Positions 1 to 64,000 of a stretch of 64,000 bases of DNA are shown in pieces. Made by a program: the position numbers and the translations under genes. The notes beneath the pieces are model-generated. The model was not told the DNA's origin. It saw only the letters and a program-made list of their open reading frames with translations, and made no database searches. Within the stretch, counting starts at the first letter, position 1, and each line of letters begins with the position of its first letter. The stretch is from Pseudomonadota bacterium (lineage in GTDB: Bacteria > Pseudomonadota > Gammaproteobacteria > Pseudomonadales > Moraxellaceae): contig JAJZBU010000009.1 in the NCBI GenBank assembly GCA_021851865.1, positions 1-64,000 on the forward strand, in the 5' to 3' direction.

Positions 1-238
1 CGACGAGAAAGCTGAGCAGGGCCAGCGGTCGTCCGGGCAGATAGAGGCTGGAATTGATGAAATTCCACACGTCGATGGCGCGATGCATATGCGGCGCCAG
101 CGCCCAGGGACTGAGATTGGGCAGGTCATCGAAGACAAAGCCGGCGCCGAGCACGGGCAGCAAGCCGACGTAGAGACTCACCAACACCAGCAGGAGTCCC
201 AAGCTCAGCAACAGCGATCGTCCGTGCAGGCGGCTCAT
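1..238 (-). CDS. GT-C-like integral membrane protein, N-terminal fragment
   Basis: This is the first 79 codons of a minus-strand gene that runs off the left edge. The ATG at 238 is preceded by AAGGAAA about 11 nt upstream. The protein starts with a short basic stretch and one hydrophobic membrane segment (about residues 8-25). The motif FVFDDLPNL and then GRPLALLSF follow. An acidic FDD just after the first membrane helix and a later RPL...SF motif are typical of GT-C glycosyltransferases of the PMT/TMTC type. Its place directly downstream of two type IV pilin genes would suit a pilin- or surface-glycan glycosyltransferase. That role is inference; the diagnostic C-terminal part lies outside the window. 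Confidence 0.5.
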   Translation of the reverse strand, partial: MSRLHGRSLLLSLGLLLVLVSLYVGLLPVLGAGFVFDDLPNLSPWALAPHMHRAIDVWNFINSSLYLPGRPLALLSFLV

Positions 239-323
239 GGGCTTCGATGTTTCCTTAAACCTGAAGGTCGCTAGACTGACATATCCGCACGATGACTTCC
301 AAGTCATCGCGAGTCTTCGCCAT

Positions 324-350
324 AAAAAAGCCCCGGAGTCCGGGGCTTTT
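324..350 (-). terminator. Intrinsic terminator after the first pilin gene
   Basis: A perfect GC-rich stem, AGCCCCGG with CCGGGGCT and an AGT loop, is flanked by six A on the left and four T on the right in plus-strand reading. Read on the minus strand it ends in a run of six T, a classic rho-independent terminator directly after the pilin stop codon at 366. The T tract on the other side could let it act in both directions. Confidence 0.85.
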
Positions 351-365
351 CGTCACACTGCCTGA

Positions 366-833
366 TTAGACACGGCAGTTGGCAGGACGCCACTTGTCCG
401 GCAGCACGCCTTTCGCTATGGGCACGGTGCAGGTCCAGATCACCGAGCCGCCACCGGTGGCACCTGCCTTGTTACCGCTGGTCGGGTCGAGGGTCATGGT
501 CATTTGCGCGAGGTTGGGATCAGCGGAACGGAAGGCAATGGTGATGGCGCCAGTGATAGGTGCAGTCACCACCGACAGCACATTGTTGCCCCTGATACTG
601 ACGCTGGGCGGCAGGCCGTAGCTGGCATTAGTGCCGGCCTGGAAGAACTGACCATTGGTGCTGTGTGCTTCCGAGACAGCGGTCTTGGCGGCGTCAGCGA
701 GGCCCATACCTTCCGAGACCTTGGCGCGGATGGTGTAGTCCTGGTAGGCGGGGATGGCGACGGCCGCCAGGATGCCGATGATCGCGACGACGATCATCAG
801 TTCAATCAGGGTAAAACCCTTTTGCATTTTCAT
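366..833 (-). CDS. pilA: Type IV major pilin (copy 1)
   Basis: Structural subunit of type IV pili: inner-membrane prepilin cleaved and N-methylated by PilD, then polymerised into the pilus. The 155-aa product has a short basic leader ending in Gly (MKMQKG), then [17 protein letters not shown] with the essential Glu at mature position 5, a hydrophobic helix and [12 protein letters not shown]-terminal pair of Cys (in VIWTCTV and PANCRV) marks the D-region disulfide loop. I chose the ATG at 833 because GGAGGA lies 4 nt upstream and the sigma-54 promoter at 882-897 puts the transcript start near 871, so an ATG further upstream would not be transcribed as a start. ATG 827 is also possible. A close paralogue lies just upstream. 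Confidence 0.93.
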
Positions 834-881
834 GAAATCCTCCGATGGATAGGCCGGCATGGACCAGCACACTTTAATCTA

Positions 882-897
882 AGCAGTTTTTGTGCCA
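882..897 (-). promoter_or_regulatory. Sigma-54 (RpoN) promoter of pilin copy 1
   Basis: On the minus strand the sequence reads TGGCAC-AAAAA-CTGCT. The GG (-24) and GC (-12) doublets are 12 nt apart, as RpoN promoters require. The predicted start near 871 gives a leader of about 38 nt to the ATG at 833. Pilin genes in Pseudomonas and relatives are classically RpoN/PilR-dependent. Confidence 0.75.
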
Positions 898-1015
898 AAT
901 GCCAAGGTGCTCTGCTGCCTATATTTGACGCCAGTCTGCCGGCATATGCTTTCGTGGGTGGTGGTTGGGATTGACAAATTTTGTCAGTCTCGGCCGCTGA
1001 AGGTCACATCCCCGC

Positions 1016-1501
1016 CTAAACACGGCAGTTGGCTGGCCGCCACTTATCGGGCAGGACATTGGCCGTGCTCAAGGGAATGGTGCAGCTCCAGATCACCGAG
1101 CCCATGGTGCCTGAGTTCGCCGTGGTCGGATCGAGGAGCATGATCATGCTCTTGAGGTTGGGGTCGGCAGAACGAAAGGCGATGGTGATGCCGCCCGGGC
1201 TGGGGTCACCCTTGGCACTGGCGTTGGCGACGCTGACCGACAGCACATTGTTGCCCTTGATGCTGGCGCCGGGCGGCAGGCCATAGCTGGCATTGGTACC
1301 CTGCACATAGAACTTGCCATTGGCGATGTGCGCCTCGGAGACGGCGGTCTTGGCGGCATCGGCCAGGCCTATCCCTTCGGCGACCTTAGCGCGTATGGTG
1401 TAGTCCTGATAGGCGGGGATGGCGATGGCGGCGAGGATGCCGATGATGGCGACGACGATCATCAGTTCGATCAGGGTGAAGCCGCGATGATGGGTCGACA
1501 T
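1016..1501 (-). CDS. pilA: Type IV major pilin (copy 2)
   Basis: Second type IV pilin, 161 aa, with leader MSTHHRG and then [17 protein letters not shown] and [10 protein letters not shown], so it keeps the PilD cleavage Gly and Glu5. It resembles copy 1 along its length. The ends are almost identical, including the C-terminal [13 protein letters not shown]; the middle (about residues 85-140) differs in sequence and length. The ATG at 1501 has AGAGGTGT just upstream and lies inside the transcript predicted from the sigma-54 site at 1560-1575, whereas an upstream in-frame start at 1564 would precede that transcript. There is no clear terminator before copy 1, but copy 1 has its own promoter, so the two can be expressed separately. 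Confidence 0.93.
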
Positions 1502-1522
1502 GGGACACCTCTGTGCTGGTGG

Positions 1523-1552
1523 TCTCGGCATCCTCTGAGGGGGATGCCGAGA
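1523..1552 (-). promoter_or_regulatory. Stem-loop at the 5' end of the pilin copy 2 leader
   Basis: An 11-bp perfect inverted repeat (1523-1533 with 1542-1552, TCTCGGCATCC / GGATGCCGAGA, 8-nt loop) lies between promoter and start codon. The transcript start expected from the -12 GC at 1561-1562 is about 1550, so the mRNA would open almost exactly with this hairpin. Such 5'-terminal stems are known to stabilise bacterial mRNAs. Confidence 0.55.
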
Positions 1553-1559
1553 GTCTCCT

Positions 1560-1575
1560 AGCAATTAAGATGCCA
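1560..1575 (-). promoter_or_regulatory. Sigma-54 (RpoN) promoter of pilin copy 2
   Basis: On the minus strand it reads TGGCAT-CTTAA-TTGCT, an excellent match to the -24/-12 consensus with correct 12-nt GG-to-GC spacing. The predicted start is near 1550 and the coding start at 1501. Confidence 0.82.
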
Positions 1576-1588
1576 TTATCATGCAAGA

Positions 1589-2704
1589 TCAGTGTCGTGG
1601 CGTTGGTGCCTCGAGGCCGGCGGCGCGCAGCTGCTGCATGAGCAGGTCGGTGTAAGCGCTCTTATCGTGGCGGTCGAGGTGGGAGTCGTCGGGGCAGAGA
1701 AAACCTTCCTGTAGAGCGAGGTCGTCGATGCGCAGGGCCGGTGCCTGCACGCGACTGACCAGCAGGTTCCAGAAAGAGGGGCGCGGATTCTGCTCCTCGA
1801 TGTAGTCGCGCACCAGGCCGCTCGTCGGTGAGACGATGAGGGCGACCCAGCCGCCGCGTTGCTGGATGGCATGGATCTCATCGTTCAATCGCGCGATGTT
1901 GTGCAGATAAGCGGCGTTGCTATGTGCCGGCAGGTGGGCGATATACTCGGCGAGAGTGTGCTTGACGAGGGGCCAGGGGATGCGCGGGTCATAGTCGATT
2001 TCAACGCCCAAGGTGGAGCCCATGCGGTACAGATAGAATTGCGGTTCCGGCAGGCGTTGGTAGTCGGCGTCGACCGAGCGATTGTGTTGCACCAGCAGAT
2101 ACTGCACCACCGGATGGCGGGCGAGAATGCGATGGGTGAGGGCTGACCACGGCCTCGAACCGTCGGCGTAGGCGCGCAGGTGCGAGCGCACGAGGTCCTG
2201 CAGGCGGTCTTCCATGCGCGTAAAGCGCGGCCAGGGGTGGGCGCGATCCTCCTCGAAGTCGTGCTCCCAGGCGGCGGCGATGCTGTCGGTGGTATGGTGG
2301 CGAGAGCCGTCGATGAGATCGTCGTTGAAGTCGATGATGAGCTTGCCGTGAAAGTCGCGGTCCTGAGCCAAGCCGCGCAGGATGGGCAGGAAGGAAACGC
2401 CGTCGATGGCCAGCTGCACCGGTTCGAGCTCGGGCATCTGGCGTTCCATTTCACTCAGGTCGGTGTCGAGGAGGATACGCGAAGCGCCGATCATGACCAG
2501 GGCGCGTGAGCCCAAGGCATCGGCGCGGGCGCGCTCGTGCAGCCAGAGGCTCTCGCTGTCTTCCTGGTTGGGGCGTATGCCGCGCGCGGCGAGGCCGAGC
2601 TCGAGTGCCAGCACGGTGAGCAGAAAGAGCAGAAAGGCGCTCTGCAGGGTGGCGAGCAGGGGTGTCGAGGGCAGTCGGTCAGAACTGAAAGTAGATGAAG
2701 GCAT
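1589..2704 (-). CDS. SGNH-like membrane-anchored protein paired with an MBOAT
   Basis: 371-aa protein with one N-terminal membrane anchor (about residues 17-40) and a large, presumably periplasmic domain. The anchor is followed by LVMIGASRI, which fits the first SGNH block, and near the C-terminus comes DDSHLDRHD, like the closing DxxH of SGNH/AlgJ-type enzymes. The block I Asp of GDS is replaced by Ala (GAS), so catalytic competence is uncertain. The start overlaps the 3' end of the upstream MBOAT gene by 26 nt, implying translational coupling. MBOAT plus SGNH-like pairs usually move acyl (often acetyl) groups onto exported polysaccharides, and that is the likely role. Substrate unknown. Confidence 0.6.
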   Translation of the reverse strand: MPSSTFSSDRLPSTPLLATLQSAFLLFLLTVLALELGLAARGIRPNQEDSESLWLHERARADALGSRALVMIGASRILLDTDLSEMERQMPELEPVQLAIDGVSFLPILRGLAQDRDFHGKLIIDFNDDLIDGSRHHTTDSIAAAWEHDFEEDRAHPWPRFTRMEDRLQDLVRSHLRAYADGSRPWSALTHRILARHPVVQYLLVQHNRSVDADYQRLPEPQFYLYRMGSTLGVEIDYDPRIPWPLVKHTLAEYIAHLPAHSNAAYLHNIARLNDEIHAIQQRGGWVALIVSPTSGLVRDYIEEQNPRPSFWNLLVSRVQAPALRIDDLALQEGFLCPDDSHLDRHDKSAYTDLLMQQLRAAGLEAPTPRH

Positions 2705-4079
2705 GCTCGTCCCCTCCGGAGAACAGATAGAGTGAGATCAGGGCGCCGGCGATCAGGCCGCTTTGCAGCCAGGATGGACAGCGCTGAAAGATCTCCTCGA
2801 GGTGGCTCTGTCGCGCCAGGTATTGAAAGGTGAAAATACCGAGCAGGAGCAGGGGAATGAAGAGGCGGGTCAGTGTATCCAGGTGGGCGGACGCCGGCAC
2901 GTTAGCGAAGAGATGGTGCAGGATGTCGAACATCTGCGTCGTGCTCTTCGCCCGGAAAGGAATCCAGAGCAGGGTGACGATGAACGTGGTGAGCAGGATG
3001 GCCGGTAGCCGTGCCGGAGCACCCTGACGGCCGAAGAGACGGCGTTCGGCGGCAAGACAGAGACCGTGCAGTGCTCCCCAGGCGACGAACATCCAGGAGG
3101 CGCCGTGCCAGAGGCCGCCGATGAGCATGGTGAGGAAGAGATTGCGGTAAGTCTTGAGCGGCGTCAGGCGATTGCCACCCAAGGGGATGTAGAGGTAGTC
3201 GCGCAGCCAGGTCGACAAGGAGATGTGCCAGCGCCGCCAGAAGTCCATGAAGCCGCTGGCAGCGTAGGGAAAGTGAAAGTTGTCGGGGAAGGCGAAGCCG
3301 AAGCAGAGGGCGATGCCGATGGCGCACAACGAATAGCCGGCGAAGTCGAAGTAGATCTGCCCAGCGAAGGAGGTGCAGGCCAGCCAGGTGTCGAGGCTGC
3401 CAAACTGCTGCAGGTTGGCGTAGACCTGGTTGGTGACGGGGGCGAAGGCGGTGTCGGCGAGCACCGATTTGCAGAACAGTCCGAAGATGAGCAGGATGAG
3501 GCCCCAGACGATCTGCTGCTGGGTCGGCTGGCGCGGCTCTTCGATCTGGGCGAGCAGGACCTTGGCGCGCAGGATGGGGCCGGCGACGAGGTGGGGAAAG
3601 AAACTGACGAAGAGGGCGTAGTCGGCCCAAGATGCGCGGGCGTGGATCTCACGCCGGTAGACGTCGATGGTGTAGGACAGAGAGGCGAAGGTGTAGAAAG
3701 AGATGCCGACCGGCAGCACCCAGCCGACATCCGCGGGTAGATGCGCCTGCCAGACTGGGGGCAGCAGCCAGCGCAGGTTGGCGAGAAAAAAATCGGTGTA
3801 TTTGAAAGCCCCGAGCAAGCCGAGGTTGGCGCTCAGGCTCGCGATCAGCAAGGTCTTGCGCCAGGGAGCGGAGGTGGCGCGATCGATGCGGCGGGCCAGC
3901 CACCAATCGACGCTGGTCGAGGCCAGGAGGATCAGGGTATAGGGGGCGTACCAGGCAGCATAGAAGGCATAGCTGCTCAGCAGCAACCAGCGCTTGCGCC
4001 AGGTCCAGTCATGCATGAGCAGGTAGATGGGCAGGACGAGGGCAAAAAAAACAAGAAAAGTCAGTGAATTGAAGAGCAC
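2679..4079 (-). CDS. MBOAT-family O-acyltransferase (AlgI/DltB-like)
   Basis: 466-aa polytopic inner-membrane protein of the membrane-bound O-acyltransferase family, which passes acyl groups across the membrane to surface polymers. It opens LFNSLTFLVFF and carries the family signatures GISFYTFASLSYTIDVYRR, FWRRWHISLSTWLRDYLYIP and GGLWHGASWMFVAWG, including both conserved His residues. I chose the GTG at 4079 because AAGGA lies about 8 nt upstream and family members normally start at this point; a longer GTG-initiated frame (from 4121) adds 14 residues with no SD. The downstream SGNH-like gene overlaps it and is its probable partner. The acceptor polymer cannot be named because no glycan genes are visible nearby. 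Confidence 0.88.
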   Translation of the reverse strand: MLFNSLTFLVFFALVLPIYLLMHDWTWRKRWLLLSSYAFYAAWYAPYTLILLASTSVDWWLARRIDRATSAPWRKTLLIASLSANLGLLGAFKYTDFFLANLRWLLPPVWQAHLPADVGWVLPVGISFYTFASLSYTIDVYRREIHARASWADYALFVSFFPHLVAGPILRAKVLLAQIEEPRQPTQQQIVWGLILLIFGLFCKSVLADTAFAPVTNQVYANLQQFGSLDTWLACTSFAGQIYFDFAGYSLCAIGIALCFGFAFPDNFHFPYAASGFMDFWRRWHISLSTWLRDYLYIPLGGNRLTPLKTYRNLFLTMLIGGLWHGASWMFVAWGALHGLCLAAERRLFGRQGAPARLPAILLTTFIVTLLWIPFRAKSTTQMFDILHHLFANVPASAHLDTLTRLFIPLLLLGIFTFQYLARQSHLEEIFQRCPSWLQSGLIAGALISLYLFSGGDEHAFIYFQF

Positions 4080-4201
4080 GAGAGCATCCTTGAAACGCAG
4101 CCATGTATGAAGTCGACGCACGCGGCGGGCATCGCTGCTGCATCATAGAAGGCTTTGACGATGCTGGCTAGCTGCGCTGATTTCAGGCGCTGATTTCGAG
4201 G

Positions 4202-4230
4202 TTGTTCTCATCGATGAGCTGGGCTAGAAT
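4202..4230 (+). promoter_or_regulatory. Sigma-70 promoter of tRNA-Thr
   Basis: TTGTTC (4202-4207), a 17-nt spacer, then TAGAAT (4225-4230); the tRNA begins 27 nt after the -10 box. Confidence 0.6.
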
Positions 4231-4256
4231 GCGCATCCCGCCTCGCTTCGCGTCGC

Positions 4257-4332
<76 letters not shown>

Positions 4333-4456
4333 GTCAAAGCCCCGCGTCAAACCTGCATTTCAAGCCTAATCTGATCGTCCGTACAGTATCGCTTTCAGCA
4401 CAGAATCCAGTGTGTTTCAGCACAAAAACCGGCGGTCGCGCACAGTGCGGACCGAA

Positions 4457-4789
4457 TCATGCCGGCGGCTCAATGCGGTCAAGCCCCACGTTGTACCGCT
4501 GCCGCATGGCCTCGGTGCGATGGCCGGCGATGGTCTTGTCTGACGCTTCAGTCAGCCCCTTTCGTTTCAGGTCGTGCAGCGTCCACCAGGTCGACGCCAG
4601 GCCGGAATCATCCATCCGCGCCTTCACGCGCTGCATGGCGGTGTCCAGGGTATCCTTCTTCAATGGCCCGCCGCCGGCATTCAGGATCAGGTGAAGTCTC
4701 AGCGTCCGGTGCTGCGCCAGGGCTCCCTCGACGGGTGTCACCCTACAGGTGAGTGCGTGCGCCAGATCTTTCAAAAACTTCTGGCTCGC
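4457..4789 (-). pseudogene. Tyrosine recombinase (phage-type integrase), C-terminal remnant
   Basis: About 110 codons are readable on the minus strand. They match only the C-terminal part of a tyrosine recombinase: TLHDLKRKGLTEAS corresponds to the HxLR block (Arg changed to Lys in HDLK), and IAGHRTEAMRQRYNV holds the GH and the nucleophile Tyr. An in-frame TAA at 4790-4792 cuts the frame upstream, and no core-binding or SAM-like domain follows in any frame. It lies beside tRNA-Thr, the usual position for an integrase. It is most likely the decayed integrase of an island and is not expected to be active. Confidence 0.75.
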
Positions 4790-5033
4790 TTATTCGACGA
4801 GTGGCAAGTTTGGAAAATTTATATTTTTGGAATTTAAAGGTTAAAAACAGGTAGTTGCAAATTTCCCTAGACAGGGTGATGGTGACGGACATCTCTATGC
4901 ACATACACCAGTGTTGCTGACCTCGTGCACGACCACTATGATTCATATAACGGTTTTCATGGAGCGCTACCGAGCACCGTGCGGTACGGTGGCTGGGTGA
5001 TGACTGAGCGTCGCCATTGCTGAGGTGAGGAAG

Positions 5034-5246
5034 ATGAGCAAATGGATTAGGAGTATGGCGAGAGGTGTCGCCACGTTCACCATCGTTCATCGCCCATCGT
5101 ACACGATAGACGATAGGCAAACAGACAGTGACTTGGAGGCTCTTGTCGGTGATTGGCATCGCGTTGGCAATGACATCAAGGTTTCCATGAACAAGGCTGA
5201 GCCCGAGATCAATTCGGGTAGAATTCGCAAGGCCATGAATGGCTAG
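5034..5246 (+). CDS. Small conserved-looking protein upstream of DUF2335
   Basis: 70-aa soluble protein with an acidic C-terminal half containing LVGDWHRVGNDIKVSMNKAE. I recall similar short ORFs with a DW..VG.D motif just upstream of DUF2335 membrane protein genes, which is the arrangement here. The ATG at 5034 follows GAGGTGAGGA (SD core 5022-5025, 8 nt spacing). Its 3' end overlaps the DUF2335 reading frame by 8 nt, a sign of coupling. Base composition is more AT-rich than the neighbours, as expected in an island. Function unknown. Confidence 0.55.
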   Translation: MSKWIRSMARGVATFTIVHRPSYTIDDRQTDSDLEALVGDWHRVGNDIKVSMNKAEPEINSGRIRKAMNG

Positions 5247-5697
5247 TAAGCCTCGTGGGCAAAGCACCCGCACTAGCCAAAAGGGAGGCAACGCTCTTCA
5301 AAAAGAGAGTCATCTTCAGGGAAATAAGAATGAAGTATCTGTGAATTATGCAGAGTAAAGATGGCCAATTCCGCATGCTTTTGAGATGGAAAAGTATGAA
5401 TCCATCCTTTCGGGTGCAGCCGATAGAATCATCTCCATGGCGGAGCAAGAGCAAAAGCATCGTCACTCGATGGAGCAGTGCAGGCTGAGCGCGCAAGTTA
5501 ACGCCAATCAGCTTGCTGCGCGTGAGGTTCGGCGCGGGCAGTGGATGAGTCTTTTTGTTGTCATCGTTATTGCGTTTCTGGCCGGATATGCCATCTACAC
5601 GGACCATGCGATTCTTTCGGGTGTTCTCGGGGTGGGCGATCTGGTCTGGATTGTTTACCTATTTATTAACGGCAAGAACGGCAAAGCGCCGAAATAG
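5239..5697 (+). pseudogene. DUF2335 membrane protein gene interrupted by an in-frame TAA
   Basis: Read from the ATG at 5239, the frame gives 39 codons (MASKPRGQSTRTSQKGG...), an ochre stop at 5356-5358, then continues unbroken in the same frame to 5697. After the stop, IPHAFEMEKYESILSGAADR and SMAEQEQKHRHSME are the signature of the DUF2335 family. A membrane helix pair (SLFVVIVIAFLAGYAIY and GVLGVGDLVWIVYLF) and a basic tail follow. Family members normally have about 40-60 residues before the PHP..L..YE motif, so the upstream 39 codons are the natural N-terminus and the TAA is a nonsense mutation. Alternatively the 103-codon frame from ATG 5386 may be used, but I see no good SD there. Function of the family is unknown. 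Confidence 0.7.
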
Positions 5698-5727
5698 CGG
5701 AGGCCGGATCGCGGCGGATTCCTTTGT

Positions 5728-5868
5728 CTAGCCCATCACTTCCCCGCCCTGAACGGCGGGTCTTGTCGCGCACCGGGTAAACGCCATGGTTTCCTTGCCG
5801 TTAGACCACTCCATGTGGGCAGTCATCACATCGTATTTGCCGTAGCGGTAAATCTTCACCTTGTCCAT
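5728..5868 (-). CDS. Small hypothetical protein (46 aa)
   Basis: A 46-codon ORF on the minus strand with a strong SD, CAGGAGG, 6 nt before the ATG at 5868. The product starts MDKVKIYRYGKYDVMTAHM, contains FTRCATRPAV and ends in GGEVMG. The pattern of an aromatic-rich YRYxxYDV start, a central RxAT and a terminal GGEV recalls short uncharacterised accessory proteins of islands and prophages, but I cannot name a family. It lies in the tRNA-Thr island, convergent with the DUF2335 gene. Confidence 0.5.
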   Translation of the reverse strand: MDKVKIYRYGKYDVMTAHMEWSNGKETMAFTRCATRPAVQGGEVMG

Positions 5869-5994
5869 AGTCGGCCTCCTGTCAGAAATTGACGATGGCT
5901 AGGTCACAGCGTATGGCTTGGCGCAGCGATGTACCACCTGCGAATCAGGCAGGCGGGTACCCCGCTTATGCCTGCTGCGACCATGGGGACGGTT

Positions 5995-7251
5995 TTATGT
6001 CGTAGTTTTTTGGGTGGTTGTGGGTTGTCCCGGCAGGGCGACGGCGAGCAGGCCGATCAGCGGTAGATAGGCGCAGATCTTGTAGACGGTGATGATGCCG
6101 AGGTGGTCGGCCAGACCGCCGAGCACGGCGGCGCCGATGCCAGCGAGGCCGAAGGCGAGTCCGAAGAACATGCCGGCGACCGTGCCGGTGCGGCCCGGCA
6201 TCAGTTCCTGGGCATAGACGACGATGGCTGGGAAGGCGGAGGCGAGGAGAAAGCCAATCAGGAGGGTCAGCAGCACCGAGGTATTGAGGCCGACATAAGG
6301 TAAGGCGAGGGTGAAGGGGGCGATGCCGAGGATCGAGACCCAGATCACTTGCTTGCGGCCGATACGGTCACCGATCGGGCCACCGAGCAGGGTGCCTGCT
6401 GCCACCGCGAACAGGAAAAAGAACAGGTGATACTGCGCTGTGCGCGTATCGATGCCGTAGCGGTGCATGAGATAGAAGATCAGGTAGCTGGTGATGCTGG
6501 CCATATAGAAGAACTTCGAAAACATCAGCGCCAGCAGTACCGCCAGGGTGCGGATGAGTAGCGGTCGTGGCAGAGTGCTGGTGGGGGTATGGGTCTGTGC
6601 CTTGGGTTGACGGTGCTGGTGGCGGTACCAGACGCCGACGCCGGTGAGAACGATCATGCCGAGCAGGGCGATGAGGGAAAACAGGGCCAGGCTCTTTTGA
6701 CCTTGCGGCAGGACGATCCAGGCGGCGAGCAAGGGCCCGAAAGCGGCGCCGGCATTGCCGCCGACCTGAAAGATGGATTGCGCCAGGCCATGCTGTCCGC
6801 CTGAGGCCATGCGTGCCACGCGGGAAGCTTCGGGATGAAAGATGGAAGATCCGCTGCCGACCAAGGCGGCGGCCAGCAGCAGAAGCGGAAAGCTGCTCGC
6901 CATCGACAACAGCAGCAGGCCGCTCAGGGTGAAGCCCATGCCGATGGCGAGTGAGAAGGGCTGCGGGTGGCGATCGGTGTAGGCGCCGACCAGGGGCTGC
7001 AGCAGCGAGGCGGTGAACTGGAAGGCGAGCGTGATGAGGCCGATCTGGGCGAAGTTCAGGTGGAAGCCGCTCTTGAACAGAGGGTAGCTGGCGATCATCA
7101 GCGACTGCATGGTGTCGTTGAGAAAGTGCGAAAAACTGATGGCGCCGAGAACAGGAAAGACGGTGCGGTCGGCACTGGCGGTACTGGTGGTACTGGTGGT
7201 ACTGGTGGTACTGGTGGTACTGGTGGTACTGGTGGTGCTGGCGGTGGACAT
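5995..7251 (-). CDS. fsr: MFS exporter, fosmidomycin-resistance (Fsr) type
   Basis: 418-aa major facilitator with 12 predicted membrane helices. After a Ser/Thr-repeat tail, ISFSHFLNDTMQSLMIASYP is the Fsr hallmark; GAYTDRHPQP and GPIGDRIGRK are the two MFS loop 2-3 motifs, and GSGSSIFHPEASRVA is also typical of the family. Fsr-type proteins export fosmidomycin and related small molecules by proton antiport. The ATG at 7251 is chosen because homologues begin only slightly before the first helix; a longer frame is uninterrupted but lacks family resemblance. The N-terminus is built from a 9-bp tandem repeat giving (Ser-Thr-Thr)n, which is unusual. The gene is divergent from the AddB-like gene. 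Confidence 0.85.
   Translation of the reverse strand: MSTASTTSTTSTTSTTSTTSTTSTASADRTVFPVLGAISFSHFLNDTMQSLMIASYPLFKSGFHLNFAQIGLITLAFQFTASLLQPLVGAYTDRHPQPFSLAIGMGFTLSGLLLLSMASSFPLLLLAAALVGSGSSIFHPEASRVARMASGGQHGLAQSIFQVGGNAGAAFGPLLAAWIVLPQGQKSLALFSLIALLGMIVLTGVGVWYRHQHRQPKAQTHTPTSTLPRPLLIRTLAVLLALMFSKFFYMASITSYLIFYLMHRYGIDTRTAQYHLFFFLFAVAAGTLLGGPIGDRIGRKQVIWVSILGIAPFTLALPYVGLNTSVLLTLLIGFLLASAFPAIVVYAQELMPGRTGTVAGMFFGLAFGLAGIGAAVLGGLADHLGIITVYKICAYLPLIGLLAVALPGQPTTTQKTTT
7174..7245. repeat. 9-bp tandem repeat (VNTR) inside the fsr 5' end
   Basis: Six perfect copies of ACTGGTGGT (7183-7236) are flanked by one degenerate copy on each side (ACTGGCGGT at 7174 and GCTGGCGGT at 7237). On the coding strand each unit encodes three residues, Ser-Thr-Thr. 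Copy-number change would alter protein length without shifting the frame. Confidence 0.9.
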
Positions 7252-7477
7252 GATCGGCTCTCTGGCGAGGAAGGTTAATCTACCGGTCACCTGATCGCCT
7301 GTCCAGCCGCGCGGGTGTGGCGAGCAGTGATGACGTGTTGCCGCTGCCATGTCGCGCGTAGATCTTGGGCTGCTGCCAAGCGCGTGTTGGCCTATGGTAA
7401 GGTAGGCCTCGTTGTCGTGGCGGTTCCAGGGATCGCGAGAGCCGATCAAGCGCGACGATATAGCCAGGAATCCGCTC

Positions 7478-10228
7478 ATGCCGCAAACCACTTCCCCCTT
7501 CGTCATGCCCGCCGGGCGATTGATCCTGACCGCCAGCCAGCGCCAGAGGCGAACCCTGATCGAGCAGTTGACCGGCGCGGCCGTGCAGGCCGGAGCTCTG
7601 GCGCTGCGCTCGCCAGAGGTCGCTACCCTCGATGAGTTTTTGCAGTCCTGGCTGGATCGGCAACTGTTCAGTGGTGAGCTGCCGGCGGTTTTGCAGAGGG
7701 CTTTGGTCTTGTCGCCGCGGCAGCAGGAGTGGCTCTGGCAACGCGCGATAGCGGAGGTGGAGATCAAGGATCGGCTGCTCTATCGCGACGGGCTGGTCGC
7801 TCAGGCGCAGACGGCAGCAGAGTGGGTCAGCGCCTGGCAATTGCAGGTGCCCGCCGCTGCGGAGACGCGGGAGTATCGCGCCTTCAAGCGCTGGGCGGCG
7901 AAGTTTCACGAGCTTTCTGAAAGCGTCACCCCGGGTGTTCAATGGTTGTCTCCGGGCGAGCTGATGTCGGCGATCACGGCGGCGGTGCCGGCGACGCGCG
8001 CGACTTGGCCGCAGCGGCTGGCGCTTTTCGGTTTTGAGGAACTGACGCCGCAGCAAAACGCGCTCATCGCGGCTTGGCGCGAGATCGGCGTCGATGTCGA
8101 GGAATTGCATCCAGAGGCGCCGCCGGCGGCGCGTGTCAGTCGGGTGGGCTATGCCGATACGCGCAGCGAGCTCTATGCTGCGGCGCGCTGGGCCAAAGCC
8201 GAGATGGCTGCCGGCAAGACCCGCATCACCGTCGTGGTGCCGCAGTTGGCCGCCTTGCGCCCGCTGGTGGAGGAGATCTTCGACGCCGTGTTGCATCCAG
8301 AGGCGCGTTATACCGCCACATCGGGTGGCCGCGACTACAATCTGTCCCTGGGGTTGCCGCTCGCCAGTCAGCCGATCATCGCGACGGCGCTGGCCCTGCT
8401 CAAAGTCACCTACAGTCCAGCGACCTTCGAGCAGCCGTTGTTCTGGTCGTTGCTGCGTTCACCTTACTGGTCGGCGGCGTTCGACGAGTCGGCCGGGCGG
8501 GCGCGGTTGGAAGCAGATGTGCGCGAGTGGTTGCCGCGTTCGGTGTTTTTGGTGCATCTCAAGGGGCGTGCAGATCACCATCGCGATCTGCCGCAGTTGC
8601 ACGCACACCTGTCGACGATGATCCGCCATCGCGTCGAGGCCTACCAGCAGCTGGGGCAGCAGCCGCCCTCGGTGTGGGCCGAGCTGTTCCTCGCCACCTT
8701 GCAGGAAAGCGGGTGGCCAGGCCAGCGCACGCTCAGCTCGGTCGAGCACCAGGCTCAGGAAGCCCTGGTCGCGCTCTTGGCGCACGAGTTTCCTGCCATC
8801 GAGCCGCTGGGCGCGACCCTCGACATCGCCGCCGCCCTGAGCGAACTCACGCTTGCCGCCGAGCACCAACTATTTCAGCCACAGACGGAGGGCGCGCCAC
8901 GCCTGCAAGTCCTGGGTTTGCTTGAGGCCATCGGTATCGGCAGTGAGGCCATCTGGGTCAGCGGCATGGATGATGCCTCCCTGCCTGCACCGGCACGGCC
9001 GCATCCTTTGTTGCCGGCAGCGATACAACGTGCAGCAGGCATTCCCCACGCTTCGGCGGAGCGCGAGCTGCAGTTCTCCCGACAGCTGCTGGATCATCTA
9101 CAGCGCTGTGCTCCGACCTTGATTTTCAGCTACCCGCTGCGTGATGGCGACAAAGCCCTGCGACCTTGCCCACTGATCGTCGGCTATCCGGAGCGACAGG
9201 AGAAAGAGGAGTCGCCCTATTTTGCGGTGACGAATGTGCCGCTGGAATCCCTGCACGACGTCCGCGGTCCGGCGGTGCCGGCGCATGAGCCTCTGTCGGG
9301 AGGCACCGAGCTGCTCAAGAGCCAGGCTATTTGTCCGCTCTGGAGCTTCGTCCGTTATCGTCTTGGCGCCGCTCCCCTGGGGCAACCGGTCGACCAGCTC
9401 GCCGCCAACGATCTCGGCAATATCTACCACTTGGCCTTGGCGCAATTCTGGACGAAGACGGCCACACATCAGCAGCTGCTCAAGCTGATGGGCGAGGGTG
9501 CGCTGGAGTCAGAGGTGGCGACGGCGGTGCATGAGGCTTTTGAGCAGGCCAGCCTGCGTCGGCCGATACCCCTGGGGAGCGTGCTGCAAGCCTGCCTGCA
9601 GGGAAAGCTCAGCGCTGATCTTTTGGCTTGGCTGCAGAGCTGTGAGGTGCCGCGTCAGCCTTTCGAGGTGAAGGAGGTAGAGCAGCGACGCGAGATCGAG
9701 CTCGCGGGCATACGCATCAAGACCCGGGCCGACCGCATCGATCAGATCCTGCCGAAAGACGGTCTCGTCGTTATCGACTACAAGACCGGCTCCAGCGATC
9801 GCTGGAAGAGCTGGCGCGAGAAGCGGATCAGCGAACCGCAGGTGCCGCTCTACTGCGTCGACCTCATCGCCAGCGGTGAACAGGTGACCGGCGCCGCCCT
9901 GGCGGGACTGCGCTGGGACAAGGGCAAGCTCGATGGTTTTCAGGGCGTGACCGAGAACGACGGAGTCTTGCCCGATGTGTTTTCCTTGGCTACGAATCTC
10001 GCCGCGCGATTCTCGGTCTTCGACGCCCAGCTCCACCCGAACTGGAAGACTTTGTTGGCGTTTTGGAATGAAGCACTCGTCGCTCTGGCGCGTGAGGTTG
10101 CGGAAGGCGAGGCCAGTCTGCGCGTGCGCCGCCTGGCGGATCTCGCCCATTGTCCGGTCAAGCCGGTGCTGCGGCTACCAGAGCTGGAGCGCTTTCTCTC
10201 CGATTTGAATGAAGGGAGCCTGCCATGA
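7478..10228 (+). CDS. AddB-like DNA repair nuclease (PD-(D/E)XK)
   Basis: 916-aa protein of the family annotated as probable DNA repair protein, partner of an AddA/RecB-like helicase. The N-terminus (GRLILTASQRQRRTLIEQL) resembles the inactivated helicase start of AddB proteins. The C-terminal nuclease has RADRID, then GLVVIDYKTG (catalytic Asp and Lys), then SEPQVPLYCVDL with the conserved Gln/Tyr. I see no obvious four-Cys iron-sulfur arrangement flanking it. The ATG at 7478 has CAGGAA about 8 nt upstream. The stop overlaps the start of the helicase gene by 4 nt (ATGA), so the two are translated together. Probable role: double-strand-break end resection. Confidence 0.8.
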   Translation: MPQTTSPFVMPAGRLILTASQRQRRTLIEQLTGAAVQAGALALRSPEVATLDEFLQSWLDRQLFSGELPAVLQRALVLSPRQQEWLWQRAIAEVEIKDRLLYRDGLVAQAQTAAEWVSAWQLQVPAAAETREYRAFKRWAAKFHELSESVTPGVQWLSPGELMSAITAAVPATRATWPQRLALFGFEELTPQQNALIAAWREIGVDVEELHPEAPPAARVSRVGYADTRSELYAAARWAKAEMAAGKTRITVVVPQLAALRPLVEEIFDAVLHPEARYTATSGGRDYNLSLGLPLASQPIIATALALLKVTYSPATFEQPLFWSLLRSPYWSAAFDESAGRARLEADVREWLPRSVFLVHLKGRADHHRDLPQLHAHLSTMIRHRVEAYQQLGQQPPSVWAELFLATLQESGWPGQRTLSSVEHQAQEALVALLAHEFPAIEPLGATLDIAAALSELTLAAEHQLFQPQTEGAPRLQVLGLLEAIGIGSEAIWVSGMDDASLPAPARPHPLLPAAIQRAAGIPHASAERELQFSRQLLDHLQRCAPTLIFSYPLRDGDKALRPCPLIVGYPERQEKEESPYFAVTNVPLESLHDVRGPAVPAHEPLSGGTELLKSQAICPLWSFVRYRLGAAPLGQPVDQLAANDLGNIYHLALAQFWTKTATHQQLLKLMGEGALESEVATAVHEAFEQASLRRPIPLGSVLQACLQGKLSADLLAWLQSCEVPRQPFEVKEVEQRREIELAGIRIKTRADRIDQILPKDGLVVIDYKTGSSDRWKSWREKRISEPQVPLYCVDLIASGEQVTGAALAGLRWDKGKLDGFQGVTENDGVLPDVFSLATNLAARFSVFDAQLHPNWKTLLAFWNEALVALAREVAEGEASLRVRRLADLAHCPVKPVLRLPELERFLSDLNEGSLP

Positions 10229-13200
10229 CGGCGATTCGTGATGCCGCTGAGCGTGAACGCGCCCTCGCCGTCGAACAGTCGTTCATCATTCAGGCGCCTG
10301 CGGGGTCGGGCAAGACCAGTTTGCTGACGCAACGCTTTCTCGGTCTGCTGGTCAGCGTCGATCGCCCCGAGCAGATTCTGGCCATCACCTTCACCCGCAA
10401 GGCCGCCGGTGAGATGCAGCATCGCATCATGGCGATGCTGGAAGACGCCGCCGCCGTACTCGCCGAAGATCGCCCCGAGCCGACGAACGAGCACGAGCAG
10501 CGTGCGCATGCGCTGGCGACGGCAGCCCTCCGTCACGCCCAGGCGAGGCGCTGGGGGCTGCTGGAGAATCCAGCCATGCTGCGGGTGCAGACCATCGACG
10601 CCTTCTGTGCGTCCCTGGTGCGACAGATGCCGCTGTTGTCGCAGATGGGCTCGACTTTGGAGCCGGCCGAGCGGCCCGAGGTCCTCTACCTGCAAGCCGC
10701 GCGCAACACCCTGGCGCAGATCGAGGCCGGGGATGATGTCGCCGCGGCGGTACAGACTCTGCTCGCCCACCTCGCTTTCAATGTCGAGAAACTGGAGGCG
10801 CTCCTGGTCGGCTTGTTGGCCAAGCGTGATCAGTGGATACGCCTGTTGGCGCCGCTATGGCAGGATGTCCGCGGTGATGCGCCATTGAGTGACCCTTTGC
10901 GCGAATTCTTGCAAGGGAGTCTGGCGGCGATGGTGCTGGGGAATCTGGCGACAGCAGCGAAACTCGCTAGCCATCTGCAGCCGCTACGGCCTTTCATTCA
11001 ATACGCCGCCGGTCATCGCGCAGAGCATGCGGCGCTGACTGTTCTTGCCGCCTGGGACGGATATTTCAGCGGCGGCATCGCTGATCTGGCCATCTGGCGT
11101 GCGCTGCGTCAGTGGCTGCTCACCCAAGATGGTGCGGTGCGCAAGAGGCTCACCCAGGCGGAGGGGTTCCCCGCGGCGAAAGACGGCGGTACACCGGCGG
11201 TGAAAGAAAACTGTCTCGCTCTCCTCGCCGCCCTGCCGGCGACGGTGGTCGAGGCGCTGCGGGCGAACGCGGCTCTGCCGGATCCGGCCTATCCGGAGCA
11301 TGATCTCGCCGCCATCGGCGCGCTGCTGGTGGTCTTGAAGCAGGCGGCGCTGGAACTGATGCTGGTGTTTGCGTCGGCCGGTGCGGTGGACTTTGCCGAG
11401 ATTCAAGGGCGCGCCCTGCTGGCGCTCGGTGACGACTGCGATCCCAGCGATCTGGCCCTGAGCCTGGATTACCAGCTGCGCCACCTCCTGGTCGATGAAT
11501 TTCAAGACACCTCGCATGCCCAGTTTCATTTGCTGGAGAGGTTGACCGCTGCCTGGGTGCCGGGAGACGGACACACCATCACCGTGGTCGGCGATCCCAT
11601 GCAGAGTATCTATCGCTTCCGCGAAGCGGACGTCGGTCTGTTTCTCAAGGCGCAGCAGAGCGGCATCGGGCATCTGCCGCTCGAGTCCCTGGTGTTGCGC
11701 GCCAATTTTCGTTCGACGGCCGGCATCGTCGACTGGAACAACGCCACGTTCGCACGGGTCTTTCCCGCCACCAGCGACATCGCCACTGGCGCGGTCAGCT
11801 ATTCCCGCTCGGATGGCGTCAAGCCGGCGGATACAGCGGCCCCGGTCACCGTCTGGCCTTATTATGGTCTGCCGGGCGAGAGCGAAGCTGCCGACATTCT
11901 CGGTATCCTGCGCGACGCGCAGCGAACAGCGGGGGAGAGCGTCGCTATTTTGGTGCGCACCCGTAATGACGTGGTCGACATCGCGCACGAATTGCGCCAG
12001 CACGGCGTGCCCTACCGCGCCGTCGAAATCGAACGCTTGAGCGGACGTCAATCCATCCAGGACATGATGGCGCTGACCCGGGCTCTGCTGACTCTGGCCG
12101 ATCGCATCCATTGGTTGGCCATTTTGCGCGCCCCCTGGTGCGGTCTGACTCTGGTCGATCTGTTCGCCCTGGTCGGCGCGCAGGACGCCGTCAAACGAAC
12201 GGTCTGGGAGCAGATGAACCGCGCCGAGGTCATCGCCACCTTGAGCGCTGACGGGCAACAGCGTCTGGCGCGCGTGCGCGCGGTCGTGGCTGGCTTGTTG
12301 GCGGAGAGCGGTCGCCTCTCCTTGCGTCAGCAGGTCGAGAAAGCCTGGTGGCAGCTGGGTGGCGATCGGCTGTTGCAAAGCGCGGCGGAGATGCAGGACG
12401 CCATGACCTTCTTTGCCCTCCTCTCCGCCTTGGAGACGCGGGGCGGTCTCGATGAGGCGAGTTTCGATGACGAGGTAGACCGTCTTTTCGCGACGCCGGA
12501 AGCGGCGCCAGACATCGTCGAAATTCTGACCATCCACAAATCGAAAGGACTGGAGTTCGACACCGTCATTCTGCCTGGGCTCGGTCGTCGGCCACGCGCC
12601 GAGGACCCAGCTCTGCTGTTGTGGGAAGAACTGGCACAGGCGGAGCGCGCCGATGCCGGCCTGCTCCTGGCCCCGATCCGGCATGCGGCGACCGCCGACA
12701 GTCCGATCTATGAATACATCGCCGTGCTCAAGCAGGTGAAGGCGCAGCATGAAGCCGTACGCTTGCTATACGTCGCGGCGACGCGGGCGAAGCGCCGGCT
12801 GCACCTGCTGGCGCGCGCCAACCTGAGAGCTGACGGTGAAGTCAGTCCCACCCAGGGATCGGGTCTGGCGCTGTTATGGCCGGCCCTGGCAGCGCACTTC
12901 ACGACCGCTCCCGCGGAGGAGACCGAAGAGCGCGAATGCGAACGCACTTTGGCATGGGCGGATCTGCCGGTGCCGCCGCTACGCCGCCTGCCGCTGTCGA
13001 CGTTCGCCGTCTTGCCCGCCCTGCCGGCAGCGCCGCCCCTTGCCCGTATCAGCGCTGTCCCATCACCGATCACGACCAGCGATCATCATCGCGTCCTGGG
13101 CATCGTCGCGCATCGTCTGCTCGAGGAGTTTGCGCGTCAGGGCTTGGCGGCTTGGTCCGGGGACCGTTTGCGAGCACAGCGAGCACAACTGGTCCATCTG

Positions 13201-13578
13201 CTGACGCGGCATGGGCTGGTCGGTGATCGCGAGGCCGCCGTCGAGGAACTCATCGACTTGCTCGCCGCCTGCTTGGGTGAAAACCGATTTCGCTGGATTT
13301 TTGATCCGGCGCATGTGCTGTGGCCTGAGTTCGAGGTCCTGATGCCGGACGAGGGTGTGCTCCGCCGGCGTCGTCTCGATTTGCTGTTCCGGGACGGAGA
13401 TGGAGTGCACTGGATCGTCGACTGGAAGTCCGATTATGGCCATTTTGATGATGAGTCCCTGGTGCGCGCGCATAGCGAGCAGCTACAGCGCTACCGCACG
13501 GCGATTCAGTCGCTGGCGCCGGGACTTGTGCGCGCCGGCGTCTATTCTTTGCATCAGGCGCGCTTTGTGGAAATGTGA
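10225..13578 (+). CDS. AddA/RecB-like UvrD-family helicase-nuclease
   Basis: 1117-aa superfamily 1A helicase with every motif in order: Walker A QAPAGSGKTSL (about residue 27), Ia AITFTRKAAGEM, II LLVDEFQDTSHAQF, III VVGDPMQSIYRFREAD, IV LRANFRST, V ILTIHKSKGLEFD, VI RLLYVAATRAKRRLHLLA. The C-terminus carries a RecB-type nuclease, with RRRLDLLF and then HWIVDWKSDYG, the Asp and Lys of the active site. It forms an overlapping pair with the AddB-like gene. Together they should resect DNA ends and load RecA. I call it AddA-like rather than RecB because no RecC- or RecD-like gene is present here; the exact subfamily needs a tree. Confidence 0.85.
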   Translation: MTAIRDAAERERALAVEQSFIIQAPAGSGKTSLLTQRFLGLLVSVDRPEQILAITFTRKAAGEMQHRIMAMLEDAAAVLAEDRPEPTNEHEQRAHALATAALRHAQARRWGLLENPAMLRVQTIDAFCASLVRQMPLLSQMGSTLEPAERPEVLYLQAARNTLAQIEAGDDVAAAVQTLLAHLAFNVEKLEALLVGLLAKRDQWIRLLAPLWQDVRGDAPLSDPLREFLQGSLAAMVLGNLATAAKLASHLQPLRPFIQYAAGHRAEHAALTVLAAWDGYFSGGIADLAIWRALRQWLLTQDGAVRKRLTQAEGFPAAKDGGTPAVKENCLALLAALPATVVEALRANAALPDPAYPEHDLAAIGALLVVLKQAALELMLVFASAGAVDFAEIQGRALLALGDDCDPSDLALSLDYQLRHLLVDEFQDTSHAQFHLLERLTAAWVPGDGHTITVVGDPMQSIYRFREADVGLFLKAQQSGIGHLPLESLVLRANFRSTAGIVDWNNATFARVFPATSDIATGAVSYSRSDGVKPADTAAPVTVWPYYGLPGESEAADILGILRDAQRTAGESVAILVRTRNDVVDIAHELRQHGVPYRAVEIERLSGRQSIQDMMALTRALLTLADRIHWLAILRAPWCGLTLVDLFALVGAQDAVKRTVWEQMNRAEVIATLSADGQQRLARVRAVVAGLLAESGRLSLRQQVEKAWWQLGGDRLLQSAAEMQDAMTFFALLSALETRGGLDEASFDDEVDRLFATPEAAPDIVEILTIHKSKGLEFDTVILPGLGRRPRAEDPALLLWEELAQAERADAGLLLAPIRHAATADSPIYEYIAVLKQVKAQHEAVRLLYVAATRAKRRLHLLARANLRADGEVSPTQGSGLALLWPALAAHFTTAPAEETEERECERTLAWADLPVPPLRRLPLSTFAVLPALPAAPPLARISAVPSPITTSDHHRVLGIVAHRLLEEFARQGLAAWSGDRLRAQRAQLVHLLTRHGLVGDREAAVEELIDLLAACLGENRFRWIFDPAHVLWPEFEVLMPDEGVLRRRRLDLLFRDGDGVHWIVDWKSDYGHFDDESLVRAHSEQLQRYRTAIQSLAPGLVRAGVYSLHQARFVEM

Positions 13579-13939
13579 AGCGGCTGAGTTCGCCGCGTGA
13601 TCGAGCCCTGGCGGAGCCATGTGAGGCCTCCTGTTGCGTGAGCGTCGCCTAAGCGTCTTGAATTTCGGTCATATTTGGGTTAGGATGGCCACCCGCAGGT
13701 TTCCGCTTTCGTCACCGGTGCGTCTAGTTCGCGCTATGCCGTAGTCGTGTCGGTGGGTATCGAGCTGATATGGCGATGGATCACCATGGCGGTGTGGTAG
13801 ATGGCTGAATTGGACCTCGCATCGCTGGCGCAGACCGCGCGACCGGAAGATCTGTCCTCTTTCTCGTTTTTCAATATCAAAGGGATTTGTTAAAACATTC
13901 GACCATTCAGACGTCTTGCAGGCGTCGTGAGAGGAACCC
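13579..13939 (+). other. 361-nt intergenic leader region upstream of the ODP-like gene
   Basis: It contains the sigma-70-like promoter at 13658-13686, then a leader of about 245 nt before the next start. Two tiny overlapping frames lie inside: a 12-codon one from ATG 13770 and a 30-codon one (13801-13893, MAELDLASLAQTARPEDL...GIC) whose ATG overlaps the stop of the first. Neither has a strong SD. No tRNA, known riboswitch or intrinsic terminator was recognised. Confidence 0.4.
13658..13686 (+). promoter_or_regulatory. Sigma-70-like promoter upstream of the ODP-like gene
   Basis: TTGAAT (13658-13663), 17-nt spacer, TAGGAT (13681-13686). Predicted start near 13693, leaving an unusually long untranslated leader before ATG 13940. 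Confidence 0.5.
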
Positions 13940-14788
13940 ATGTTGGACCAAACCTTGCGGCCGTCGGTGCTGTTCCGTGATGCAGGTCATGTCTGCCTAT
14001 GCTTTCGCGAGTCAGATCAGACCAGCGTCGAGAGCAACCAGTATGTCATCGTGCATGCGGAGCATGCCGCCATTCTTGATCCGGGCGGCGACCTCAGTTT
14101 CAAGGGACTGTTGCAGGCCCTCGGTGAGCACATCGACATGTCCAAGCTGGACTACATCCTCGCCTCTCACCAGGACCCCGATGTCATCGCCTCCCTGCCG
14201 CGCTGGCTTTTGCACAGCAGTGCTCAGGTCGTGATTCCTGCGCTCTGGGAGCGTTTCCTGCCGCACCTGGTCTCGGACATGATCAGCGATCATCTCAAAG
14301 TGCACCTCGCGGAAAGACTCGTTGCTCTGCCCGATGCCGGTGGACGGATCCATCTCGCTGGCGCACAGATCCTCGTCTTGCCGGCGCATTTTCTGCATTC
14401 ACCGGGCAATTTCAGCTATTACGACACGCATGCGCGAGTCCTGTTCAGTGGCGATATCGGCTCTGCTACGAATGTCAGGGATCTGCATGATGTCGTCGAA
14501 GATTTTCAGGCGCATGAACCGGCCCTGCGCGCTTTTCACCAGCGCTATATGAGCTCGAACAGTGTCGCCCGCCGCTGGATCGCCATGATCCGGCAACTGG
14601 ACGTGCAGATCATCGCGCCGCAGCACGGCCCGAGTTTCGTCGGGCCGACGATGGTCGAGCAGTTCCTCTCCTGGCTGGAGACACTGCCGATGGGCGTCGA
14701 TCGGATCGACGAGCTTCCCTACGAGATCCCCCCTCTGAGCACGGAGGAGGCGATCGAAGATACGCAGGCGAAAACATCGGCGCAGTGA
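13940..14788 (+). CDS. ODP-like oxygen-binding di-iron protein (metallo-beta-lactamase fold)
   Basis: 282-aa soluble protein of the flavodiiron/MBL superfamily without a flavodoxin domain. Likely metal ligands are visible: LASHQDPDV (H-x-D-x-D, about residues 74-79), PAHFLHSPGNF, LFSGDIG and APQHGPSF, matching His, His, Asp and His positions of di-iron flavodiiron cores. The N-terminal FRDAGHVCLCF and ESNQYVIV fit the ODP family, which senses oxygen for chemotaxis in spirochaetes and occurs widely in proteobacteria. SD GAGAGGAA lies upstream of the ATG. No che gene is adjacent, so its partner is unknown. A generic MBL hydrolase is the alternative, but the HxDxD motif and SPGNFSY loop favour ODP. 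Confidence 0.72.
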   Translation: MLDQTLRPSVLFRDAGHVCLCFRESDQTSVESNQYVIVHAEHAAILDPGGDLSFKGLLQALGEHIDMSKLDYILASHQDPDVIASLPRWLLHSSAQVVIPALWERFLPHLVSDMISDHLKVHLAERLVALPDAGGRIHLAGAQILVLPAHFLHSPGNFSYYDTHARVLFSGDIGSATNVRDLHDVVEDFQAHEPALRAFHQRYMSSNSVARRWIAMIRQLDVQIIAPQHGPSFVGPTMVEQFLSWLETLPMGVDRIDELPYEIPPLSTEEAIEDTQAKTSAQ

Positions 14789-14809
14789 CCCGCCCGGCGT
14801 AGAATTTTT

Positions 14810-15520
14810 TTAGGCCATCTGCTGGATGAGTAGTCCCTGCGGCGTCGGCATGGTGCCTTGTTGGGCCATCTCCTGCTGCAGGTTCTGCAGGAAACTGCTC
14901 AGAGAAGCACTGCCCGCCGTCGTGCTGGAGGAGGCAGCGTTGCCGAGGGCCGAGCTCAGCGATTGAAAGCTGCTCTCAAGCGGTGACAGGGCCGAACTGC
15001 CATTGATCGTCGATGTGCTGCCGGCGACCTGAGAAGACAGATTGTTCAGTTGGTTCTGAAAGCTGCTGTAGACATTGGCGCCGTTCGCCGCGGATTGCGA
15101 CATGCTCTGCAGGGAGCTGAACAGACTCTGCATGAAGGTGGCCAGGGCCTGCTGCGCCTGCACGGCGCTGCTCGATGCATTGCTCGCGCTCACCCCATTC
15201 GTCCCGGCACTGCCATCGCCGTCGCCATCGGCAGTGCTGCTACCCGTGCTGCTGTTGCTGGCGCTGTTGCTGGCGCTGAGCGCGGACGTGTTCAGCCCAC
15301 TCATGCTCAAGGCGCCGAGGATGCTATTCAGCATGGCGCGACCGTGTCCGTGATGACGCAAGACGGTGTTGCCGCTGACACTGGTTGTCGTTCCCTGGTT
15401 TTGTGCGCCCGAGACGGCGTTCGTCGCCTGCGTCGGAACAAGGCCATTCAAGCCCAGTGCGTTGGTCGTCTGTTGATAGGGGTTGAACAAGCTCTGCTGT
15501 AACGCGTTGTTGACGTTCAT
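14810..15520 (-). CDS. Ser/Ala/Gln-rich low-complexity protein, function unknown
   Basis: 236-aa product with no recognisable domain. The first third is Asn/Gln/Thr-rich (NVNNALQQSLFNPYQQTTNA), the centre is a Ser/Asn/Gly linker with a GDGDG element, and the C-terminal half is a Ser/Gln/Ala-rich helical region with repeated SLQS/SSFQ/SLSS phrases. There is no cleavable signal peptide and no membrane helix. The ATG at 15520 has CAGGA about 9 nt upstream; longer frames lack support. It is convergent with the ODP-like gene (22 nt apart). Composition suggests a secreted or structural filament-like protein, but nothing in the sequence proves this. Confidence 0.6.
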   Translation of the reverse strand: MNVNNALQQSLFNPYQQTTNALGLNGLVPTQATNAVSGAQNQGTTTSVSGNTVLRHHGHGRAMLNSILGALSMSGLNTSALSASNSASNSSTGSSTADGDGDGSAGTNGVSASNASSSAVQAQQALATFMQSLFSSLQSMSQSAANGANVYSSFQNQLNNLSSQVAGSTSTINGSSALSPLESSFQSLSSALGNAASSSTTAGSASLSSFLQNLQQEMAQQGTMPTPQGLLIQQMA

Positions 15521-15836
15521 GCTGGCGATCCTGGTGGATGATTTCAGCGATGAGCAAGCCATTTTCATGCCAGGCACGACAAGCGGCGAGACCTCTTGTC
15601 GCGTAGGTCCGCCATAGATCTCTAGTATCTTGGTTTTTATGGCTTTTTGTTTTTCTGCGCGGCTATCGTGAGAGTTGGTCTGTCGCTATGGCGGTGCAAA
15701 TCACCGGCGAAGAATGGCCGCTACAGAGGCAGGTGATGGCCGGGTTTGCCGGTTGGGGAGGTGAGGATTTTTATGGGATGGAACGAAGCTGAGAATGTCG
15801 CGGATGGCCTTCCTTGGCGCACCGAAGGAGATGGTG
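15521..15836. other. 316-nt non-coding stretch with a small hairpin
   Basis: Between the Ser-rich gene and the 74-aa gene there is a 7-bp inverted repeat (15577-15583 with 15595-15601, CGACAAG/CTTGTCG) in the presumed leader of the Ser-rich gene, then an A/T-rich patch (15625-15655) that may hold its promoter. No convincing -35/-10 pair, RNA gene or ORF with an SD was found. Confidence 0.3.
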
Positions 15837-16061
15837 TCAAGCGATATGCAGATCATGGTTGTTGATGCATAAGTGCTGGTGCTGCATCAGGAGTGACAGG
15901 ATATTTCGTTTGTCCTCAGGGCTGAGCGATACACCCTTGTCATCGATACGGCCGATTTTGCTCATTTCGACGAACTCGCGCAGGAGAGGGGTGGCGGCGT
16001 ACACCGTCTTACTCGATTGGCAGACACGCAGAAGTATCAGTGCCATGCTGTTTTTCATCAT
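15837..16061 (-). CDS. Small hypothetical protein (74 aa) with hairpin-masked start
   Basis: A 74-codon frame opens with two ATG codons (16061, 16058) behind a strong SD, GGAGG, 5-8 nt upstream. The product begins MMKNSMALILLRVCQ, has an amphipathic middle (TPLLREFVEMSKIGRIDD), then LSPEDKRNILSLLMQHQHLC. No known domain, signal peptide or membrane helix is evident. The SD and the first A of the start codon lie in the arm of a 9-bp hairpin (16061-16090), so translation may be conditional. It follows the TPR-ATP-grasp gene by about 100 nt on the same strand. Function unknown. Confidence 0.5.
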   Translation of the reverse strand: MMKNSMALILLRVCQSSKTVYAATPLLREFVEMSKIGRIDDKGVSLSPEDKRNILSLLMQHQHLCINNHDLHIA

Positions 16062-16090
16062 AGGAACCTCCACTGTATCGAAGGTTCCTA
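16061..16090 (-). promoter_or_regulatory. Hairpin sequestering a ribosome binding site
   Basis: Perfect 9-bp inverted repeat TAGGAACCT (16061-16069) and AGGTTCCTA (16082-16090), 12-nt loop. In the minus-strand RNA the 3' arm includes the AGG of the SD, the whole SD-to-AUG spacer and the A of AUG. This geometry is that of an RNA thermometer or an attenuated leader. Confidence 0.55.
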
Positions 16091-16163
16091 GACTCAAGCT
16101 TTCCTATGACAGATGCATGATGAAATGATGATTTACATGGTGACGGAAACGCCGGAAGAATCA

Positions 16164-17576
16164 TCAAACGGCGGTTTTGTTGTTGGGCATTTGACGAATC
16201 CCAGTATCGTGACGGACGCCATCGGCGGCGCCACGAGCGAGCATCTGTCTTGCCGCAGCGAGCGCTGCCGCCACAGCGGGGCGACGGTAATCCCAAAGGA
16301 CAGCCTCTGCCGCCGGGTAGATCGCCATGGTCGCGTTGCATTCGAACAGCAGCACACGGCCGTCTTCGCTCAGGGCGAAATCGACACCGGCAAAGTCCAA
16401 GGCCAGACGCGCCTGCAGTTCCTGCAGGGCGGCCATCGCTCCGGCCCCCAAAGTCGCCGGCATATCCTGTAAAAAACGCGCTTCTTCAGCGCGATAAGAC
16501 GGATGCTCCGCCATGTCCGCCGAGAAATAATGGACTTTCCAGTCGCTCGCGATGGCCAGATGCAAGGGGTACATGCGGCCATCGATCAACATGACACGGA
16601 ATTTGCGCACCAGGCCATCGCGCCCTCTGGCATCGATAAACTCGATGGCCAGCAGCTCATCGCCAGGGAGCGTCGCCAGGGTCGCCGCCAGGGCTTCATG
16701 GCGCTCGACCTTGTCAAAGTGGCGTCCGGCATGAAAGCCAGGAGCGCGCAGCAACAAGGGGTAGGACAAGGGTGTCGTTGCCAAGGATGCGCGGGTCATC
16801 TTGGTGACGCGCGCCGTCACCAAGCCCGGGATGTCCGCCATATGACGAGCATTGCTGCAGCGATCGGTCAGTTCGACCTGATCGGGATGATTGATCACCG
16901 GTGCCGAACTTCGTCGCACGATGTCGCGCGCACGTCGCAGAGCCTGCGGACTGAGGTCGGCATCGCCGATCAGATTGACGATGAGAGCATGTTCCGGCAG
17001 TTCCTGCGTGTCGTCATAGAACTCGGTATAGATGGCGGTGATGGCGAAATGTCGGTCGTCGATCCAGTGTTGCGTTGGAATATTGCCATGGCGCGCACAG
17101 ACGAGCAGCAGGAGCGGCAGCCCCTGGCCCTGGCCGCGATAGGGTAAGGCGACGACGGCGTGGCCGACGAAGCCCTGTTGCCAGTGTCGTTCCGCTGGTT
17201 CATGCAGGGCTTCCAGCGTCCGAGCCAAGCCCTGGTGCGCCGGCGCCATGGCCGGTTGCAGACGCAAAGCCGCTTCATAGAGACGACGTGCTTCCGGCCA
17301 GCACTCCTCTTCTGCGGCGAGGTTGGCCAGGCTCACCAAGGACTCTGGGCGGTCGGGGTGAAAGTGGCTCGCCCGTTGCCAAGCGGTCTTGGCGGCAGAG
17401 CGGTGGCCGCTGCCATAGGCCAGGGTCGCCAGTTCGTGCAGCGCATCAAAATGGCCGGCGTCATGACGTAAGGCTTCCAGGTAAGACGCCTTGGCCGCTT
17501 CATCCTCGCCACAGGCTGCGGCTTGGCGCGCCTTGTGTAGCCAGGACAGCAGGCTGGGGTTGGTGGCGTCGACCAT
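16164..17576 (-). CDS. TPR protein fused to an ATP-grasp-like domain
   Basis: 470 aa. The N-terminal 140 residues are three to four tetratricopeptide repeats (for example ASYLEALRHDAGHFDALHEL and ARRLYEAALRLQPAMAPAHQ). The C-terminal 300 residues look like an ATP-grasp ligase: YPLLLRAPGFHAGRHFDKV fits the lysine/glycine-loop segment, LLAIEFIDARGRDGLVRKFR the central strands, and DFAGVDFALSEDGRVLLFECNATM the metal-binding Glu/Asn end (EcN). Similar TPR-ATP-grasp proteins in proteobacteria have no settled function; ATP-grasp enzymes join a carboxylate to an amine or thiol. A methyltransferase gene lies 27 nt upstream on the same strand, so the pair probably acts on one substrate. Confidence 0.7.
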   Translation of the reverse strand: MVDATNPSLLSWLHKARQAAACGEDEAAKASYLEALRHDAGHFDALHELATLAYGSGHRSAAKTAWQRASHFHPDRPESLVSLANLAAEEECWPEARRLYEAALRLQPAMAPAHQGLARTLEALHEPAERHWQQGFVGHAVVALPYRGQGQGLPLLLLVCARHGNIPTQHWIDDRHFAITAIYTEFYDDTQELPEHALIVNLIGDADLSPQALRRARDIVRRSSAPVINHPDQVELTDRCSNARHMADIPGLVTARVTKMTRASLATTPLSYPLLLRAPGFHAGRHFDKVERHEALAATLATLPGDELLAIEFIDARGRDGLVRKFRVMLIDGRMYPLHLAIASDWKVHYFSADMAEHPSYRAEEARFLQDMPATLGAGAMAALQELQARLALDFAGVDFALSEDGRVLLFECNATMAIYPAAEAVLWDYRRPAVAAALAAARQMLARGAADGVRHDTGIRQMPNNKTAV

Positions 17577-17603
17577 GGACCTCTCCAGCTTTTGGCGCGC
17601 AGG

Positions 17604-18422
17604 TTAGGCCAGGCGCCGGTAGACGTACTCGTCGCAGCCGGAGCCGCCCCAGCCCCAACCACCTGGGCGAGTGAAGCTGCGCACTTCCTGAAAACCGAGG
17701 CTGTGCAAGAAATCAGCAACCTGCTGCGGATGGATCGACTCATAAGGATAGCCGCCCAGCCAGTCGTGCACGTCATGCTCGAAGTTCATGCCGCGACTAC
17801 TCAGATAGCTTTGTCGAAAGTTGGCAAAAGAACGTCCTCGCAGCCACAGAGCGAGCTTGACCAGAAGGGTATAGAGGCCTTGTGCGCGTCGTTGTGCTGG
17901 TGCCGATGCCTGACTATACCAGCGTTTCTCAATTTTCCAGAAAGAGCATAGGCGCGTTTTGCGGTAGAGCGCAAAGACCAGGAGTCCACCGGGAAGAACT
18001 TGGCTGGCTGCGCGCCGCAGGGCCTCATGCATGGCACCGGTGTGATGCAGGACGCCCCATGAATAGACGATGTCATAGCTGGGTTGATCCGATAGGGCGA
18101 AGACGCTGCGCACTTCGCATTGCCACTCAGCTTCTGCTTGATGCTGCGTGAGCAGGGCATGGGCCGTCTGCACGGAGTCAGGATCGAGGTCGATGGCGTG
18201 CACCGAGGCGGCTCCCGAGCGCAGGGCCGCGAGGGCATGCAGTCCTGATCCGCAGCCGATGTCGAGCACGCGTCGACCCTGCCAATCGGCGCTGGCGACG
18301 AGCTTGTGCAGACCTTCTTCTGCCGCTTCGATGCGTTGGGCATCGATACGCTGGGCATAGTCAGCCCAATTGGCGCCGAAGGCGAAGTGGTGTTGTAGTT
18401 GTTTGAGGTCGTGGGTGCTCAT
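17604..18422 (-). CDS. Class I SAM-dependent methyltransferase
   Basis: 272 aa. VLDIGCGSGLHALAA (motif I, about residues 52-66), VHAIDLDPDSVQTA (motif II acidic end) and YDIVYSWGVLHHTGAMHEAL followed by LPGGLLVFALY (post-I and motif III region) define a Rossmann-fold methyltransferase. The C-terminal third has GYPYESIHPQQVADFLHSLG, seen in methyltransferases acting on small molecules or sugars. The acceptor cannot be read from sequence. The gene is 27 nt upstream of the TPR-ATP-grasp gene and 28 nt downstream of the MATE exporter gene, all on the minus strand, which suggests co-transcription. Confidence 0.85.
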   Translation of the reverse strand: MSTHDLKQLQHHFAFGANWADYAQRIDAQRIEAAEEGLHKLVASADWQGRRVLDIGCGSGLHALAALRSGAASVHAIDLDPDSVQTAHALLTQHQAEAEWQCEVRSVFALSDQPSYDIVYSWGVLHHTGAMHEALRRAASQVLPGGLLVFALYRKTRLCSFWKIEKRWYSQASAPAQRRAQGLYTLLVKLALWLRGRSFANFRQSYLSSRGMNFEHDVHDWLGGYPYESIHPQQVADFLHSLGFQEVRSFTRPGGWGWGGSGCDEYVYRRLA

Positions 18423-18450
18423 GAGAGGACTCGCAGAATTCCATCGCGCT

Positions 18451-19800
18451 TCATGATAGTTCAGAAGACCGCGCTTGCGTACGCCGACTGATGCGGCGCA
18501 GTTCGTAGAGCATGCTGATGGCGACGCTGCCGAGGCTGAAGACGGCAGCGATCCAGAAGCCGATGGCGCCGAGATGGGGGAGGAGGCGATCGCTCAGGCC
18601 GAGCATATAGCCGCCACCGAGGCCCAGTCCCCACAAGCCTAAGGTGTAGATGAGCATGGGGATGATGGTGTGCTGATAGCCGCGCAAGGCGCTGACCGCG
18701 ACCACCTGCACGGCGTCGGCGAGGTGATAGAGGGCGACGGCCATGATCAAGCGACTGGCCAGCGCTTGCACCTGTGGGTCTGGTGAGTAGAAAGCGGCGA
18801 TCCGCGTCGCTAGCAGCGCGAGGCCAAGGCTGACCGGCAGGGCGCAGAACAGGGCCAAGCGCAGCGCCTGCAGGGCGTAGCGTCGCGCCGCATGCGCATC
18901 GGCGCTGCCGAGAGCCTGGCCGATGAGCAGGGTGCTGGCGGTGCCGACGGCCATCGGCCACATGTAGGCGAGGACGACGAGATTGGCGGCGATCTGATGC
19001 GCCGCCGCAGCGATCGGACCGAGGCGGGCGATGAGCAGGGCCATGAGGGTGAAAGCGGTGAGATCGGCGATGAAGGTGAGGGCGATGGGCAAGCCGATGT
19101 GCAGGATGTCCTTCATGCCGGCGGCATCGGGCAGGGCTGGGCGCCAACTGCGCCATAACGGCGCCAAGTCGCTCTGGCGTAGCAGCCAGAACAAGGCGCC
19201 GGCGCAGAGCAGCCAGGCGTCGAGGGCGGCGGCCAGGGCACAGCCGGCAGCGCCCTGGCCAAGACCGCGCATGCATAGGAGGTTGAACGCAGGTTTCAGG
19301 GCGAGATAGATGAGATTGACCAGCATCACCGGGCGTGGGCGTGACAGCCCGGAAAACAGACCCATGAACAGGCGCAGCAGCAATGTTGCCGGCACCCCCC
19401 AGGCGCTGGCGTGCAGATAAGAGATGACCTTGCCGTTCAGGCGCGCCGGCAGATGGGCGAGGCCGACCCACGTCGCCGGATGCCAGAGCAGGCTGATGGC
19501 AAGCAGACTCAAGAGGACGACCCAGGACAGACCCTGCGCGATCTCGCGCCCGATACCCGGCATGTCGCCGGCGCCAGCGTGGTGTGCGATGAGCACGGGC
19601 AGGGCCATGAGCAGGCTGGCGACGACCATGGTGATGGTGGTCTGCAGCGACGAGGCGACGCCGAGGGCGGCCAGATCGAGCGTCGACAGATGGCCGGCCA
19701 TGAGGGTGTCGATCAAGCCACTCGCGACCATCGCCATCTGCGCCACATAGAGCGGCGCCGCCAGTTGCAGCAGAGCCTTGTAAGGGCGCTCTCGCGGCAT
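18451..19800 (-). CDS. MATE-family multidrug/toxin exporter (NorM-like)
   Basis: 449-aa inner-membrane protein with 12 helices. LLQLAAPLYVAQMAMVASGLIDTLMAGHLS is the usual MATE helix 1 segment read in two parts, and a second half begins ILHIGLPIALTFIADL, as expected from the internal duplication. MATE proteins export cationic drugs or metabolites using sodium or proton gradients. ATG 19800 is preferred; a GTG at 19812 overlapping the upstream stop is an alternative. The gene is tightly packed behind a small membrane protein gene and ahead of the methyltransferase, so it might export the product of those enzymes. That link is inference. Confidence 0.85.
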   Translation of the reverse strand: MPRERPYKALLQLAAPLYVAQMAMVASGLIDTLMAGHLSTLDLAALGVASSLQTTITMVVASLLMALPVLIAHHAGAGDMPGIGREIAQGLSWVVLLSLLAISLLWHPATWVGLAHLPARLNGKVISYLHASAWGVPATLLLRLFMGLFSGLSRPRPVMLVNLIYLALKPAFNLLCMRGLGQGAAGCALAAALDAWLLCAGALFWLLRQSDLAPLWRSWRPALPDAAGMKDILHIGLPIALTFIADLTAFTLMALLIARLGPIAAAAHQIAANLVVLAYMWPMAVGTASTLLIGQALGSADAHAARRYALQALRLALFCALPVSLGLALLATRIAAFYSPDPQVQALASRLIMAVALYHLADAVQVVAVSALRGYQHTIIPMLIYTLGLWGLGLGGGYMLGLSDRLLPHLGAIGFWIAAVFSLGSVAISMLYELRRISRRTQARSSELS

Positions 19801-19804
19801 GCGC

Positions 19805-20053
19805 TCAGTCACGCCAGCGCAGATAGACGATCACGCACAGTGCGCCGCCGATCAGATAGAGCCAGAGGGTGTCGCTGACCAGCATGGGGTAGAGCATGAT
19901 CGCCCAGGCGAGGGCGCTGAGGTCAGAACGGCCACGCCGCCGCACCATGCGCCAGATGACGAAGCCGATGATGCTGAACAGCAGGTTGGCCCATAACGCC
20001 GCCGGTGAAGGTAGGCTGAGTCCCATGGACTGTAGGTTCTGCAGGGCGTCCAC
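19805..20053 (-). CDS. Small conserved membrane protein (82 aa)
   Basis: Two membrane helices, LWANLLFSIIGFVIWRMV and LWLYLIGGALCVIVYL, separated by a loop with AWAIMLYPMLVSDT. This pattern (PS.AAL.WNLLFS.IGF, then YP..V.DT...Y.IG) is common to a small proteobacterial family of unknown function. The GTG at 20053 has GGAGAG about 6 nt upstream and gives 82 residues; an ATG at 20026 without an SD would give 73. Its stop lies next to the MATE gene start, so the two are probably coupled. Confidence 0.65.
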   Translation of the reverse strand: MDALQNLQSMGLSLPSPAALWANLLFSIIGFVIWRMVRRRGRSDLSALAWAIMLYPMLVSDTLWLYLIGGALCVIVYLRWRD

Positions 20054-20107
20054 GTGTGCTCTCCGTGCTGCTGGAAAGCGCATGTTGCGACATGCGCGCC
20101 GGTGTGG

Positions 20108-20776
20108 TCAAGAGTGAACTGGCCAGGACTCCAGCGCATGCACTTCGAAGCGTCGCCGCAGCGTTTCTGGAAAGAGGATGGAGTAGCCTTGCAGGTGCAG
20201 CTCATCGACGTTGTGCAGGCGCATTTGCAGTCGCTTCTGCAGGATCATCGGCGTGATATAGACGACGGCGTCGATGACCTTGGCGTAGAGCAATTCGGCG
20301 TAGGCGTCACAGGCCTGCTGATAGCGCCAGCTGGCTTTGATGAACAGCTCCAGTTCGAGCGCCAGGCGCCGGCCGCGCGGGCAGGTGAGCAGGGCGTCCG
20401 GGATCTTCTGCCAGAGCTCGGGCTGCAGCAGGCCTTGTGCATGGCAGTGGCGTGCGCCGCGCCAGTCCTGGTAGCCGTGCCGCGACGCCGCCAGCCGTAG
20501 ATTCTGCAGCCCGAGATGATGATCGAGGCGCAGGGGCGATAAGCGCCGTCGCCGGCCAGCGCCGAGGCGACGGGCCGCGGCGGCGCTCAGGTCCCATAAC
20601 GACAAGGGTTCGGGGTGATAGCGATACGGCTGGGCGCGAATCTGCCCCTGTTGCTGTAGCGCCTGCAGGCCTGCGGCCAGATCCTCGGGCGGGCAGGTGA
20701 GATGGGCTGCGAGCAGGGACGTCGAGCTTGGCCCCTCGTCGGCGAGATAGCGCAACAGCGCGTCATTCAGATTCAT
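20108..20776 (-). CDS. MOBC / Replic_Relax-like protein (putative relaxase)
   Basis: 222 aa. The N-terminal 60 residues look like a winged helix (DALLRYLADEGPSSTSLLAAHL). After an Arg-rich linker come DHHLGLQNLRLAA, then DWRGARH, KIPDALL, LALELELFIKASWRYQ and YAELLYAKVIDAVVYIT. A His-containing helix, a PDA turn and an ExE strand followed by a Lys and a Tyr are features of the replication-relaxation family, which includes the MOBC relaxase MobC of plasmid CloDF13, an enzyme with a restriction-nuclease-like fold. Its start overlaps the stop of a coupling-protein gene by 4 nt, matching the mobB-mobC pairing of that plasmid. Family assignment is a motif judgement; nicking activity is inference. 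Confidence 0.5.
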   Translation of the reverse strand: MNLNDALLRYLADEGPSSTSLLAAHLTCPPEDLAAGLQALQQQGQIRAQPYRYHPEPLSLWDLSAAAARRLGAGRRRRLSPLRLDHHLGLQNLRLAASRHGYQDWRGARHCHAQGLLQPELWQKIPDALLTCPRGRRLALELELFIKASWRYQQACDAYAELLYAKVIDAVVYITPMILQKRLQMRLHNVDELHLQGYSILFPETLRRRFEVHALESWPVHS

Positions 20777-22257
20777 GCGTCCTCCTCAAAACGCGCCAGA
20801 TCGGGGCGACAGCGCGAGTCGGGCGTGGCGATCGGCTGCCATGCACGGCGTGCGCACGGCCAAGCGCTTTGCGTCAGTTCGCGGGCGCGACCATGACCGT
20901 AGAGGACGGCCATCCGTGCGGGCAAGTGCAGCAGGGTCGTGGCGCTGATCAGCGGGCCGGATGCTTCCTGCTCACCATCGATCACCGGATCGGCCAAGCC
21001 TGGCCAGTAACGCGCGTGTTGTCGTCGCTGTGGCACCTGACCGCTCTTGCGCGCCAGCCACTCGGCGGTGTCCGGATCCTGCAAGCGAAAGACCAGTTTG
21101 AGGGCGCAGTTTTCGTTGACGGCGGCGGCGACGGCGGTGGCGTTGAGATCGCCGGGACCGGCAGCGAGATCGCCGAGGGACTGATGCGCCAAAATGAGAT
21201 GGACGCCGCGATCGCGTATCGTGCTCAGGGCGTCGAGGCTGCCCCGACAAAGGTGATAACGAAACTCATCGAGGATGACGCAGCAGGGCCGTTCGGGCGG
21301 GCGTGCCTGCGCTTCGGCGCTTTGGATCAGACGCAAGAGGACGATGCGTTGCAGGCGCCTTACGGTATCGAGACGGGTGGAGCCGAGAATATAGCAGGCA
21401 TCCCCTTGCGCGAGCAGGTCGCTCATCCTGGGGCCGGCCAGCCCCTGGCCGGCGGCGATACTGGCGATCTCCTCCAGGCGCAGACACAGGGCCGGCGCTT
21501 TGCGCCGCAGGGGGGCGATGGCGCGTGCCGTCAGCGAGGCCAGGGTATCACCGGGGCGCCAGGCTTCGGCGAGCAGACGCGCACCCTGGCGGTCGGCGAG
21601 GCGGTAGAAGTCGGCGTCACTGCCGCTCTCGAGCAGATCGAGACCGTGCAGGAGAAGGTCGTAGAGGCGGTGGGGGTCACAGCCTTCGATGAGATTGAAC
21701 TGGGCCGGAGCCTGGGGGCGTAGATCGAGCACATGAAAACGGCGGCCGCAGTGCGCGGCGGCGGCGGCGAGGGCGGAAGCGGCCCAGAGGTCTTCCTTGG
21801 GGTCGAAGTAGATGACGCTCTCACCTTGGGCGAGGGCCTGTGCCGCGAGGACGCCGAGCGCCGCAGATTTGCCGCAGCCGCTGCCGCCGATGACCTGAAG
21901 ATGGGGGAGAGGCCCGTTCAGATAGCAGGGTTCGCCGGCGTCGAGGCCGAGCATCCAACCGCGCTGTGGATCGAGCAGTGGCCGTGGGTCGTACGTGGTC
22001 GCCGGCGTGCGAGCGAGATCCTGGCGCACGTCGCTGGCCGGCAGCCAGGCAGATGCCCGCCCGCGATAGCGCCAGATCGCCAGCAGCAGAACGAAAAGAT
22101 AGAGCAGCATGGGCAGGCGCAGCCCCTGCCAGAGGAGCCAGGGTAGGGGCAGGCTCAGCAGCAGGATGAGCCCGGGTGCCGGCGGTGCGGTCGAACGCCG
22201 GAGTCTGGTGCTGGCGAAAAGAAGAAGGCTCATGGCGACAGGCTGCGCCTGCGCCAT
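20773..22257 (-). CDS. VirD4/TraD-like type IV coupling ATPase
   Basis: 494 aa. Two N-terminal membrane helices (about residues 27-62) are followed by a RecA-like motor. Walker A is QVIGGSGCGKSAALG (about residue 125), VIYFDPKEDLWAA is the conserved strand seen in TraD/VirD4 proteins, Walker B is CCVILDEFRYHL, and ILAHQSLGDL is the sensor region. Coupling proteins feed relaxase-bound DNA into a type IV secretion channel. No channel gene (virB-like) occurs in the window. The gene overlaps the MOBC-like gene by 4 nt. It may be a relic of a mobilisable plasmid, or a DNA pump doing something else on the chromosome. ATG 22257 was kept although its SD is poor; ATG 22233 is possible. Confidence 0.78.
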   Translation of the reverse strand: MAQAQPVAMSLLLFASTRLRRSTAPPAPGLILLLSLPLPWLLWQGLRLPMLLYLFVLLLAIWRYRGRASAWLPASDVRQDLARTPATTYDPRPLLDPQRGWMLGLDAGEPCYLNGPLPHLQVIGGSGCGKSAALGVLAAQALAQGESVIYFDPKEDLWAASALAAAAAHCGRRFHVLDLRPQAPAQFNLIEGCDPHRLYDLLLHGLDLLESGSDADFYRLADRQGARLLAEAWRPGDTLASLTARAIAPLRRKAPALCLRLEEIASIAAGQGLAGPRMSDLLAQGDACYILGSTRLDTVRRLQRIVLLRLIQSAEAQARPPERPCCVILDEFRYHLCRGSLDALSTIRDRGVHLILAHQSLGDLAAGPGDLNATAVAAAVNENCALKLVFRLQDPDTAEWLARKSGQVPQRRQHARYWPGLADPVIDGEQEASGPLISATTLLHLPARMAVLYGHGRARELTQSAWPCARRAWQPIATPDSRCRPDLARFEEDA

Positions 22258-22293
22258 GACAGATGTATGACGGTGTCTGTATGGAGGTCTCGG

Positions 22294-23256
22294 CTAGCCT
22301 GCCTGCCAGTGATCGCAGGTGATCAGGCCGGTGGTGTGCGCCGCCTGCAGGCGCGACTCCGCCAGGGTCATCAGGTCTTCCGGTGAAGGCGGCTCCAGCG
22401 CCGCATCGCTGGCGACGATGTTGAGCGTCGTCTTCAGCGACAAAAAGCCGCCCGTGGTCTTGTAGGCCTTGAGGTTGAGACTTTCATGCAGACGGCGGTA
22501 GCTCTGCACATTGCAGTGGTCGATGCTGGGTTGGTGCGTGATCACGGCGAACTGGTGCGGGGCGATGCGCGCGACGATGTCGAGCGGGCGCACCAACTGT
22601 CGCAGGCGGCGTGCCGAGGCGACGATGAGCTGGCTGATGACCTGGGCATTGTGCTGCTTGCGCAGGGATTCGAGTTGGGTCATGGTGATGAGCAGATAGC
22701 AGCAAGCGCCGCCGCGTGAGGCGCAGTGACGGATGGTGTCGCCGAGGCGTGTGAGGGCGTAGGAGCGATTGCCGAGGCCGGTGAGCGCGTCGAGCGAGCT
22801 CAGTTTCTTGAGTTTGGCGTTGGCTTCGATCAGGCTCTGATTTTCGCGCAACAGGCGGTTCTGCAGGGCGCTGAGGCGCTCCGCCGCCCACAGTCGCGGC
22901 AACAGCTGTTCATTCATCAGAGACTTGTTGAGAAAATCATCGACGCCTTGCTCAAAGGCGTGCTGTAACGCTTCTCCGCCTTCGCGCGCGGTCAGCAGAA
23001 GGACGTAGGTGAAATGATTGTTTGCTTCGTCGAGCTGGCGCACCGACTGGGTCAGCGCCAAACCGTCCATCTCGGGCATCAACCAGTCGGCGATGACGAT
23101 GCTCGCCGGCCTCTCTTCGAGGAGCTGTAAGGCGGAGCTGGCCGAGCTGGCCTGACGGACATCGGTGTAGCCGGCACTTTTGATGACGCGATGGATCATG
23201 ACGCTGGAAAAGCGGGCGTCGTCGACGACGAGAATGGAGGTGTCGGTATAGGCCAT
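22294..23256 (-). CDS. Response regulator with degenerate GGDEF domain
   Basis: 320 aa. An N-terminal receiver (about residues 5-125) has ILVVDDARFSSVMIHR with the acidic pocket, VIADWLMPEMDG with the phospho-acceptor Asp, TAREGG and the NKS Lys. A coiled-coil linker (RLLRENQSLIEANAKL) joins it to a GGDEF fold that keeps SSLDALTGLGNRSYA. The active loop, normally (G/S)GDEF, reads IAPHQF, so cyclase activity is unlikely. The ATG at 23256 has AGGAAT upstream. It probably works as a phosphorylation-controlled protein-protein or c-di-GMP-independent module. It stands alone, with no kinase next door. Confidence 0.8.
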   Translation of the reverse strand: MAYTDTSILVVDDARFSSVMIHRVIKSAGYTDVRQASSASSALQLLEERPASIVIADWLMPEMDGLALTQSVRQLDEANNHFTYVLLLTAREGGEALQHAFEQGVDDFLNKSLMNEQLLPRLWAAERLSALQNRLLRENQSLIEANAKLKKLSSLDALTGLGNRSYALTRLGDTIRHCASRGGACCYLLITMTQLESLRKQHNAQVISQLIVASARRLRQLVRPLDIVARIAPHQFAVITHQPSIDHCNVQSYRRLHESLNLKAYKTTGGFLSLKTTLNIVASDAALEPPSPEDLMTLAESRLQAAHTTGLITCDHWQAG

Positions 23257-23319
23257 GGATGATTCCTGTCGGACGAGCTGCGAAGTCATTTTTATCAGGG
23301 CGCTGCTCGGGGCGCCACC

Positions 23320-24543
23320 TCAGCTTTCCACTTTAGGCCAAGGAGCCACGTACCGCAACAAAAGAAATCCCGGCAGGCTCAGCCCCAGACAAAAGATAAA
23401 ATAAGTGGTCCAGCCCCAGTGTTCGACACACCAGCCGCTGCCGGCATTGAACAGGGAGCGCGGCAGGGCGGCGAGAGAGGTGAGCAGGGCGAACTGGGTG
23501 GCGGTGTGGCGGGGATCGGTCTGCTGCGCCAGATAGGCGACGAGCGCGGTGGTGCCAAGACCGACACCGAAAGCCTCGGCGGCGATCACCAGGGCCAGAG
23601 TCGACACGCCGCCAGGATGGAGGCTGAGCAGCACGAAGCCGAGGATGCTGGCGGCCTGGGCGACGCCGAAACAGTACAAGGCGCGTGCGATGCCGAGACG
23701 CAGCATCCACAGGCCGCCGAGAAGGCCGCCGGCGACGCTGGCGAACAGCCCCGCCTGCTTGGCGACCAGACCGATCAGCGTGCGGCTATAGCCGATCTGT
23801 AGATAGAAGGGGGTCGCCAGAGTCGTCGCCATGCCATCACCGAGTTTATAGAGCAGGATGAAGGCCAGGATCGCCAGTGCATGGACGCTGCCATGGCGGG
23901 TCAAGAACTCAGACAGGGGCGCCAGCACCGCCTCCCTCAGGCTATGCGGCTGGCCGTGTCGTGCCGGCGGCTCATCGATCCACAGCAGCAGCAGTGCCGC
24001 CGGCAGCAAGAACAGGCTGCAGACGATAAAAACCGCGGACCAGGGCAGATGATCGGACAGGATGAGGGCCAAGGAGCCGGGGACGAGTCCCGCTATCTTA
24101 TAAGCGTTGACGTGCAGGGCGCTGCCGAGGCCGAGCTCGGCGTCGCTGAGAATCTCACGGCGCAGGGCATCGATGGCGGTATCCATGCTGGCGCTGAAAA
24201 AGGCACAGAACAGCCCCCAGAAACTCACCCAGAGGGAGTCCGTGGCAGGACGCTGTCCGAGCGCTACAAAGCCGATTCCAAGCGCCAGCAGACAGAGCAA
24301 AATCCAGCTGCGTCGGCGCCCCAGTCGCGTCAGTCGGTAACGATCGAGGAGTGGCGCCCAGAGGAACTTCAGGCTGTAAGGCAGCATGAACAGGCTGGCG
24401 GCGGCGATGGTGTGCAAGCTGAGGGCATAGCTTTGCATCCAGGCGGGCAAGAGATAGATGAACATGAACAGCGGCAGCCCCGAGCTGAAACCGCCGATCA
24501 GACACACCGCCATACGGCGATTGAACAGCTCTTGCCTTTTCAT
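23320..24543 (-). CDS. ampG: AmpG-family muropeptide permease (MFS)
   Basis: 407-aa, 12-helix transporter. FNRRMAVCLIGGFSSGLPLF at the start, YSLKFLWAPLLDRYRL in loop 2-3 and SASMDTAIDALRREIL are characteristic of AmpG, which imports GlcNAc-anhydroMurNAc peptides from the periplasm for cell-wall recycling and beta-lactamase induction. The ATG at 24543 directly precedes the conserved N-terminus and overlaps the stop of the upstream alkyltransferase-like gene; longer frames add an unrelated Arg-rich tail. No ampC/ampR lies nearby. Confidence 0.85.
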   Translation of the reverse strand: MKRQELFNRRMAVCLIGGFSSGLPLFMFIYLLPAWMQSYALSLHTIAAASLFMLPYSLKFLWAPLLDRYRLTRLGRRRSWILLCLLALGIGFVALGQRPATDSLWVSFWGLFCAFFSASMDTAIDALRREILSDAELGLGSALHVNAYKIAGLVPGSLALILSDHLPWSAVFIVCSLFLLPAALLLLWIDEPPARHGQPHSLREAVLAPLSEFLTRHGSVHALAILAFILLYKLGDGMATTLATPFYLQIGYSRTLIGLVAKQAGLFASVAGGLLGGLWMLRLGIARALYCFGVAQAASILGFVLLSLHPGGVSTLALVIAAEAFGVGLGTTALVAYLAQQTDPRHTATQFALLTSLAALPRSLFNAGSGWCVEHWGWTTYFIFCLGLSLPGFLLLRYVAPWPKVES

Positions 24544-24848
24544 CGCTGTCGTCTCTGCGGTTCGCGCCAACCCTCGGCGAGCAGGCGACGTTTTTGTTCC
24601 TCGGCCAGCGACGAGGTGGCGGGCAAGGCGATCCGTCCGTCGGCGCGCAACACGCGCCACCATGGCAGGTCGTTCAACGCCCCCTGTGCCAGCAGGCGTG
24701 CGGCCTGTCGCGCTCGTCCAGGCAGGCCGGCGCGGCGCGCCAGTTCGCCGTAGCTCACCACTTCACCGGCGGGAATCTGTTGCAGCGCCAAACGCAACCA
24801 AGCGAGAGCGGCACTAGACTGACGCATCGTCGAGCTTGTTGCTATCAT
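24540..24848 (-). CDS. Alkyltransferase-like (ATL) DNA-lesion-binding protein
   Basis: 102 aa, the length of the MGMT DNA-binding domain alone. IPAGEVVSYGELARRAGLPG and a RQAARLL helix match the O6-alkylguanine-DNA methyltransferase recognition fold. The active PCHRV motif is replaced by LPWWRVLRADG, with Trp in place of the catalytic Cys. ATL proteins bind alkylated guanines without repairing them and flag them for nucleotide excision repair. AAAGGG precedes the ATG at 24848. It is divergent from the HugZ-like gene and overlaps ampG by 4 nt. Confidence 0.85.
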   Translation of the reverse strand: MIATSSTMRQSSAALAWLRLALQQIPAGEVVSYGELARRAGLPGRARQAARLLAQGALNDLPWWRVLRADGRIALPATSSLAEEQKRRLLAEGWREPQRRQR

Positions 24849-24874
24849 AACAGCGCCCTTTCAGGAGAATGAGT

Positions 24875-25390
24875 GTGGTGAAGTCGATCGATCAGCGCAA
24901 GGCGTGGGAGTTGTTGACCCAGCAGACACATCTGGTTCTGGCGACGCAGTCGCGGCGGCAGCCACGATTTCCCTACACCTCCTGGGTTCCTTTCCAGGCG
25001 CACCGGGCCGGGGCGGTCATCATCCTGGTCGCAGATATTGCCGAACACACCCTCAACCTGCTCACCAACGAGCACACGTCCCTGCTCTTGGCCGAGACGC
25101 CAGAGCCGAGCCCCGCGGCGGCGGGCATGCCGGTGAGCGTGGTGCGCCTGAGTCTGTTTGCGCGCGCCCAGCGCCTCGAACTGCCCGAAGCCGAGGCTGT
25201 CTGTCAGGGCTTCTACACCCGGCATCCCGGTCTGCAGGACTATCATCGTCGTCTCGGCTTCGTCTTTTTTGAAATGACCCTCGTCGAGGGTCGTTTCATC
25301 GGTGGGCCGGGGCGAGCCCGCTGGATCGGGGCGGCAGACTTCGCCGCCTCGTTCAGCGCTGCGACGGAGTCTGCGCCTGCGCCACAGTGA
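24875..25390 (+). CDS. HugZ-like pyridoxamine-phosphate-oxidase-fold protein
   Basis: 171 aa. LVLATQSRRQPRFPYTSWVP, VIILVADIAEHTLNL and the C-terminal GFVFFEMTLVEGRFIGGPGRARWI match the HugZ/PNPOx-like family of split-barrel flavin- or heme-binding proteins, some of which degrade heme. I chose GTG 24875 because AGGAG (24863-24867) is 7 nt away; the ATG at 24869 is too close to that SD. It stands alone, without iron-uptake genes, so heme degradation is only one possibility. Its last 38 nt overlap the convergent maeB gene. Confidence 0.7.
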   Translation: MVKSIDQRKAWELLTQQTHLVLATQSRRQPRFPYTSWVPFQAHRAGAVIILVADIAEHTLNLLTNEHTSLLLAETPEPSPAAAGMPVSVVRLSLFARAQRLELPEAEAVCQGFYTRHPGLQDYHRRLGFVFFEMTLVEGRFIGGPGRARWIGAADFAASFSAATESAPAPQ

Positions 25391-27626
25391 GCGCGGTCAT
25401 GTTGACGATGCGGCGCACGGTGGCTGACGACGTCAGGATGTGAACCGGACGCGCCGCTCCGAGCAGGATGGGGCCGACAGTGACGCCTTCGCCCGCTGCC
25501 GTTTTGAGCAGATTGAAGGCGATGTTGGCGGCGTCGACATTGGGCATGATCAACAGATTGGCGGCACCGCGGAAACGGCTGTTGGGGAAGACTTCGAGAC
25601 GGATGTCTTCTTTGAGAGCGGCGTCGCCATGCATCTCGCCTTCGACTTCGAGGTCAGGAGCGCGCTCGATGAGCAACTGCACGGCCTGACGCATCTTCTC
25701 CGAACTTGGGGTCACTTCCGAACCGAAGTTGGAGTGTGACAGCAGGGCGACCTTGGGGGTGATGCCGAAGGCGCGCACCTGCTCGACGGCGAGCAGGGTC
25801 ATGTCGGCGATCTGTTCGGCACTGGGGTCGGGGTTGACGTAAGTGTCACAGATGAACAAGGTGCGCCCGGGCAGCATGATCAGGTTCATGGCGGCGTATT
25901 TGCGCACGCCGTCGGCCAAGCCGATGGCGCGGTCGACATAGCGCAAGTGCAGATTGTAGTTGGCGAAGGTGCCACAGATCATGCCGTCGGCGTCGCCGAA
26001 GTGCACCAGCAGGGCGCCGATCAAGGTGGTGCGGCGACGCACTTCGCGCTTCGCCAGTTCCGGCGGCGTACCGCGTCTTTCCATCAGGCGATGGTAGTGC
26101 GTCCAGTACTCCTTGTAGCGCGGATCGCTGTCCTGGTCGATGAGGGTGACGTTCTCTCCCGGTACCAAGCGCAGCCCCAACTTGGCGATGCGCGCCTGGA
26201 TGACCGCGGGACGACCGACGAGAATGGGACGGGCGAGGCCTTCGTCGATGACGATCTGCACGGCGCGCAGGACGCGCGCGTCTTCACCTTCACAAAAGAC
26301 GATGCGCTTGGGATCCGCCTTCGCCTTGTGAAAGAGGGGGCGCATGATGAAAGCGGAGTTGTAGACGAACTCATTGAGATGCTGGCGATAGCCGGCGATG
26401 TCAGCGAGTGGGCGGGTGGCTACGCCCGACTCCATCGCCGCCAGAGCGACGGCAGGGGCGATCTCGATGATGAGGCGGCTGTCGAGCGCGCCGGGGATCA
26501 TGTATTCCGGACCGAAGCTCTGTTGCTCGTCGTTCAGGCCATTGCCGTCGGCCTGTTCGGCGTGGGCGAGGCGGGCGATGGCACGCACCGCCGCGATCTT
26601 CATCGCTTCATTGATGGTGGTGGCGCCGACGTCGAGAGCGCCACGGAACATATAGGGGAAGCACAGGGCGTTGTTGACCTGGTTCGGATAGTCGGAGCGG
26701 CCGGTGGCGATGATCGCGTCCGGGCGTGCCGCCTTGGCCAGTTCCGGCATGATCTCCGGGGTGGGGTTGGCGAGAGCGAAGATCAGCGGCGAACGCGCCA
26801 TCTTCTTCACCATCTCCGGTTGCAGCACGCCGGCCGTCGACAGGCCGAGGAACACATCGGCGTCTTGCATCAGGTCATCGAGTGTGCGCGCTTCGGTGTC
26901 GCGGGCATAACGCAATTTGCTGGCGTCGAGCTGATCCTTGCGGCCGAGGTGGAGGACGCCGCGCGAGTCGGTGACAAAGACGTTCTCGGCGCGCACACCG
27001 AGGGCACAGATGAGGTCGAGGCAGGTGAGCGCTGCCGCTCCCGCTCCCGAGCAGACGACGCGGATATCCTCGATACGCTTGTCGACCAGCTTCAGCCCGT
27101 TGAGCAGGGCGGCGCCGACGATGATCGAGGTGCCGTGCTGATCGTCGTGGAAGACCGGGATCTTCATCCTTTCGCGCAATTTGCGCTCGATGTAGAAGCA
27201 CTCAGGCGCCTTGATGTCCTCGAGATTGATGCCGCCAAAAGTCGGTTCGAGCGAGGCGATGATGTCGACCAGCTTGTCCGGATCCTTCTCGGCGATCTCG
27301 ATATCGAAGACGTTGATGCCGGCGAATTTCTTGAACAACACACCTTTGCCTTCCATCACTGGCTTCGCCGCCAGCGGGCCGATATCGCCGAGGCCGAGGA
27401 CGGCCGTGCCGTTGCTGATGACGGCGACGAGATTGCCACGCGCGGTATAGCGGCTGACGCAGGAGGGGTCGCGCTCGATCTCTTCGCAGGGCGCGGCGAC
27501 CCCAGGCGAGTAGGCGAGGGCGAGGTCGCGCTGATTGCTGAGCTGCTTGCTGGGAGTGACGGAGATCTTACCGGGGACTGGAAATTCGTGATAGTCGAGA
27601 GCGGCTTTACGTATCGTATCGTCCAT
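25353..27626 (-). CDS. maeB: NADP-dependent malic enzyme with phosphotransacetylase-like domain
   Basis: 757 aa, the full length of MaeB. Residues 1-430 are the malic enzyme: [25 protein letters not shown], the catalytic Lys region [26 protein letters not shown] with the metal ligands, and the Rossmann loop [13 protein letters not shown]. Residues 430-757 are the phosphate-acetyltransferase-like domain ([39 protein letters not shown]), which usually has a regulatory role. It makes pyruvate and NADPH from malate. The ATG at 27626 has CGGGGA upstream and begins [14 protein letters not shown] as in homologues. Confidence 0.95.
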
Positions 27627-27727
27627 AGTCATCCCCGGGCGCAAGTGGTGTTGAGCAAAGCGAGATTATAGCATCGCGGTCTTGCGTCGTGATGCCATTT
27701 TTACCCGTGCTGAGCCGTGTCGTCGCC

Positions 27728-29014
27728 TCATTCCGTCTGTTCACGTGCGATGGCGCGCGCGCCGATATCGCGACGATAGTGGCAGCCGGGAGAGTGCAGT
27801 TCGGCCAGGCGCGCCAGCGCCCGAACGCGTGCCGCGCCGACATCGGGGGCGAGGGCGGTGACGCAGAGAACGCGCCCGCCGTGGACGTAGAGCTGACCAT
27901 CCTGCTCACGCACACCGGCGAGAAAGGTTTTCACGTGCGCCCCTTCATCGGCGTCGAGGCCGCTGATGCGTTCACCGGTATGCAGTTTGCCGGGATAGCC
28001 GGGGGCGGCGAGTACGATACCGAGCGCCGCCTGCTCAGACCAGCGTGCCTGGGCGCGATCGAGTTGACCGGCCAGGGCCAGTTCGAGCAGCTCGGGCAGG
28101 GAGCTTTCCAGGCGCATCATCACCGGTTGCGTCTCGGGGTCGCCAAAACGGCAGTTGAATTCGATGACATAAGGCTCGCCCTGCGCGTCGATCATCACGC
28201 CGGCATAGAGAAAACCGCTGTAAGGCGTGCCCGCCGCAGCCATGCCGGCGACGGTCGGGGCGATGATTTTTTGCATGATGCGTTCATGCACCGCCGCGTT
28301 CACCACCGGCGCCGGCGAATAGGCGCCCATGCCGCCGGTGTTGGGGCCGCTGTCGCCTTCGCCGACGCGCTTGTGGTCCTGGCTGCTGGCCATGGCGAGG
28401 ATGTGCTGGCCATCGACCATGCAGATGAAGCTGGCTTCCTCGCCCTGCAGAAACTCTTCGATCACCACCCGCGCTCCGGCGCTGCCGAAGACCTGGTCGC
28501 CGAGCATGTCCCGCACGGCGGCGCGCGCTTCGGCGTCGCTCATGGCGACGACCACGCCCTTGCCGGCGGCGAGGCCATCGGCCTTGATGACGATGGGCGC
28601 CGGGTGCTGGTCGAGGTAGGCGAGCGCCGCCGTCAGATCATCGAAGCTGGCATAGGCGGCCGTCGGAATGGCGTGTTCTTGCATGAAGGCCTTGGCGAAG
28701 GATTTCGATCCTTCCAGGCGCGCGCAGGCGGCGCTAGGACCAAAGGCGGCAAGACCGGCCTGGCGCAGGGCGTCGATGACCCCGTGCACCAGCGGCGCTT
28801 CCGGTCCGACCAAGGTGAGGTCGGCATGGGCGCGCGCGAAGGCGACCACCGCCGCATTGTCCATGATGTCGAGATCGACGTTGCGGCAACGCGGTTCACG
28901 CGCCGTACCGGCATTGCCCGGGGCGACCAGAACCTCGGTGACGCGGCGGTCCTGGGCACACTTCCAGGCGAGAGCGTGTTCACGTCCACCGCTGCCGAGG
29001 ATGAGAATGCGCAT
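27728..29014 (-). CDS. purD: Phosphoribosylamine-glycine ligase
   Basis: 428-aa ATP-grasp enzyme for the second step of purine synthesis. It opens MRILILGSGGREHALAWK, with LVGPEAPLVHG, FGPSAACARLEGSKSFAK, VIKADGLAAGKGVVVA, GPNTGGMGAYSPAPVV and VIEFNCRFGDPETQ in order. The ATG at 29014 has GAGGAG 7 nt upstream. It lies 10 nt downstream of purH, in the same transcription unit as dusB-fis-purH. Confidence 0.97.
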   Translation of the reverse strand: MRILILGSGGREHALAWKCAQDRRVTEVLVAPGNAGTAREPRCRNVDLDIMDNAAVVAFARAHADLTLVGPEAPLVHGVIDALRQAGLAAFGPSAACARLEGSKSFAKAFMQEHAIPTAAYASFDDLTAALAYLDQHPAPIVIKADGLAAGKGVVVAMSDAEARAAVRDMLGDQVFGSAGARVVIEEFLQGEEASFICMVDGQHILAMASSQDHKRVGEGDSGPNTGGMGAYSPAPVVNAAVHERIMQKIIAPTVAGMAAAGTPYSGFLYAGVMIDAQGEPYVIEFNCRFGDPETQPVMMRLESSLPELLELALAGQLDRAQARWSEQAALGIVLAAPGYPGKLHTGERISGLDADEGAHVKTFLAGVREQDGQLYVHGGRVLCVTALAPDVGAARVRALARLAELHSPGCHYRRDIGARAIAREQTE

Positions 29015-29024
29015 AAGGAACTCC

Positions 29025-30590
29025 TCAATGACGGAAGTGGCGCACGCCGGTGAAGACCATGGCGATATCGGCGGCGTCGGCGGCGGCGATGACTTCGGCG
29101 TCGCGCATCGATCCACCGGGTTGAATGATGGCGCGGATGCCGACGCTGGCGGCGTTGTCGATGCCGTCACGGAAGGGGAAGAAAGCGTCAGAGGCCATGA
29201 CCGCTCCGCTCAAGGGCAGGCCGGCGTGTTCCGCCTTGATCGCGGCGATGCGCGCCGAGTTGACCCGGCTCATCTGGCCGGCGCCGATACCGAGGGTGCG
29301 CCGTGCCTGGGCGTAGACGATGGCATTCGACTTGACGTATTTGGCGACTTTCCAGGCGAAGATGAGGTCATCGATTTCCGTCGCGCTCGGCGCCCGCCGG
29401 GTGACGACTTTGAGATCTTCGCTGCCGATCATGGCCAGATCCATCTCCTGCACCAACAGACCGCCATTGACGCGCTTGTAGTCGAGACGCGCCGGCCGCG
29501 TCGCCGGCAGGGGCGGGCAGAGGAGGACGCGGACATTGTTCTTCTCGGCGGTGACGGCGAGGGCCTCGCTCGTGGCGCCCGGGGCGATGATCACTTCGAC
29601 GAACTGACGCGCGATGATGGCGCGCGCCGTCACCGCATCGAGCTCGCGGTTGAAGGCGATGATGCCGCCGAAGGCGGACTCGGGGTCGGTGGCATAGGCC
29701 AAGTCATAAGCCTGGGCGATGCCCTCGAGGCTGACGGCGACGCCGCAAGGGTTGGCGTGTTTGACGATGACGCACGCGGGTTTGACGAAGGTCTTCACGC
29801 ACTCAAGAGCGGCGTCGGTGTCAGCGATGTTGTTGTAGGACAGCTCTTTGCCCTGCACTTGCCGCGCCGTCGCCACGGCCGCTTCGCTGAAGCCGTCTTC
29901 GACATAGAAGGCGGCGCTTTGATGGGGATTCTCACCGTAGCGCAGGGTCTGCGCCCGCTGCAGTTGCAAGTTCATGGTACGACCGAACTTCGTCACTTCA
30001 CCGTCACAGCGCTGACCGAGGTAGTTGGCGATCATGCCATCGTAAGCGGCGGTGTGCTCAAAGGCGGCGCAGGCGAGATCGAAGCGCAAGGCGGCGTCGA
30101 GGCCCCCCTGCGCAAGGGCCGCAAGAATGCGGGCATAATCGCTGCTGCGCACGACGATGCCGACGTGGGCATGATTCTTGGCGGCCGAGCGCACCATGGC
30201 CGGTCCACCGATGTCGATGTTTTCGATCGCCTCGGCGAGGCTGCAGTCGGGGCGGGCGACGGTGGCGGCGAAGGGGTAGAGGTTGACGACGACGAGATCG
30301 ATGGGCGCGATGTCGTGTTCCGCCATGACCGCATCATCCTGACCGCGGCGGCCGAGAATACCGCCATGGATGCGTGGGTGCAGGGTCTTGACGCGACCGT
30401 CCATCATTTCTGGAAAGCCCGTGTGCTGCGCGACTTCGCGCACCGGCAGGCCGGCTGCGTGCAGGAGCTGATAGGTGCCGCCGGTGGACAGCAGATCGAC
30501 GCCTTGCGCGGCGAGGGCACGGGCGAAATCGACGATGCCGGTCTTGTCGGAGACAGAGATCAGGGCGCGTCGCACAGAAATTTTGCTCAT
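29025..30590 (-). CDS. purH: Bifunctional AICAR transformylase / IMP cyclohydrolase
   Basis: 521 aa. The N-terminal cyclohydrolase domain has [42 protein letters not shown] and [17 protein letters not shown]. The C-terminal transformylase domain carries [27 protein letters not shown] and [14 protein letters not shown]. It carries out the last two steps of IMP synthesis. The ATG at 30590 begins [12 protein letters not shown], with GGAG about 10 nt upstream. It is followed 10 nt later by purD. Confidence 0.97.
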
Positions 30591-30640
30591 CGAGGGATGA
30601 CTCCAGAGATGGTGCGCGTCAGCACGCGCGCCGGGTGGAC

Positions 30641-30916
30641 TTACATCATGTGATAGGTTTTCAGCTTCTTGCGCAAGGTGCCGCGATTGAGTCCGAGGAT
30701 CTCTGCCGCCAGGGTCTGATTGCCGCGGGCGTATTCCAGCACCACCTCGAGCAGAGGCACTTCGACCTCGGAGAGCACCATGTCGTAAACACCGCAGACG
30801 CGCTCGCCATGGAGGTTGGAGAAATAGTTGCGCAAGGCCACTTGAACATGATCGCTCAGGGTCTGGGCGCGACTGTCCTGGCTGGTGAGGACAGTTTTGA
30901 CGGTATCGGTATCCAT
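30641..30916 (-). CDS. fis: Fis family nucleoid-associated protein
   Basis: 91 aa. The C-terminal half, [20 protein letters not shown] followed by [12 protein letters not shown], is the Fis-type helix-turn-helix; the N-terminal part has [13 protein letters not shown], as in Fis proteins. It bends DNA and activates rRNA and other growth-rate genes. The ATG at 30916 ([10 protein letters not shown]) gives family length; a longer frame overlaps dusB. The dusB-fis pairing is conserved across gammaproteobacteria and supports the call. Confidence 0.95.
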
Positions 30917-30947
30917 GCTTTGTCGCCAATATTTGAAAATAGAAATC

Positions 30948-31952
30948 TCAGACGGTTGCGAAGACGTCCTGATCACGTGCAAAAAAACTACTCAGATAGG
31001 CGGCCTGTTCGACCGCCTGTGTTTGTGCATGAAATCCCTTGCAAAACTCGGCTCCGCTGCGCATATCTCTGGCGTACCAGGTGACGTGCTTGCGCGCCAG
31101 CCTTACCACGGCCTCCTCGCCGTAATAACGCTGCATCGCCTGCAGATGACGGAGCATGCAGCGTATGCGTTCATGCTTGTCGATCTGCGCGGGAGCGCCG
31201 CCATTGATCGCTGCCGTAAACTCGGCAAAGATCCAGGGGCGACCCAAGGCGGCCCTGCCGAGCATGATACCATCGACGCCAGTATGGGCCAACACTCGCC
31301 GCGCTTTGTCGACGCTGTCGATGTCGCCGTTGGCGATCACCGGGATGCGGCTTTGCTGTTTGATCGCGGCGATGGTGTCGTATTCGGCCGCGCCGAGGAA
31401 ACGGTCGGCGCGGCTGCGGCCGTGGATGCAGAGCATGGCGATGCCGATGTCCTCGGCGATGCGAGCGAGTTCAGGGCCGTTGCGCTGTTCCGGTGTCGGG
31501 CCGGTGCGCATCTTGAGCGTCACTGGAATGGTGACGGCGGCTACCACCGCCGTCAGGATACGGCGCGCTAGCGGCAGGTCCTGCATCAGCGCCGACCCAG
31601 CCAGGCGATTGCAGACTTTTTTCGCCGGGCAGCCCATGTTGATGTCGATGACCTCGGCGCCTTGCGCCGCTTGTGCCTGCGCCGCCGCGGCCATCATGTC
31701 GGGGTCATGGCCGACGATCTGCACGATGCGCAAGCCCTGTTCCTGCGTCTGCACATGGCGTTGCCGGGACTTCTGCGTCGACCACAGTTCCTGGTGACAG
31801 CTGAGCATCTCGCCGACGGCGTAGCCGGCGCCATAAGAGCGACAGAGTTCACGAAAAGGTAGATCGCTCACACCCGCCATAGGCGCCAACAGCACCGGCA
31901 TGGCGACACGATGTGGGCCCAGCGACAGGGCCCGCAGAGGAAGGCGGGACAC
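30948..31952 (-). CDS. dusB: tRNA-dihydrouridine synthase B
   Basis: 334-aa FMN-dependent reductase that makes dihydrouridine in the tRNA D-loop. VLLAPMAGVSDLPFRELC, DINMGCPAKKVCNRLAGSAL with the catalytic Cys, VTLKMRTG, CIHGRSRADRF and IANGDIDS...GIMLGRAALGRPWIF are the Dus motifs. The start is uncertain: GTG 31952 is used here, and TTG 31976 is an in-frame alternative adding eight residues. It is the first gene of the dusB-fis-purH-purD string. Confidence 0.95.
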   Translation of the reverse strand: MSRLPLRALSLGPHRVAMPVLLAPMAGVSDLPFRELCRSYGAGYAVGEMLSCHQELWSTQKSRQRHVQTQEQGLRIVQIVGHDPDMMAAAAQAQAAQGAEVIDINMGCPAKKVCNRLAGSALMQDLPLARRILTAVVAAVTIPVTLKMRTGPTPEQRNGPELARIAEDIGIAMLCIHGRSRADRFLGAAEYDTIAAIKQQSRIPVIANGDIDSVDKARRVLAHTGVDGIMLGRAALGRPWIFAEFTAAINGGAPAQIDKHERIRCMLRHLQAMQRYYGEEAVVRLARKHVTWYARDMRSGAEFCKGFHAQTQAVEQAAYLSSFFARDQDVFATV

Positions 31953-32051
31953 GGTATCGACTCTCGACGGTGACAACGAAACGCTATGCTAACAGCCTAG
32001 CCGCGGAAAAAAACCATCGACAGTGAGCTTCCCGCCGGACGGCGGGAGGGC

Positions 32052-33404
32052 TCAGGGTTGTGCTGCCTGGTCGCCCGCCTGCAGGGTGAGGCTGGTCTCG
32101 GCGGGAATCTTGTCGGCGGGTAAGCCGACCTCAAGCGAGACGTGCACCGGTGTGTGCGCGTGCAAGGTGGTGTCGAGGTTGCTGGCGAGCAGATAGTCCG
32201 ACGGGGTGATCTTGCGCGTGCCGAGGATGTTGCCATCGCTGTCACGCAGGGTCAGGCGCAAGGTGGGATAGGGTCGGTCCTGGTCTTGGTCGTTGTGCAG
32301 CAGCGTGTCGATGAGCAGGATGCCGCGACTGAGGTCGGGGCGAAGCACGAGATGGTCGATGCGCAGTCCACGCAGATTACCGGCGATGTGCCGACAGTGC
32401 CAGCGCGTACAGAACGCGGACAGCGGCCCCTGCAAGGCGGGCTGGTCGGCGAGAGCATCTTCATGAAAGTAGGCGAACTGGGTACACAGGGCGAGGAGAG
32501 CGAGCAGTTGCAGGCCGCCCCAGAGGAGGTAGCGTTCCCAGGGCCAGTGATGCGTCGGACTGAGGATGGCGACCGGATCGTGCCATTGCGGCAAGGCGGC
32601 ATCCTGAGCGACACCGCCGGCGGCTGTCGTCGCCTTGCCTTCGGCGAGACTGAGATCCTCGTCGTTGAGGAAATCGAGAGCCTGCTCATCGCCGAAGGTG
32701 AAGCTGGTCGCGGCAGCAGCGGCCGCGGCAGCAGCGGTAGGGGGTGACGGGGTAGGAGCGGCGGCAGGCGCAGCCGGGGGAGTGGCGCGTCGTGCGGGCG
32801 ACTCGTTCAGGACCTGCATCTGCTCCGGTTGTGCTTTTTTCTTTTCCGCATCGGCGAGTTGCTGCAGCATGGTCTGCGCCCAGGCCTCGTCGGCGTTGTC
32901 ACTGGTCGAGGCCACCGGTTGCTGGCTGGCATCATGGAAAGGGTTGTTGTGCTCAAGCGAGGTATTTTCCAGCATGAAATCGCTGAGTTCGCTGGCGCCG
33001 AGACTGATGCGGGTGTTGTTGCTGGAGGGGCTGCGCGACCAGTCTTCCGCCTTCATGGCGCCGAAGGTCTGGTGGTCGTCGATGGGTTTGACTTTGGCAC
33101 CGATGTGTAAAGTGGTCGCCTCGTGCATCGACGCTTCATCGTCCTGGAGCAACTGTTCGGCCCAAGATTCATCACGGCTGGCGCGTTTGCTGGCGCCACT
33201 TGCTGGTGGTGTGGCGGGCGTGGCGGCTGCCGCCGGTGGCGGTGTGCGCTCGGTCGCGGTCTCCCCGACCATGTTGAGGTCGGCGCGAAACATCTCCAGA
33301 CAGGAACCGCACCGAACCACGCCATTTTTGGCCTGTAATTGTGCCGGACTGACTCTGAACAGACTGCCGCAATGCGGGCAGCGGGTCTGGCGTTGATCTG
33401 GCAT
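32052..33404 (-). CDS. Zinc-ribbon DUF3426 membrane protein
   Basis: 450 aa. An N-terminal MJ0042-type zinc ribbon (CPHCGSLF and VVRCGSCLEMF, two CxxC pairs) is followed by about 250 residues of low-complexity linker with an Ala run (residues about 220-235). One membrane helix (YLLWGGLQLLALLALCTQFAYF) leads to a C-terminal DUF3426 domain (LRGLRIDHLVLRPD, TLRLTLRDSDGNILGTRKI, PVHVSLEVGLPADKI). Genes of this family sit beside prmA in many gamma- and betaproteobacteria, as here. Function unknown. A GC-rich inverted repeat (CCCGCCG/CGGCGGG) just after the stop lacks an adjacent T tract. Confidence 0.85.
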   Translation of the reverse strand: MPDQRQTRCPHCGSLFRVSPAQLQAKNGVVRCGSCLEMFRADLNMVGETATERTPPPAAAATPATPPASGASKRASRDESWAEQLLQDDEASMHEATTLHIGAKVKPIDDHQTFGAMKAEDWSRSPSSNNTRISLGASELSDFMLENTSLEHNNPFHDASQQPVASTSDNADEAWAQTMLQQLADAEKKKAQPEQMQVLNESPARRATPPAAPAAAPTPSPPTAAAAAAAAATSFTFGDEQALDFLNDEDLSLAEGKATTAAGGVAQDAALPQWHDPVAILSPTHHWPWERYLLWGGLQLLALLALCTQFAYFHEDALADQPALQGPLSAFCTRWHCRHIAGNLRGLRIDHLVLRPDLSRGILLIDTLLHNDQDQDRPYPTLRLTLRDSDGNILGTRKITPSDYLLASNLDTTLHAHTPVHVSLEVGLPADKIPAETSLTLQAGDQAAQP

Positions 33405-33454
33405 AGCCTGGGCCCTACTCCCTGTGAATACATCCTGTCACACTGTAGCCGTTC

Positions 33455-34363
33455 TCAGGCGTTTTGGGTATCACCGCGCGTTTTCTGACCGCTGACACGG
33501 CACCAGTCTTCCTCGCGCACCGCGACGGGGTCGAGGGTCAAGGCTGCGCGATAGGCCTGCTCGACGTCGTCCTGCTGGCTGCGGATCAAGCCGGAGAGAG
33601 CGATCTGGCCGCCGGGACGCAGGAGGGTGAGCAGACGCGGGGCGAGAGCGATCAAGGGGCCGGCGAGAATGTTGGCGACGACGACGTCGGCGCTGCCGGC
33701 GGGCAGATCGGCAGCATCGTCGGCGGCCAGTACGCGCAGGCGATCGCTGACGCCATTGCGCTCGGCATTGGCCAAGGTGGCGGTCAGGGCTTGCGGATCA
33801 TTGTCGATGGCGATGGCCGATGCGGCGCCGAGGAGGAGGGCGGCGATGGCCAGGATGCCGGAGCCGCAGCCATAGTCGACGACACAGCGGGCGCGCAGAT
33901 CGAGTCCGTCCAGCCACTCCAGGCACAACGCCGTGGTGGGATGCGTGCCGGTGCCGAAGGCTAGGCCGGGGTCGAGCAGGAGATTCACTGCCTCAGCTTC
34001 GGGCGGCGGTGTCCAGCTCGGCACCACCCAGAGGCGCTGACCAAAGCGCATGGGGTGGTAGTGATCCATCCAGGCGCGTTCCCAGTCCTTGTCTTCGAGC
34101 AGTTCACAGCGCCAGGCCGGCAGCGGGGCAGCGAGCATCTTTTCGAGAAACTCGATCAGGGCGGGCATGTCCGAGTCGGCGGTAAAGATGCCGATGAGCT
34201 CGATTTGATCCCATAGCGGCGTGGCGCCGGGAGGCGGTTCGAGCAGGGGCTGGTCGCCGGCGTCGAGCAGCATGACGGCGGCGGCGCCGGCGCTTTCGAG
34301 CAGATCCTGCAGCGTGTCGAGCTGGGCTGGAGTGGTCTGTATTTTCAGCTGTTGCCAGGGCAT
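33455..34363 (-). CDS. prmA: Ribosomal protein L11 methyltransferase
   Basis: 302 aa. The N-terminal L11-binding domain starts MPWQQLKIQTTPAQLDTLQD. The SAM domain has LDPGLAFGTGTHPTTALCLE, VVDYGCGSGILAIAALLLGA, AIDNDPQALTATLANAERN, VVANILAGPLIALAPRL and GGQIALSGLIRSQ, all diagnostic of PrmA. The ATG at 34363 lies 7 nt after the accC stop, so the two are in one unit. Confidence 0.97.
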   Translation of the reverse strand: MPWQQLKIQTTPAQLDTLQDLLESAGAAAVMLLDAGDQPLLEPPPGATPLWDQIELIGIFTADSDMPALIEFLEKMLAAPLPAWRCELLEDKDWERAWMDHYHPMRFGQRLWVVPSWTPPPEAEAVNLLLDPGLAFGTGTHPTTALCLEWLDGLDLRARCVVDYGCGSGILAIAALLLGAASAIAIDNDPQALTATLANAERNGVSDRLRVLAADDAADLPAGSADVVVANILAGPLIALAPRLLTLLRPGGQIALSGLIRSQQDDVEQAYRAALTLDPVAVREEDWCRVSGQKTRGDTQNA

Positions 34364-34370
34364 GGAGTTC

Positions 34371-35708
34371 TCAGAGCTTGAGTTTGCTTTCCAGGTGATG
34401 AATGTCGACCCCGCCCTGAGCGAAGGCGTCATCACGCAGAATGATTTCACGGTGCAGCGCGATGTTGCTGCGTATGCCTTCGATGAGCAGTTCATCCATG
34501 GCGCGGCGCATGCGGCTGAGGCAGGCGGCGCGATCATCGGCGTAGGTGATCAGCTTGCCGAGCAGCGAGTCGTAGTAAGGCGGAACGGTATAACCGGAGT
34601 AGACGTGCGAGTCCATGCGCACGCCCGGGCCTCCTGGGGCATGGAAATGCTTGATCAGGCCGGGCGAGGGCACGAAGGTGCGCGGGTCCTCGGCATTGAT
34701 GCGGCATTCCATGGCGTGGCCGCGCACGACGATATCTTCCTGCCGGCGCGACAGCCCGAGGCCTGAAGCGATGCGCAACTGTTCTTTGATGAGGTCGACG
34801 CCGGTCACCAGCTCGGTCACCGGGTGCTCGACCTGGATGCGGGTATTCATTTCGATAAAGTAGAAGCGGCCTTTTTCGAAGAGAAACTCAAAAGTTCCGG
34901 CGCCACGATAACGCATCTGCTCACAGGCGCGCACGCAAGCCTCAGCCGTGGCTTGGCGCAAGGCATCGGGGATGCCGGGCGCGGGCGCCTCTTCGACGAC
35001 TTTTTGATGGCGGCGCTGCAAGGAACAGTCGCGATCACCGAGGTGGATGGCGGCGCCTTCACCGTCGCCGACCACCTGGATCTCGATGTGGCGCGGATGC
35101 AGGAGGAACTTCTCGATGTAGACGGTGTCGTCGCCAAAGGCCGCTTTCGCCTCGGAACGGGTGACGAAGAGGGAATTGAGCAGGGCCGACTCGGTATGCA
35201 CGACGCGCATGCCGCGACCACCGCCGCCGGCGGCGGCCTTGATGATGACCGGATAGCCGATGCGCTTGGCGACAGCGAGAGCGTTGTCTTCCGTCACCGG
35301 ACCATCGGAGCCGGGCACGGTCGGCACGCCAGCGGCCTTCATGGCTTCGATGGCGGAGACTTTATTGCCCATCAAGTGGATGCTTTCAGCGCGGGGGCCG
35401 ACGAAAATAAAGCCGGATTTTTCCACGGCTTCGGCGAAATCGGCGTTTTCAGCCAGAAAGCCGTAGCCTGGATGGATGGCCTGGGCGTCGGTCACCTCGG
35501 CGGCCGAAATGATGGCCGGAATATTGAGGTAGCTGTCCTTGCTGGCGGCCGGACCGATGCAGACGGATTCGTCGGCCAGGCGCACGTGCATCAGGTCGCT
35601 GTCGGCCTTGGAGTAGACGGCGACGGTCTTGATTCCCATTTCCTTGCAGGCGCGCAGAATGCGCAGGGCGATTTCGCCTCGATTGGCGATGACCACCTTG
35701 TCTAGCAT
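34371..35708 (-). CDS. accC: Acetyl-CoA carboxylase, biotin carboxylase subunit
   Basis: 445-aa ATP-grasp enzyme that carboxylates the biotin on AccB in fatty acid synthesis. [20 protein letters not shown] opens the protein; [15 protein letters not shown] is the glycine-rich ATP loop; [16 protein letters not shown] appears as [37 protein letters not shown] holds the catalytic Arg and Glu. The ATG at 35708 has GGGGA 7 nt upstream. The order accB-accC-prmA is conserved. Confidence 0.98.
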
Positions 35709-35724
35709 GTTGTATCCCCGCGGC

Positions 35725-36186
35725 TCAGACGATGACGAAGAGGGGTTGGTCGAATTCGACGGCCTGACCATTCTCGACCAGGACGCTTTCGATGACGCCA
35801 CCGCGTTCGGCGGTGATCTGATTCATCATCTTCATCGCTTCGATGATGCACAGGACATCGCCGGTCTTGACGCTTTGGCCGACGTTGGCAAAAGCGGCGG
35901 CATTCGGCGATGAAGCGGCGTAAAAAGTGCCGACCATAGGTGAGCGCTGCGTGAAGCCATGACTTTCGACGGGTTGTGGCTTGCTCTCACTCGCCACGCT
36001 CGCCGGTGGCGGGGCGGGTTGTGCGCTGGGCATCGGAGCGATGGGAGCGGCGACGACATTGGCGAGGGTCGGCTGGGGACGGTGGCGCGAAATGCGCACG
36101 GACTCCTCGCCCTCCTTGATCTCGATTTCATCGATCCCGGATTCTTCCAGAAGTTCGATCAGTTTTTTGACCTTGCGTATATCCAT
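35725..36186 (-). CDS. accB: Acetyl-CoA carboxylase, biotin carboxyl carrier protein
   Basis: 153 aa. The N-terminal [20 protein letters not shown] and [10 protein letters not shown] are the AccB start; a Pro/Ala linker follows. The biotinyl domain carries [13 protein letters not shown] with the thumb region and [11 protein letters not shown], the biotinylated Lys. It lies 16 nt upstream of accC. Confidence 0.97.
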
Positions 36187-36221
36187 GAGCCAGGGTCACT
36201 CCTGAGGTGATGATAAAGTTT

Positions 36222-36665
36222 TTAGTCGCTGCCGATCAGACGATCAGCAGCCTGCAGAGCCAACTCGTAGCCAAGGGGGCCGAGACCGACGATGACGCCA
36301 CGCGCGATGTCCGAGAGATAGGAATGGTGTCGGAAAGTCTCGCGGGCGTGAATGTTGGAGAGGTGAACCTCAAAAAAAGGCAGAGCCGTAGCGAGCAGGG
36401 CATCGCGTAAGGCTATGCTGGTGTGGGTGTATGCGCCGGGGTTGAGGATGATGCAGGCGCACTGCTCGGCGTGGGCCTGCTGGATGCGATCGACCAGGGC
36501 ACCTTCGTGGTTGCTCTGAAAACAGATCAAGCGATGCCCCATGGCATGGGCCTGCGTCGTCAACTTCTGCTCGATTTCGGGCAGAGAGGTGGATCCATAA
36601 AGAGCAGGTTCGCGCCGTCCGAGAAAATTGAGATTGACGCCATTGATCAGTAGGAACTCAGCCAT
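36222..36665 (-). CDS. aroQ: Type II 3-dehydroquinate dehydratase
   Basis: 147-aa dodecameric enzyme of the shikimate pathway. [20 protein letters not shown], with the catalytic Tyr/Arg loop, [36 protein letters not shown] with the catalytic His, and [20 protein letters not shown] match the family end to end. It heads the aroQ-accB-accC-prmA string and is divergent from lapG. Confidence 0.97.
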
Positions 36666-36826
36666 GAGTAATCGTGCTTCCGCAACTCCGTGAAGGACAT
36701 GATGTCGTCAGATCAAGGCATTTCGATGACAGATGCCATCGTTCCTGCCCGTCGACACGCAGCTCATCATGCCTGTTTTATCGGCGCATGTCCACGTTAT
36801 CGCTGTGGCCGTCTATGCTGGTGGGT

Positions 36827-37507
36827 ATGAAGATAAGAGCCCTCCTGCGCACGCGCAGTCGTCTTTTTTTGTTCGTCGTGCTTTTGTGTGCCGTCCCGGT
36901 GCTCGCCGACGTCCTCGGGCTGTCGCCAGCTGTCTTTGCCATGGTGGCGCAGCGTTGGGGCGCCGCCGGGGTAGAGCGTTTGCATGCTTGGCAGGCGATG
37001 AGCGACGGCCTCCAGCATGCTCCCGTCGATCAGCAGATCGCGACGGTCAATACCTGGATCGATGAGACGGTTCCTTACATCAGCGATCTGCAGCATTGGC
37101 ATGTGGATGACTATTGGGCGACGCCGGTGGAGTTCATCGCTTCCCATGGCGGCGATTGTGAAGATTTTGCCATTGCCAAATACTTCACTCTGCGCGCCCT
37201 CGGGGTGGCGGCGGATCAGTTGCGTATCACTTATGTCGAAGTGGCCGATCTGCACCAATCGCACATGATCCTCGCCTACTATCCACACCCCGGCGAGGAG
37301 CCGCTGATTCTCGATAGTCTGGTGAAACGCATTCTGCCGGCGTCGCAGCGCCCCGATCTCATGCCCGTTTACAGTTTCAATGCCGAGGGTTTGTGGCAGG
37401 CGCGTCTGCAAGGGCGAGGCGTGCGCATCGGTCGTGCTGGTGAATTGAACAAATGGCGTGACGTTCTGCAACGCATGGCGGCTCAGCAAAGCGCGACGAT
37501 GAAGTAA
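36827..37507 (+). CDS. lapG: LapG-type periplasmic adhesin protease (transglutaminase-like)
   Basis: 226 aa. A signal peptide or anchor (RSRLFLFVVLLCAVPVLADV) precedes the bacterial transglutaminase-like cysteine protease domain. The Cys-His-Asp triad is visible in SHGGDCEDFAIAKYFTLR, LHQSHMIL and LILDSL. LapG cuts the N-terminal retention module of large biofilm adhesins when LapD is not bound to c-di-GMP. The ATG at 36827 follows GGTGGG; ATG 36815 is also possible. lapD follows 29 nt downstream. The adhesin substrate is not in the window. Confidence 0.9.
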   Translation: MKIRALLRTRSRLFLFVVLLCAVPVLADVLGLSPAVFAMVAQRWGAAGVERLHAWQAMSDGLQHAPVDQQIATVNTWIDETVPYISDLQHWHVDDYWATPVEFIASHGGDCEDFAIAKYFTLRALGVAADQLRITYVEVADLHQSHMILAYYPHPGEEPLILDSLVKRILPASQRPDLMPVYSFNAEGLWQARLQGRGVRIGRAGELNKWRDVLQRMAAQQSATMK

Positions 37508-37536
37508 GATAGCCAGATTCAAGGAGGAAGCGTCTC

Positions 37537-39522
37537 ATGAGTCTGTTTCGACAAGTGTTGCTCGTGCTATTGGCGACCTGCATCCTGGTGGCAGGTACAG
37601 GGTTCAGTGTTTCTTTGTTACAAGCGCGTTCATCCCTGCAGATGCAGTTGTCAGCAGCGGCGACGGATACGGCGCATTCGCTCGGTCTGTCGCTGGTGCC
37701 GGCCCTGCGGCGCCATGATCAGGTACTCGCCGAGACCATGATGCGAGCCATCTTCGATCGCGGCTACTACCGCCGTATCGTCCTGCTCGATCCGGCCGGA
37801 CACGTGCTGCGTCGCTATGAATCCACTTGGAACGGCGAGGATGTCCCCGCGTGGTTTCGCCATCTGCTGGTGCTGCGGACGCAATCCGCCCTTACCCAGA
37901 TCGACGCCGGCTGGGTGCAGCAAGGTAGTTTGATCGTCGAGAGCAGTGCCGGTGAGGCCTATCGTCAGATGTGGGCGATGGCGGTGCAGGAGGCGCAGAT
38001 GGATCTCCTGGTGACGCTCATTCTGATCCTGGCGGCCTACGTCGCGTTGCGCTGGATGACGCATCCGCTCAAGGCCATCGAGATGCAGGCGCAGGCCATC
38101 ATGCGGCGTGAATTCGTCGAGATCGACCGCATGCCGCACACGCGAGAGCTGCGGCAGGTGGTGCAGGCGATGAATCGCATGTCGCGGCAGGTGAGCGCCC
38201 TCGTCGACGATCTCCTGCATCAGGTCGAGTCCCTGCGGCAACAAGCCTACGTCGATACGGTGACTGGACTGGCCAATCAGCGCGCCTTCGACAATGGTTT
38301 GGCGGCGAGACTGGCCGATTCCGAATCGCGCAGCGTCGGCGCCATGATCATTTTGCAGGTGGATGAGTTCGCCCGGCTGAATGCGCGTGTCGGCAGTGAC
38401 CTGGCCGATCAGTTGCTCATGCAGATCGCCGGTCGTTTCAGTCATCTGGCGCAGGAGTATCCGGCGGCGCTGGTGGCGCGACGGCATGGGGCCGATTTTG
38501 CCGCTTTCCTGCCCGGTCTGCAGAAGGAAGAGGCGGAGTCCTGTCTCGACGCACTGTTGCGCGCCGTCGCCAGCTTGCCTTTGGTCGGTGAGTGGCAGGA
38601 TCTGGTGTATTACGCCGGCATGGCTTACGCCGACCTCGACAGCGAGCCCGGTGAATTGCTGCCGCGCGCCAGCGTCGCCTTGCGTCTGGCGCGGGAAGGT
38701 GGCGTGCGGGGCAGTCATATCCTGCAGGCGAGCTCTTTGCAATCGCATGCGCTCAGTCTGCTCGGTCATGGTCTCGACAGCTGGCGGGCGCGCCTCGATC
38801 TGCTCCTGCAGCAGGATCGGCTCTGCCTTTTTTATCAGCCCTGTGTCGATTTTTCCGGAGGATTGCTGCACAAGGAGATCCTGGTGCGCCTCGATGTCGA
38901 TGGACAGTTGCTGATGGCGGCGCACTTGTTGCCCCTGGTCGAGCGTCTCGGCTGGGAGGGGCGGCTCGATGCCATGGTGCTCGACAAGGTCTTGCGCTAT
39001 CAGCGTGACGCCGCCGCGCTGGGCCTGCCTCTCGATCGCCTGAGCGTCAATCTGTCGCCTTATTCCCTACGCTCCGCTGCGGTCCGGCAGGAACTCATGG
39101 AGCGCTTGCGTCAGGATGAGGATTTGTTGCCCATGCTTCAGATCGAAGTCGCCGAATCGGCTTTGGTGCTGGCGCCGCAAGCCGTGCGCGAGTTCGCGAC
39201 TTGGCTCGAAAACGCCGGTGCCGGGCTGGTCATCGATCGCTATGCCATGCGCCAACAAAGTCTGGCGGTGCTAGGCTCGCTGTCTTTGCGGGCGATCAAG
39301 CTCGATATGGCGCTGGTGCGCGACGTCGTCGATAGCCCGGATCATCGGTTTTTGCTCAGCACCTTGCGTCACGCGGCGCATAGTCGGGATATGTTGTTAT
39401 TGGCCGACAGTGTAGAATCGACGGAACAATGGCAAGTGCTCAAGGAGTTGAAAGTCGATGGTGGCCAGGGTTTCCTGCTCGCCCGACCGAAGGCTCTGGA
39501 AGTGTTGCCGCATGCCATTTGA
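37537..39522 (+). CDS. lapD: LapD-type c-di-GMP receptor
   Basis: 661-aa inner-membrane protein. An N-terminal helix and a periplasmic LapD/MoxY domain with the W-containing output segment (residues about 25-155) lead to a second helix (LLVTLILILAAYVALRW). A HAMP linker, a GGDEF domain and an EAL domain follow. Both enzymatic signatures are degenerate: GGDEF reads RRHGADFAAF and the EAL motif reads KEILVRL, so it should bind rather than make or hydrolyse c-di-GMP. When loaded it sequesters LapG. SD AAGGAGG precedes the ATG. The gene sits between lapG and a DUF2333 gene. Confidence 0.93.
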   Translation: MSLFRQVLLVLLATCILVAGTGFSVSLLQARSSLQMQLSAAATDTAHSLGLSLVPALRRHDQVLAETMMRAIFDRGYYRRIVLLDPAGHVLRRYESTWNGEDVPAWFRHLLVLRTQSALTQIDAGWVQQGSLIVESSAGEAYRQMWAMAVQEAQMDLLVTLILILAAYVALRWMTHPLKAIEMQAQAIMRREFVEIDRMPHTRELRQVVQAMNRMSRQVSALVDDLLHQVESLRQQAYVDTVTGLANQRAFDNGLAARLADSESRSVGAMIILQVDEFARLNARVGSDLADQLLMQIAGRFSHLAQEYPAALVARRHGADFAAFLPGLQKEEAESCLDALLRAVASLPLVGEWQDLVYYAGMAYADLDSEPGELLPRASVALRLAREGGVRGSHILQASSLQSHALSLLGHGLDSWRARLDLLLQQDRLCLFYQPCVDFSGGLLHKEILVRLDVDGQLLMAAHLLPLVERLGWEGRLDAMVLDKVLRYQRDAAALGLPLDRLSVNLSPYSLRSAAVRQELMERLRQDEDLLPMLQIEVAESALVLAPQAVREFATWLENAGAGLVIDRYAMRQQSLAVLGSLSLRAIKLDMALVRDVVDSPDHRFLLSTLRHAAHSRDMLLLADSVESTEQWQVLKELKVDGGQGFLLARPKALEVLPHAI

Positions 39523-39533
39523 AGGTGAATGTC

Positions 39534-40511
39534 GTGTCGGATGGGGATGGTCTGTACAGATGGCAGTTGCGTTGGGAGCGCTGGCGCACGCAACCGAGAG
39601 CGCGCATCGGCCTCCTGGTGGCGATGGGCTTGGGCGTGATGATGTTTCTGGCGATCATCGCCGGGATCTATGAAAGCCGGGAACCGGCGCTTTTACAGGT
39701 GGAGCCGTCGCCATCGCTGGCCCCCGGCGTCCTTCTGGTGCGGACGACGGCGCGTGTCGCGCGGTCGCTCTACGACAAGCCGGGCGGCTATCTCGCCAAT
39801 GATCTGACGCCGCCTGGGGTGTGGCTGGACGATATGCCGCACTGGGAACTCGGTGTGCTCGCTGAAGTGCGGGCCATGGTGCATGCCCTGCATGAGCAAT
39901 GGGGCTTGTCGCGCGCCGACTACGTCGAGGACGACGATCTGAGCCATGCCGATACCGATTTTGCCGTCGACCCGCAAAGCTGGTGGTTTCCTCGCCCGGA
40001 GCGGGAGTTTCAAGATGGCGTCGGGGCCTTGCACGCCTATGCCGATCGTCTCGCCCTGCGCCCGCCGCAGGCCATCTTTCTGGCGCGCGATGCCGCCTTG
40101 CGCCAGTATCTGGAGGAGGTCGACGACGACCTCGGGCGCATGTCGGCGCATTTGAACGCCGCTGTGCCGCAGGTCGGCGCTGAGGGCGATCGCATCGTCG
40201 CGCGACCGACGACGTCGTGGTGGCGTATCGACGATGTTTTCTATGAGGCGCGTGGTCGTTGCTGGGCTCTGGTGCCCTTGCTGCAAGCGCTCGACAGCGA
40301 ATACGCCACGACCTTACAGCAGCGCCACGCCGATCTCAGCATGCGCGCCGCCATCTATGAACTGGAGGCGACGCAGCAGACCCTGTGGAGTCCGATGGTG
40401 CTCAACGGCAGTGGCTTTGGTCTTTTTGCCAACCATTCGCTCACCCTGGCCAACTACATCGATCGTGCCCACCTCGATCTGAGCGACGTCGTCAGTCAAC
40501 TCGGTCCTTGA
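39534..40511 (+). CDS. DUF2333 family membrane-anchored protein
   Basis: 325 aa. One membrane helix (IGLLVAMGLGVMMFLAIIAG) near the N-terminus is followed by the DUF2333 core: GGYLANDLTPPGVWLDDMPH, WELGVLAEVRAMVHAL and FYEARGRCWALVPLLQAL are family hallmarks. The GTG at 39534 has AAGGTGA upstream and starts 12 nt after lapD, so it belongs to the lapGD operon. Function unknown. Its last 20 nt overlap the convergent DUF1820 gene. Confidence 0.8.
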   Translation: MSDGDGLYRWQLRWERWRTQPRARIGLLVAMGLGVMMFLAIIAGIYESREPALLQVEPSPSLAPGVLLVRTTARVARSLYDKPGGYLANDLTPPGVWLDDMPHWELGVLAEVRAMVHALHEQWGLSRADYVEDDDLSHADTDFAVDPQSWWFPRPEREFQDGVGALHAYADRLALRPPQAIFLARDAALRQYLEEVDDDLGRMSAHLNAAVPQVGAEGDRIVARPTTSWWRIDDVFYEARGRCWALVPLLQALDSEYATTLQQRHADLSMRAAIYELEATQQTLWSPMVLNGSGFGLFANHSLTLANYIDRAHLDLSDVVSQLGP

Positions 40512-40824
40512 CCGGCGGCTCGTTGCGTGCGGGCGATGGGAAGGGGGTGATGACCTTGTCGCTGTCTTTGAACTCGCGCAAGCGCGTCTCGCCGCGTTGT
40601 TTCACCCGGTCGATGCGCAAGATGGCGTGTTGTGGAATCAGACAGCTCTCGCTATCGCCGAATTCAGCGCGCAGTTTCTCTTCATCGAGGTTGACCAGCA
40701 GTTGCTCGGCATGGCCCAGTTGCAGTCCGGAGATTTCGATGAAGCCGAAGAGGTCGCTGCTGCGCACCTGCTCGGCATAGATCTCATAAACACGTTGATG
40801 GTTATGGAATATCACCTTGTACAT
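40492..40824 (-). CDS. DUF1820 family protein
   Basis: 110 aa. MYKVIFHNHQRVYEIYAEQV, SSDLFGFIEISGLQ, EEKLRAEF and IPQHAILRIDRVKQRG match the conserved DUF1820 family of small soluble proteobacterial proteins. The C-terminal 20 residues are an unconserved, Pro-rich extension that overlaps the DUF2333 gene. Function unknown. Confidence 0.88.
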   Translation of the reverse strand: MYKVIFHNHQRVYEIYAEQVRSSDLFGFIEISGLQLGHAEQLLVNLDEEKLRAEFGDSESCLIPQHAILRIDRVKQRGETRLREFKDSDKVITPFPSPARNEPPVKDRVD

Positions 40825-41256
40825 GGTGGGCCCCGGTCAGCCTGTAAAGAAGTTGAAGTATCGCTCACTGCCGCGATATGGGGGAGGAGATGGTCAAGAT
40901 CAAGGCCGGGTGTCGATGGAAGATCGATCAAAAGGCGTCGACGCTGTGCTCGCGAGCACCGGGCAAAATCGAGCATGGATGATTTTTTTAGACTTCAGTC
41001 GCTCTTTTCTCTTGCATTTTTCTCGCTTCTCAGACAGTCTTGGCGGCATCGTCAACGAAGGATTGTGGTTGTATAGGCCGCAAGACGGGGTGAACGATGT
41101 GGGCATTCTTTGCTTTTTCAGTGCTTTAGGGCCTGAAAGTGCGGGAGATGCTAGGTGGTGTACAGAACCGCTCCGGTGTGTGGCTACAACAATGAGCTAC
41201 TTCCGGTGATGGATCTGTACCGTGTTGCGGTGCTTAGTTGCTAGAGGAAGTTCGTC
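40825..41256 (+). other. 432-nt intergenic region upstream of the cold-shock gene
   Basis: It separates the DUF1820 gene from csp. A weak sigma-70-like pair is seen, TCGTCA (41049-41054), 17 nt, TATAGG (41072-41077), which would give a leader of about 170 nt, in keeping with the long structured leaders of cold-shock mRNAs. A T-rich patch lies at 40980-41035. No RNA gene or ORF with an SD was recognised. Confidence 0.35.
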
Positions 41257-41469
41257 ATGTCAAACCGTGAAAAAGGCACGGTCAAGTGGTTCAATGATTC
41301 CAAAGGTTTTGGATTCATCCGTCGTGAAGCCGGGGAAGATGTTTTCGTTCATTTCCGCGCCATCCGTGGCCAGGGTCACCGTTCCCTGCGCGATGGTCAG
41401 CGTGTGGAGTTCACCGTGGTCAAGGGCGATAAGGGCTTCCAGGCCGAAGACGTTCTTGCTCTCGACTGA
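41257..41469 (+). CDS. Cold shock protein (CspA family)
   Basis: 70 aa, the size of a single cold-shock domain. [18 protein letters not shown] is RNP1 and [10 protein letters not shown] is RNP2. It is an RNA chaperone that melts mRNA structure. SD AGAGGAAG precedes the ATG. The domain is closely similar to the one at the C-terminus of the next gene, which points to an internal duplication. A strong hairpin follows the stop. Confidence 0.95.
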
Positions 41470-41483
41470 GCGATCGTGCTGCG

Positions 41484-41508
41484 ACGACCGGCTTTCACAG
41501 CCGGTCGT
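41484..41508 (+). terminator. Hairpin terminator after csp
   Basis: Perfect 10-bp stem ACGACCGGCT/AGCCGGTCGT with a 5-nt loop, 14 nt after the csp stop. Only a short T-rich tail (GTCTTTC) follows, so termination may be partial. Confidence 0.55.
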
Positions 41509-41609
41509 GTCTTTCGATCTGAATCGTCAATCTCCCTTTTTATTTATTCCCCTGCGGGCGTCTTTGTCGCGACTTCAGGTTTTTCTTCTTTAGAAGACAG
41601 GTTAGTGCC

Positions 41610-42203
41610 ATGCTGAAAAAGCGCCTTGTCATTACCCTCATCTACATATTCCTCGCCCTTGACAGTCTTGGTGTCGGTAGCCTGAGTTTGTTTGCACCAG
41701 TCTGGTCGCAGCATCAGTATCTGTCCTGGGTGGTGGCGGCGAGTCCGGCGCTGGTGCGTCTTTGGGCTTGCGGCCTGCTGTTGCAGGCGCCTCTTTTGCT
41801 GTGGTGCGCGCGGCACCTGCGCCAGCGCATGCCGATTCATTGGAGTCTGACGGCTTTTGCCCTCGCTCAGATCCTCGTCGCCTGGACGACGACACCACGC
41901 GGTGGCTGGCTGCCCCTGACGCTCTTGCAGCTGTTCGTTCCGGCGCTGCTGCTGCTTCTGCTGGCGTTGCCGCCTTTGCCTTTGCGTCCGCGCGGTCCGC
42001 GTGAGCAGGGGGTGGTCAAGTGGTTCAATGCGACCAAGGGCTTTGGTTTCATCACGCGTGCCGGCGGCGAGGATGTTTTCGTCCACTACCGCAATATCCG
42101 CGGCGAGGGACATCGCACCTTGCGTGAAGGGCAGAGGGTCAGTTTTGTCGTGGTCGCCGGTGAAAAAGGGCTGCAGGCTGACGACGTTCAGGCGATCGGC
42201 TGA
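41610..42203 (+). CDS. Membrane protein with C-terminal cold-shock domain
   Basis: 197 aa. Four predicted membrane helices in the first 125 residues (for example [20 protein letters not shown] and [17 protein letters not shown]) are joined by a short RPRGPR linker to a complete cold-shock domain at the C-terminus. That domain has [29 protein letters not shown] and [13 protein letters not shown]. The domain should face the cytoplasm and could hold RNA at the membrane. A similar architecture is known in some pseudomonads, with no defined role as far as I know. It lies between csp and a DEAD-box helicase gene, 3 nt before the latter's frame. Confidence 0.88.
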
Positions 42204-42227
42204 AATATGAGTATCGAGGTGGATGTG

Positions 42228-43451
42228 ATGCAGACGCGGGAAGAGGCCGTGATTCCGGCGGGCAAGACCTCCTTCGAGGAGCTGAATTTGCAGCAGCCGC
42301 TGCTGCAGGCTTTGCGGGAGCTCGAGTTTCCCTACTGTACGCCGATCCAGGCGGCGGTGTTGCGCTATTCGCTCGGTGGTCATGACGCCATCGGCAGAGC
42401 GCAGACGGGCACCGGCAAGACGGCCGCCTTCCTGCTCACCGTGCTCAACGACCTCCTGCTCAATCCCTTGCCGACCGATGTGCGCTATGCCGGTGAGCCG
42501 CGCGCCCTGATTCTGGCGCCGACGCGCGAACTGGCCCTGCAGATCGCCAAGGATGCGAAAGCCCTGGCGCAGTACACCTCGTTCAAGGTGCTCACCCTGC
42601 TTGGCGGTATGGACTATGACAAGCAGCGGCAGGCTTTGCACCAGCAGTTCATCGACATCGTCGTGGCGACGCCAGGGCGTTTGCTCGATTTTGCCGGCAA
42701 GCAGGATATTTTTCTCGATCAGGTCGAGATCCTCGTCATCGATGAGGCTGATCGCATGCTCGACATGGGTTTTATTCCGGACGTCAAGCGCATCGTTCGG
42801 CAGTTACCGGCGAAAACGCATCGTCAAACCATGCTGTTTTCCGCGACCTTCACCCAGGATGTCCTGCAGTTGGCGCGGCAGTGGACGGTGAATGCGGTGC
42901 GAGTCGAGATCGAGTCCGAGCAAGTGACGGCCGATCAGGTCGAGCAGAAAGTCTATATCCTGACCAATGATCAAAAAGTGGTGTTGCTCTACAACCTGAT
43001 CGAGCAGGAGAATCTCGATCGCGTCATCGTCTTTGCCAACCGGCGCGACCAGGTGCGCAAGTTGACCGATACCCTAAAGGCGCACCACATCAGCTGTGCC
43101 TTGCTCTCGGGCGAAGTGCCTCAGGATCGTCGCATCAAGACCCTGGAAGGCTTTCGTGAGGGCCGGATCAAGGTGCTGGTGGCCACCGACGTGGCCGGGC
43201 GAGGCATTCATATCGATGGTGTCAGTCACGTCGTCAACTTCACTTTGCCGGAGCAGCCGGAAGACTACGTGCATCGCATCGGTCGCACCGGTCGTGCCGG
43301 CGCGCACGGTGTCAGCATCAGCTTTGCCAGTGAGGATGACGCTTTTCTGCTGCCAGAGATCGAGAAGGCGATCGGCCGACGTCTCGAGTGCGAGTACCCG
43401 CCGCAGCAGCTCCTCGCTGCCATTCCGCCACGGCGCTCGCACGAGCGCTGA
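42228..43451 (+). CDS. rhlB: DEAD-box RNA helicase, RhlB-like
   Basis: 407 aa. Q motif [14 protein letters not shown] with CTPIQ, motif [13 protein letters not shown], Ia [46 protein letters not shown] and [14 protein letters not shown] are complete. The length and the plain C-terminus without a basic RNA-binding tail suit RhlB, which unwinds RNA in the degradosome. ATG 42228 has GAGGTGG 5 nt upstream; an in-frame ATG at 42207 is also possible. It probably shares a transcript with the membrane cold-shock-domain gene. Confidence 0.88.
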
Positions 43452-43554
43452 GCGTTGTTGCGCGGCAAGGCCTGCGTCGGACATGATGAATTTGATCAGA
43501 TAAGCGAAGATAAGAAACTCGCAGCGGTGGAAGAGCGGTCATCGACACGCTCGC

Positions 43555-43631
<77 letters not shown>

Positions 43632-43795
43632 TACTGTGTGCTGCGAGGCGCGCATTTTACAGTTTCAAGTCACTCTTGCCTAGACCTTTTGCTGTTGCCC
43701 TTGAACTATTTTTATATCAGCTTTTTATCGGCTCCTGATGCATGCAGGGGCGCCATAAGCTAGGATGGCTGCACTTTTTTGGGGTGATCTGTTTT

Positions 43796-44770
43796 ATGTC
43801 GTCGATCAATGAATTTGAACGTATTTTCGCCGTCGTGGCGCCTTCTTTCGCGGCGGTCGATGGGGTGATTCGGCAACGTCTCGAGGCACAACTTCCCCTG
43901 ATCAATGACGTCGTCGATTACATCGTCGGCGGTGGCGGCAAGCGCCTGCGCCCGCTGGTGTGTCTGCTGGCAGCGCGCGCCTGCGGCTACGAGGGGGAAC
44001 TGCACGTCGAGGTCGCGGCCACCGTCGAGATTCTGCATACCGCCACTTTGCTGCATGATGACGTGGTCGATGCTTCCGGCCTGCGCCGCGGTCGTGCGAC
44101 GGCGAATGCGCGCTGGGGTAATCCGGCGGCGGTCTTGATCGGCGACTACCTGATCTCGCGCGCCTTTCAGATGATCGTCGCCCTCGGGCATCGTGACGTT
44201 CTCGAGGTCATGGCCAGCAGCACCTGCATCATCTCCGAGGGCGAGGTGCTGCAACTGGTGACGCAGCGTGACCCGCATACGACGGAAGAGCGTTATATGC
44301 AGGTCATCCACGGTAAGACGGCGAAGATGTTCGAGGCCGCCGCTGAGGGCGGCTGTGTCCTCGGCGAGCATCGCTATCGTCAGGCGATGGTGCTCTATGC
44401 GCGCCATCTCGGTGCCGCTTTTCAGATCATCGATGATGTGCTCGACTACACTTCGTCGAGCGGTGAGTTGGGCAAGAATGTCGGTGATGACCTGGCCGAG
44501 GGCAAGCCGACCCTGCCGCTGATTCAGGCCATGAAAGTGGCGTCACCGCAAGACGCCGAGCTGATTCGGGAAGCGATACGGCATGGCGGCCTCGATCATC
44601 TGTCGCGCATCATCGACATCGTGCGCGCCTGTGGCGCCGTCGATTATGCCCATCAGGTGGCGGCGCGCGAGTCGCAGCTGGCGGTCGCCGCTCTGGCGAC
44701 GGTGCCGGCGTCGCCTTACCGTCAGGCGATGATCGATCTGGCGGAAATGGCCTTGCGGCGCGCTCACTGA
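43796..44770 (+). CDS. ispB: Octaprenyl diphosphate synthase (polyprenyl synthetase)
   Basis: 324-aa trans-prenyltransferase making the side chain of ubiquinone/menaquinone. GGGGKRLRPLVCLLAARAC, LLHDDVVDASGLRRGRATAN (first Asp-rich motif), VIHGKTAKMFEAA and FQIIDDVLDYTSSSGELGKN (second Asp-rich motif) are complete. ATG 43796 has GGTGA 8 nt upstream. It lies upstream of rplU on the same strand, with rplU having its own promoter. Confidence 0.95.
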   Translation: MSSINEFERIFAVVAPSFAAVDGVIRQRLEAQLPLINDVVDYIVGGGGKRLRPLVCLLAARACGYEGELHVEVAATVEILHTATLLHDDVVDASGLRRGRATANARWGNPAAVLIGDYLISRAFQMIVALGHRDVLEVMASSTCIISEGEVLQLVTQRDPHTTEERYMQVIHGKTAKMFEAAAEGGCVLGEHRYRQAMVLYARHLGAAFQIIDDVLDYTSSSGELGKNVGDDLAEGKPTLPLIQAMKVASPQDAELIREAIRHGGLDHLSRIIDIVRACGAVDYAHQVAARESQLAVAALATVPASPYRQAMIDLAEMALRRAH

Positions 44771-44792
44771 CCGGCGCCGGTGGAAATGATGC

Positions 44793-44821
44793 TTGCGTGT
44801 GGACGGCCTTTTGCGTAGAAT
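44793..44821 (+). promoter_or_regulatory. Sigma-70 promoter of rplU-rpmA
   Basis: TTGCGT (44793-44798), 17-nt spacer, TAGAAT (44816-44821), with the rplU ATG 63 nt further on. A ribosomal protein operon promoter is expected here. Confidence 0.7.
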
Positions 44822-44884
44822 CACGCGCCTTCGGATTTCGCTGGGCCGACGCTCGCCCTTTATCTCGCTTGGAGACATAGAATC

Positions 44885-45196
44885 ATGTACGCGGTTATCA
44901 AAAGCGGTGGCAAGCAGCACCGTGTGGTGCAGGGCGAGACCCTGAAGGTCGAACTGATCGACGCCGAGCCGGGCCAGTCGCTGACGCTCAAAGACGTGCT
45001 CATGCTGGTCGATGGCCAGGACATCCGTATCGGCACGCCGGTCGTCGATGGCGCCACCGTCGTGGCCGAAGTCGTGCGGCATGGCCGTCATGACAAGGTG
45101 CGTATCGTCAAGATGCGTCGCCGCAAACATTATCGCAAGCAGGCCGGTCACCGCCAGTGGTTCACCGAGCTCAAAATCACCGGCATCAACGCCTGA
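44885..45196 (+). CDS. rplU: 50S ribosomal protein L21
   Basis: 103 aa, full family length. [35 protein letters not shown] and [20 protein letters not shown] followed by KITGI are the L21 signatures. TTGGAG precedes the ATG. It is co-transcribed with rpmA, 20 nt downstream. Confidence 0.98.
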
Positions 45197-45216
45197 CGGC
45201 GTGGGAGTGTTAAACA

Positions 45217-45480
45217 ATGGCACATAAGAAGGCAGGCGGTTCAACCCGCAATGGACGCGATTCCGAGTCGAAGCGACTGGGCGTGAAGATTTACGGTGGT
45301 CAGGTCGTGCGCGCGGGCAATATCATCGTGCGTCAGCGTGGCACCCAGTTCCGCGCCGGAGTCAATGTCGGCATGGGACGTGATCACACCTTGTTCGCGA
45401 CCGCTGATGGCCGCGTCGAGTTCGTCATCAAGGGACCGCAGGGTCGCCGTTACGTGACCGTGGTCAGCGCTGCTGGCTGA
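45217..45480 (+). CDS. rpmA: 50S ribosomal protein L27
   Basis: 87 aa. [40 protein letters not shown] and [20 protein letters not shown] are diagnostic. There is no N-terminal extension before MAHKK, so no protease-processed form is expected. SD GGGAG precedes the ATG. Confidence 0.98.
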
Positions 45481-45505
45481 ACCTAGGTTCAGATTATTGA
45501 TGTCG

Positions 45506-45535
45506 AGCCCCGCAGTGTCGGGGCTTCGTCATTTT
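45506..45535 (+). terminator. Terminator-like hairpin between rpmA and obgE
   Basis: Stem AGCCCCG/CGGGGCT with a 6-nt loop, followed by TCGTCATTTTT. The T run starts 5 nt late, so read-through into obgE is likely. Confidence 0.55.
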
Positions 45536-45549
45536 TGGTGGAGGGCTAG

Positions 45550-47881
<2,332 letters not shown>

Positions 47882-47899
47882 GTCGCCGGCAAAGCCGCA

Positions 47900-48649
47900 T
47901 CAGACCTTGAAGACGAAGCGTTCGCGCGCAAAACGCAGCTGCGGATAATAGACGCCATCAGGCGCGCGTTCGCCGGCAGCGATGACCATGATCGGCAGGG
48001 CGTGCGCGTCGAGATCGAGCAGGCGCGCCAGTCGGCGTTCGTCAAAGCCTTCCATCGGGCATGAATCGAAACCGTGGGCGCGGAGCGCCAGCATCAGGTT
48101 CTCGGCCGCCAAGGCGGTGCTTTTGCACGCCCAAAGACGCATCTCTTCACGCGAACAGGGTCCCTGGGGCACGGGGCGAAAGCGGCTGGACAGCCGACTG
48201 ACGCGTCGGCGCAGATGTCCGGCGCTGCTCAGCGGGCCTTGTGTGTAGGCCAAGGGTACGACCATGCGGTAGTACTGCTGCACCAGCTTGGGGATGGGCT
48301 GGATGGGAAAGTGTTCGAGGTTGAGACGCGCGTGCTCGCGCCAGGTGTCGGTGCGGGCGACGACGACGATGAGTTCGGCGGCGCTGGCGGCGGCGTTCTG
48401 GCCGAGGCAGATGTCGATCAGGGCGCGTTTCTTGGCGGCGGACTGGACCTGATAGAAGGCCCACGGCTGCAGGTTCGAGCTGTTCGGGGCGAGCAGGGCG
48501 AGATCGATGCAGTCATCGAGCACTTCCTGCGGTAACGGCCGGTCGGTGAATTTACGCACGGAACGGCGGCCAGCGATGACTCGGCGCAGAGCGACGGCAT
48601 CATTTTCCTGGGGGGCGGGTTCGTGGTAACGGGCGGTCGTGCGGGACAT
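47900..48649 (-). CDS. Nitroreductase family flavoprotein
   Basis: 249 aa. RRVIAGRRSVRKFTDRPLPQ is the FMN-binding start, LALLAPNSSNLQPWAFYQVQ the conserved loop, and the C-terminus has AENLMLALRAHGFDSCPMEG followed by LPIMVIAAGER. Such enzymes reduce nitro groups, quinones or related substrates with NAD(P)H. The ATG at 48649 has AGGAG 8 nt upstream. It is divergent from the tetR-like gene, so the shared 197-bp region may let that repressor control both sides. Substrate unknown. Confidence 0.88.
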   Translation of the reverse strand: MSRTTARYHEPAPQENDAVALRRVIAGRRSVRKFTDRPLPQEVLDDCIDLALLAPNSSNLQPWAFYQVQSAAKKRALIDICLGQNAAASAAELIVVVARTDTWREHARLNLEHFPIQPIPKLVQQYYRMVVPLAYTQGPLSSAGHLRRRVSRLSSRFRPVPQGPCSREEMRLWACKSTALAAENLMLALRAHGFDSCPMEGFDERRLARLLDLDAHALPIMVIAAGERAPDGVYYPQLRFARERFVFKV

Positions 48650-48786
48650 GAGGGGGCTCCTGGGGTCAAGGACTGAGAGCTTCCGGTATATTTCGATCGA
48701 TGTCAAAGGGTGCGCCATGGCGTGCCGGTCTTGGGTCGACAAACGCGGCAAGGCATTGCGAAGTGGATAGTACACAAATAAATCAA

Positions 48787-48802
48787 TCAATCAGTTGATT
48801 GA
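48787..48802. promoter_or_regulatory. Palindromic operator candidate between nitroreductase and tetR-like genes
   Basis: TCAATC-AGTT-GATTGA, perfect 6-bp arms, lies 45 bp upstream of the TetR-type start and inside an A/T-rich stretch with further TCAA repeats. Size and position suit a TetR-family operator. Confidence 0.55.
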
Positions 48803-48846
48803 GAGGTATTTCCGACCTAAGATGCTCACTCTGGAGGGGTGAGCCC

Positions 48847-49434
48847 ATGAATGAACTGCCTGCTTGTGCGGCGTGTCGTAGCGATGAACTGTTACAGACG
48901 GCCTGTACTCTGATCGCGCGTGAAGGCTTTGAAGGCTTGCGCACACGCGCTGTCGCGCAGGCGGCGGGGATCAATGTGGCCACTTTGCATTACTATTTTG
49001 CGAGCAAGGCCAGCCTCATCGCCGGTGTCGCGCGCTATCTCGATGAGCAGTTCCGGCGGCAGAAAGCGCCGGCGGTGCCGGAGACAGGGTCGCATCTGCA
49101 CGATCTGTTGCAGCAGATTCGCGCCGATGCCGAGTTCCGGCGGCAACATTGTCCTGAGCTCAAGGTCGTCATGCAGGAGTTTTTGCTGCGTTCGCGACGC
49201 GATCCGGACGTGTACGAGGTGCTGCAGGGCTTGCAGGCGCGCTGGCGCGCTGAGTTGGCGGAGCAGTTGGCGGGCGCACAAAACGCCGGCGAACTGCGGA
49301 CCGACATCGATATCGGCGTCATGGCGACCATGCTGCACGCCCAGTTGGTGGGACTGTTCTGCCTCGGTGAAGACGCCGTCGGTATGGACGGACTTTTAGG
49401 AGCCTTCGAGCGCATGGCGGCGAGGGTGAGCTGA
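48847..49434 (+). CDS. TetR-family transcriptional repressor of the RND pump operon
   Basis: 195 aa. The N-terminal helix-turn-helix, ELLQTACTLIAREGFEGLRT then AVAQAAGINVATLHYYFASK, is a clear TetR DNA-binding domain; the rest is an all-helical ligand-binding region. ATG 48847 has GGAGGGG upstream. It is the first gene of an operon with the outer membrane factor, adaptor and RND transporter, the classic arrangement of a local pump repressor. A palindromic operator candidate lies just upstream. Confidence 0.9.
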   Translation: MNELPACAACRSDELLQTACTLIAREGFEGLRTRAVAQAAGINVATLHYYFASKASLIAGVARYLDEQFRRQKAPAVPETGSHLHDLLQQIRADAEFRRQHCPELKVVMQEFLLRSRRDPDVYEVLQGLQARWRAELAEQLAGAQNAGELRTDIDIGVMATMLHAQLVGLFCLGEDAVGMDGLLGAFERMAARVS

Positions 49435-49451
49435 TGAAAAGGAGGGGGACG

Positions 49452-50900
49452 ATGCCATCGTATAGACGGCGCCACACCATCGCCTTGGCGACCCTGCTGC
49501 TGGCAGGTTGTACCCTGGCGCCACATACGGCACCGAAAGGCGCGCTACAGAAGTTGGGTGGTGGTTATACCCGACCGCAGTGGGAGCCCGGTCAGTCGCT
49601 CGATTGGGGACAGGATCCAGCCCGCGCCTGGTGGCATGGCCTAGGCTCGCCGCAGCTGGATGCCGCGGTCAGCGTCGCCTTGCAGCAGAATCCCGGTCTG
49701 CAGGCACAGCTGGCGACCTTGCGCCAACAGCAGTCTTTGTATGACGTCAGCCGTGGCGAGACCCTCTTGCCGTCCGCCAACGCCAATCTCGGGGTGACGC
49801 GCGAGAAGCTCTTCCTCGGCCCGGGCTTCGTCTTTGGTCCGTTGAATCTCTACAATGCCGGCGTCAATGTCAGCTACAACCTCGATCTTTTCGGGGCAGA
49901 AAGAGAGGCTTTGCACGCCGCCTTGGCGCGCGTCGATGAGCAGCGCTATCAGGCGGAAGTGAGCCGGCAGACGCTGATCTGCAATGTCATCACCGCCGTC
50001 ATCCACGCCGCTTATGCGCAAGAAGCGCTGCAGAACCAGCAGAAGTTGCGGGCGCTACAGGCGCAGGAACTCGATCTCCTGCAAGCGCAGTGGCGGGCCG
50101 GGGCGGTGCCGCAGAATGAGGTATTGAGCGCACAACTGACCTTGCAGGCGAGCGACGCGGCTTTGCCCGCCTTGCGCAAGGCGGTGGCGGTGGCGCGGCA
50201 CCAGATGAACCTGTTGCTGGGACGCGATCCTGATCACGCCACCGCGCTACCGCGTCTGGATGAACTCACCCTGCCGGCGCATCTGCCGGTCAGCCTGCCG
50301 TCGCGCCTGCTGGCGCAGCGGCCGGACATCGAAGTGGCGGCGGCGGTGTGGGATGAATCGGCGGCGGAGGTGGGTGTGGCGCGTGCGGATCTGTTGCCGC
50401 AGATCCAGCTGACCGCCTCGCTCGACGCCTACGGCATCACCCCGGCGCAGTTGTTCAAATCAAACTCCCTCGTCTGGGGGCTCGGCGCCGGTCTGACCCA
50501 GCCGCTGTTTCATGGTGGCGCTCTGCGGGCGCAGGAGAAAGCCGCTGAGGCGGCCTTCGATGCGGCGGGAGCGAGTTATCGGCAGGTGGTGGCGCAGGAC
50601 TTCTCGCAGGTGGCCGATGTGCTGGTGGCTCTGACGGAAGACCTGCACACGCAGAATGTGCAGGCCGACATCGAAAAGATGCAGCAACAGCAACTGGCTC
50701 TGGCGCAGACGCGCTATAGCAGTGGATCCGATGGTCTGCGCGCGCAGCTGCAGGCCGAGGAGCAGGTGCTCGCGGCGCACCTGCAGTGGCAGTCTGGACA
50801 GGCGGCGCGGCTGTCGGATGTGGTGGCGCTGTACCAGTCTCTCGGTGGTAGCTGGAACGCAGCACCGGTCTCCAAAACCAGTCAGAGGAAAGCTCGATGA
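49452..50900 (+). CDS. Outer membrane factor lipoprotein of an RND pump (NodT/OprM family)
   Basis: 482 aa. The signal peptide ends in the lipobox LLAGC. Two OEP domains follow with the typical RAWWHGLGSPQLDAAVSVAL, a YNLDLFGAEREAL segment, LPSRLLAQRPDIEVAAA and GAGLTQPLFHGGALRAQEKA. It forms the trimeric outer membrane channel. ATG 49452 is chosen because GGAGGGGG lies about 7 nt upstream; an ATG at 49434 overlaps the tetR stop but has no SD. Confidence 0.92.
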   Translation: MPSYRRRHTIALATLLLAGCTLAPHTAPKGALQKLGGGYTRPQWEPGQSLDWGQDPARAWWHGLGSPQLDAAVSVALQQNPGLQAQLATLRQQQSLYDVSRGETLLPSANANLGVTREKLFLGPGFVFGPLNLYNAGVNVSYNLDLFGAEREALHAALARVDEQRYQAEVSRQTLICNVITAVIHAAYAQEALQNQQKLRALQAQELDLLQAQWRAGAVPQNEVLSAQLTLQASDAALPALRKAVAVARHQMNLLLGRDPDHATALPRLDELTLPAHLPVSLPSRLLAQRPDIEVAAAVWDESAAEVGVARADLLPQIQLTASLDAYGITPAQLFKSNSLVWGLGAGLTQPLFHGGALRAQEKAAEAAFDAAGASYRQVVAQDFSQVADVLVALTEDLHTQNVQADIEKMQQQQLALAQTRYSSGSDGLRAQLQAEEQVLAAHLQWQSGQAARLSDVVALYQSLGGSWNAAPVSKTSQRKAR

Positions 50901-52021
50901 CGCGTCGCATGATCAAAATGATATTTTTTTTCGTCCTCGTGGTCGGTTTGATCGGAGGCTACAAGGCTTGGCAGATCCACGGCATGATGAAGATGTTCGC
51001 CGCCATGAAGCCGCCACCCACGGCGGTGGCGGTACAGTCTCTGGCGATGCAGAGCTGGCGCCCGGAAATTCTCGCCGTCGGCACCTTGCGTGCGCGCCAC
51101 GGCGTGTCGATCAGTACCGAAGTCGGTGGTCTGCTCAGTCAGGTCGCGGTGCACTCCGGGCAGAGCGTGCATCGCGGTCAGCTCTTGTTCGCGCTTGAAA
51201 CGATGAGCGAACGCGCCACTTTGGCGCAGCTGCAGGCGGCGGTGCATTTGGCGGAGATCACCCGCCAGCGCGATCTCGCGCAGCTGCCAAGCCACGCCGT
51301 GGCGCAGGCGCAGGTCGATGCCGATACCGCCGACCTGGCGATCAAGCGCGCCCAGGTGCAGGAAGAGCAGGCCCTGATCGCCAAGAAAGAGCTGCGCGCA
51401 CCTTTCAGTGGTCGCGTCGGCATCGTCACCGCCAATCCTGGCCAGTATGTCAATCCGGGCGATGTGCTCGCTTCCTTGCAGTCGCAGGCGGAGATGCTCG
51501 TCGATTTTCCGGTGCCGCAGGAGCAAGGGTCGCTGCTGCATATCGGTGGCGATCTCACCCTGCACAGCGACAGCCAGCCGCAGCATCGGTTCAGCGCGCG
51601 TATCAGCGCCATCGACGCCACCATCGACAAGGTGACGCGCAGCATCCAGGTCGAAGCGATGGTGCAAAACGGCTCGGCCCTGGTGCCTGGCAGCTTCGCC
51701 AAGCTGCAGGTCGACGCCGGTCAGGCGCGACAGGTGATGACCTTGCCGCAGACGGCGGTCACCTACAACCCCTATGGCGACGTCGTCTTCCTGTTGCAGC
51801 ACAGCGATGGTCAGCAGGGTAGTCAGGGCACGGTGGAGCAGGTCTTCGTCAAGCTTGGGCAGACGCGAGGTGACCAGGTCGAAGTGCTCGACGGCATCCA
51901 GCCTGGGCAATGGGTGGTGACGGCGGGAGGACAGCTGCTCAAGAACGGCAGCAAGGTGGTGGTCGATAATCGCCACGCCCCGACGATGTCGGCGCATCCT
52001 GATACCCCCAACGATGAATGA
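50897..52021 (+). CDS. RND efflux periplasmic adaptor (membrane fusion protein)
   Basis: 374 aa. An N-terminal membrane anchor (MIFFFVLVVGLIGGYKAW) is followed by the HlyD-type hairpin and lipoyl halves: GVSISTEVGGLLSQVAVHSG with GQSVHRGQLLF, and KKELRAPFSGRVGIVTANPG. The C-terminal beta-barrel and proximal domain end with LDGIQPGQWVVTAGGQLLKN. It links the RND transporter to the outer membrane channel. It overlaps the preceding gene by 4 nt. Confidence 0.95.
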   Translation: MTRRMIKMIFFFVLVVGLIGGYKAWQIHGMMKMFAAMKPPPTAVAVQSLAMQSWRPEILAVGTLRARHGVSISTEVGGLLSQVAVHSGQSVHRGQLLFALETMSERATLAQLQAAVHLAEITRQRDLAQLPSHAVAQAQVDADTADLAIKRAQVQEEQALIAKKELRAPFSGRVGIVTANPGQYVNPGDVLASLQSQAEMLVDFPVPQEQGSLLHIGGDLTLHSDSQPQHRFSARISAIDATIDKVTRSIQVEAMVQNGSALVPGSFAKLQVDAGQARQVMTLPQTAVTYNPYGDVVFLLQHSDGQQGSQGTVEQVFVKLGQTRGDQVEVLDGIQPGQWVVTAGGQLLKNGSKVVVDNRHAPTMSAHPDTPNDE

Positions 52022-52030
52022 GGTGCATTG

Positions 52031-55000
52031 ATGCGCATGACCGATCTGTTCATCCGGCGTCCGGTGCTCGCCACCTCCTTGAGCCTGCTCATTTTGGTGC
52101 TCGGCCTGCGCGCCATCGGAATGTTGCCGGTGCGCGAATTTCCGAAGACTGAAAATGCGGTGATCAACGTCACCACCTACTACACCGGCGCTGATCCGGC
52201 TCTCGTCGCCGGCTTTATCACGACGCCGCTCGAGAACTCGATCGCCCAGGCCGAGGGCATCGATTACATGACCTCGGCGAGCACCCAGGGCAGCAGCGTC
52301 ATCAATGCCAACCTGCGTCTCAATTACGATCCCAACAAGGCCTTGACCGATGTGACGACTAAGGTCAATGCGGTGTTGAATCAGTTGCCGGCGGGGACTT
52401 TGCAACCGGTGATCACGGTGACCGTCGGTGACACCCTCGACGCTATGTATCTCGGGTTCTACAGCGATCATCTGGCGACCAATCAGATCACCGATTATCT
52501 GATCCGCGTCGTGCAGCCGAAGCTGCAGGCGGTCGATGGCGTGCAGCAGGCGGAAATCCTCGGTAAACGCCAGTTCGCCATGCGCATCTGGATGGATCCC
52601 CTGCGCATGCGCGCCCTCGGATTGAGTTCGACCGACGTCTACAATGCCCTCGCTGCCAACAACTTCATCGCTGCCGCCGGCCGCACCGACGGAAATATGG
52701 TCACGGTCAACCTGACCGCGCACACCGGTTTGAGTTCGGTCGCCGCGTTCGGGCGCCTGATCGTCAAACAGTCGGGGGATAGCATCGTGCACCTGTCCGA
52801 TGTCGCCAAGATCACCCTCGGGGCGGAGGACTACAACACCCAGGTCGGTTTTGACGGCCAGACGGCGGTCTATATCGGCATCAAGGTGGCGCCCACCGCC
52901 AATCTGCTCGATGTCGTGCGTGATGTGCGCAAGGCTTTGCCGGCTATCGTCCAACAGTTGCCAAGAGGGCTGCATGGTCGTCTCGTCTATGATTCGACGA
53001 AGTACGTCAACAGCTCCATCCACGAAGTGATCACCACCTTGGTCGAGGCCTTGCTCATCGTCACCCTGGTGATCTTCTTGTTTCTCGGTTCCCTGCGTTC
53101 GGTGATCATTCCGGTGATCGCCATCCCGCTGTCCCTCATCGGCGGCTTCTTCATCATGCTGATCCTGGGCTATACCATCAATCTGTTGACCTTGCTCGCT
53201 CTCGTGCTGGCCATCGGCCTGGTGGTCGATGACGCCATCATCATCGTCGAGAACGTCGATCGGCATCTGACCGAAGGTCTGACGCCCTTTCAGTCGGCGA
53301 TCAAGAGCGCGCGTGAACTGGCCGGCCCCATCGTCGCCATTTCGGTGGTGCTGATCGCCGTCTATATTCCGATCGGTTTCATGGGCGGATTGACCGGGGC
53401 GCTGTTCACCGAGTTTGCTTTCACCTTGGCCGGCGCTGTCGGCATTTCGGCGATCGTCGCTTTGACCTTGTCGCCGGTGATGTGCTCGCTCTTTTTGCGT
53501 CCGCATAGCGGCAAGGATGGTTTTGTTGCCTGGCTCGATCAGCGCTTCGAGCGTCTGCGCGCGGCCTATGAACGCCTGCTCGCTGGCAGCCTCGACAGCC
53601 TGCCGGTGGTGGCGGTCTTCGGCATCCTGGTGCTGCTGCTGTTGCCGGTGCTGTTCATGATGTCGAAAAAGGAATTGGCGCCGCAGGAAGACATGGGCGT
53701 CATCATCACCATGGCGACGGGGGCGCCGAACGCCTCGCTCAAGCAGTCGACGGAGGTGGCGGCGCAGGTCAACAGCATCTTCGCCAGCTATCCGGAAACC
53801 GAGCATATGTTTCAGCTCACCGGTGTCTCCGGTCTCAACACCGGTATCGCCGGCATGGTCCTCAAGCCCTGGGATGAGCGCACGCGCACCACCAACGATT
53901 TGCAGCCATTGGTGCAAAAGCAGTTGTCGCAGCTGGTCGGCGTCAAGGCGGTGGCCTTTCAGCGCCCGCCTTTGCCCGGCGGCGGCGGCGGCTTGCCGAT
54001 TCAGTTCGTCGTGCAGACGACCGAGGACTATGCGGCCTTGAATGAACAGGCGTCGGCCTTGATGCTGAAAGCCATGGCCAGTCACAAGTTCATGTTTCTG
54101 GACAATGACCTGAAATACGACCGTCCTTCCGTCGAGATCGACATCGATCGCGATCGTGTCGCGCAGTTGGGTTTGAGCATGCTCGACGTCGGCAATGCCC
54201 TGCAATCAGCGCTGAGTGGAGGTTATGTCAATTACTTCAATCTGGCCGGGCGGTCCTATAAGGTCATCGCGCAGATGGATCGGCATGAGCGGTTGAACCC
54301 GCAACAAGTCCTCGATTATGCCGTGCGCAGCGCGAATGGGGTGATGGTGCCCCTGTCGAGTTTCGCGCATCTGCGTGAACAAGTGATTCCGGAGAGTTTG
54401 AATCATTTTCAACAAATGAATTCAGCGACCATTTCTGGGGTGGCTTTCCCGGGTGTGAGCATGGGCGATGCCTTGCAGCAACTGCGCTCACTGGCCAAGA
54501 CCCTGCCGCAGGGCTACAGCATCGACTACGGTGGACAGTCGCGCCAGTTCACCCAGGAAAGCAGTGCCTTGCTGATGACCTTCGTTTTTGCCTTGATCAT
54601 CATCTTTCTGGCGCTGTCGGCGCAGTTCGAAAGTTTTCGTGATCCACTCATCGTGATGGTGAGTGTGCCGTTGTCGATCTGCGGCGCTATGATCTTTCTA
54701 TTCTTCGGCTGGCACGGCGCGAGTTTGAATATTTATTCAGAAGTCGGCCTGGTAACTTTGATTGGCTTGATCAGCAAACACGGCATTCTCATCGTCGAGT
54801 TCGCCAATCAGCTGCAGAAGTCCGGCCTCGACAAGCGCCAGGCGGTGGCGCAGGCGGCGGGAATACGCCTGCGGCCTATCCTGATGACCTCGGCGGCGAT
54901 GGTGGTTGGGGTGACGCCCTTGATTCTCGCCAGTGGCGCGGGCGCCGTCGGGCGCTATAACATGGGCTTGGTGATTTCCAGCGGTATCGCTATCGGCACC

Positions 55001-55105
55001 TTTTTCACCCTCTTTGTCGTGCCAGCGGTTTATATGATGCTGGCGGCTGAGCATCGGGCGCAAGCCGATGCCGAGCGTGAGCGCGAAATCGAGGCTTTAT
55101 CGTGA
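52031..55105 (+). CDS. RND-family multidrug efflux transporter
   Basis: 1024-aa inner-membrane proton antiporter. MRMTDLFIRRPVLATSLSLL opens helix 1. The proton-relay Asp pair is in AIGLVVDDAIIIVENV. Porter-domain segments, SPVMCSLFLRPH, and the second-half motifs GLVTLIGLISKHGILIVEF and RLRPILMTSAAMVVGVTPL are complete, so the protein looks intact. The ATG at 52031 has AGGTG upstream. Substrates cannot be read from sequence; the closest named types are the MexB/MuxB-like hydrophobe-amphiphile exporters. A strong hairpin follows the stop. Confidence 0.95.
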   Translation: MRMTDLFIRRPVLATSLSLLILVLGLRAIGMLPVREFPKTENAVINVTTYYTGADPALVAGFITTPLENSIAQAEGIDYMTSASTQGSSVINANLRLNYDPNKALTDVTTKVNAVLNQLPAGTLQPVITVTVGDTLDAMYLGFYSDHLATNQITDYLIRVVQPKLQAVDGVQQAEILGKRQFAMRIWMDPLRMRALGLSSTDVYNALAANNFIAAAGRTDGNMVTVNLTAHTGLSSVAAFGRLIVKQSGDSIVHLSDVAKITLGAEDYNTQVGFDGQTAVYIGIKVAPTANLLDVVRDVRKALPAIVQQLPRGLHGRLVYDSTKYVNSSIHEVITTLVEALLIVTLVIFLFLGSLRSVIIPVIAIPLSLIGGFFIMLILGYTINLLTLLALVLAIGLVVDDAIIIVENVDRHLTEGLTPFQSAIKSARELAGPIVAISVVLIAVYIPIGFMGGLTGALFTEFAFTLAGAVGISAIVALTLSPVMCSLFLRPHSGKDGFVAWLDQRFERLRAAYERLLAGSLDSLPVVAVFGILVLLLLPVLFMMSKKELAPQEDMGVIITMATGAPNASLKQSTEVAAQVNSIFASYPETEHMFQLTGVSGLNTGIAGMVLKPWDERTRTTNDLQPLVQKQLSQLVGVKAVAFQRPPLPGGGGGLPIQFVVQTTEDYAALNEQASALMLKAMASHKFMFLDNDLKYDRPSVEIDIDRDRVAQLGLSMLDVGNALQSALSGGYVNYFNLAGRSYKVIAQMDRHERLNPQQVLDYAVRSANGVMVPLSSFAHLREQVIPESLNHFQQMNSATISGVAFPGVSMGDALQQLRSLAKTLPQGYSIDYGGQSRQFTQESSALLMTFVFALIIIFLALSAQFESFRDPLIVMVSVPLSICGAMIFLFFGWHGASLNIYSEVGLVTLIGLISKHGILIVEFANQLQKSGLDKRQAVAQAAGIRLRPILMTSAAMVVGVTPLILASGAGAVGRYNMGLVISSGIAIGTFFTLFVVPAVYMMLAAEHRAQADAEREREIEALS

Positions 55106-55110
55106 TATTG

Positions 55111-55137
55111 CAGGTGGCAGCGTAACGCTGCCACCTG
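55111..55137 (+). terminator. Strong hairpin at the end of the RND operon
   Basis: A perfect 12-bp stem CAGGTGGCAGCG/CGCTGCCACCTG with a 3-nt loop starts 6 nt after the stop codon. There is no T tract, so it is either a rho-assisted terminator or an mRNA-stabilising 3' hairpin. Confidence 0.5.
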
Positions 55138-55249
55138 TGCTGTTCGCGATGGTCGGTGATGCTGTGAAATGTCTCGTAATAATCAAAAAACGGACATGGA
55201 AATTCCACATTTACCCTGGGGAGATGTGGTTTTCTCTAAACCATTGAGG

Positions 55250-55278
55250 TTGTCAGCGATTTGTTTTTGTCATAACAT
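55250..55278 (+). promoter_or_regulatory. Sigma-70 promoter of the H-NS-like gene
   Basis: TTGTCA (55250-55255), 17-nt spacer, TAACAT (55273-55278), followed by a leader of about 60 nt. The surrounding 55150-55340 stretch is A/T-rich and might bind H-NS itself. Confidence 0.65.
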
Positions 55279-55343
55279 GGGCGCGTTTGCGATGTATGAC
55301 GAGTCTCAAGATCGCACTCTTCAACTTTTTTGGAGATAAAGTT

Positions 55344-55661
55344 ATGTTTAACCTGACAGAAATGACCGCCGACCAGCTACAGCACTTGGTCGATAAGGTA
55401 CAAAAAGAACTGACGCTGCGTCGGGAAGGTGAACTGAAAAAGATCAAAGAAGAGATTATCAAGTCGGCTCGGGAAGTTGGTCTCAAGGTCTATTTTGAAG
55501 AAGGTTCCCAGCGTAAGCCGCGTAAGGCCGGTGCGACGGGACAGACCTATCGCAATCCCACCAATCCCGAACAGACTTGGGGTGGGCGTGGTAAGCGTCC
55601 GCGCTGGCTGAATGACCTGCTGGCGAAAGGACATCAATTGGCTGAATTCATCGGCGCCTGA
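55344..55661 (+). CDS. H-NS family nucleoid-associated protein
   Basis: 105 aa. The N-terminal half is a coiled-coil oligomerisation region (VDKVQKELTLRREGELKKIK). The C-terminal DNA-binding domain has TYRNPTNPEQTWGGRGKRPR and WLNDLLAKG, the AT-hook-like H-NS core loop (TWGGRGKRP). It silences AT-rich, often foreign DNA. SD TGGAGA precedes the ATG. It is monocistronic. Confidence 0.93.
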   Translation: MFNLTEMTADQLQHLVDKVQKELTLRREGELKKIKEEIIKSAREVGLKVYFEEGSQRKPRKAGATGQTYRNPTNPEQTWGGRGKRPRWLNDLLAKGHQLAEFIGA

Positions 55662-55678
55662 TGTGAACCACCCAGGGT

Positions 55679-55700
55679 CGCTGCGATGAGATTCGCAGCG
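55679..55700. other. 8-bp hairpin downstream of the H-NS-like gene
   Basis: CGCTGCGA/TCGCAGCG with a 6-nt loop, 18 nt after the stop. No T tract, so its role as a terminator is unproven. Confidence 0.4.
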
Positions 55701-55749
55701 GCGCCGGTGTGCTAGGCTGAAAGGATCATGGTTCACGCGAGCTTACAGG

Positions 55750-56091
55750 ATGTCATCGATCGCTCTGTCAAATACAAAGGAAGCCTGGGTGCGTTGTGAT
55801 GCTCAGGTTGTCACCTTGGGTCGTGGTGCCGCTGTCGAAACTTTGAACTGGGAACATCTGCAGTCGGTCAGTATCGAAGCGCAAGTCCAAGGCGAGGAAC
55901 GCAGCTTGTGCTGGCGCCTGCAAGGTCTTGGGGTGAGGCGTTGCCTGATTCCTTTTGGACTGTCCGGGGAAGCCGAGTTGCTGCATCATCTGCAGCGGCT
56001 GGCCGGCTTTGATGTGCTGGCGGTCGCTGACGCCCTCTGTGGCAGTGCCGAGGGGCGATTCATCTGCTGGCGGCGCGAGCGCGTCGGCTGA
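55750..56091 (+). CDS. Conserved hypothetical protein (113 aa)
   Basis: The C-terminal half, RRCLIPFGLSGEAELLHHLQ, AGFDVLAVADALCG and GRFICWRRERVG, follows a pattern (VIP.G..GE.ELL..L....GFDN......A.....F..WR) that I recall from short uncharacterised proteobacterial proteins. There is no signal peptide or membrane helix. Cys residues are unusually frequent for its size (C17, C54, C65, C97, C105), without a clear metal motif. Function unknown. Confidence 0.6.
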   Translation: MSSIALSNTKEAWVRCDAQVVTLGRGAAVETLNWEHLQSVSIEAQVQGEERSLCWRLQGLGVRRCLIPFGLSGEAELLHHLQRLAGFDVLAVADALCGSAEGRFICWRRERVG

Positions 56092-56117
56092 GCCGATGCG
56101 CTGCGGCGCTTGTGCGC

Positions 56118-56861
56118 TCAGTAGCGCAGGCGTAACGATGTCTCGTACAGGGTGTCGTTGTGGCGGATGAAGGGGCTGGCGACCCAACTGTCGTATTCGT
56201 GTCGCAGGCCCACCTGCAAAGACAGCATCGGGCTGAGGGTGACGCCCACTTCGGCGACGTCCTCGATCAGGTAATTACCCCAATCCGAGGTGCGCGGCTG
56301 GTATTGCAGGCTGAGCAGCAAGGTCGCTTGCGGGGTCAGGCGACGCAGGTACGAGATATAGCTGTTGGCGCGCCAGTAGTCATTGCCGATACCTGATTGC
56401 GCCTGCCATTCGTGCAAGGCGCCCAGTCCCATATAAACGGAGCGGAAGTCTTGCACCTGATCGAGGGTGAAGCGCATGCCGCCGCCGAGCTGCGTGCGGT
56501 TGGCCAGTTGTCTTTGGTCATCCTGCAGATGATCGATATAGGCCTCCGCCGCCAGACCATGCTGATATTCGTCGATGAACCCGCCGTGGATCCAGCCGGT
56601 GTTGGCGGCCTGTGCGCCATTGGCGCTGACCTTGGTGTAGTCGCCGGTGAGAAACATCAAGGTGCGATCGGCGCGATAGTCGAAACGTCCGCCGCCGGTA
56701 AAGGCGTCATAGCTGCTGTTGCCGCTACGCCCGCCATAAGCGGCTTCGACGTGACCACTGTCGCCTTCGGCGGGAGGGGTGAGGCTGTCGCTTTCGATGC
56801 TCTCGATGGCCAGGGCCGACAGTGGCATACACAGTGTCAATAAGGTTATGATGCGGCGCAC
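56118..56861 (-). CDS. DUF481-like outer membrane beta-barrel protein
   Basis: 247 aa. Signal peptide RRIITLLTLCMPLSALA, then a series of amphipathic beta strands with alternating aromatic residues (FDYRADRTLMFLTGDYTKVS, LGGGMRFTLDQVQDFRSVYM, LLLSLQYQPRTSDW) and a C-terminal YETSLRLRY ending in Tyr, the outer membrane insertion signal. GNSSYDAFTGGGRFDYR resembles the DUF481 (YdiY-like) start. The GTG at 56861 has GGAGT 7 nt upstream and gives the correct signal peptide; the longer ATG frame (56888) does not. Substrate unknown. Confidence 0.7.
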   Translation of the reverse strand: MRRIITLLTLCMPLSALAIESIESDSLTPPAEGDSGHVEAAYGGRSGNSSYDAFTGGGRFDYRADRTLMFLTGDYTKVSANGAQAANTGWIHGGFIDEYQHGLAAEAYIDHLQDDQRQLANRTQLGGGMRFTLDQVQDFRSVYMGLGALHEWQAQSGIGNDYWRANSYISYLRRLTPQATLLLSLQYQPRTSDWGNYLIEDVAEVGVTLSPMLSLQVGLRHEYDSWVASPFIRHNDTLYETSLRLRY

Positions 56862-56929
56862 GAAAGGACTCCATGTGGTTGTGGGCAAAATCTTTGGTCG
56901 CGATTATAAGATAGACCTCGGGATCTGCA

Positions 56930-57691
56930 ATGCTTGAAAGCCGTTTGCCTGTGCCGCCCGCGCTCCAGCCGTCGCTGCCACGTTGGCGGCTCGTCCTCTG
57001 GGGCGTGCTGGTGGCCGCCCTGGTGCTGCTGTGGCGTTGCCCGGCGGCCTGGGTGCTGACGCCGTGGTTGCGGCATCAGCACCTGCCGGCGCAAGTCACC
57101 GGCGGCACGCTGTGGTCCGGCAGTCTGAGCTGGCAATGGGCTGAACAAACGGTTCCCGTCATCTGGGATTGCCATCCGGATCTCCTGCTGCGCCTCGACT
57201 GCCATATGGCGTTCAAACTCGGTGACCAGATCTCGCGCCTGCACTTTACCGCCGGCTTTGCTTCCTGGCGTCTGCAACAGATGCAGGCCTGGGTGCCAGC
57301 GGCCGTGCTCATGCAGCAGGTTGCCGGATTGCAACTGGCGGCTCCGGTGCACATCGTGCGTTTGCGTGGTGTCGGCGATTATCATGAGCCGGCGCACTGG
57401 CATCTGCAAGGACGTGTCGAATATGCCGGCGGTGCGACGGCGGTGCGTTTGCAGGACCAGACCTATCGTATTCAATTGCCGCCGGTACAGTTGCAACCGA
57501 CGGCGCAAGCGGGGGGGCTGCTCTGGACTTTACGCACGGCGACCGGGGCGCTCCTCGCCCGTTTCACCTGTTTGACGGGAGGGCGTTACGAGATCGAGCT
57601 GGCGCAGCGTCTCCTGGCCTTGTCGCCGCTGTACCAGGGGCACGCCTGGACGCCGGATCGTATCGATGTGCGCATGCAGGAGCATGATTGA
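56930..57691 (+). CDS. gspN: Type II secretion system protein N
   Basis: 253 aa. One membrane helix (RLVLWGVLVAALVLLWRCPA) and a periplasmic domain with VTGGTLWSGSLSWQW and WHLQGRVEYAGG, as in GspN, an accessory inner-membrane subunit of the type II secretion system. Family identity is supported by its place directly before gspC and gspD. The stop overlaps the gspC start (TGATG). No other gsp genes lie in the window, so the rest of the machine must be elsewhere. Confidence 0.8.
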   Translation: MLESRLPVPPALQPSLPRWRLVLWGVLVAALVLLWRCPAAWVLTPWLRHQHLPAQVTGGTLWSGSLSWQWAEQTVPVIWDCHPDLLLRLDCHMAFKLGDQISRLHFTAGFASWRLQQMQAWVPAAVLMQQVAGLQLAAPVHIVRLRGVGDYHEPAHWHLQGRVEYAGGATAVRLQDQTYRIQLPPVQLQPTAQAGGLLWTLRTATGALLARFTCLTGGRYEIELAQRLLALSPLYQGHAWTPDRIDVRMQEHD

Positions 57692-58212
57692 TGGCGCGCG
57701 GCTCCTGGCAGGCCCTGATGCTGCCCTTGGCCATGCTGGCGGTGGCGGTGATCGCTGCCAGCATGGTCGATCTTGGCCTGCGACTCAGTGGCGTCCGCGC
57801 GCAGCAGCCTTTGCAGTCTTTCGCCGTGGCGGCGGCAAAGGTGGAACAGGATGACGCGCTGGAGCACTGGCATCTGATGGGGCATGATCGGGTGCAGGCG
57901 CTGTCACCGACCTCGGGCGGTGAGACGCATCTGCCTTTGCATCTGCAGGGCTTGTTCAGCGACGTTGGTGGCCACCACGCCGCCGCCCTTCTGCTTTTGC
58001 CGGGACAGGGCAAGGCGCAGTGGGTGCGCGTCGGCGATGACGTCGGCAGTGGTAGCGTGCTGGCGGCCGTGCATCCGCAATATATCGTGCTGCGGCGCGG
58101 TGATGGGCAGCTGGAGACCCTGCATCTGCAGCCACCGACACATCTGCTGACACCAGAGACGGCCGGGGGGGATCACTCATCAACAACAGTACAGACGGAA
58201 GCGACGCCTTAG
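57691..58212 (+). CDS. gspC: Type II secretion system protein C, short form
   Basis: 173 aa. A membrane helix (LPLAMLAVAVIAASMVDLGL) and the homology region that contacts GspD: LPLHLQGLFSD, AALLLLPGQGKAQWVRVGDD and VLAAVHPQYIVLRRGDGQLE. It ends soon after, without the PDZ domain or coiled coil that longer GspC proteins use for substrate selection. The ATG at 57691 has CAGGAG about 9 nt upstream. It links the inner-membrane platform to the secretin. Confidence 0.8.
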   Translation: MARGSWQALMLPLAMLAVAVIAASMVDLGLRLSGVRAQQPLQSFAVAAAKVEQDDALEHWHLMGHDRVQALSPTSGGETHLPLHLQGLFSDVGGHHAAALLLLPGQGKAQWVRVGDDVGSGSVLAAVHPQYIVLRRGDGQLETLHLQPPTHLLTPETAGGDHSSTTVQTEATP

Positions 58213-58245
58213 AATGTGCAGACGAGAGTGGAGTGGTACGCAGTG

Positions 58246-60273
58246 ATGCGGCAAAAGCGTGGTGACAGCGGCAAGGGACGATGGCGCCTACGGCGGGGTT
58301 TTTCGACCCTGCTCCTATGCGTCTGGACGTGGTCGGCGACGGCGACCGAACATCCGTCGGCGGCTCCGACCTGGAAGGTCAACCTCAAGGACGCCGACAT
58401 CGCCGCTCTGGTCTCGGAAGTGGCGCAGATCACCGGCAAGAATTTTATCGTCGATCCGCGTGTGCACGGCACGGTGACGGTCATCTCCAGCCATGGCTTG
58501 TCGCGGGAGCAGGTCTATGACCTGTTCCAGGGCGTTCTCGACGTCAATGGCTTCGCCGCGGTGCCCTCCGGTGCGACGATCAAGATCGTTCCCGATATCA
58601 ATGCCAAAAGCAGCGGTGTCGCCGTCGACCTGACCGGTGGCCAGCATGGTGAGGCGATGCAGACGCGCATCGTTTTTCTGGATAACACTAGTGCCACTGA
58701 CCTGGTGCCGGTGCTGCGTCCGATGATGCCGCAGTTCGCCCATTTGGCGGCGGTGCCGGCGGCCAACGCCCTCATTCTGAGCGATCGATCGGCGAATATC
58801 GCCGCCTTGATGGACATCGTGCACGCGCTCGACAGCACCGACGACGAGGAAGTCGTCGCCTTGCCCCTGCACAATGCCCAGGTGGGCGATGTGTTGAACA
58901 TGCTGCAGGCGCTGACGCCGATCAGCTCGACCAAGGACGTGCACGCTTTCTCGCGTGTGCACGTCGTCGCTGATGAGCGCACCAATCGTTTGATCGTGCG
59001 CGGCGATGCCAAGTCGCTGATGCGCATACGCGCCTTGATTGCGACCCTCGACGTGCCGTCGCAGTCCGTCGGCAATGTCGAGGTCTTCCGGCTGCACCAC
59101 GCCTCGGCGAAAGAGGTCTCGACCGTGCTCAAGGGCATGATCAGTGGTTCGGGCGGTGGTGGTGGCGGCGGCGGCGGTGGCGCCGCTCCGGCGGGTGCGG
59201 TGGGGACGGCGCAAAGCGCCGACAAGCTGTCGGGACCAGCCACGGTCATGGCCGACAAGGACCAGAATGCCGTAGTCGTGCGCGCCAGCGCCGACGTCAT
59301 GCGCGAGATCGAGGGGGTGGTGCGGCAGCTCGACGTGCGTCGCCCCGAGGTCTTGATCCAGGCGGCCATCGTCGAGATCACCGGCTCCGATGGCAATGAG
59401 TTGGGGGTGCAATGGGCAGCCGGCAATCCCAATGCCGGGATCGGCACGATCTCGTTCAGCGATGCAGGTACCAGCATCAATTCAGTGATCGCCGACGGGC
59501 TGAACAATTCGCCGCCAGCCTCGATTTCGGATGGCATCACCGCCGGTTTTGGGCGCTATATCAAAGGCGCCAATGGCAGCGGTTCGCTCTGGGGCTTTCT
59601 CGTTCAGGCCCTGGCGACGGCGAGTAACGCCAATCTCCTGTCGGCGCCTTCTTTGCTGACCCTGGACAATCAGGAAGCCAAGATCGTCGTCGGTGAGAAT
59701 GTGCCTTTCGTCACCGGCGCCAGTACCAGCGTCGTGTCGGGGACCAACAATCCCTTTCAGACCATCGAACGCAAGGACGTCGGCATCACGCTCAAGGTCA
59801 TTCCGCACATCTCTGAGGACGAGGAATTGCGCCTCGAGGTCGATCAGGAGGTGTCGGCGGTCTTGCCGGCGGTGACCGGGGTGCACGCCGCCGACCTCAT
59901 CACCAGCACGCGCAACGTCAAGACCACCATTTTGGCGCACAACCATCAGACGATCGTGCTCGGTGGCTTGATGGAGAACGACGACACGCGTTCGCAGAGC
60001 CATATTCCCTGGATCGGCGACATTCCCGGTCTCGGCTGGCTGTTTCGTGCCAGTGGCGACAACGTCACCAAACGCAATCTGCTGATCTTTCTGACGCCGA
60101 GCATCATCACCGACGACGCCGGCGTCACCAGCATGACCAGCAAGGCTTACAGCCAAGTGCGTACCTTCCAGCTCGGGCTGTGGCCGGATCATATCGGCAT
60201 GCTGCCTGACCATATGGAAGACGTCTACAAAGGCGACACCAAGGACGTGCTGCCGCTGCCGCCGTCTCAGTGA
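58246..60273 (+). CDS. gspD: Type II secretion system secretin
   Basis: 675-aa outer membrane channel subunit. Signal peptide (FSTLLLCVWTWSATATEH), N0 domain (VNLKDADIAALVSEVAQITG and KNFIVDPRVHGTVTVIS), N1-N3 repeats (ALVPVLRPMMP-like, ANALILSDRSANI, ERTNRLIVRGDAKS) and the secretin core (PEVLIQAAIVEITGSDG, VGENVPFVTGAS, DVGITLKVIPHISEDEELRL). An N3 insertion contains a run of nine Gly (about residue 305). ATG 58246 is chosen over GTG 58216 because GAGTGG precedes it and the signal peptide follows. Its stop overlaps the convergent E2 gene by 7 nt. Confidence 0.93.
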   Translation: MRQKRGDSGKGRWRLRRGFSTLLLCVWTWSATATEHPSAAPTWKVNLKDADIAALVSEVAQITGKNFIVDPRVHGTVTVISSHGLSREQVYDLFQGVLDVNGFAAVPSGATIKIVPDINAKSSGVAVDLTGGQHGEAMQTRIVFLDNTSATDLVPVLRPMMPQFAHLAAVPAANALILSDRSANIAALMDIVHALDSTDDEEVVALPLHNAQVGDVLNMLQALTPISSTKDVHAFSRVHVVADERTNRLIVRGDAKSLMRIRALIATLDVPSQSVGNVEVFRLHHASAKEVSTVLKGMISGSGGGGGGGGGGAAPAGAVGTAQSADKLSGPATVMADKDQNAVVVRASADVMREIEGVVRQLDVRRPEVLIQAAIVEITGSDGNELGVQWAAGNPNAGIGTISFSDAGTSINSVIADGLNNSPPASISDGITAGFGRYIKGANGSGSLWGFLVQALATASNANLLSAPSLLTLDNQEAKIVVGENVPFVTGASTSVVSGTNNPFQTIERKDVGITLKVIPHISEDEELRLEVDQEVSAVLPAVTGVHAADLITSTRNVKTTILAHNHQTIVLGGLMENDDTRSQSHIPWIGDIPGLGWLFRASGDNVTKRNLLIFLTPSIITDDAGVTSMTSKAYSQVRTFQLGLWPDHIGMLPDHMEDVYKGDTKDVLPLPPSQ

Positions 60274-61214
60274 GTGCGCAGATGGACGATCAGACGGGAC
60301 AGGAAATGGGCGGCCTCGGCGCCGCTACAGGCGCGATGGTCAAAGCTCAGTGACAGGGGCAGCTCGTAGCGGTGTTTGCGGATCTTGCTGAGGCGGCCGG
60401 TGGCGACGATGGCGACCTGCGGCGGCATGACCATGGGGGTGGCGTAGCGCCCCCCCAGGCCGCCGAAGTTGCTCAGGCTGATGGTGGCCCCCTCTAGCTC
60501 CTGACGGCTCAACTGGCGTTGCTCGGCACGCTCGCGCAAGGTGAGGACGCGCTCTTCGATGCTGGCGATGTCGCAGTCCGGGGTGATCTCGAGCACAGGG
60601 ACGATGAGGCCGTGACGGCTGGCGATGGCCAGTCCGACACGCGTTGACGTGTGCCGGCGCAAGGCCGGTGGATGCGCCTGATACCAGGCGTTGAGACTAC
60701 CTTCATCGCGGCAGGCGGCGCTCAGGGCGAGCAGGGTGCGCGCCAGCAGGTGTTTGTGCCAGCGCACGACCACGTGATCGAAGAGGCTGACGCGTGCGAC
60801 CTGCTGCTGCGCCCGTCCCATCTGCACCGCCATCGTGCGCGCCACACCCTGCAGGGCCTCGAAGCCATCGCCGAGGGGTGAGGAAAGGCCGACGAGAGGG
60901 TCGGCGCGGGTGAGCAGCGTCGGCGCCGCCGTCGGCAGGACGCCGACGATGCTACTGGCGACGGCGGTGGGTTCTGGCGTTTCCAGGTGATAATCAAAAA
61001 GTGCCGCGCCGACGGCGACGACGCTACCCGCGGGCGCCAGACAGTGATCGATGACGGCATCGACCGGCGCCGGGATGTCGACGATGGCTTTGGCGGTCTC
61101 GACGCTGACCACCGTGTCGCCGCGTTGGACTTGGGCGCCGTCGCTGACGGCCCAGGTGACGACCTCGGCTTCGTGCAGTCCTTCGCCGAGGTCAGGGAGA
61201 AGAAAGCGGGCCAT
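60267..61214 (-). CDS. 2-oxoacid dehydrogenase E2 (dihydrolipoyl acyltransferase), compact
   Basis: 315 aa. An N-terminal lipoyl domain has FLLPDLGEGLHEAEVVTW and SVETAKAIVDIPAPVDAVI with the lipoylated Lys. After a short linker the catalytic domain starts at GVARTMAVQMGRAQQQVARV and ends with LPLSLSFDHRACSGAEAAHF. No peripheral-subunit-binding domain is recognisable between them. In the active site the His is kept, but the Asp of the HxxxDG motif is Ser (HRACSG). ATG 61214 with GGAG upstream begins 1 nt after the E1beta stop. It forms an E1alpha-E1beta-E2 operon; no E3 gene is present. Confidence 0.88.
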   Translation of the reverse strand: MARFLLPDLGEGLHEAEVVTWAVSDGAQVQRGDTVVSVETAKAIVDIPAPVDAVIDHCLAPAGSVVAVGAALFDYHLETPEPTAVASSIVGVLPTAAPTLLTRADPLVGLSSPLGDGFEALQGVARTMAVQMGRAQQQVARVSLFDHVVVRWHKHLLARTLLALSAACRDEGSLNAWYQAHPPALRRHTSTRVGLAIASRHGLIVPVLEITPDCDIASIEERVLTLRERAEQRQLSRQELEGATISLSNFGGLGGRYATPMVMPPQVAIVATGRLSKIRKHRYELPLSLSFDHRACSGAEAAHFLSRLIVHLRTH

Positions 61215-61215
61215 G

Positions 61216-62199
61216 TCAGGCATCTCCAAGCAGGGTCTGGGCGGCGTCGACGATGTCCTGGACGCTGGGCAGGTAGCGTGACTCGAGGCGAGCGTAAGGC
61301 ATGATGCAATCAAAACCGGTCAGCCGTTGCACCGGTGCTTTCAGTTCAGAGAACAAGGCGCTGCCGAGCCAGGCGGCGATCTCGGCGCCGAGGCCGCCGC
61401 TGCCGGGAGCCTCATGCACGATGAGGGCGCGTCCGGTGCTGGCCACGGAGGCGGCGAGGGTGTTGCGATCGAGCGGCTTCAAGGTGGCGACATCGACGAT
61501 TTCGGCGTCGATGCCGAGGGTCGACAGGTGCTCCGCCGCGGTGAGGGCGTCCTCGACACAGGCGCCCCAGGCGATGATGCTGAGGTCGCGGCCACGGCGG
61601 TGGATGAGGCAGCGCTCCAGGGGTAAGGCGGCCGCGTCGTCGGCGCAAACCTGGGCCGTGGCGCGATAGAGTCGCTCGGGTTCAAGAAAGATCACCGGGT
61701 CGGGATCGGCGATGGCGCTGAGCAGCAGTTGATAGGCCAGGCGTGGCGACGACGGACAGACGACCTTGAGTCCGGGCATGGCGGTGAGCAGTGATTCCAG
61801 CGACTCGGAGTGGTGCTCCGGGGCGTGGATGCCGCCGCCACAGGGGACGCGCAGGGTCATGGCGCAGGTCAGACGCCCGCGCGTACGATGGCGCAGGCGG
61901 GCGGCGTGCGACAGCAGATGCTCGAGCGCGGCGTAGATGAAGCCCATGAACTGAATCTCCGCGACCGGACGCAGACCCTGGCTGGCCATACCGACGCACA
62001 GACCGGCGATCAGGCTCTCAGCTAGGGGCGTGTCGAGGACGCGGCGTGGGCCAAAGTGTTCAAGCAGCCCGGTGGTGGCACGAAAGACGCCACCGTTGTT
62101 GGCGATGTCCTCACCGAGCAGGATCATCTCCGGGTATTGCTGCATGGCGCGATGTAGCGCCAGATTGACGGCATCGATGAGGTGCAAGGGGCTGGCCAT
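61216..62199 (-). CDS. 2-oxoacid dehydrogenase E1 component, beta subunit
   Basis: 327-aa transketolase-like subunit. LIDAVNLALHRAMQQYPEMI, LLGEDIANNGGVFRATTGL, DTPLAESLIAGLCVGMASQG and the GLRPVAEIQFMGF segment are the beta-subunit signatures; IIAWGACVEDALTAAEHL and ALIVHEAPGSGGLGAEIAAW form the C-terminal domain. It binds thiamine diphosphate with E1alpha. It lies 3 nt downstream of the alpha subunit gene. The set could use pyruvate, branched-chain 2-oxoacids or acetoin; the sequence does not decide. Confidence 0.93.
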   Translation of the reverse strand: MASPLHLIDAVNLALHRAMQQYPEMILLGEDIANNGGVFRATTGLLEHFGPRRVLDTPLAESLIAGLCVGMASQGLRPVAEIQFMGFIYAALEHLLSHAARLRHRTRGRLTCAMTLRVPCGGGIHAPEHHSESLESLLTAMPGLKVVCPSSPRLAYQLLLSAIADPDPVIFLEPERLYRATAQVCADDAAALPLERCLIHRRGRDLSIIAWGACVEDALTAAEHLSTLGIDAEIVDVATLKPLDRNTLAASVASTGRALIVHEAPGSGGLGAEIAAWLGSALFSELKAPVQRLTGFDCIMPYARLESRYLPSVQDIVDAAQTLLGDA

Positions 62200-62202
62200 C
62201 GT

Positions 62203-63282
62203 TCATCTCCGGAAACGGCCATCGATGGCCTGGCGGCGCTGCTCGACGAGCTCCTCGGGCAGCTGGGCGTAGAGATGATCGAACATGGTCGCCGCTGTCG
62301 GCGCCGGGGTGGCGAGATAACACTGCACCTCGCTTTCGATCTCGGCGTCGATCATGGCGATCAGCGCTTGGTCGGCGGCGTCGTCCCAGGCGTACTCACT
62401 GCCCAGGTACTGACGCAGGCGGCGTAGTGGTTCGCGCTGCCAGGCGCGTTCGCGCTCGTCAGGCTGGCTGTAGCGGCGCATATCGTCGGCGGTGGTGTGG
62501 TCGCAGAGGCGGTAGCTGACCGCCTCGATCAGGGCCGGGCCCTTGCCAGCGCGCGCCCGGCACAAGGCTTCGTCAGTGGCGGCATGGACGGCGATGACAT
62601 CGTTGCCGTCGACCTGTACGCAAGGCAGACCGGCGGCGACGGCTTTTTGTGCCAGAGTGCGCGCGTGTGTCTGCGCCTGGCGCGGCATGGAGATGGCCCA
62701 TTGATTGTTGTTGATCAGGATGACCAGGGGCAGTTGCCAGGCGCCGGCGATGTTCATCGCTTCGTAGAAGTCTCCCCGACTGGTCGCGCCATCGCCGCAG
62801 GTACTGAGCACGGCCTGAGCCTGGCGCCGGAACTTGAAGGCGACGGCTATGCCGGCGGCGTGCACCAGCTGGGTGGCGATAGGCACGCAGTTGGGCAGGT
62901 CATGGCGGGCGTGCGCAAAGTCGTTGCCGGCCTCATCGCCGCCCCAGTAGCGCAAGATCTCACTCATCCGCACGCCGCGCAGCAACTGCGCCGCCTGGTC
63001 GCGATAGTAGGGGGCAAAGGCGTCTTCGGCCTGCATCGCCAGCGCCGCGCCCGTGGCGATGGCCTCCTGGCCGAGGCAGGAAGCGTAGGTGCCGAGGCGG
63101 CCGGTGCGCTGCAGGTCGATGGCGCGTTGATCGAAACGTCGCGTCAACAGCATGTGTGTGTAGGCACGCAGCAGCCAGTCGCGCGTGAGTGGTGCCGCTG
63201 TCGGCTGTCCTTGCAGGAGCCCTGTCGCGTCCATGTACTGCAGGGTGGTGATCTCGGGATCGTAAGAGCGTAGCAGCGACAT
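62203..63282 (-). CDS. 2-oxoacid dehydrogenase E1 component, alpha subunit
   Basis: 359 aa. YTHMLLTRRFDQRAIDLQRT, GRLGTYASCLGQEAIATGAA, and the thiamine diphosphate motif CGDGATSRGDFYEAMNIAGA ending with NNNQWAIS define E1alpha. The phosphorylation-loop region reads SYRLCDHTTADDMRRY. First gene of the E1alpha-E1beta-E2 operon. PdhA/BkdA-type naming is possible, but the substrate is not determined by the motifs I can see. Confidence 0.93.
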   Translation of the reverse strand: MSLLRSYDPEITTLQYMDATGLLQGQPTAAPLTRDWLLRAYTHMLLTRRFDQRAIDLQRTGRLGTYASCLGQEAIATGAALAMQAEDAFAPYYRDQAAQLLRGVRMSEILRYWGGDEAGNDFAHARHDLPNCVPIATQLVHAAGIAVAFKFRRQAQAVLSTCGDGATSRGDFYEAMNIAGAWQLPLVILINNNQWAISMPRQAQTHARTLAQKAVAAGLPCVQVDGNDVIAVHAATDEALCRARAGKGPALIEAVSYRLCDHTTADDMRRYSQPDERERAWQREPLRRLRQYLGSEYAWDDAADQALIAMIDAEIESEVQCYLATPAPTAATMFDHLYAQLPEELVEQRRQAIDGRFRR

Positions 63283-63362
63283 GGTGGCCGCCCTCGCATG
63301 ATGGCCCTATCGATCAGTCTAGCAGCTGCTATGGCGGCGATAAAAATATCGACGGCACTGAC

Positions 63363-64000
63363 TCAGTCCGGCGCGCTCGTGGCGAGGCAGTGCTCGAGAT
63401 CCTGACGGAAGGCGGCGACGACGCCGAGCTGACGCATGGTCCAGTAGTGGCCGCCGATGGCGCGCTGCACCAGCAGGGTGTCGGGGGAAGGCTGAAACGC
63501 CGGCCAGTAGGACCATTGCCGTTTGACTTGCGCGATGAGGCGTTCGTGCAGGTCGCTATGGCGGAAATCGAGCGGGTGGCTGGCGAAGCCGAGCATGATG
63601 ATCTCGCTCCAGTCGGCGTAGAAACTGCCGTCGATATGCGCGGTGTGATGGGTGTTGCGGACGCCCATGCGGATCATCAGGGGGTCGAGGTTCTCGTAGT
63701 GTCGCTGTATGGCCGCCTGAGCCGTTTGGCGCATGGCCGTGACGATCTCCGGCCGGATGCGTTTGACGCAGCCATAGTCATAGATGATGAGCGAACCATC
63801 GGGACGAAAGGCGAAATTGCCGGCATGGGGATCACAATGGACGGCCTGGAGCTGGTAGATCTGCGCGGCGATGGCGCCGAACAAGCGATGGCCCACGGCG
63901 TCGATGGTGACTTGGTCATAACGTGGCGCGGTGACGGCATGGATGTCGTCGCCAGCGATGTAGTCGAGGGTGAGGACGCGCTGTGAGGACAGCTGAGCGT
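63363..64000 (-). CDS. ABC1/AarF (UbiB) family kinase-like protein, C-terminal part
   Basis: 212 codons from the right edge to the stop at 63363. RVLTLDYIAGDDIH, AVHCDPHAGNFAFRPDGSLI and IYDYGCVKRI are the ABC1 kinase catalytic loop (HCDPHAGN) and metal-binding motif (YDYGC, where most kinases have DFG). The family acts in ubiquinone synthesis or lipid homeostasis. The start is outside the window. It is on the same strand as, and 80 nt upstream of, the E1alpha gene. Confidence 0.88.
   Translation of the reverse strand, partial: AQLSSQRVLTLDYIAGDDIHAVTAPRYDQVTIDAVGHRLFGAIAAQIYQLQAVHCDPHAGNFAFRPDGSLIIYDYGCVKRIRPEIVTAMRQTAQAAIQRHYENLDPLMIRMGVRNTHHTAHIDGSFYADWSEIIMLGFASHPLDFRHSDLHERLIAQVKRQWSYWPAFQPSPDTLLVQRAIGGHYWTMRQLGVVAAFRQDLEHCLATSAPD

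Follow-up and report, generated by a model that had tools for sequence, protein, structure and literature searches.

Conjugation genes usually lie together, a clustering by which the element stays mobile. A coupling ATPase (T4CP) gene followed by a MOBC relaxase gene is already known as the mobB-mobC module of CloDF13-like plasmids and integrative elements; the CloDF13-like layout is given as oriT-mobB-mobC (PMC2262945), and CloDF13 MobB is described as assisting relaxation (PMC7431656). F-type plasmids of Vibrio alginolyticus (NZ_CP110672) and V. cholerae (NZ_CP043555), and a similar one of Bermanella (NZ_CP051184), also carry a relaxase of the MOBC family and a same-family T4CP, all parts lying in one plasmid locus with partition or replication genes; MOB-suite types both Vibrio plasmids as MOBC and the Bermanella plasmid as non-mobilizable. 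Two chromosomal systems are likened here by description. The gonococcal genetic island holds a tra-type type IV secretion system (T4SS) with a coupling protein and a relaxase, and is reported to release single-stranded DNA into the medium, where it can feed transformation (PMC12857230, PMC8716806). The archaeal Ced system is a chromosomally domesticated conjugation machine that handles cellular DNA, in this case by importing it (PMC9905601). A 2011 survey describes scattered systems as relatively rare in proteobacteria outside the Rickettsiales (PMC3158045).

The gene pair analyzed here lies on the reverse strand of a 64,000-nt stretch of genome G000 (the window). It consists of a T4CP gene of the VirD4/TraD/MobB-like type (20773..22257, 494 aa, ATG start) followed by a gene for a predicted MOBC-type, MobC-like relaxase (20108..20776, 222 aa, ATG), the stop of the former and the start of the latter sharing 4 nt (20773..20776), as the initial annotation had recorded. 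The overlap is likewise 4 nt in G001, G002 and G004 and 1 nt in G030 and G019. Both genes occurred together in 34 of 35 loci scanned (7 from the window's clade), the T4CP of the remaining locus, L062, reaching the contig end. The pair is under purifying selection, with both frames open and, in comparison with its closest congener G002, dN/dS values of 0.27 and 0.15, which agrees with the earlier remark that no decay was evident, and its GC3 is host-like in a composition comparison.

By sequence, the 494-aa product is a coupling ATPase whose nucleotide motifs are intact. It matched three T4CP families above the Pfam cut-offs (PF02534, 7e-10; PF12696, 4e-9; PF10412, 2e-8), bearing out its earlier designation as a VirD4/TraD-type ATPase, and TIGR03743 (SXT_TraD) at 2.5e-16, this last match scoring far below the model's cut-off. 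Residues G127, G129 and K130 of the Walker A motif (GGSGCGKS, residues 124-131, 21865..21888, reverse strand) and D330 and E331 of the Walker B region (residues 324-332, 21262..21288, reverse strand) are invariant in 19 aligned T4CPs. Two hydrophobic stretches, judged by eye, occupy about residues 28-64 of the N-terminus, and a sequence search against solved structures returned short stretches of DotL, TrwB and FtsY.

The 222-aa protein is a predicted MOBC-type relaxase, modelled as a winged helix joined to a PD-(D/E)xK nuclease. It had been described as Replic_Relax-like, and a profile search against PF13814 and T4CP models had been proposed; the T4CP models matched the 494-aa product, but PF13814 was dropped as the family of the 222-aa protein because the Pfam scan (E<=1) was empty, and the placement came from NCBIfam. 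Residues 5-217 align to NF041423, 'MobC family replication-relaxation protein' (E 3.1e-27), at 95 bits over 213 residues, below the curated cut-off of 200, which an integrative-element member (268 bits) and an Acinetobacter plasmid member (211 bits) pass; the four F-type-linked relaxases score 45-57. The predicted structure (pLDDT 94.1) places a winged-helix domain at residues 1-74 (20555..20776, reverse strand), with MarR-like matches at Z up to 11.8 (rmsd 1.5, 71 aligned). Whole-protein Foldseek matches were swamped by this winged helix, and the nuclease domain (residues 78-222) was therefore modelled separately; it resembled the repair endonuclease 2vld (Z 8.8, rmsd 3.0, 102 aligned), EndoMS (Z 8.6, rmsd 3.3, 108 aligned) and EcoO109I (Z 7.8, rmsd 3.8, 126 aligned). 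Because an RNA polymerase subunit scored equally high (Z 8.1), the case for a PD-(D/E)xK fold is carried by the motif, P126 D127 ... E141 x E143 ... K147 (20336..20401, reverse strand), of which P126, D127, E141, E143 and K147 are invariant in 25 aligned members; the core is also invariant in 23 of 23 members of a set that includes the four F-type-linked relaxases. MOBC relaxases are reported to be related to PD-(D/E)xK nucleases (PMC12857230). A sequence search against solved structures gave one match, at chance level (E 0.61).

The mobB-mobC partnership previously proposed is thus backed by profile, model, motif and gene order. The window pair and the CloDF13-type modules, typed MOBC in 3 of 4 plasmid records examined, are alike in T4CP-relaxase order, tight spacing, profile family and catalytic residues, although in a V. 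vulnificus plasmid an additional gene separates T4CP and mobC. Unlike those modules, the window pair has no visible integrase or plasmid genes around it, little space upstream of mobB for the usual oriT, a shorter T4CP (469-512 aa in seven complete ORFs of groups g1, g3 and g4, against 573-640 aa in most module T4CPs), a clade of its own and a host-like composition.

The pair is followed on the same strand by genes for a 92-aa small membrane protein (19805..20083), with no family match within curated cut-offs, and a MATE exporter (18451..19812; PF01554, 1.3e-45), the arrangement noted in the initial annotation. Among the compared loci, the exporter adjoins the pair in g1 only; since the pair's neighbours differ in g3 and g4, both genes were set aside as probably outside the system. 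Upstream, a gene for a response regulator-GGDEF protein (22294..23289, reverse strand; PF00072, PF00990) ends 36 nt before the T4CP gene and holds the same place in all three g1 genomes.

The pair had been called an orphan, with no type IV secretion gene visible. For the window this stands, no T4SS gene having been seen among its ORFs, which were read by eye and in part also profile-scanned, but the genome does carry an F-type T4SS operon on another contig. This operon runs over 17 genes from pilin to TraG (G000 C34:169123-184459), and none of the 17 was recognised as a relaxase or T4CP gene. Its TraC exceeds the equivalog cut-off (604.7 versus 567.05), and TraL, E, K, B, V, C, U, TrbC, N, F, H and G exceed Pfam cut-offs; TraW, TrbI and pilin matched only under curated cut-offs. 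With TraL, E, K, V, C, U, N, H and others, the cluster is of type MPF_F by the rule of at least five type genes per cluster (PMC3158045), the genes being assigned with Pfam and NCBIfam rather than CONJscan profiles. This contig belongs to the chromosome: a 5,010-bp stretch, about 4 kb off the operon, matches congener G002 at 87% nucleotide identity. Pair and operon are on separate contigs with at least 20 kb between them. The GC content of the operon is 0.437 against 0.624 in the window, which can mean a separate arrival of the AT-rich operon in G000. The mature pilin is identical at 68-71 of 72 residues across five genomes, in which third-position identity of the pilin genes is 0.40-0.58; third positions are largely randomised while the protein is kept. 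The response regulator adjoining the T4SS in G000 was of no use as a flank marker. The region of tilS, used as another marker, is rearranged in G002, where T4SS genes are absent from the stretch past tilS. An ORF at the terminus of the T4SS contig, guessed by eye to be an IS transposase, had no Pfam match, and the guess was rejected.

A close T4CP (E<1e-80) was found in 8 of 348 family genomes, spanning three genera, with the relaxase adjoining. The initial annotation had proposed checking whether the pair is conserved without plasmid genes; none were seen near it. In G004, DDE transposase ORFs flank the pair on both sides within 1.2 kb. A close TraC (E<1e-200) was found in 6 of the 348, all within the T4CP-bearing eight, and 12 other family genomes, lacking the close pair, matched TraC less strongly (E 4e-93 to 2e-6). 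T4CP and T4SS trees show the same groupings, and T4CP and TraC distances correlate (r 0.94); such agreement is also expected from shared descent alone, and the eight pair-bearing genomes are not independent cases. In the tree, the pair forms its own clade, which follows the genera and falls on the side of the IME/CloDF13-type modules, apart from the T4CP-MOBC branch of F-type elements; this position implies that the pair was not the channel's original partner. Among viral contigs, 68 pattern matches included none encoding a T4CP relative.

We consider probable a DNA-transfer system that is both inherited and split: the pair would supply nicking and coupling, and the channel would be encoded elsewhere on the chromosome. 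The co-distribution of pair and operon, their concordant trees, the host-like GC3 of the pair and the conserved pilin speak for this account; against it stand the two pair-bearing genomes with no T4SS match, the AT-rich operon, the position of the pair on another branch, the lack of a conspicuous oriT-like repeat, the transposase ORFs in G004 and the 12 genomes that match TraC more weakly and lack the close pair. The relaxase would nick one DNA strand at an origin, the ATPase would dock the nicked DNA onto the F-type channel, and single-stranded chromosomal DNA would pass through the pilus to a neighbour, or into the medium. The apparatus would be a domesticated one that three related genera, probably of the Moraxellaceae broadly defined, have inherited, its channel akin to those of MOBC-bearing F-type plasmids and its pair akin to the mobB-mobC modules of mobilizable elements. 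The three F-type plasmids named above share the pilin-to-TraG gene order of the operon, including an S26 peptidase; here, by contrast, channel and pair occupy two chromosomal places, and the pair comes from another branch. The gonococcal island likewise differs in having a MOBH relaxase with ParA/ParB in one island, against a MOBC-like relaxase and split loci here, and Ced differs in importing DNA (PMC9905601), against the proposed export. With relaxase and coupling genes unlinked from the channel, the machine would hardly be self-mobile, and its retention would reflect some advantage for the cell. Of the three explanations first offered (a captured mobilisation module, a DNA uptake or export device, a defence-type pump), the best fit is DNA export by a device that a captured mobilisation module feeds.

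More tentatively, and with the balance leaning somewhat against it, these three related, probably Moraxellaceae-like genera may have made conjugation a heritable function of the cell. A plasmid-type channel, its pilin fixed by selection, would have been joined to the relaxase module of a mobilizable element, giving a split F-type machine in which a MOBC relaxase and a coupling ATPase serve to donate chromosomal DNA. It would be as if these bacteria kept conjugation machinery for their own use. If chromosomal DNA is exported, the system would join very few known DNA-release systems, those named in PMC13046425 being the gonococcal island and one in Haemophilus influenzae; alternatively, it would be an inherited Hfr-like mating system. 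No description of such a split arrangement was found in the titles and abstract openings of the papers that the literature searches returned.

An unlikely competitor is a captured chromosomal mobilisation module that hitchhikes occasionally, nicking its own or a nearby origin and using any T4SS, resident or of a visiting plasmid, so that the F-type link would be opportunistic. The pair's relatives are indeed mobilisation modules of integrative elements and plasmids, CloDF13 MobB is reported to function with the R388 channel (PMC7431656), and G001 and G002, the other two members of the window's own genus (g1), hold the pair with no match in TraC, TraU and VirB4 searches; these are draft metagenome assemblies, 92% and 97% complete, in which the operon may have been lost in binning or may be truly absent. 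A hitchhiker accords less well with the host-like GC3, the purifying selection and a clade that follows the genera. Phage-type integrases lie near the pair in L019, L043 and L044, and none was seen around it in the g1, g3 and g4 loci, where ORFs were read by eye, some g3 and g4 ORFs were Pfam-scanned, and contig ends limited the survey in G020 and G019. Upstream of the T4CP, the usual place of a CloDF13-like oriT, only 1 to 184 nt are available in the 7 of 8 genomes that could be measured; in the window, the preceding gene is 36 nt away, and an oriT may lie elsewhere. Around the pair and ahead of the T4SS operon, the only repeats were short or within coding sequence, and no oriT-like one stood out, consistent with the earlier statement that no oriT-like element was visible.

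It is improbable that the F-type T4SS serves for protein or contact-dependent secretion, with the pair in an unrelated cellular DNA-processing role. In the 2011 survey, almost half of chromosomal T4SSs are given as having no relaxase at the same locus, and these may transport protein (PMC3158045); both the separation of pair and operon and the two genomes in which only the pair was detected suit this explanation. Against it, the catalytic positions of the relaxase are conserved, and the pair's T4CP was the sole match to the T4CP query in each of six T4SS-bearing genomes (G000, G004, G005, G019, G020 and G030), with a query sensitive enough to find the plasmid-type T4CP of G051 (8.9e-26). Searches for MOBH, MOBF and MOBP relaxases matched none in G000. 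Moreover, the channel's closest plasmid relatives among those examined, namely the three best plasmid TraU matches, together with G051 (4 of 4), combine it with a relaxase of the MOBC family and with a T4CP belonging to the family of the pair's own.

A defence-type pump, in which the ATPase would move or strip invading DNA and the nuclease would cut it, is very improbable and little supported, because the one PADLOC match, to mad8 (E 8.9e-17), is to the ATPase alone; the relaxase has none, the five proteins scanned (the pair, the small membrane protein, the MATE exporter and the GGDEF protein) otherwise gave weak matches only (PtuA, 0.036, to the ATPase; PDC-M60B, 9e-5, to the response regulator), and the same two-gene arrangement is found repeatedly as a mobilisation module.

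The window pair lies on the minus strand and consists of a coupling ATPase (T4CP; 494 aa, ORF at 22257–20773) and a MOBC-type relaxase (222 aa, ORF at 20776–20108), the two genes having 4 nt in common. Both genes are real, as the initial annotation held, and its family naming was good: the T4CP scores above the Pfam thresholds of PF02534, PF12696, and PF10412, and the relaxase, which produced no Pfam match at E ≤ 1, aligns over nearly its full length with the MobC profile NF041423 (E 3.1e-27; 95 bits, under the curated cut-off of 200). The description of the pair as an orphan is wrong for the genome, G000, where an F-type type IV secretion system (T4SS) operon is present on another contig. Encoded in line with the pair are a response regulator-GGDEF protein, a small membrane protein, a MATE exporter, and a methyltransferase. 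The T4CP (20773–22257) was matched by the PADLOC defense model mad8 (E 8.9e-17), which may pick up coupling ATPases too.

Alignment of the relaxase (25 relatives) exposed 16 invariant positions, including H86, Q91, W105, P126-D127, E141, E143, K147, R151, Y152, and Y173. In the AlphaFold2 model (pLDDT 94.1), residues 1–74 match winged helices of the MarR type (Z up to 11.8, rmsd 1.5, 71 aligned). For the second domain, predicted on its own (pLDDT 94.8), the structure matches were nucleases besides two RNA polymerase subunit rows (Z 8.1 and 8.0), namely AF1548, whose function is unknown (Z 9.0, rmsd 3.6, 110 aligned), 2vld, a repair endonuclease from Pyrococcus (8.8, 3.0, 102), EndoMS (8.6, 3.3, 108), EcoO109I (7.8, 3.8, 126), and N.BspD6I (7.1, 3.9, 117), with Z differences within 1 read as ties and values of 7 to 8 as possibly a mere common arrangement. 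Foldseek alone placed EcoO109I on top (E 1.2e-3), with no match below 1e-3. The case for a nuclease is carried by the conserved motif rather than by fold scores. A review names PD-(D/E)XK restriction enzymes as relatives of MOBC relaxases (PMC12857230).

Of 58 related genomes, 9 gave a match to the relaxase query and 14 to the T4CP query; across 348 family genomes, T4CP matches were found in 17, 8 of them at E < 1e-80. These close T4CPs occur in 3/3 genomes of g1 (the genus of G000), 3/3 of genus g3, and 2/2 of genus g4, counting the members included among the 58 genomes, further g3 and g4 members lacking one being possible among the 348. The relaxase gene adjoins the T4CP gene in all eight, with contig ends cutting the T4CP of G020 and the relaxase of G019; in G001, the T4CP frame begins later than the matched region, which contains one TAA. 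Neighboring genes are constant across g1 and differ in g3 and g4 (START-domain protein, PrpF, aconitase, ketopantoate reductase, APS kinase), where the two pair genes remain adjacent. In G004, DDE-type transposase ORFs flank the pair on each side (L015:5904–6767 and 11271–11651) and may have caused the altered surroundings there. The nine weaker matches belong to G029 and G258 (genus g2), six genomes of genus g15, and G021. Two T4CP-MobC copies are present in G029, one (L018) with a reverse-transcriptase ORF downstream and the other (L019) near a phage-type integrase. Two Methylotenera loci (L043, L044) also have the pair near such an integrase; there it lies about 2 kb downstream of the integrase and precedes large ORFs with no known role.

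In g1, GC3 of the two genes is 0.75–0.79 vs a median of 0.76–0.77 for other ORFs of the same stretch; the values are 0.48–0.50 vs 0.50 in g4 (one other ORF only for G020) and within about 0.06 of the median in g3. Between G000 and G002, dN/dS was 0.27 for the relaxase and 0.15 for the T4CP (neighboring GGDEF 0.03, MATE 0.18), and between G019 and G030 it was 0.10 for each, dS in deeper pairs being mostly undefined or saturated. In the T4CP tree (23 sequences), the eight form one clade (100/99), and the members of g1, of g3 (96/97), and of g4 group by genus. The relaxase tree concurs at lower support (eight 93/96, g3 84/90), g3 having been unresolved in an earlier relaxase tree of 15 rows.

When the eight genomes plus G029 were searched with the VirB4 profile TIGR00929, 6 of the nine gave a match, G000 included, none above the profile cut-off. 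Because it also matched 8/14 control genomes, the operon was examined directly. In G000 (C34:169123–184459), the order is pilin-like, TraL, TraE, TraK, TraB, TraV, a 268-aa unknown protein, TraC, TrbI, S26 peptidase, TraW, TraU, TrbC, TraN (scanned in part), TraF, TraH, TraG. TraC exceeds the TIGR02746 cut-off; pilin, TrbI, and TraW matched under curated cut-offs only. No T4CP or relaxase was recognised in this operon. Gene set and order are identical, within contig limits, in G004, G005, G019, G020, and G030. By eye, the flanks carry core-like genes and no integrase; in G004, an IS200-type transposase is present at a distance of about 17 kb beyond traG. As the pair is inside a separate 72,856-base contig, 20 kb and 50 kb from its ends, it is at least 20 kb from the operon. 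The mature pilin is identical at 68–71 of 72 residues per pair among five genomes of three genera (L072:9124–9402; homologues in L074, L075, L078, and L142), although third codon positions are largely randomised (identity 0.40–0.58) and dS is undefined or >1.2, and TraC identity across genera is 43–59%. Hence, the operon seems old within the group, very strong selection acts on the pilin, and G000 did not acquire the operon recently from any sampled relative.

Several observations suggest that pair and operon belong together. Close TraC (E < 1e-200) was found in 6/348 genomes, all among the eight with a close T4CP; these six have one T4CP match apiece, the query also reaching the plasmid-type T4CP of G051. 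G000 gave no MOBH, MOBF, or MOBP match (MOBP matches are present in G001, G029, and G030). The T4SS and T4CP trees share groupings (the g4 genomes form one group, G004, G019, and G030 another, and G000 falls outside; deepest fork supported at 87–91 in two analyses, open in a third), and distances correlate at 0.94 for T4CP-TraC and 0.89 for relaxase-TraC, compared with 0.99 for linked TraB-TraC, although shared descent of these related genomes alone would give the same agreement. Most likely, the relaxase would nick an origin on the chromosome, the T4CP would deliver the nicked strand to the channel of the F-type system, and export of DNA would follow through mating or release, an order borrowed from conjugation generally, with the parts alone documented here. 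The space upstream of the T4CP is 36 nt in the window and 1 to 184 nt in seven genomes where measurable; no origin (oriT) was found, the repeat search yielding no convincing repeat.

Against this linkage, G001 and G002 hold the pair and gave no TraC, TraU, or VirB4 match, which makes a hitchhiking mobilisation relic the strongest rival. Also against it, the G000 operon is AT-rich (GC 0.437; GC is likewise low, about 0.50, for tilS and the two adjoining genes), and weaker TraC matches occur in 12 other family genomes that lack the close pair. A channel that secretes protein, with the pair unrelated to it, is a further rival to DNA export, as is the defense pump offered by the initial annotation.

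The T4CP-MobC module is common. Against 72,556 plasmid records, the relaxase query gave 839 matches, 2 covering at least 80% of it, and the T4CP query 1,229, surely including other coupling proteins. Examples carrying the module are plasmids from Klebsiella (typed MOBC) and Acinetobacter (typed non-mobilizable), along with two further plasmids that have VirB-type genes and are typed MOBC. The best 3 of at least 5,000 plasmid TraU matches were from V. alginolyticus (50%), V. cholerae (46%), and Bermanella (45%). These plasmids and G051 share this channel order within a single stretch (TraC 35–37% identical) and have a T4CP of the same family; their relaxases give MobC-profile matches (6e-12 to 1e-15) and retain D127, E141, E143, and K147, but not Y152. 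The combination of MOBC with an F-type channel already exists on plasmids; what sets the present case apart is that channel and pair are split on the chromosome, the pair being of the other branch.

Elsewhere in the window, two adjacent type IV pilin genes (366–872 and 1016–1564; PF00114) lie near an MBOAT acyltransferase gene (2679–4121). A stretch at 4743–5607 is AT-rich (GC about 0.50), lies within a few hundred bases of tRNA-Thr (4257–4332), and is possibly an old insertion; its ORF at 4743–5291 had no Pfam match. Of two large adjacent genes at 7412–13578, one encodes a protein with a PD-(D/E)XK nuclease domain and the other a UvrD-type helicase; together they are AddAB-like.
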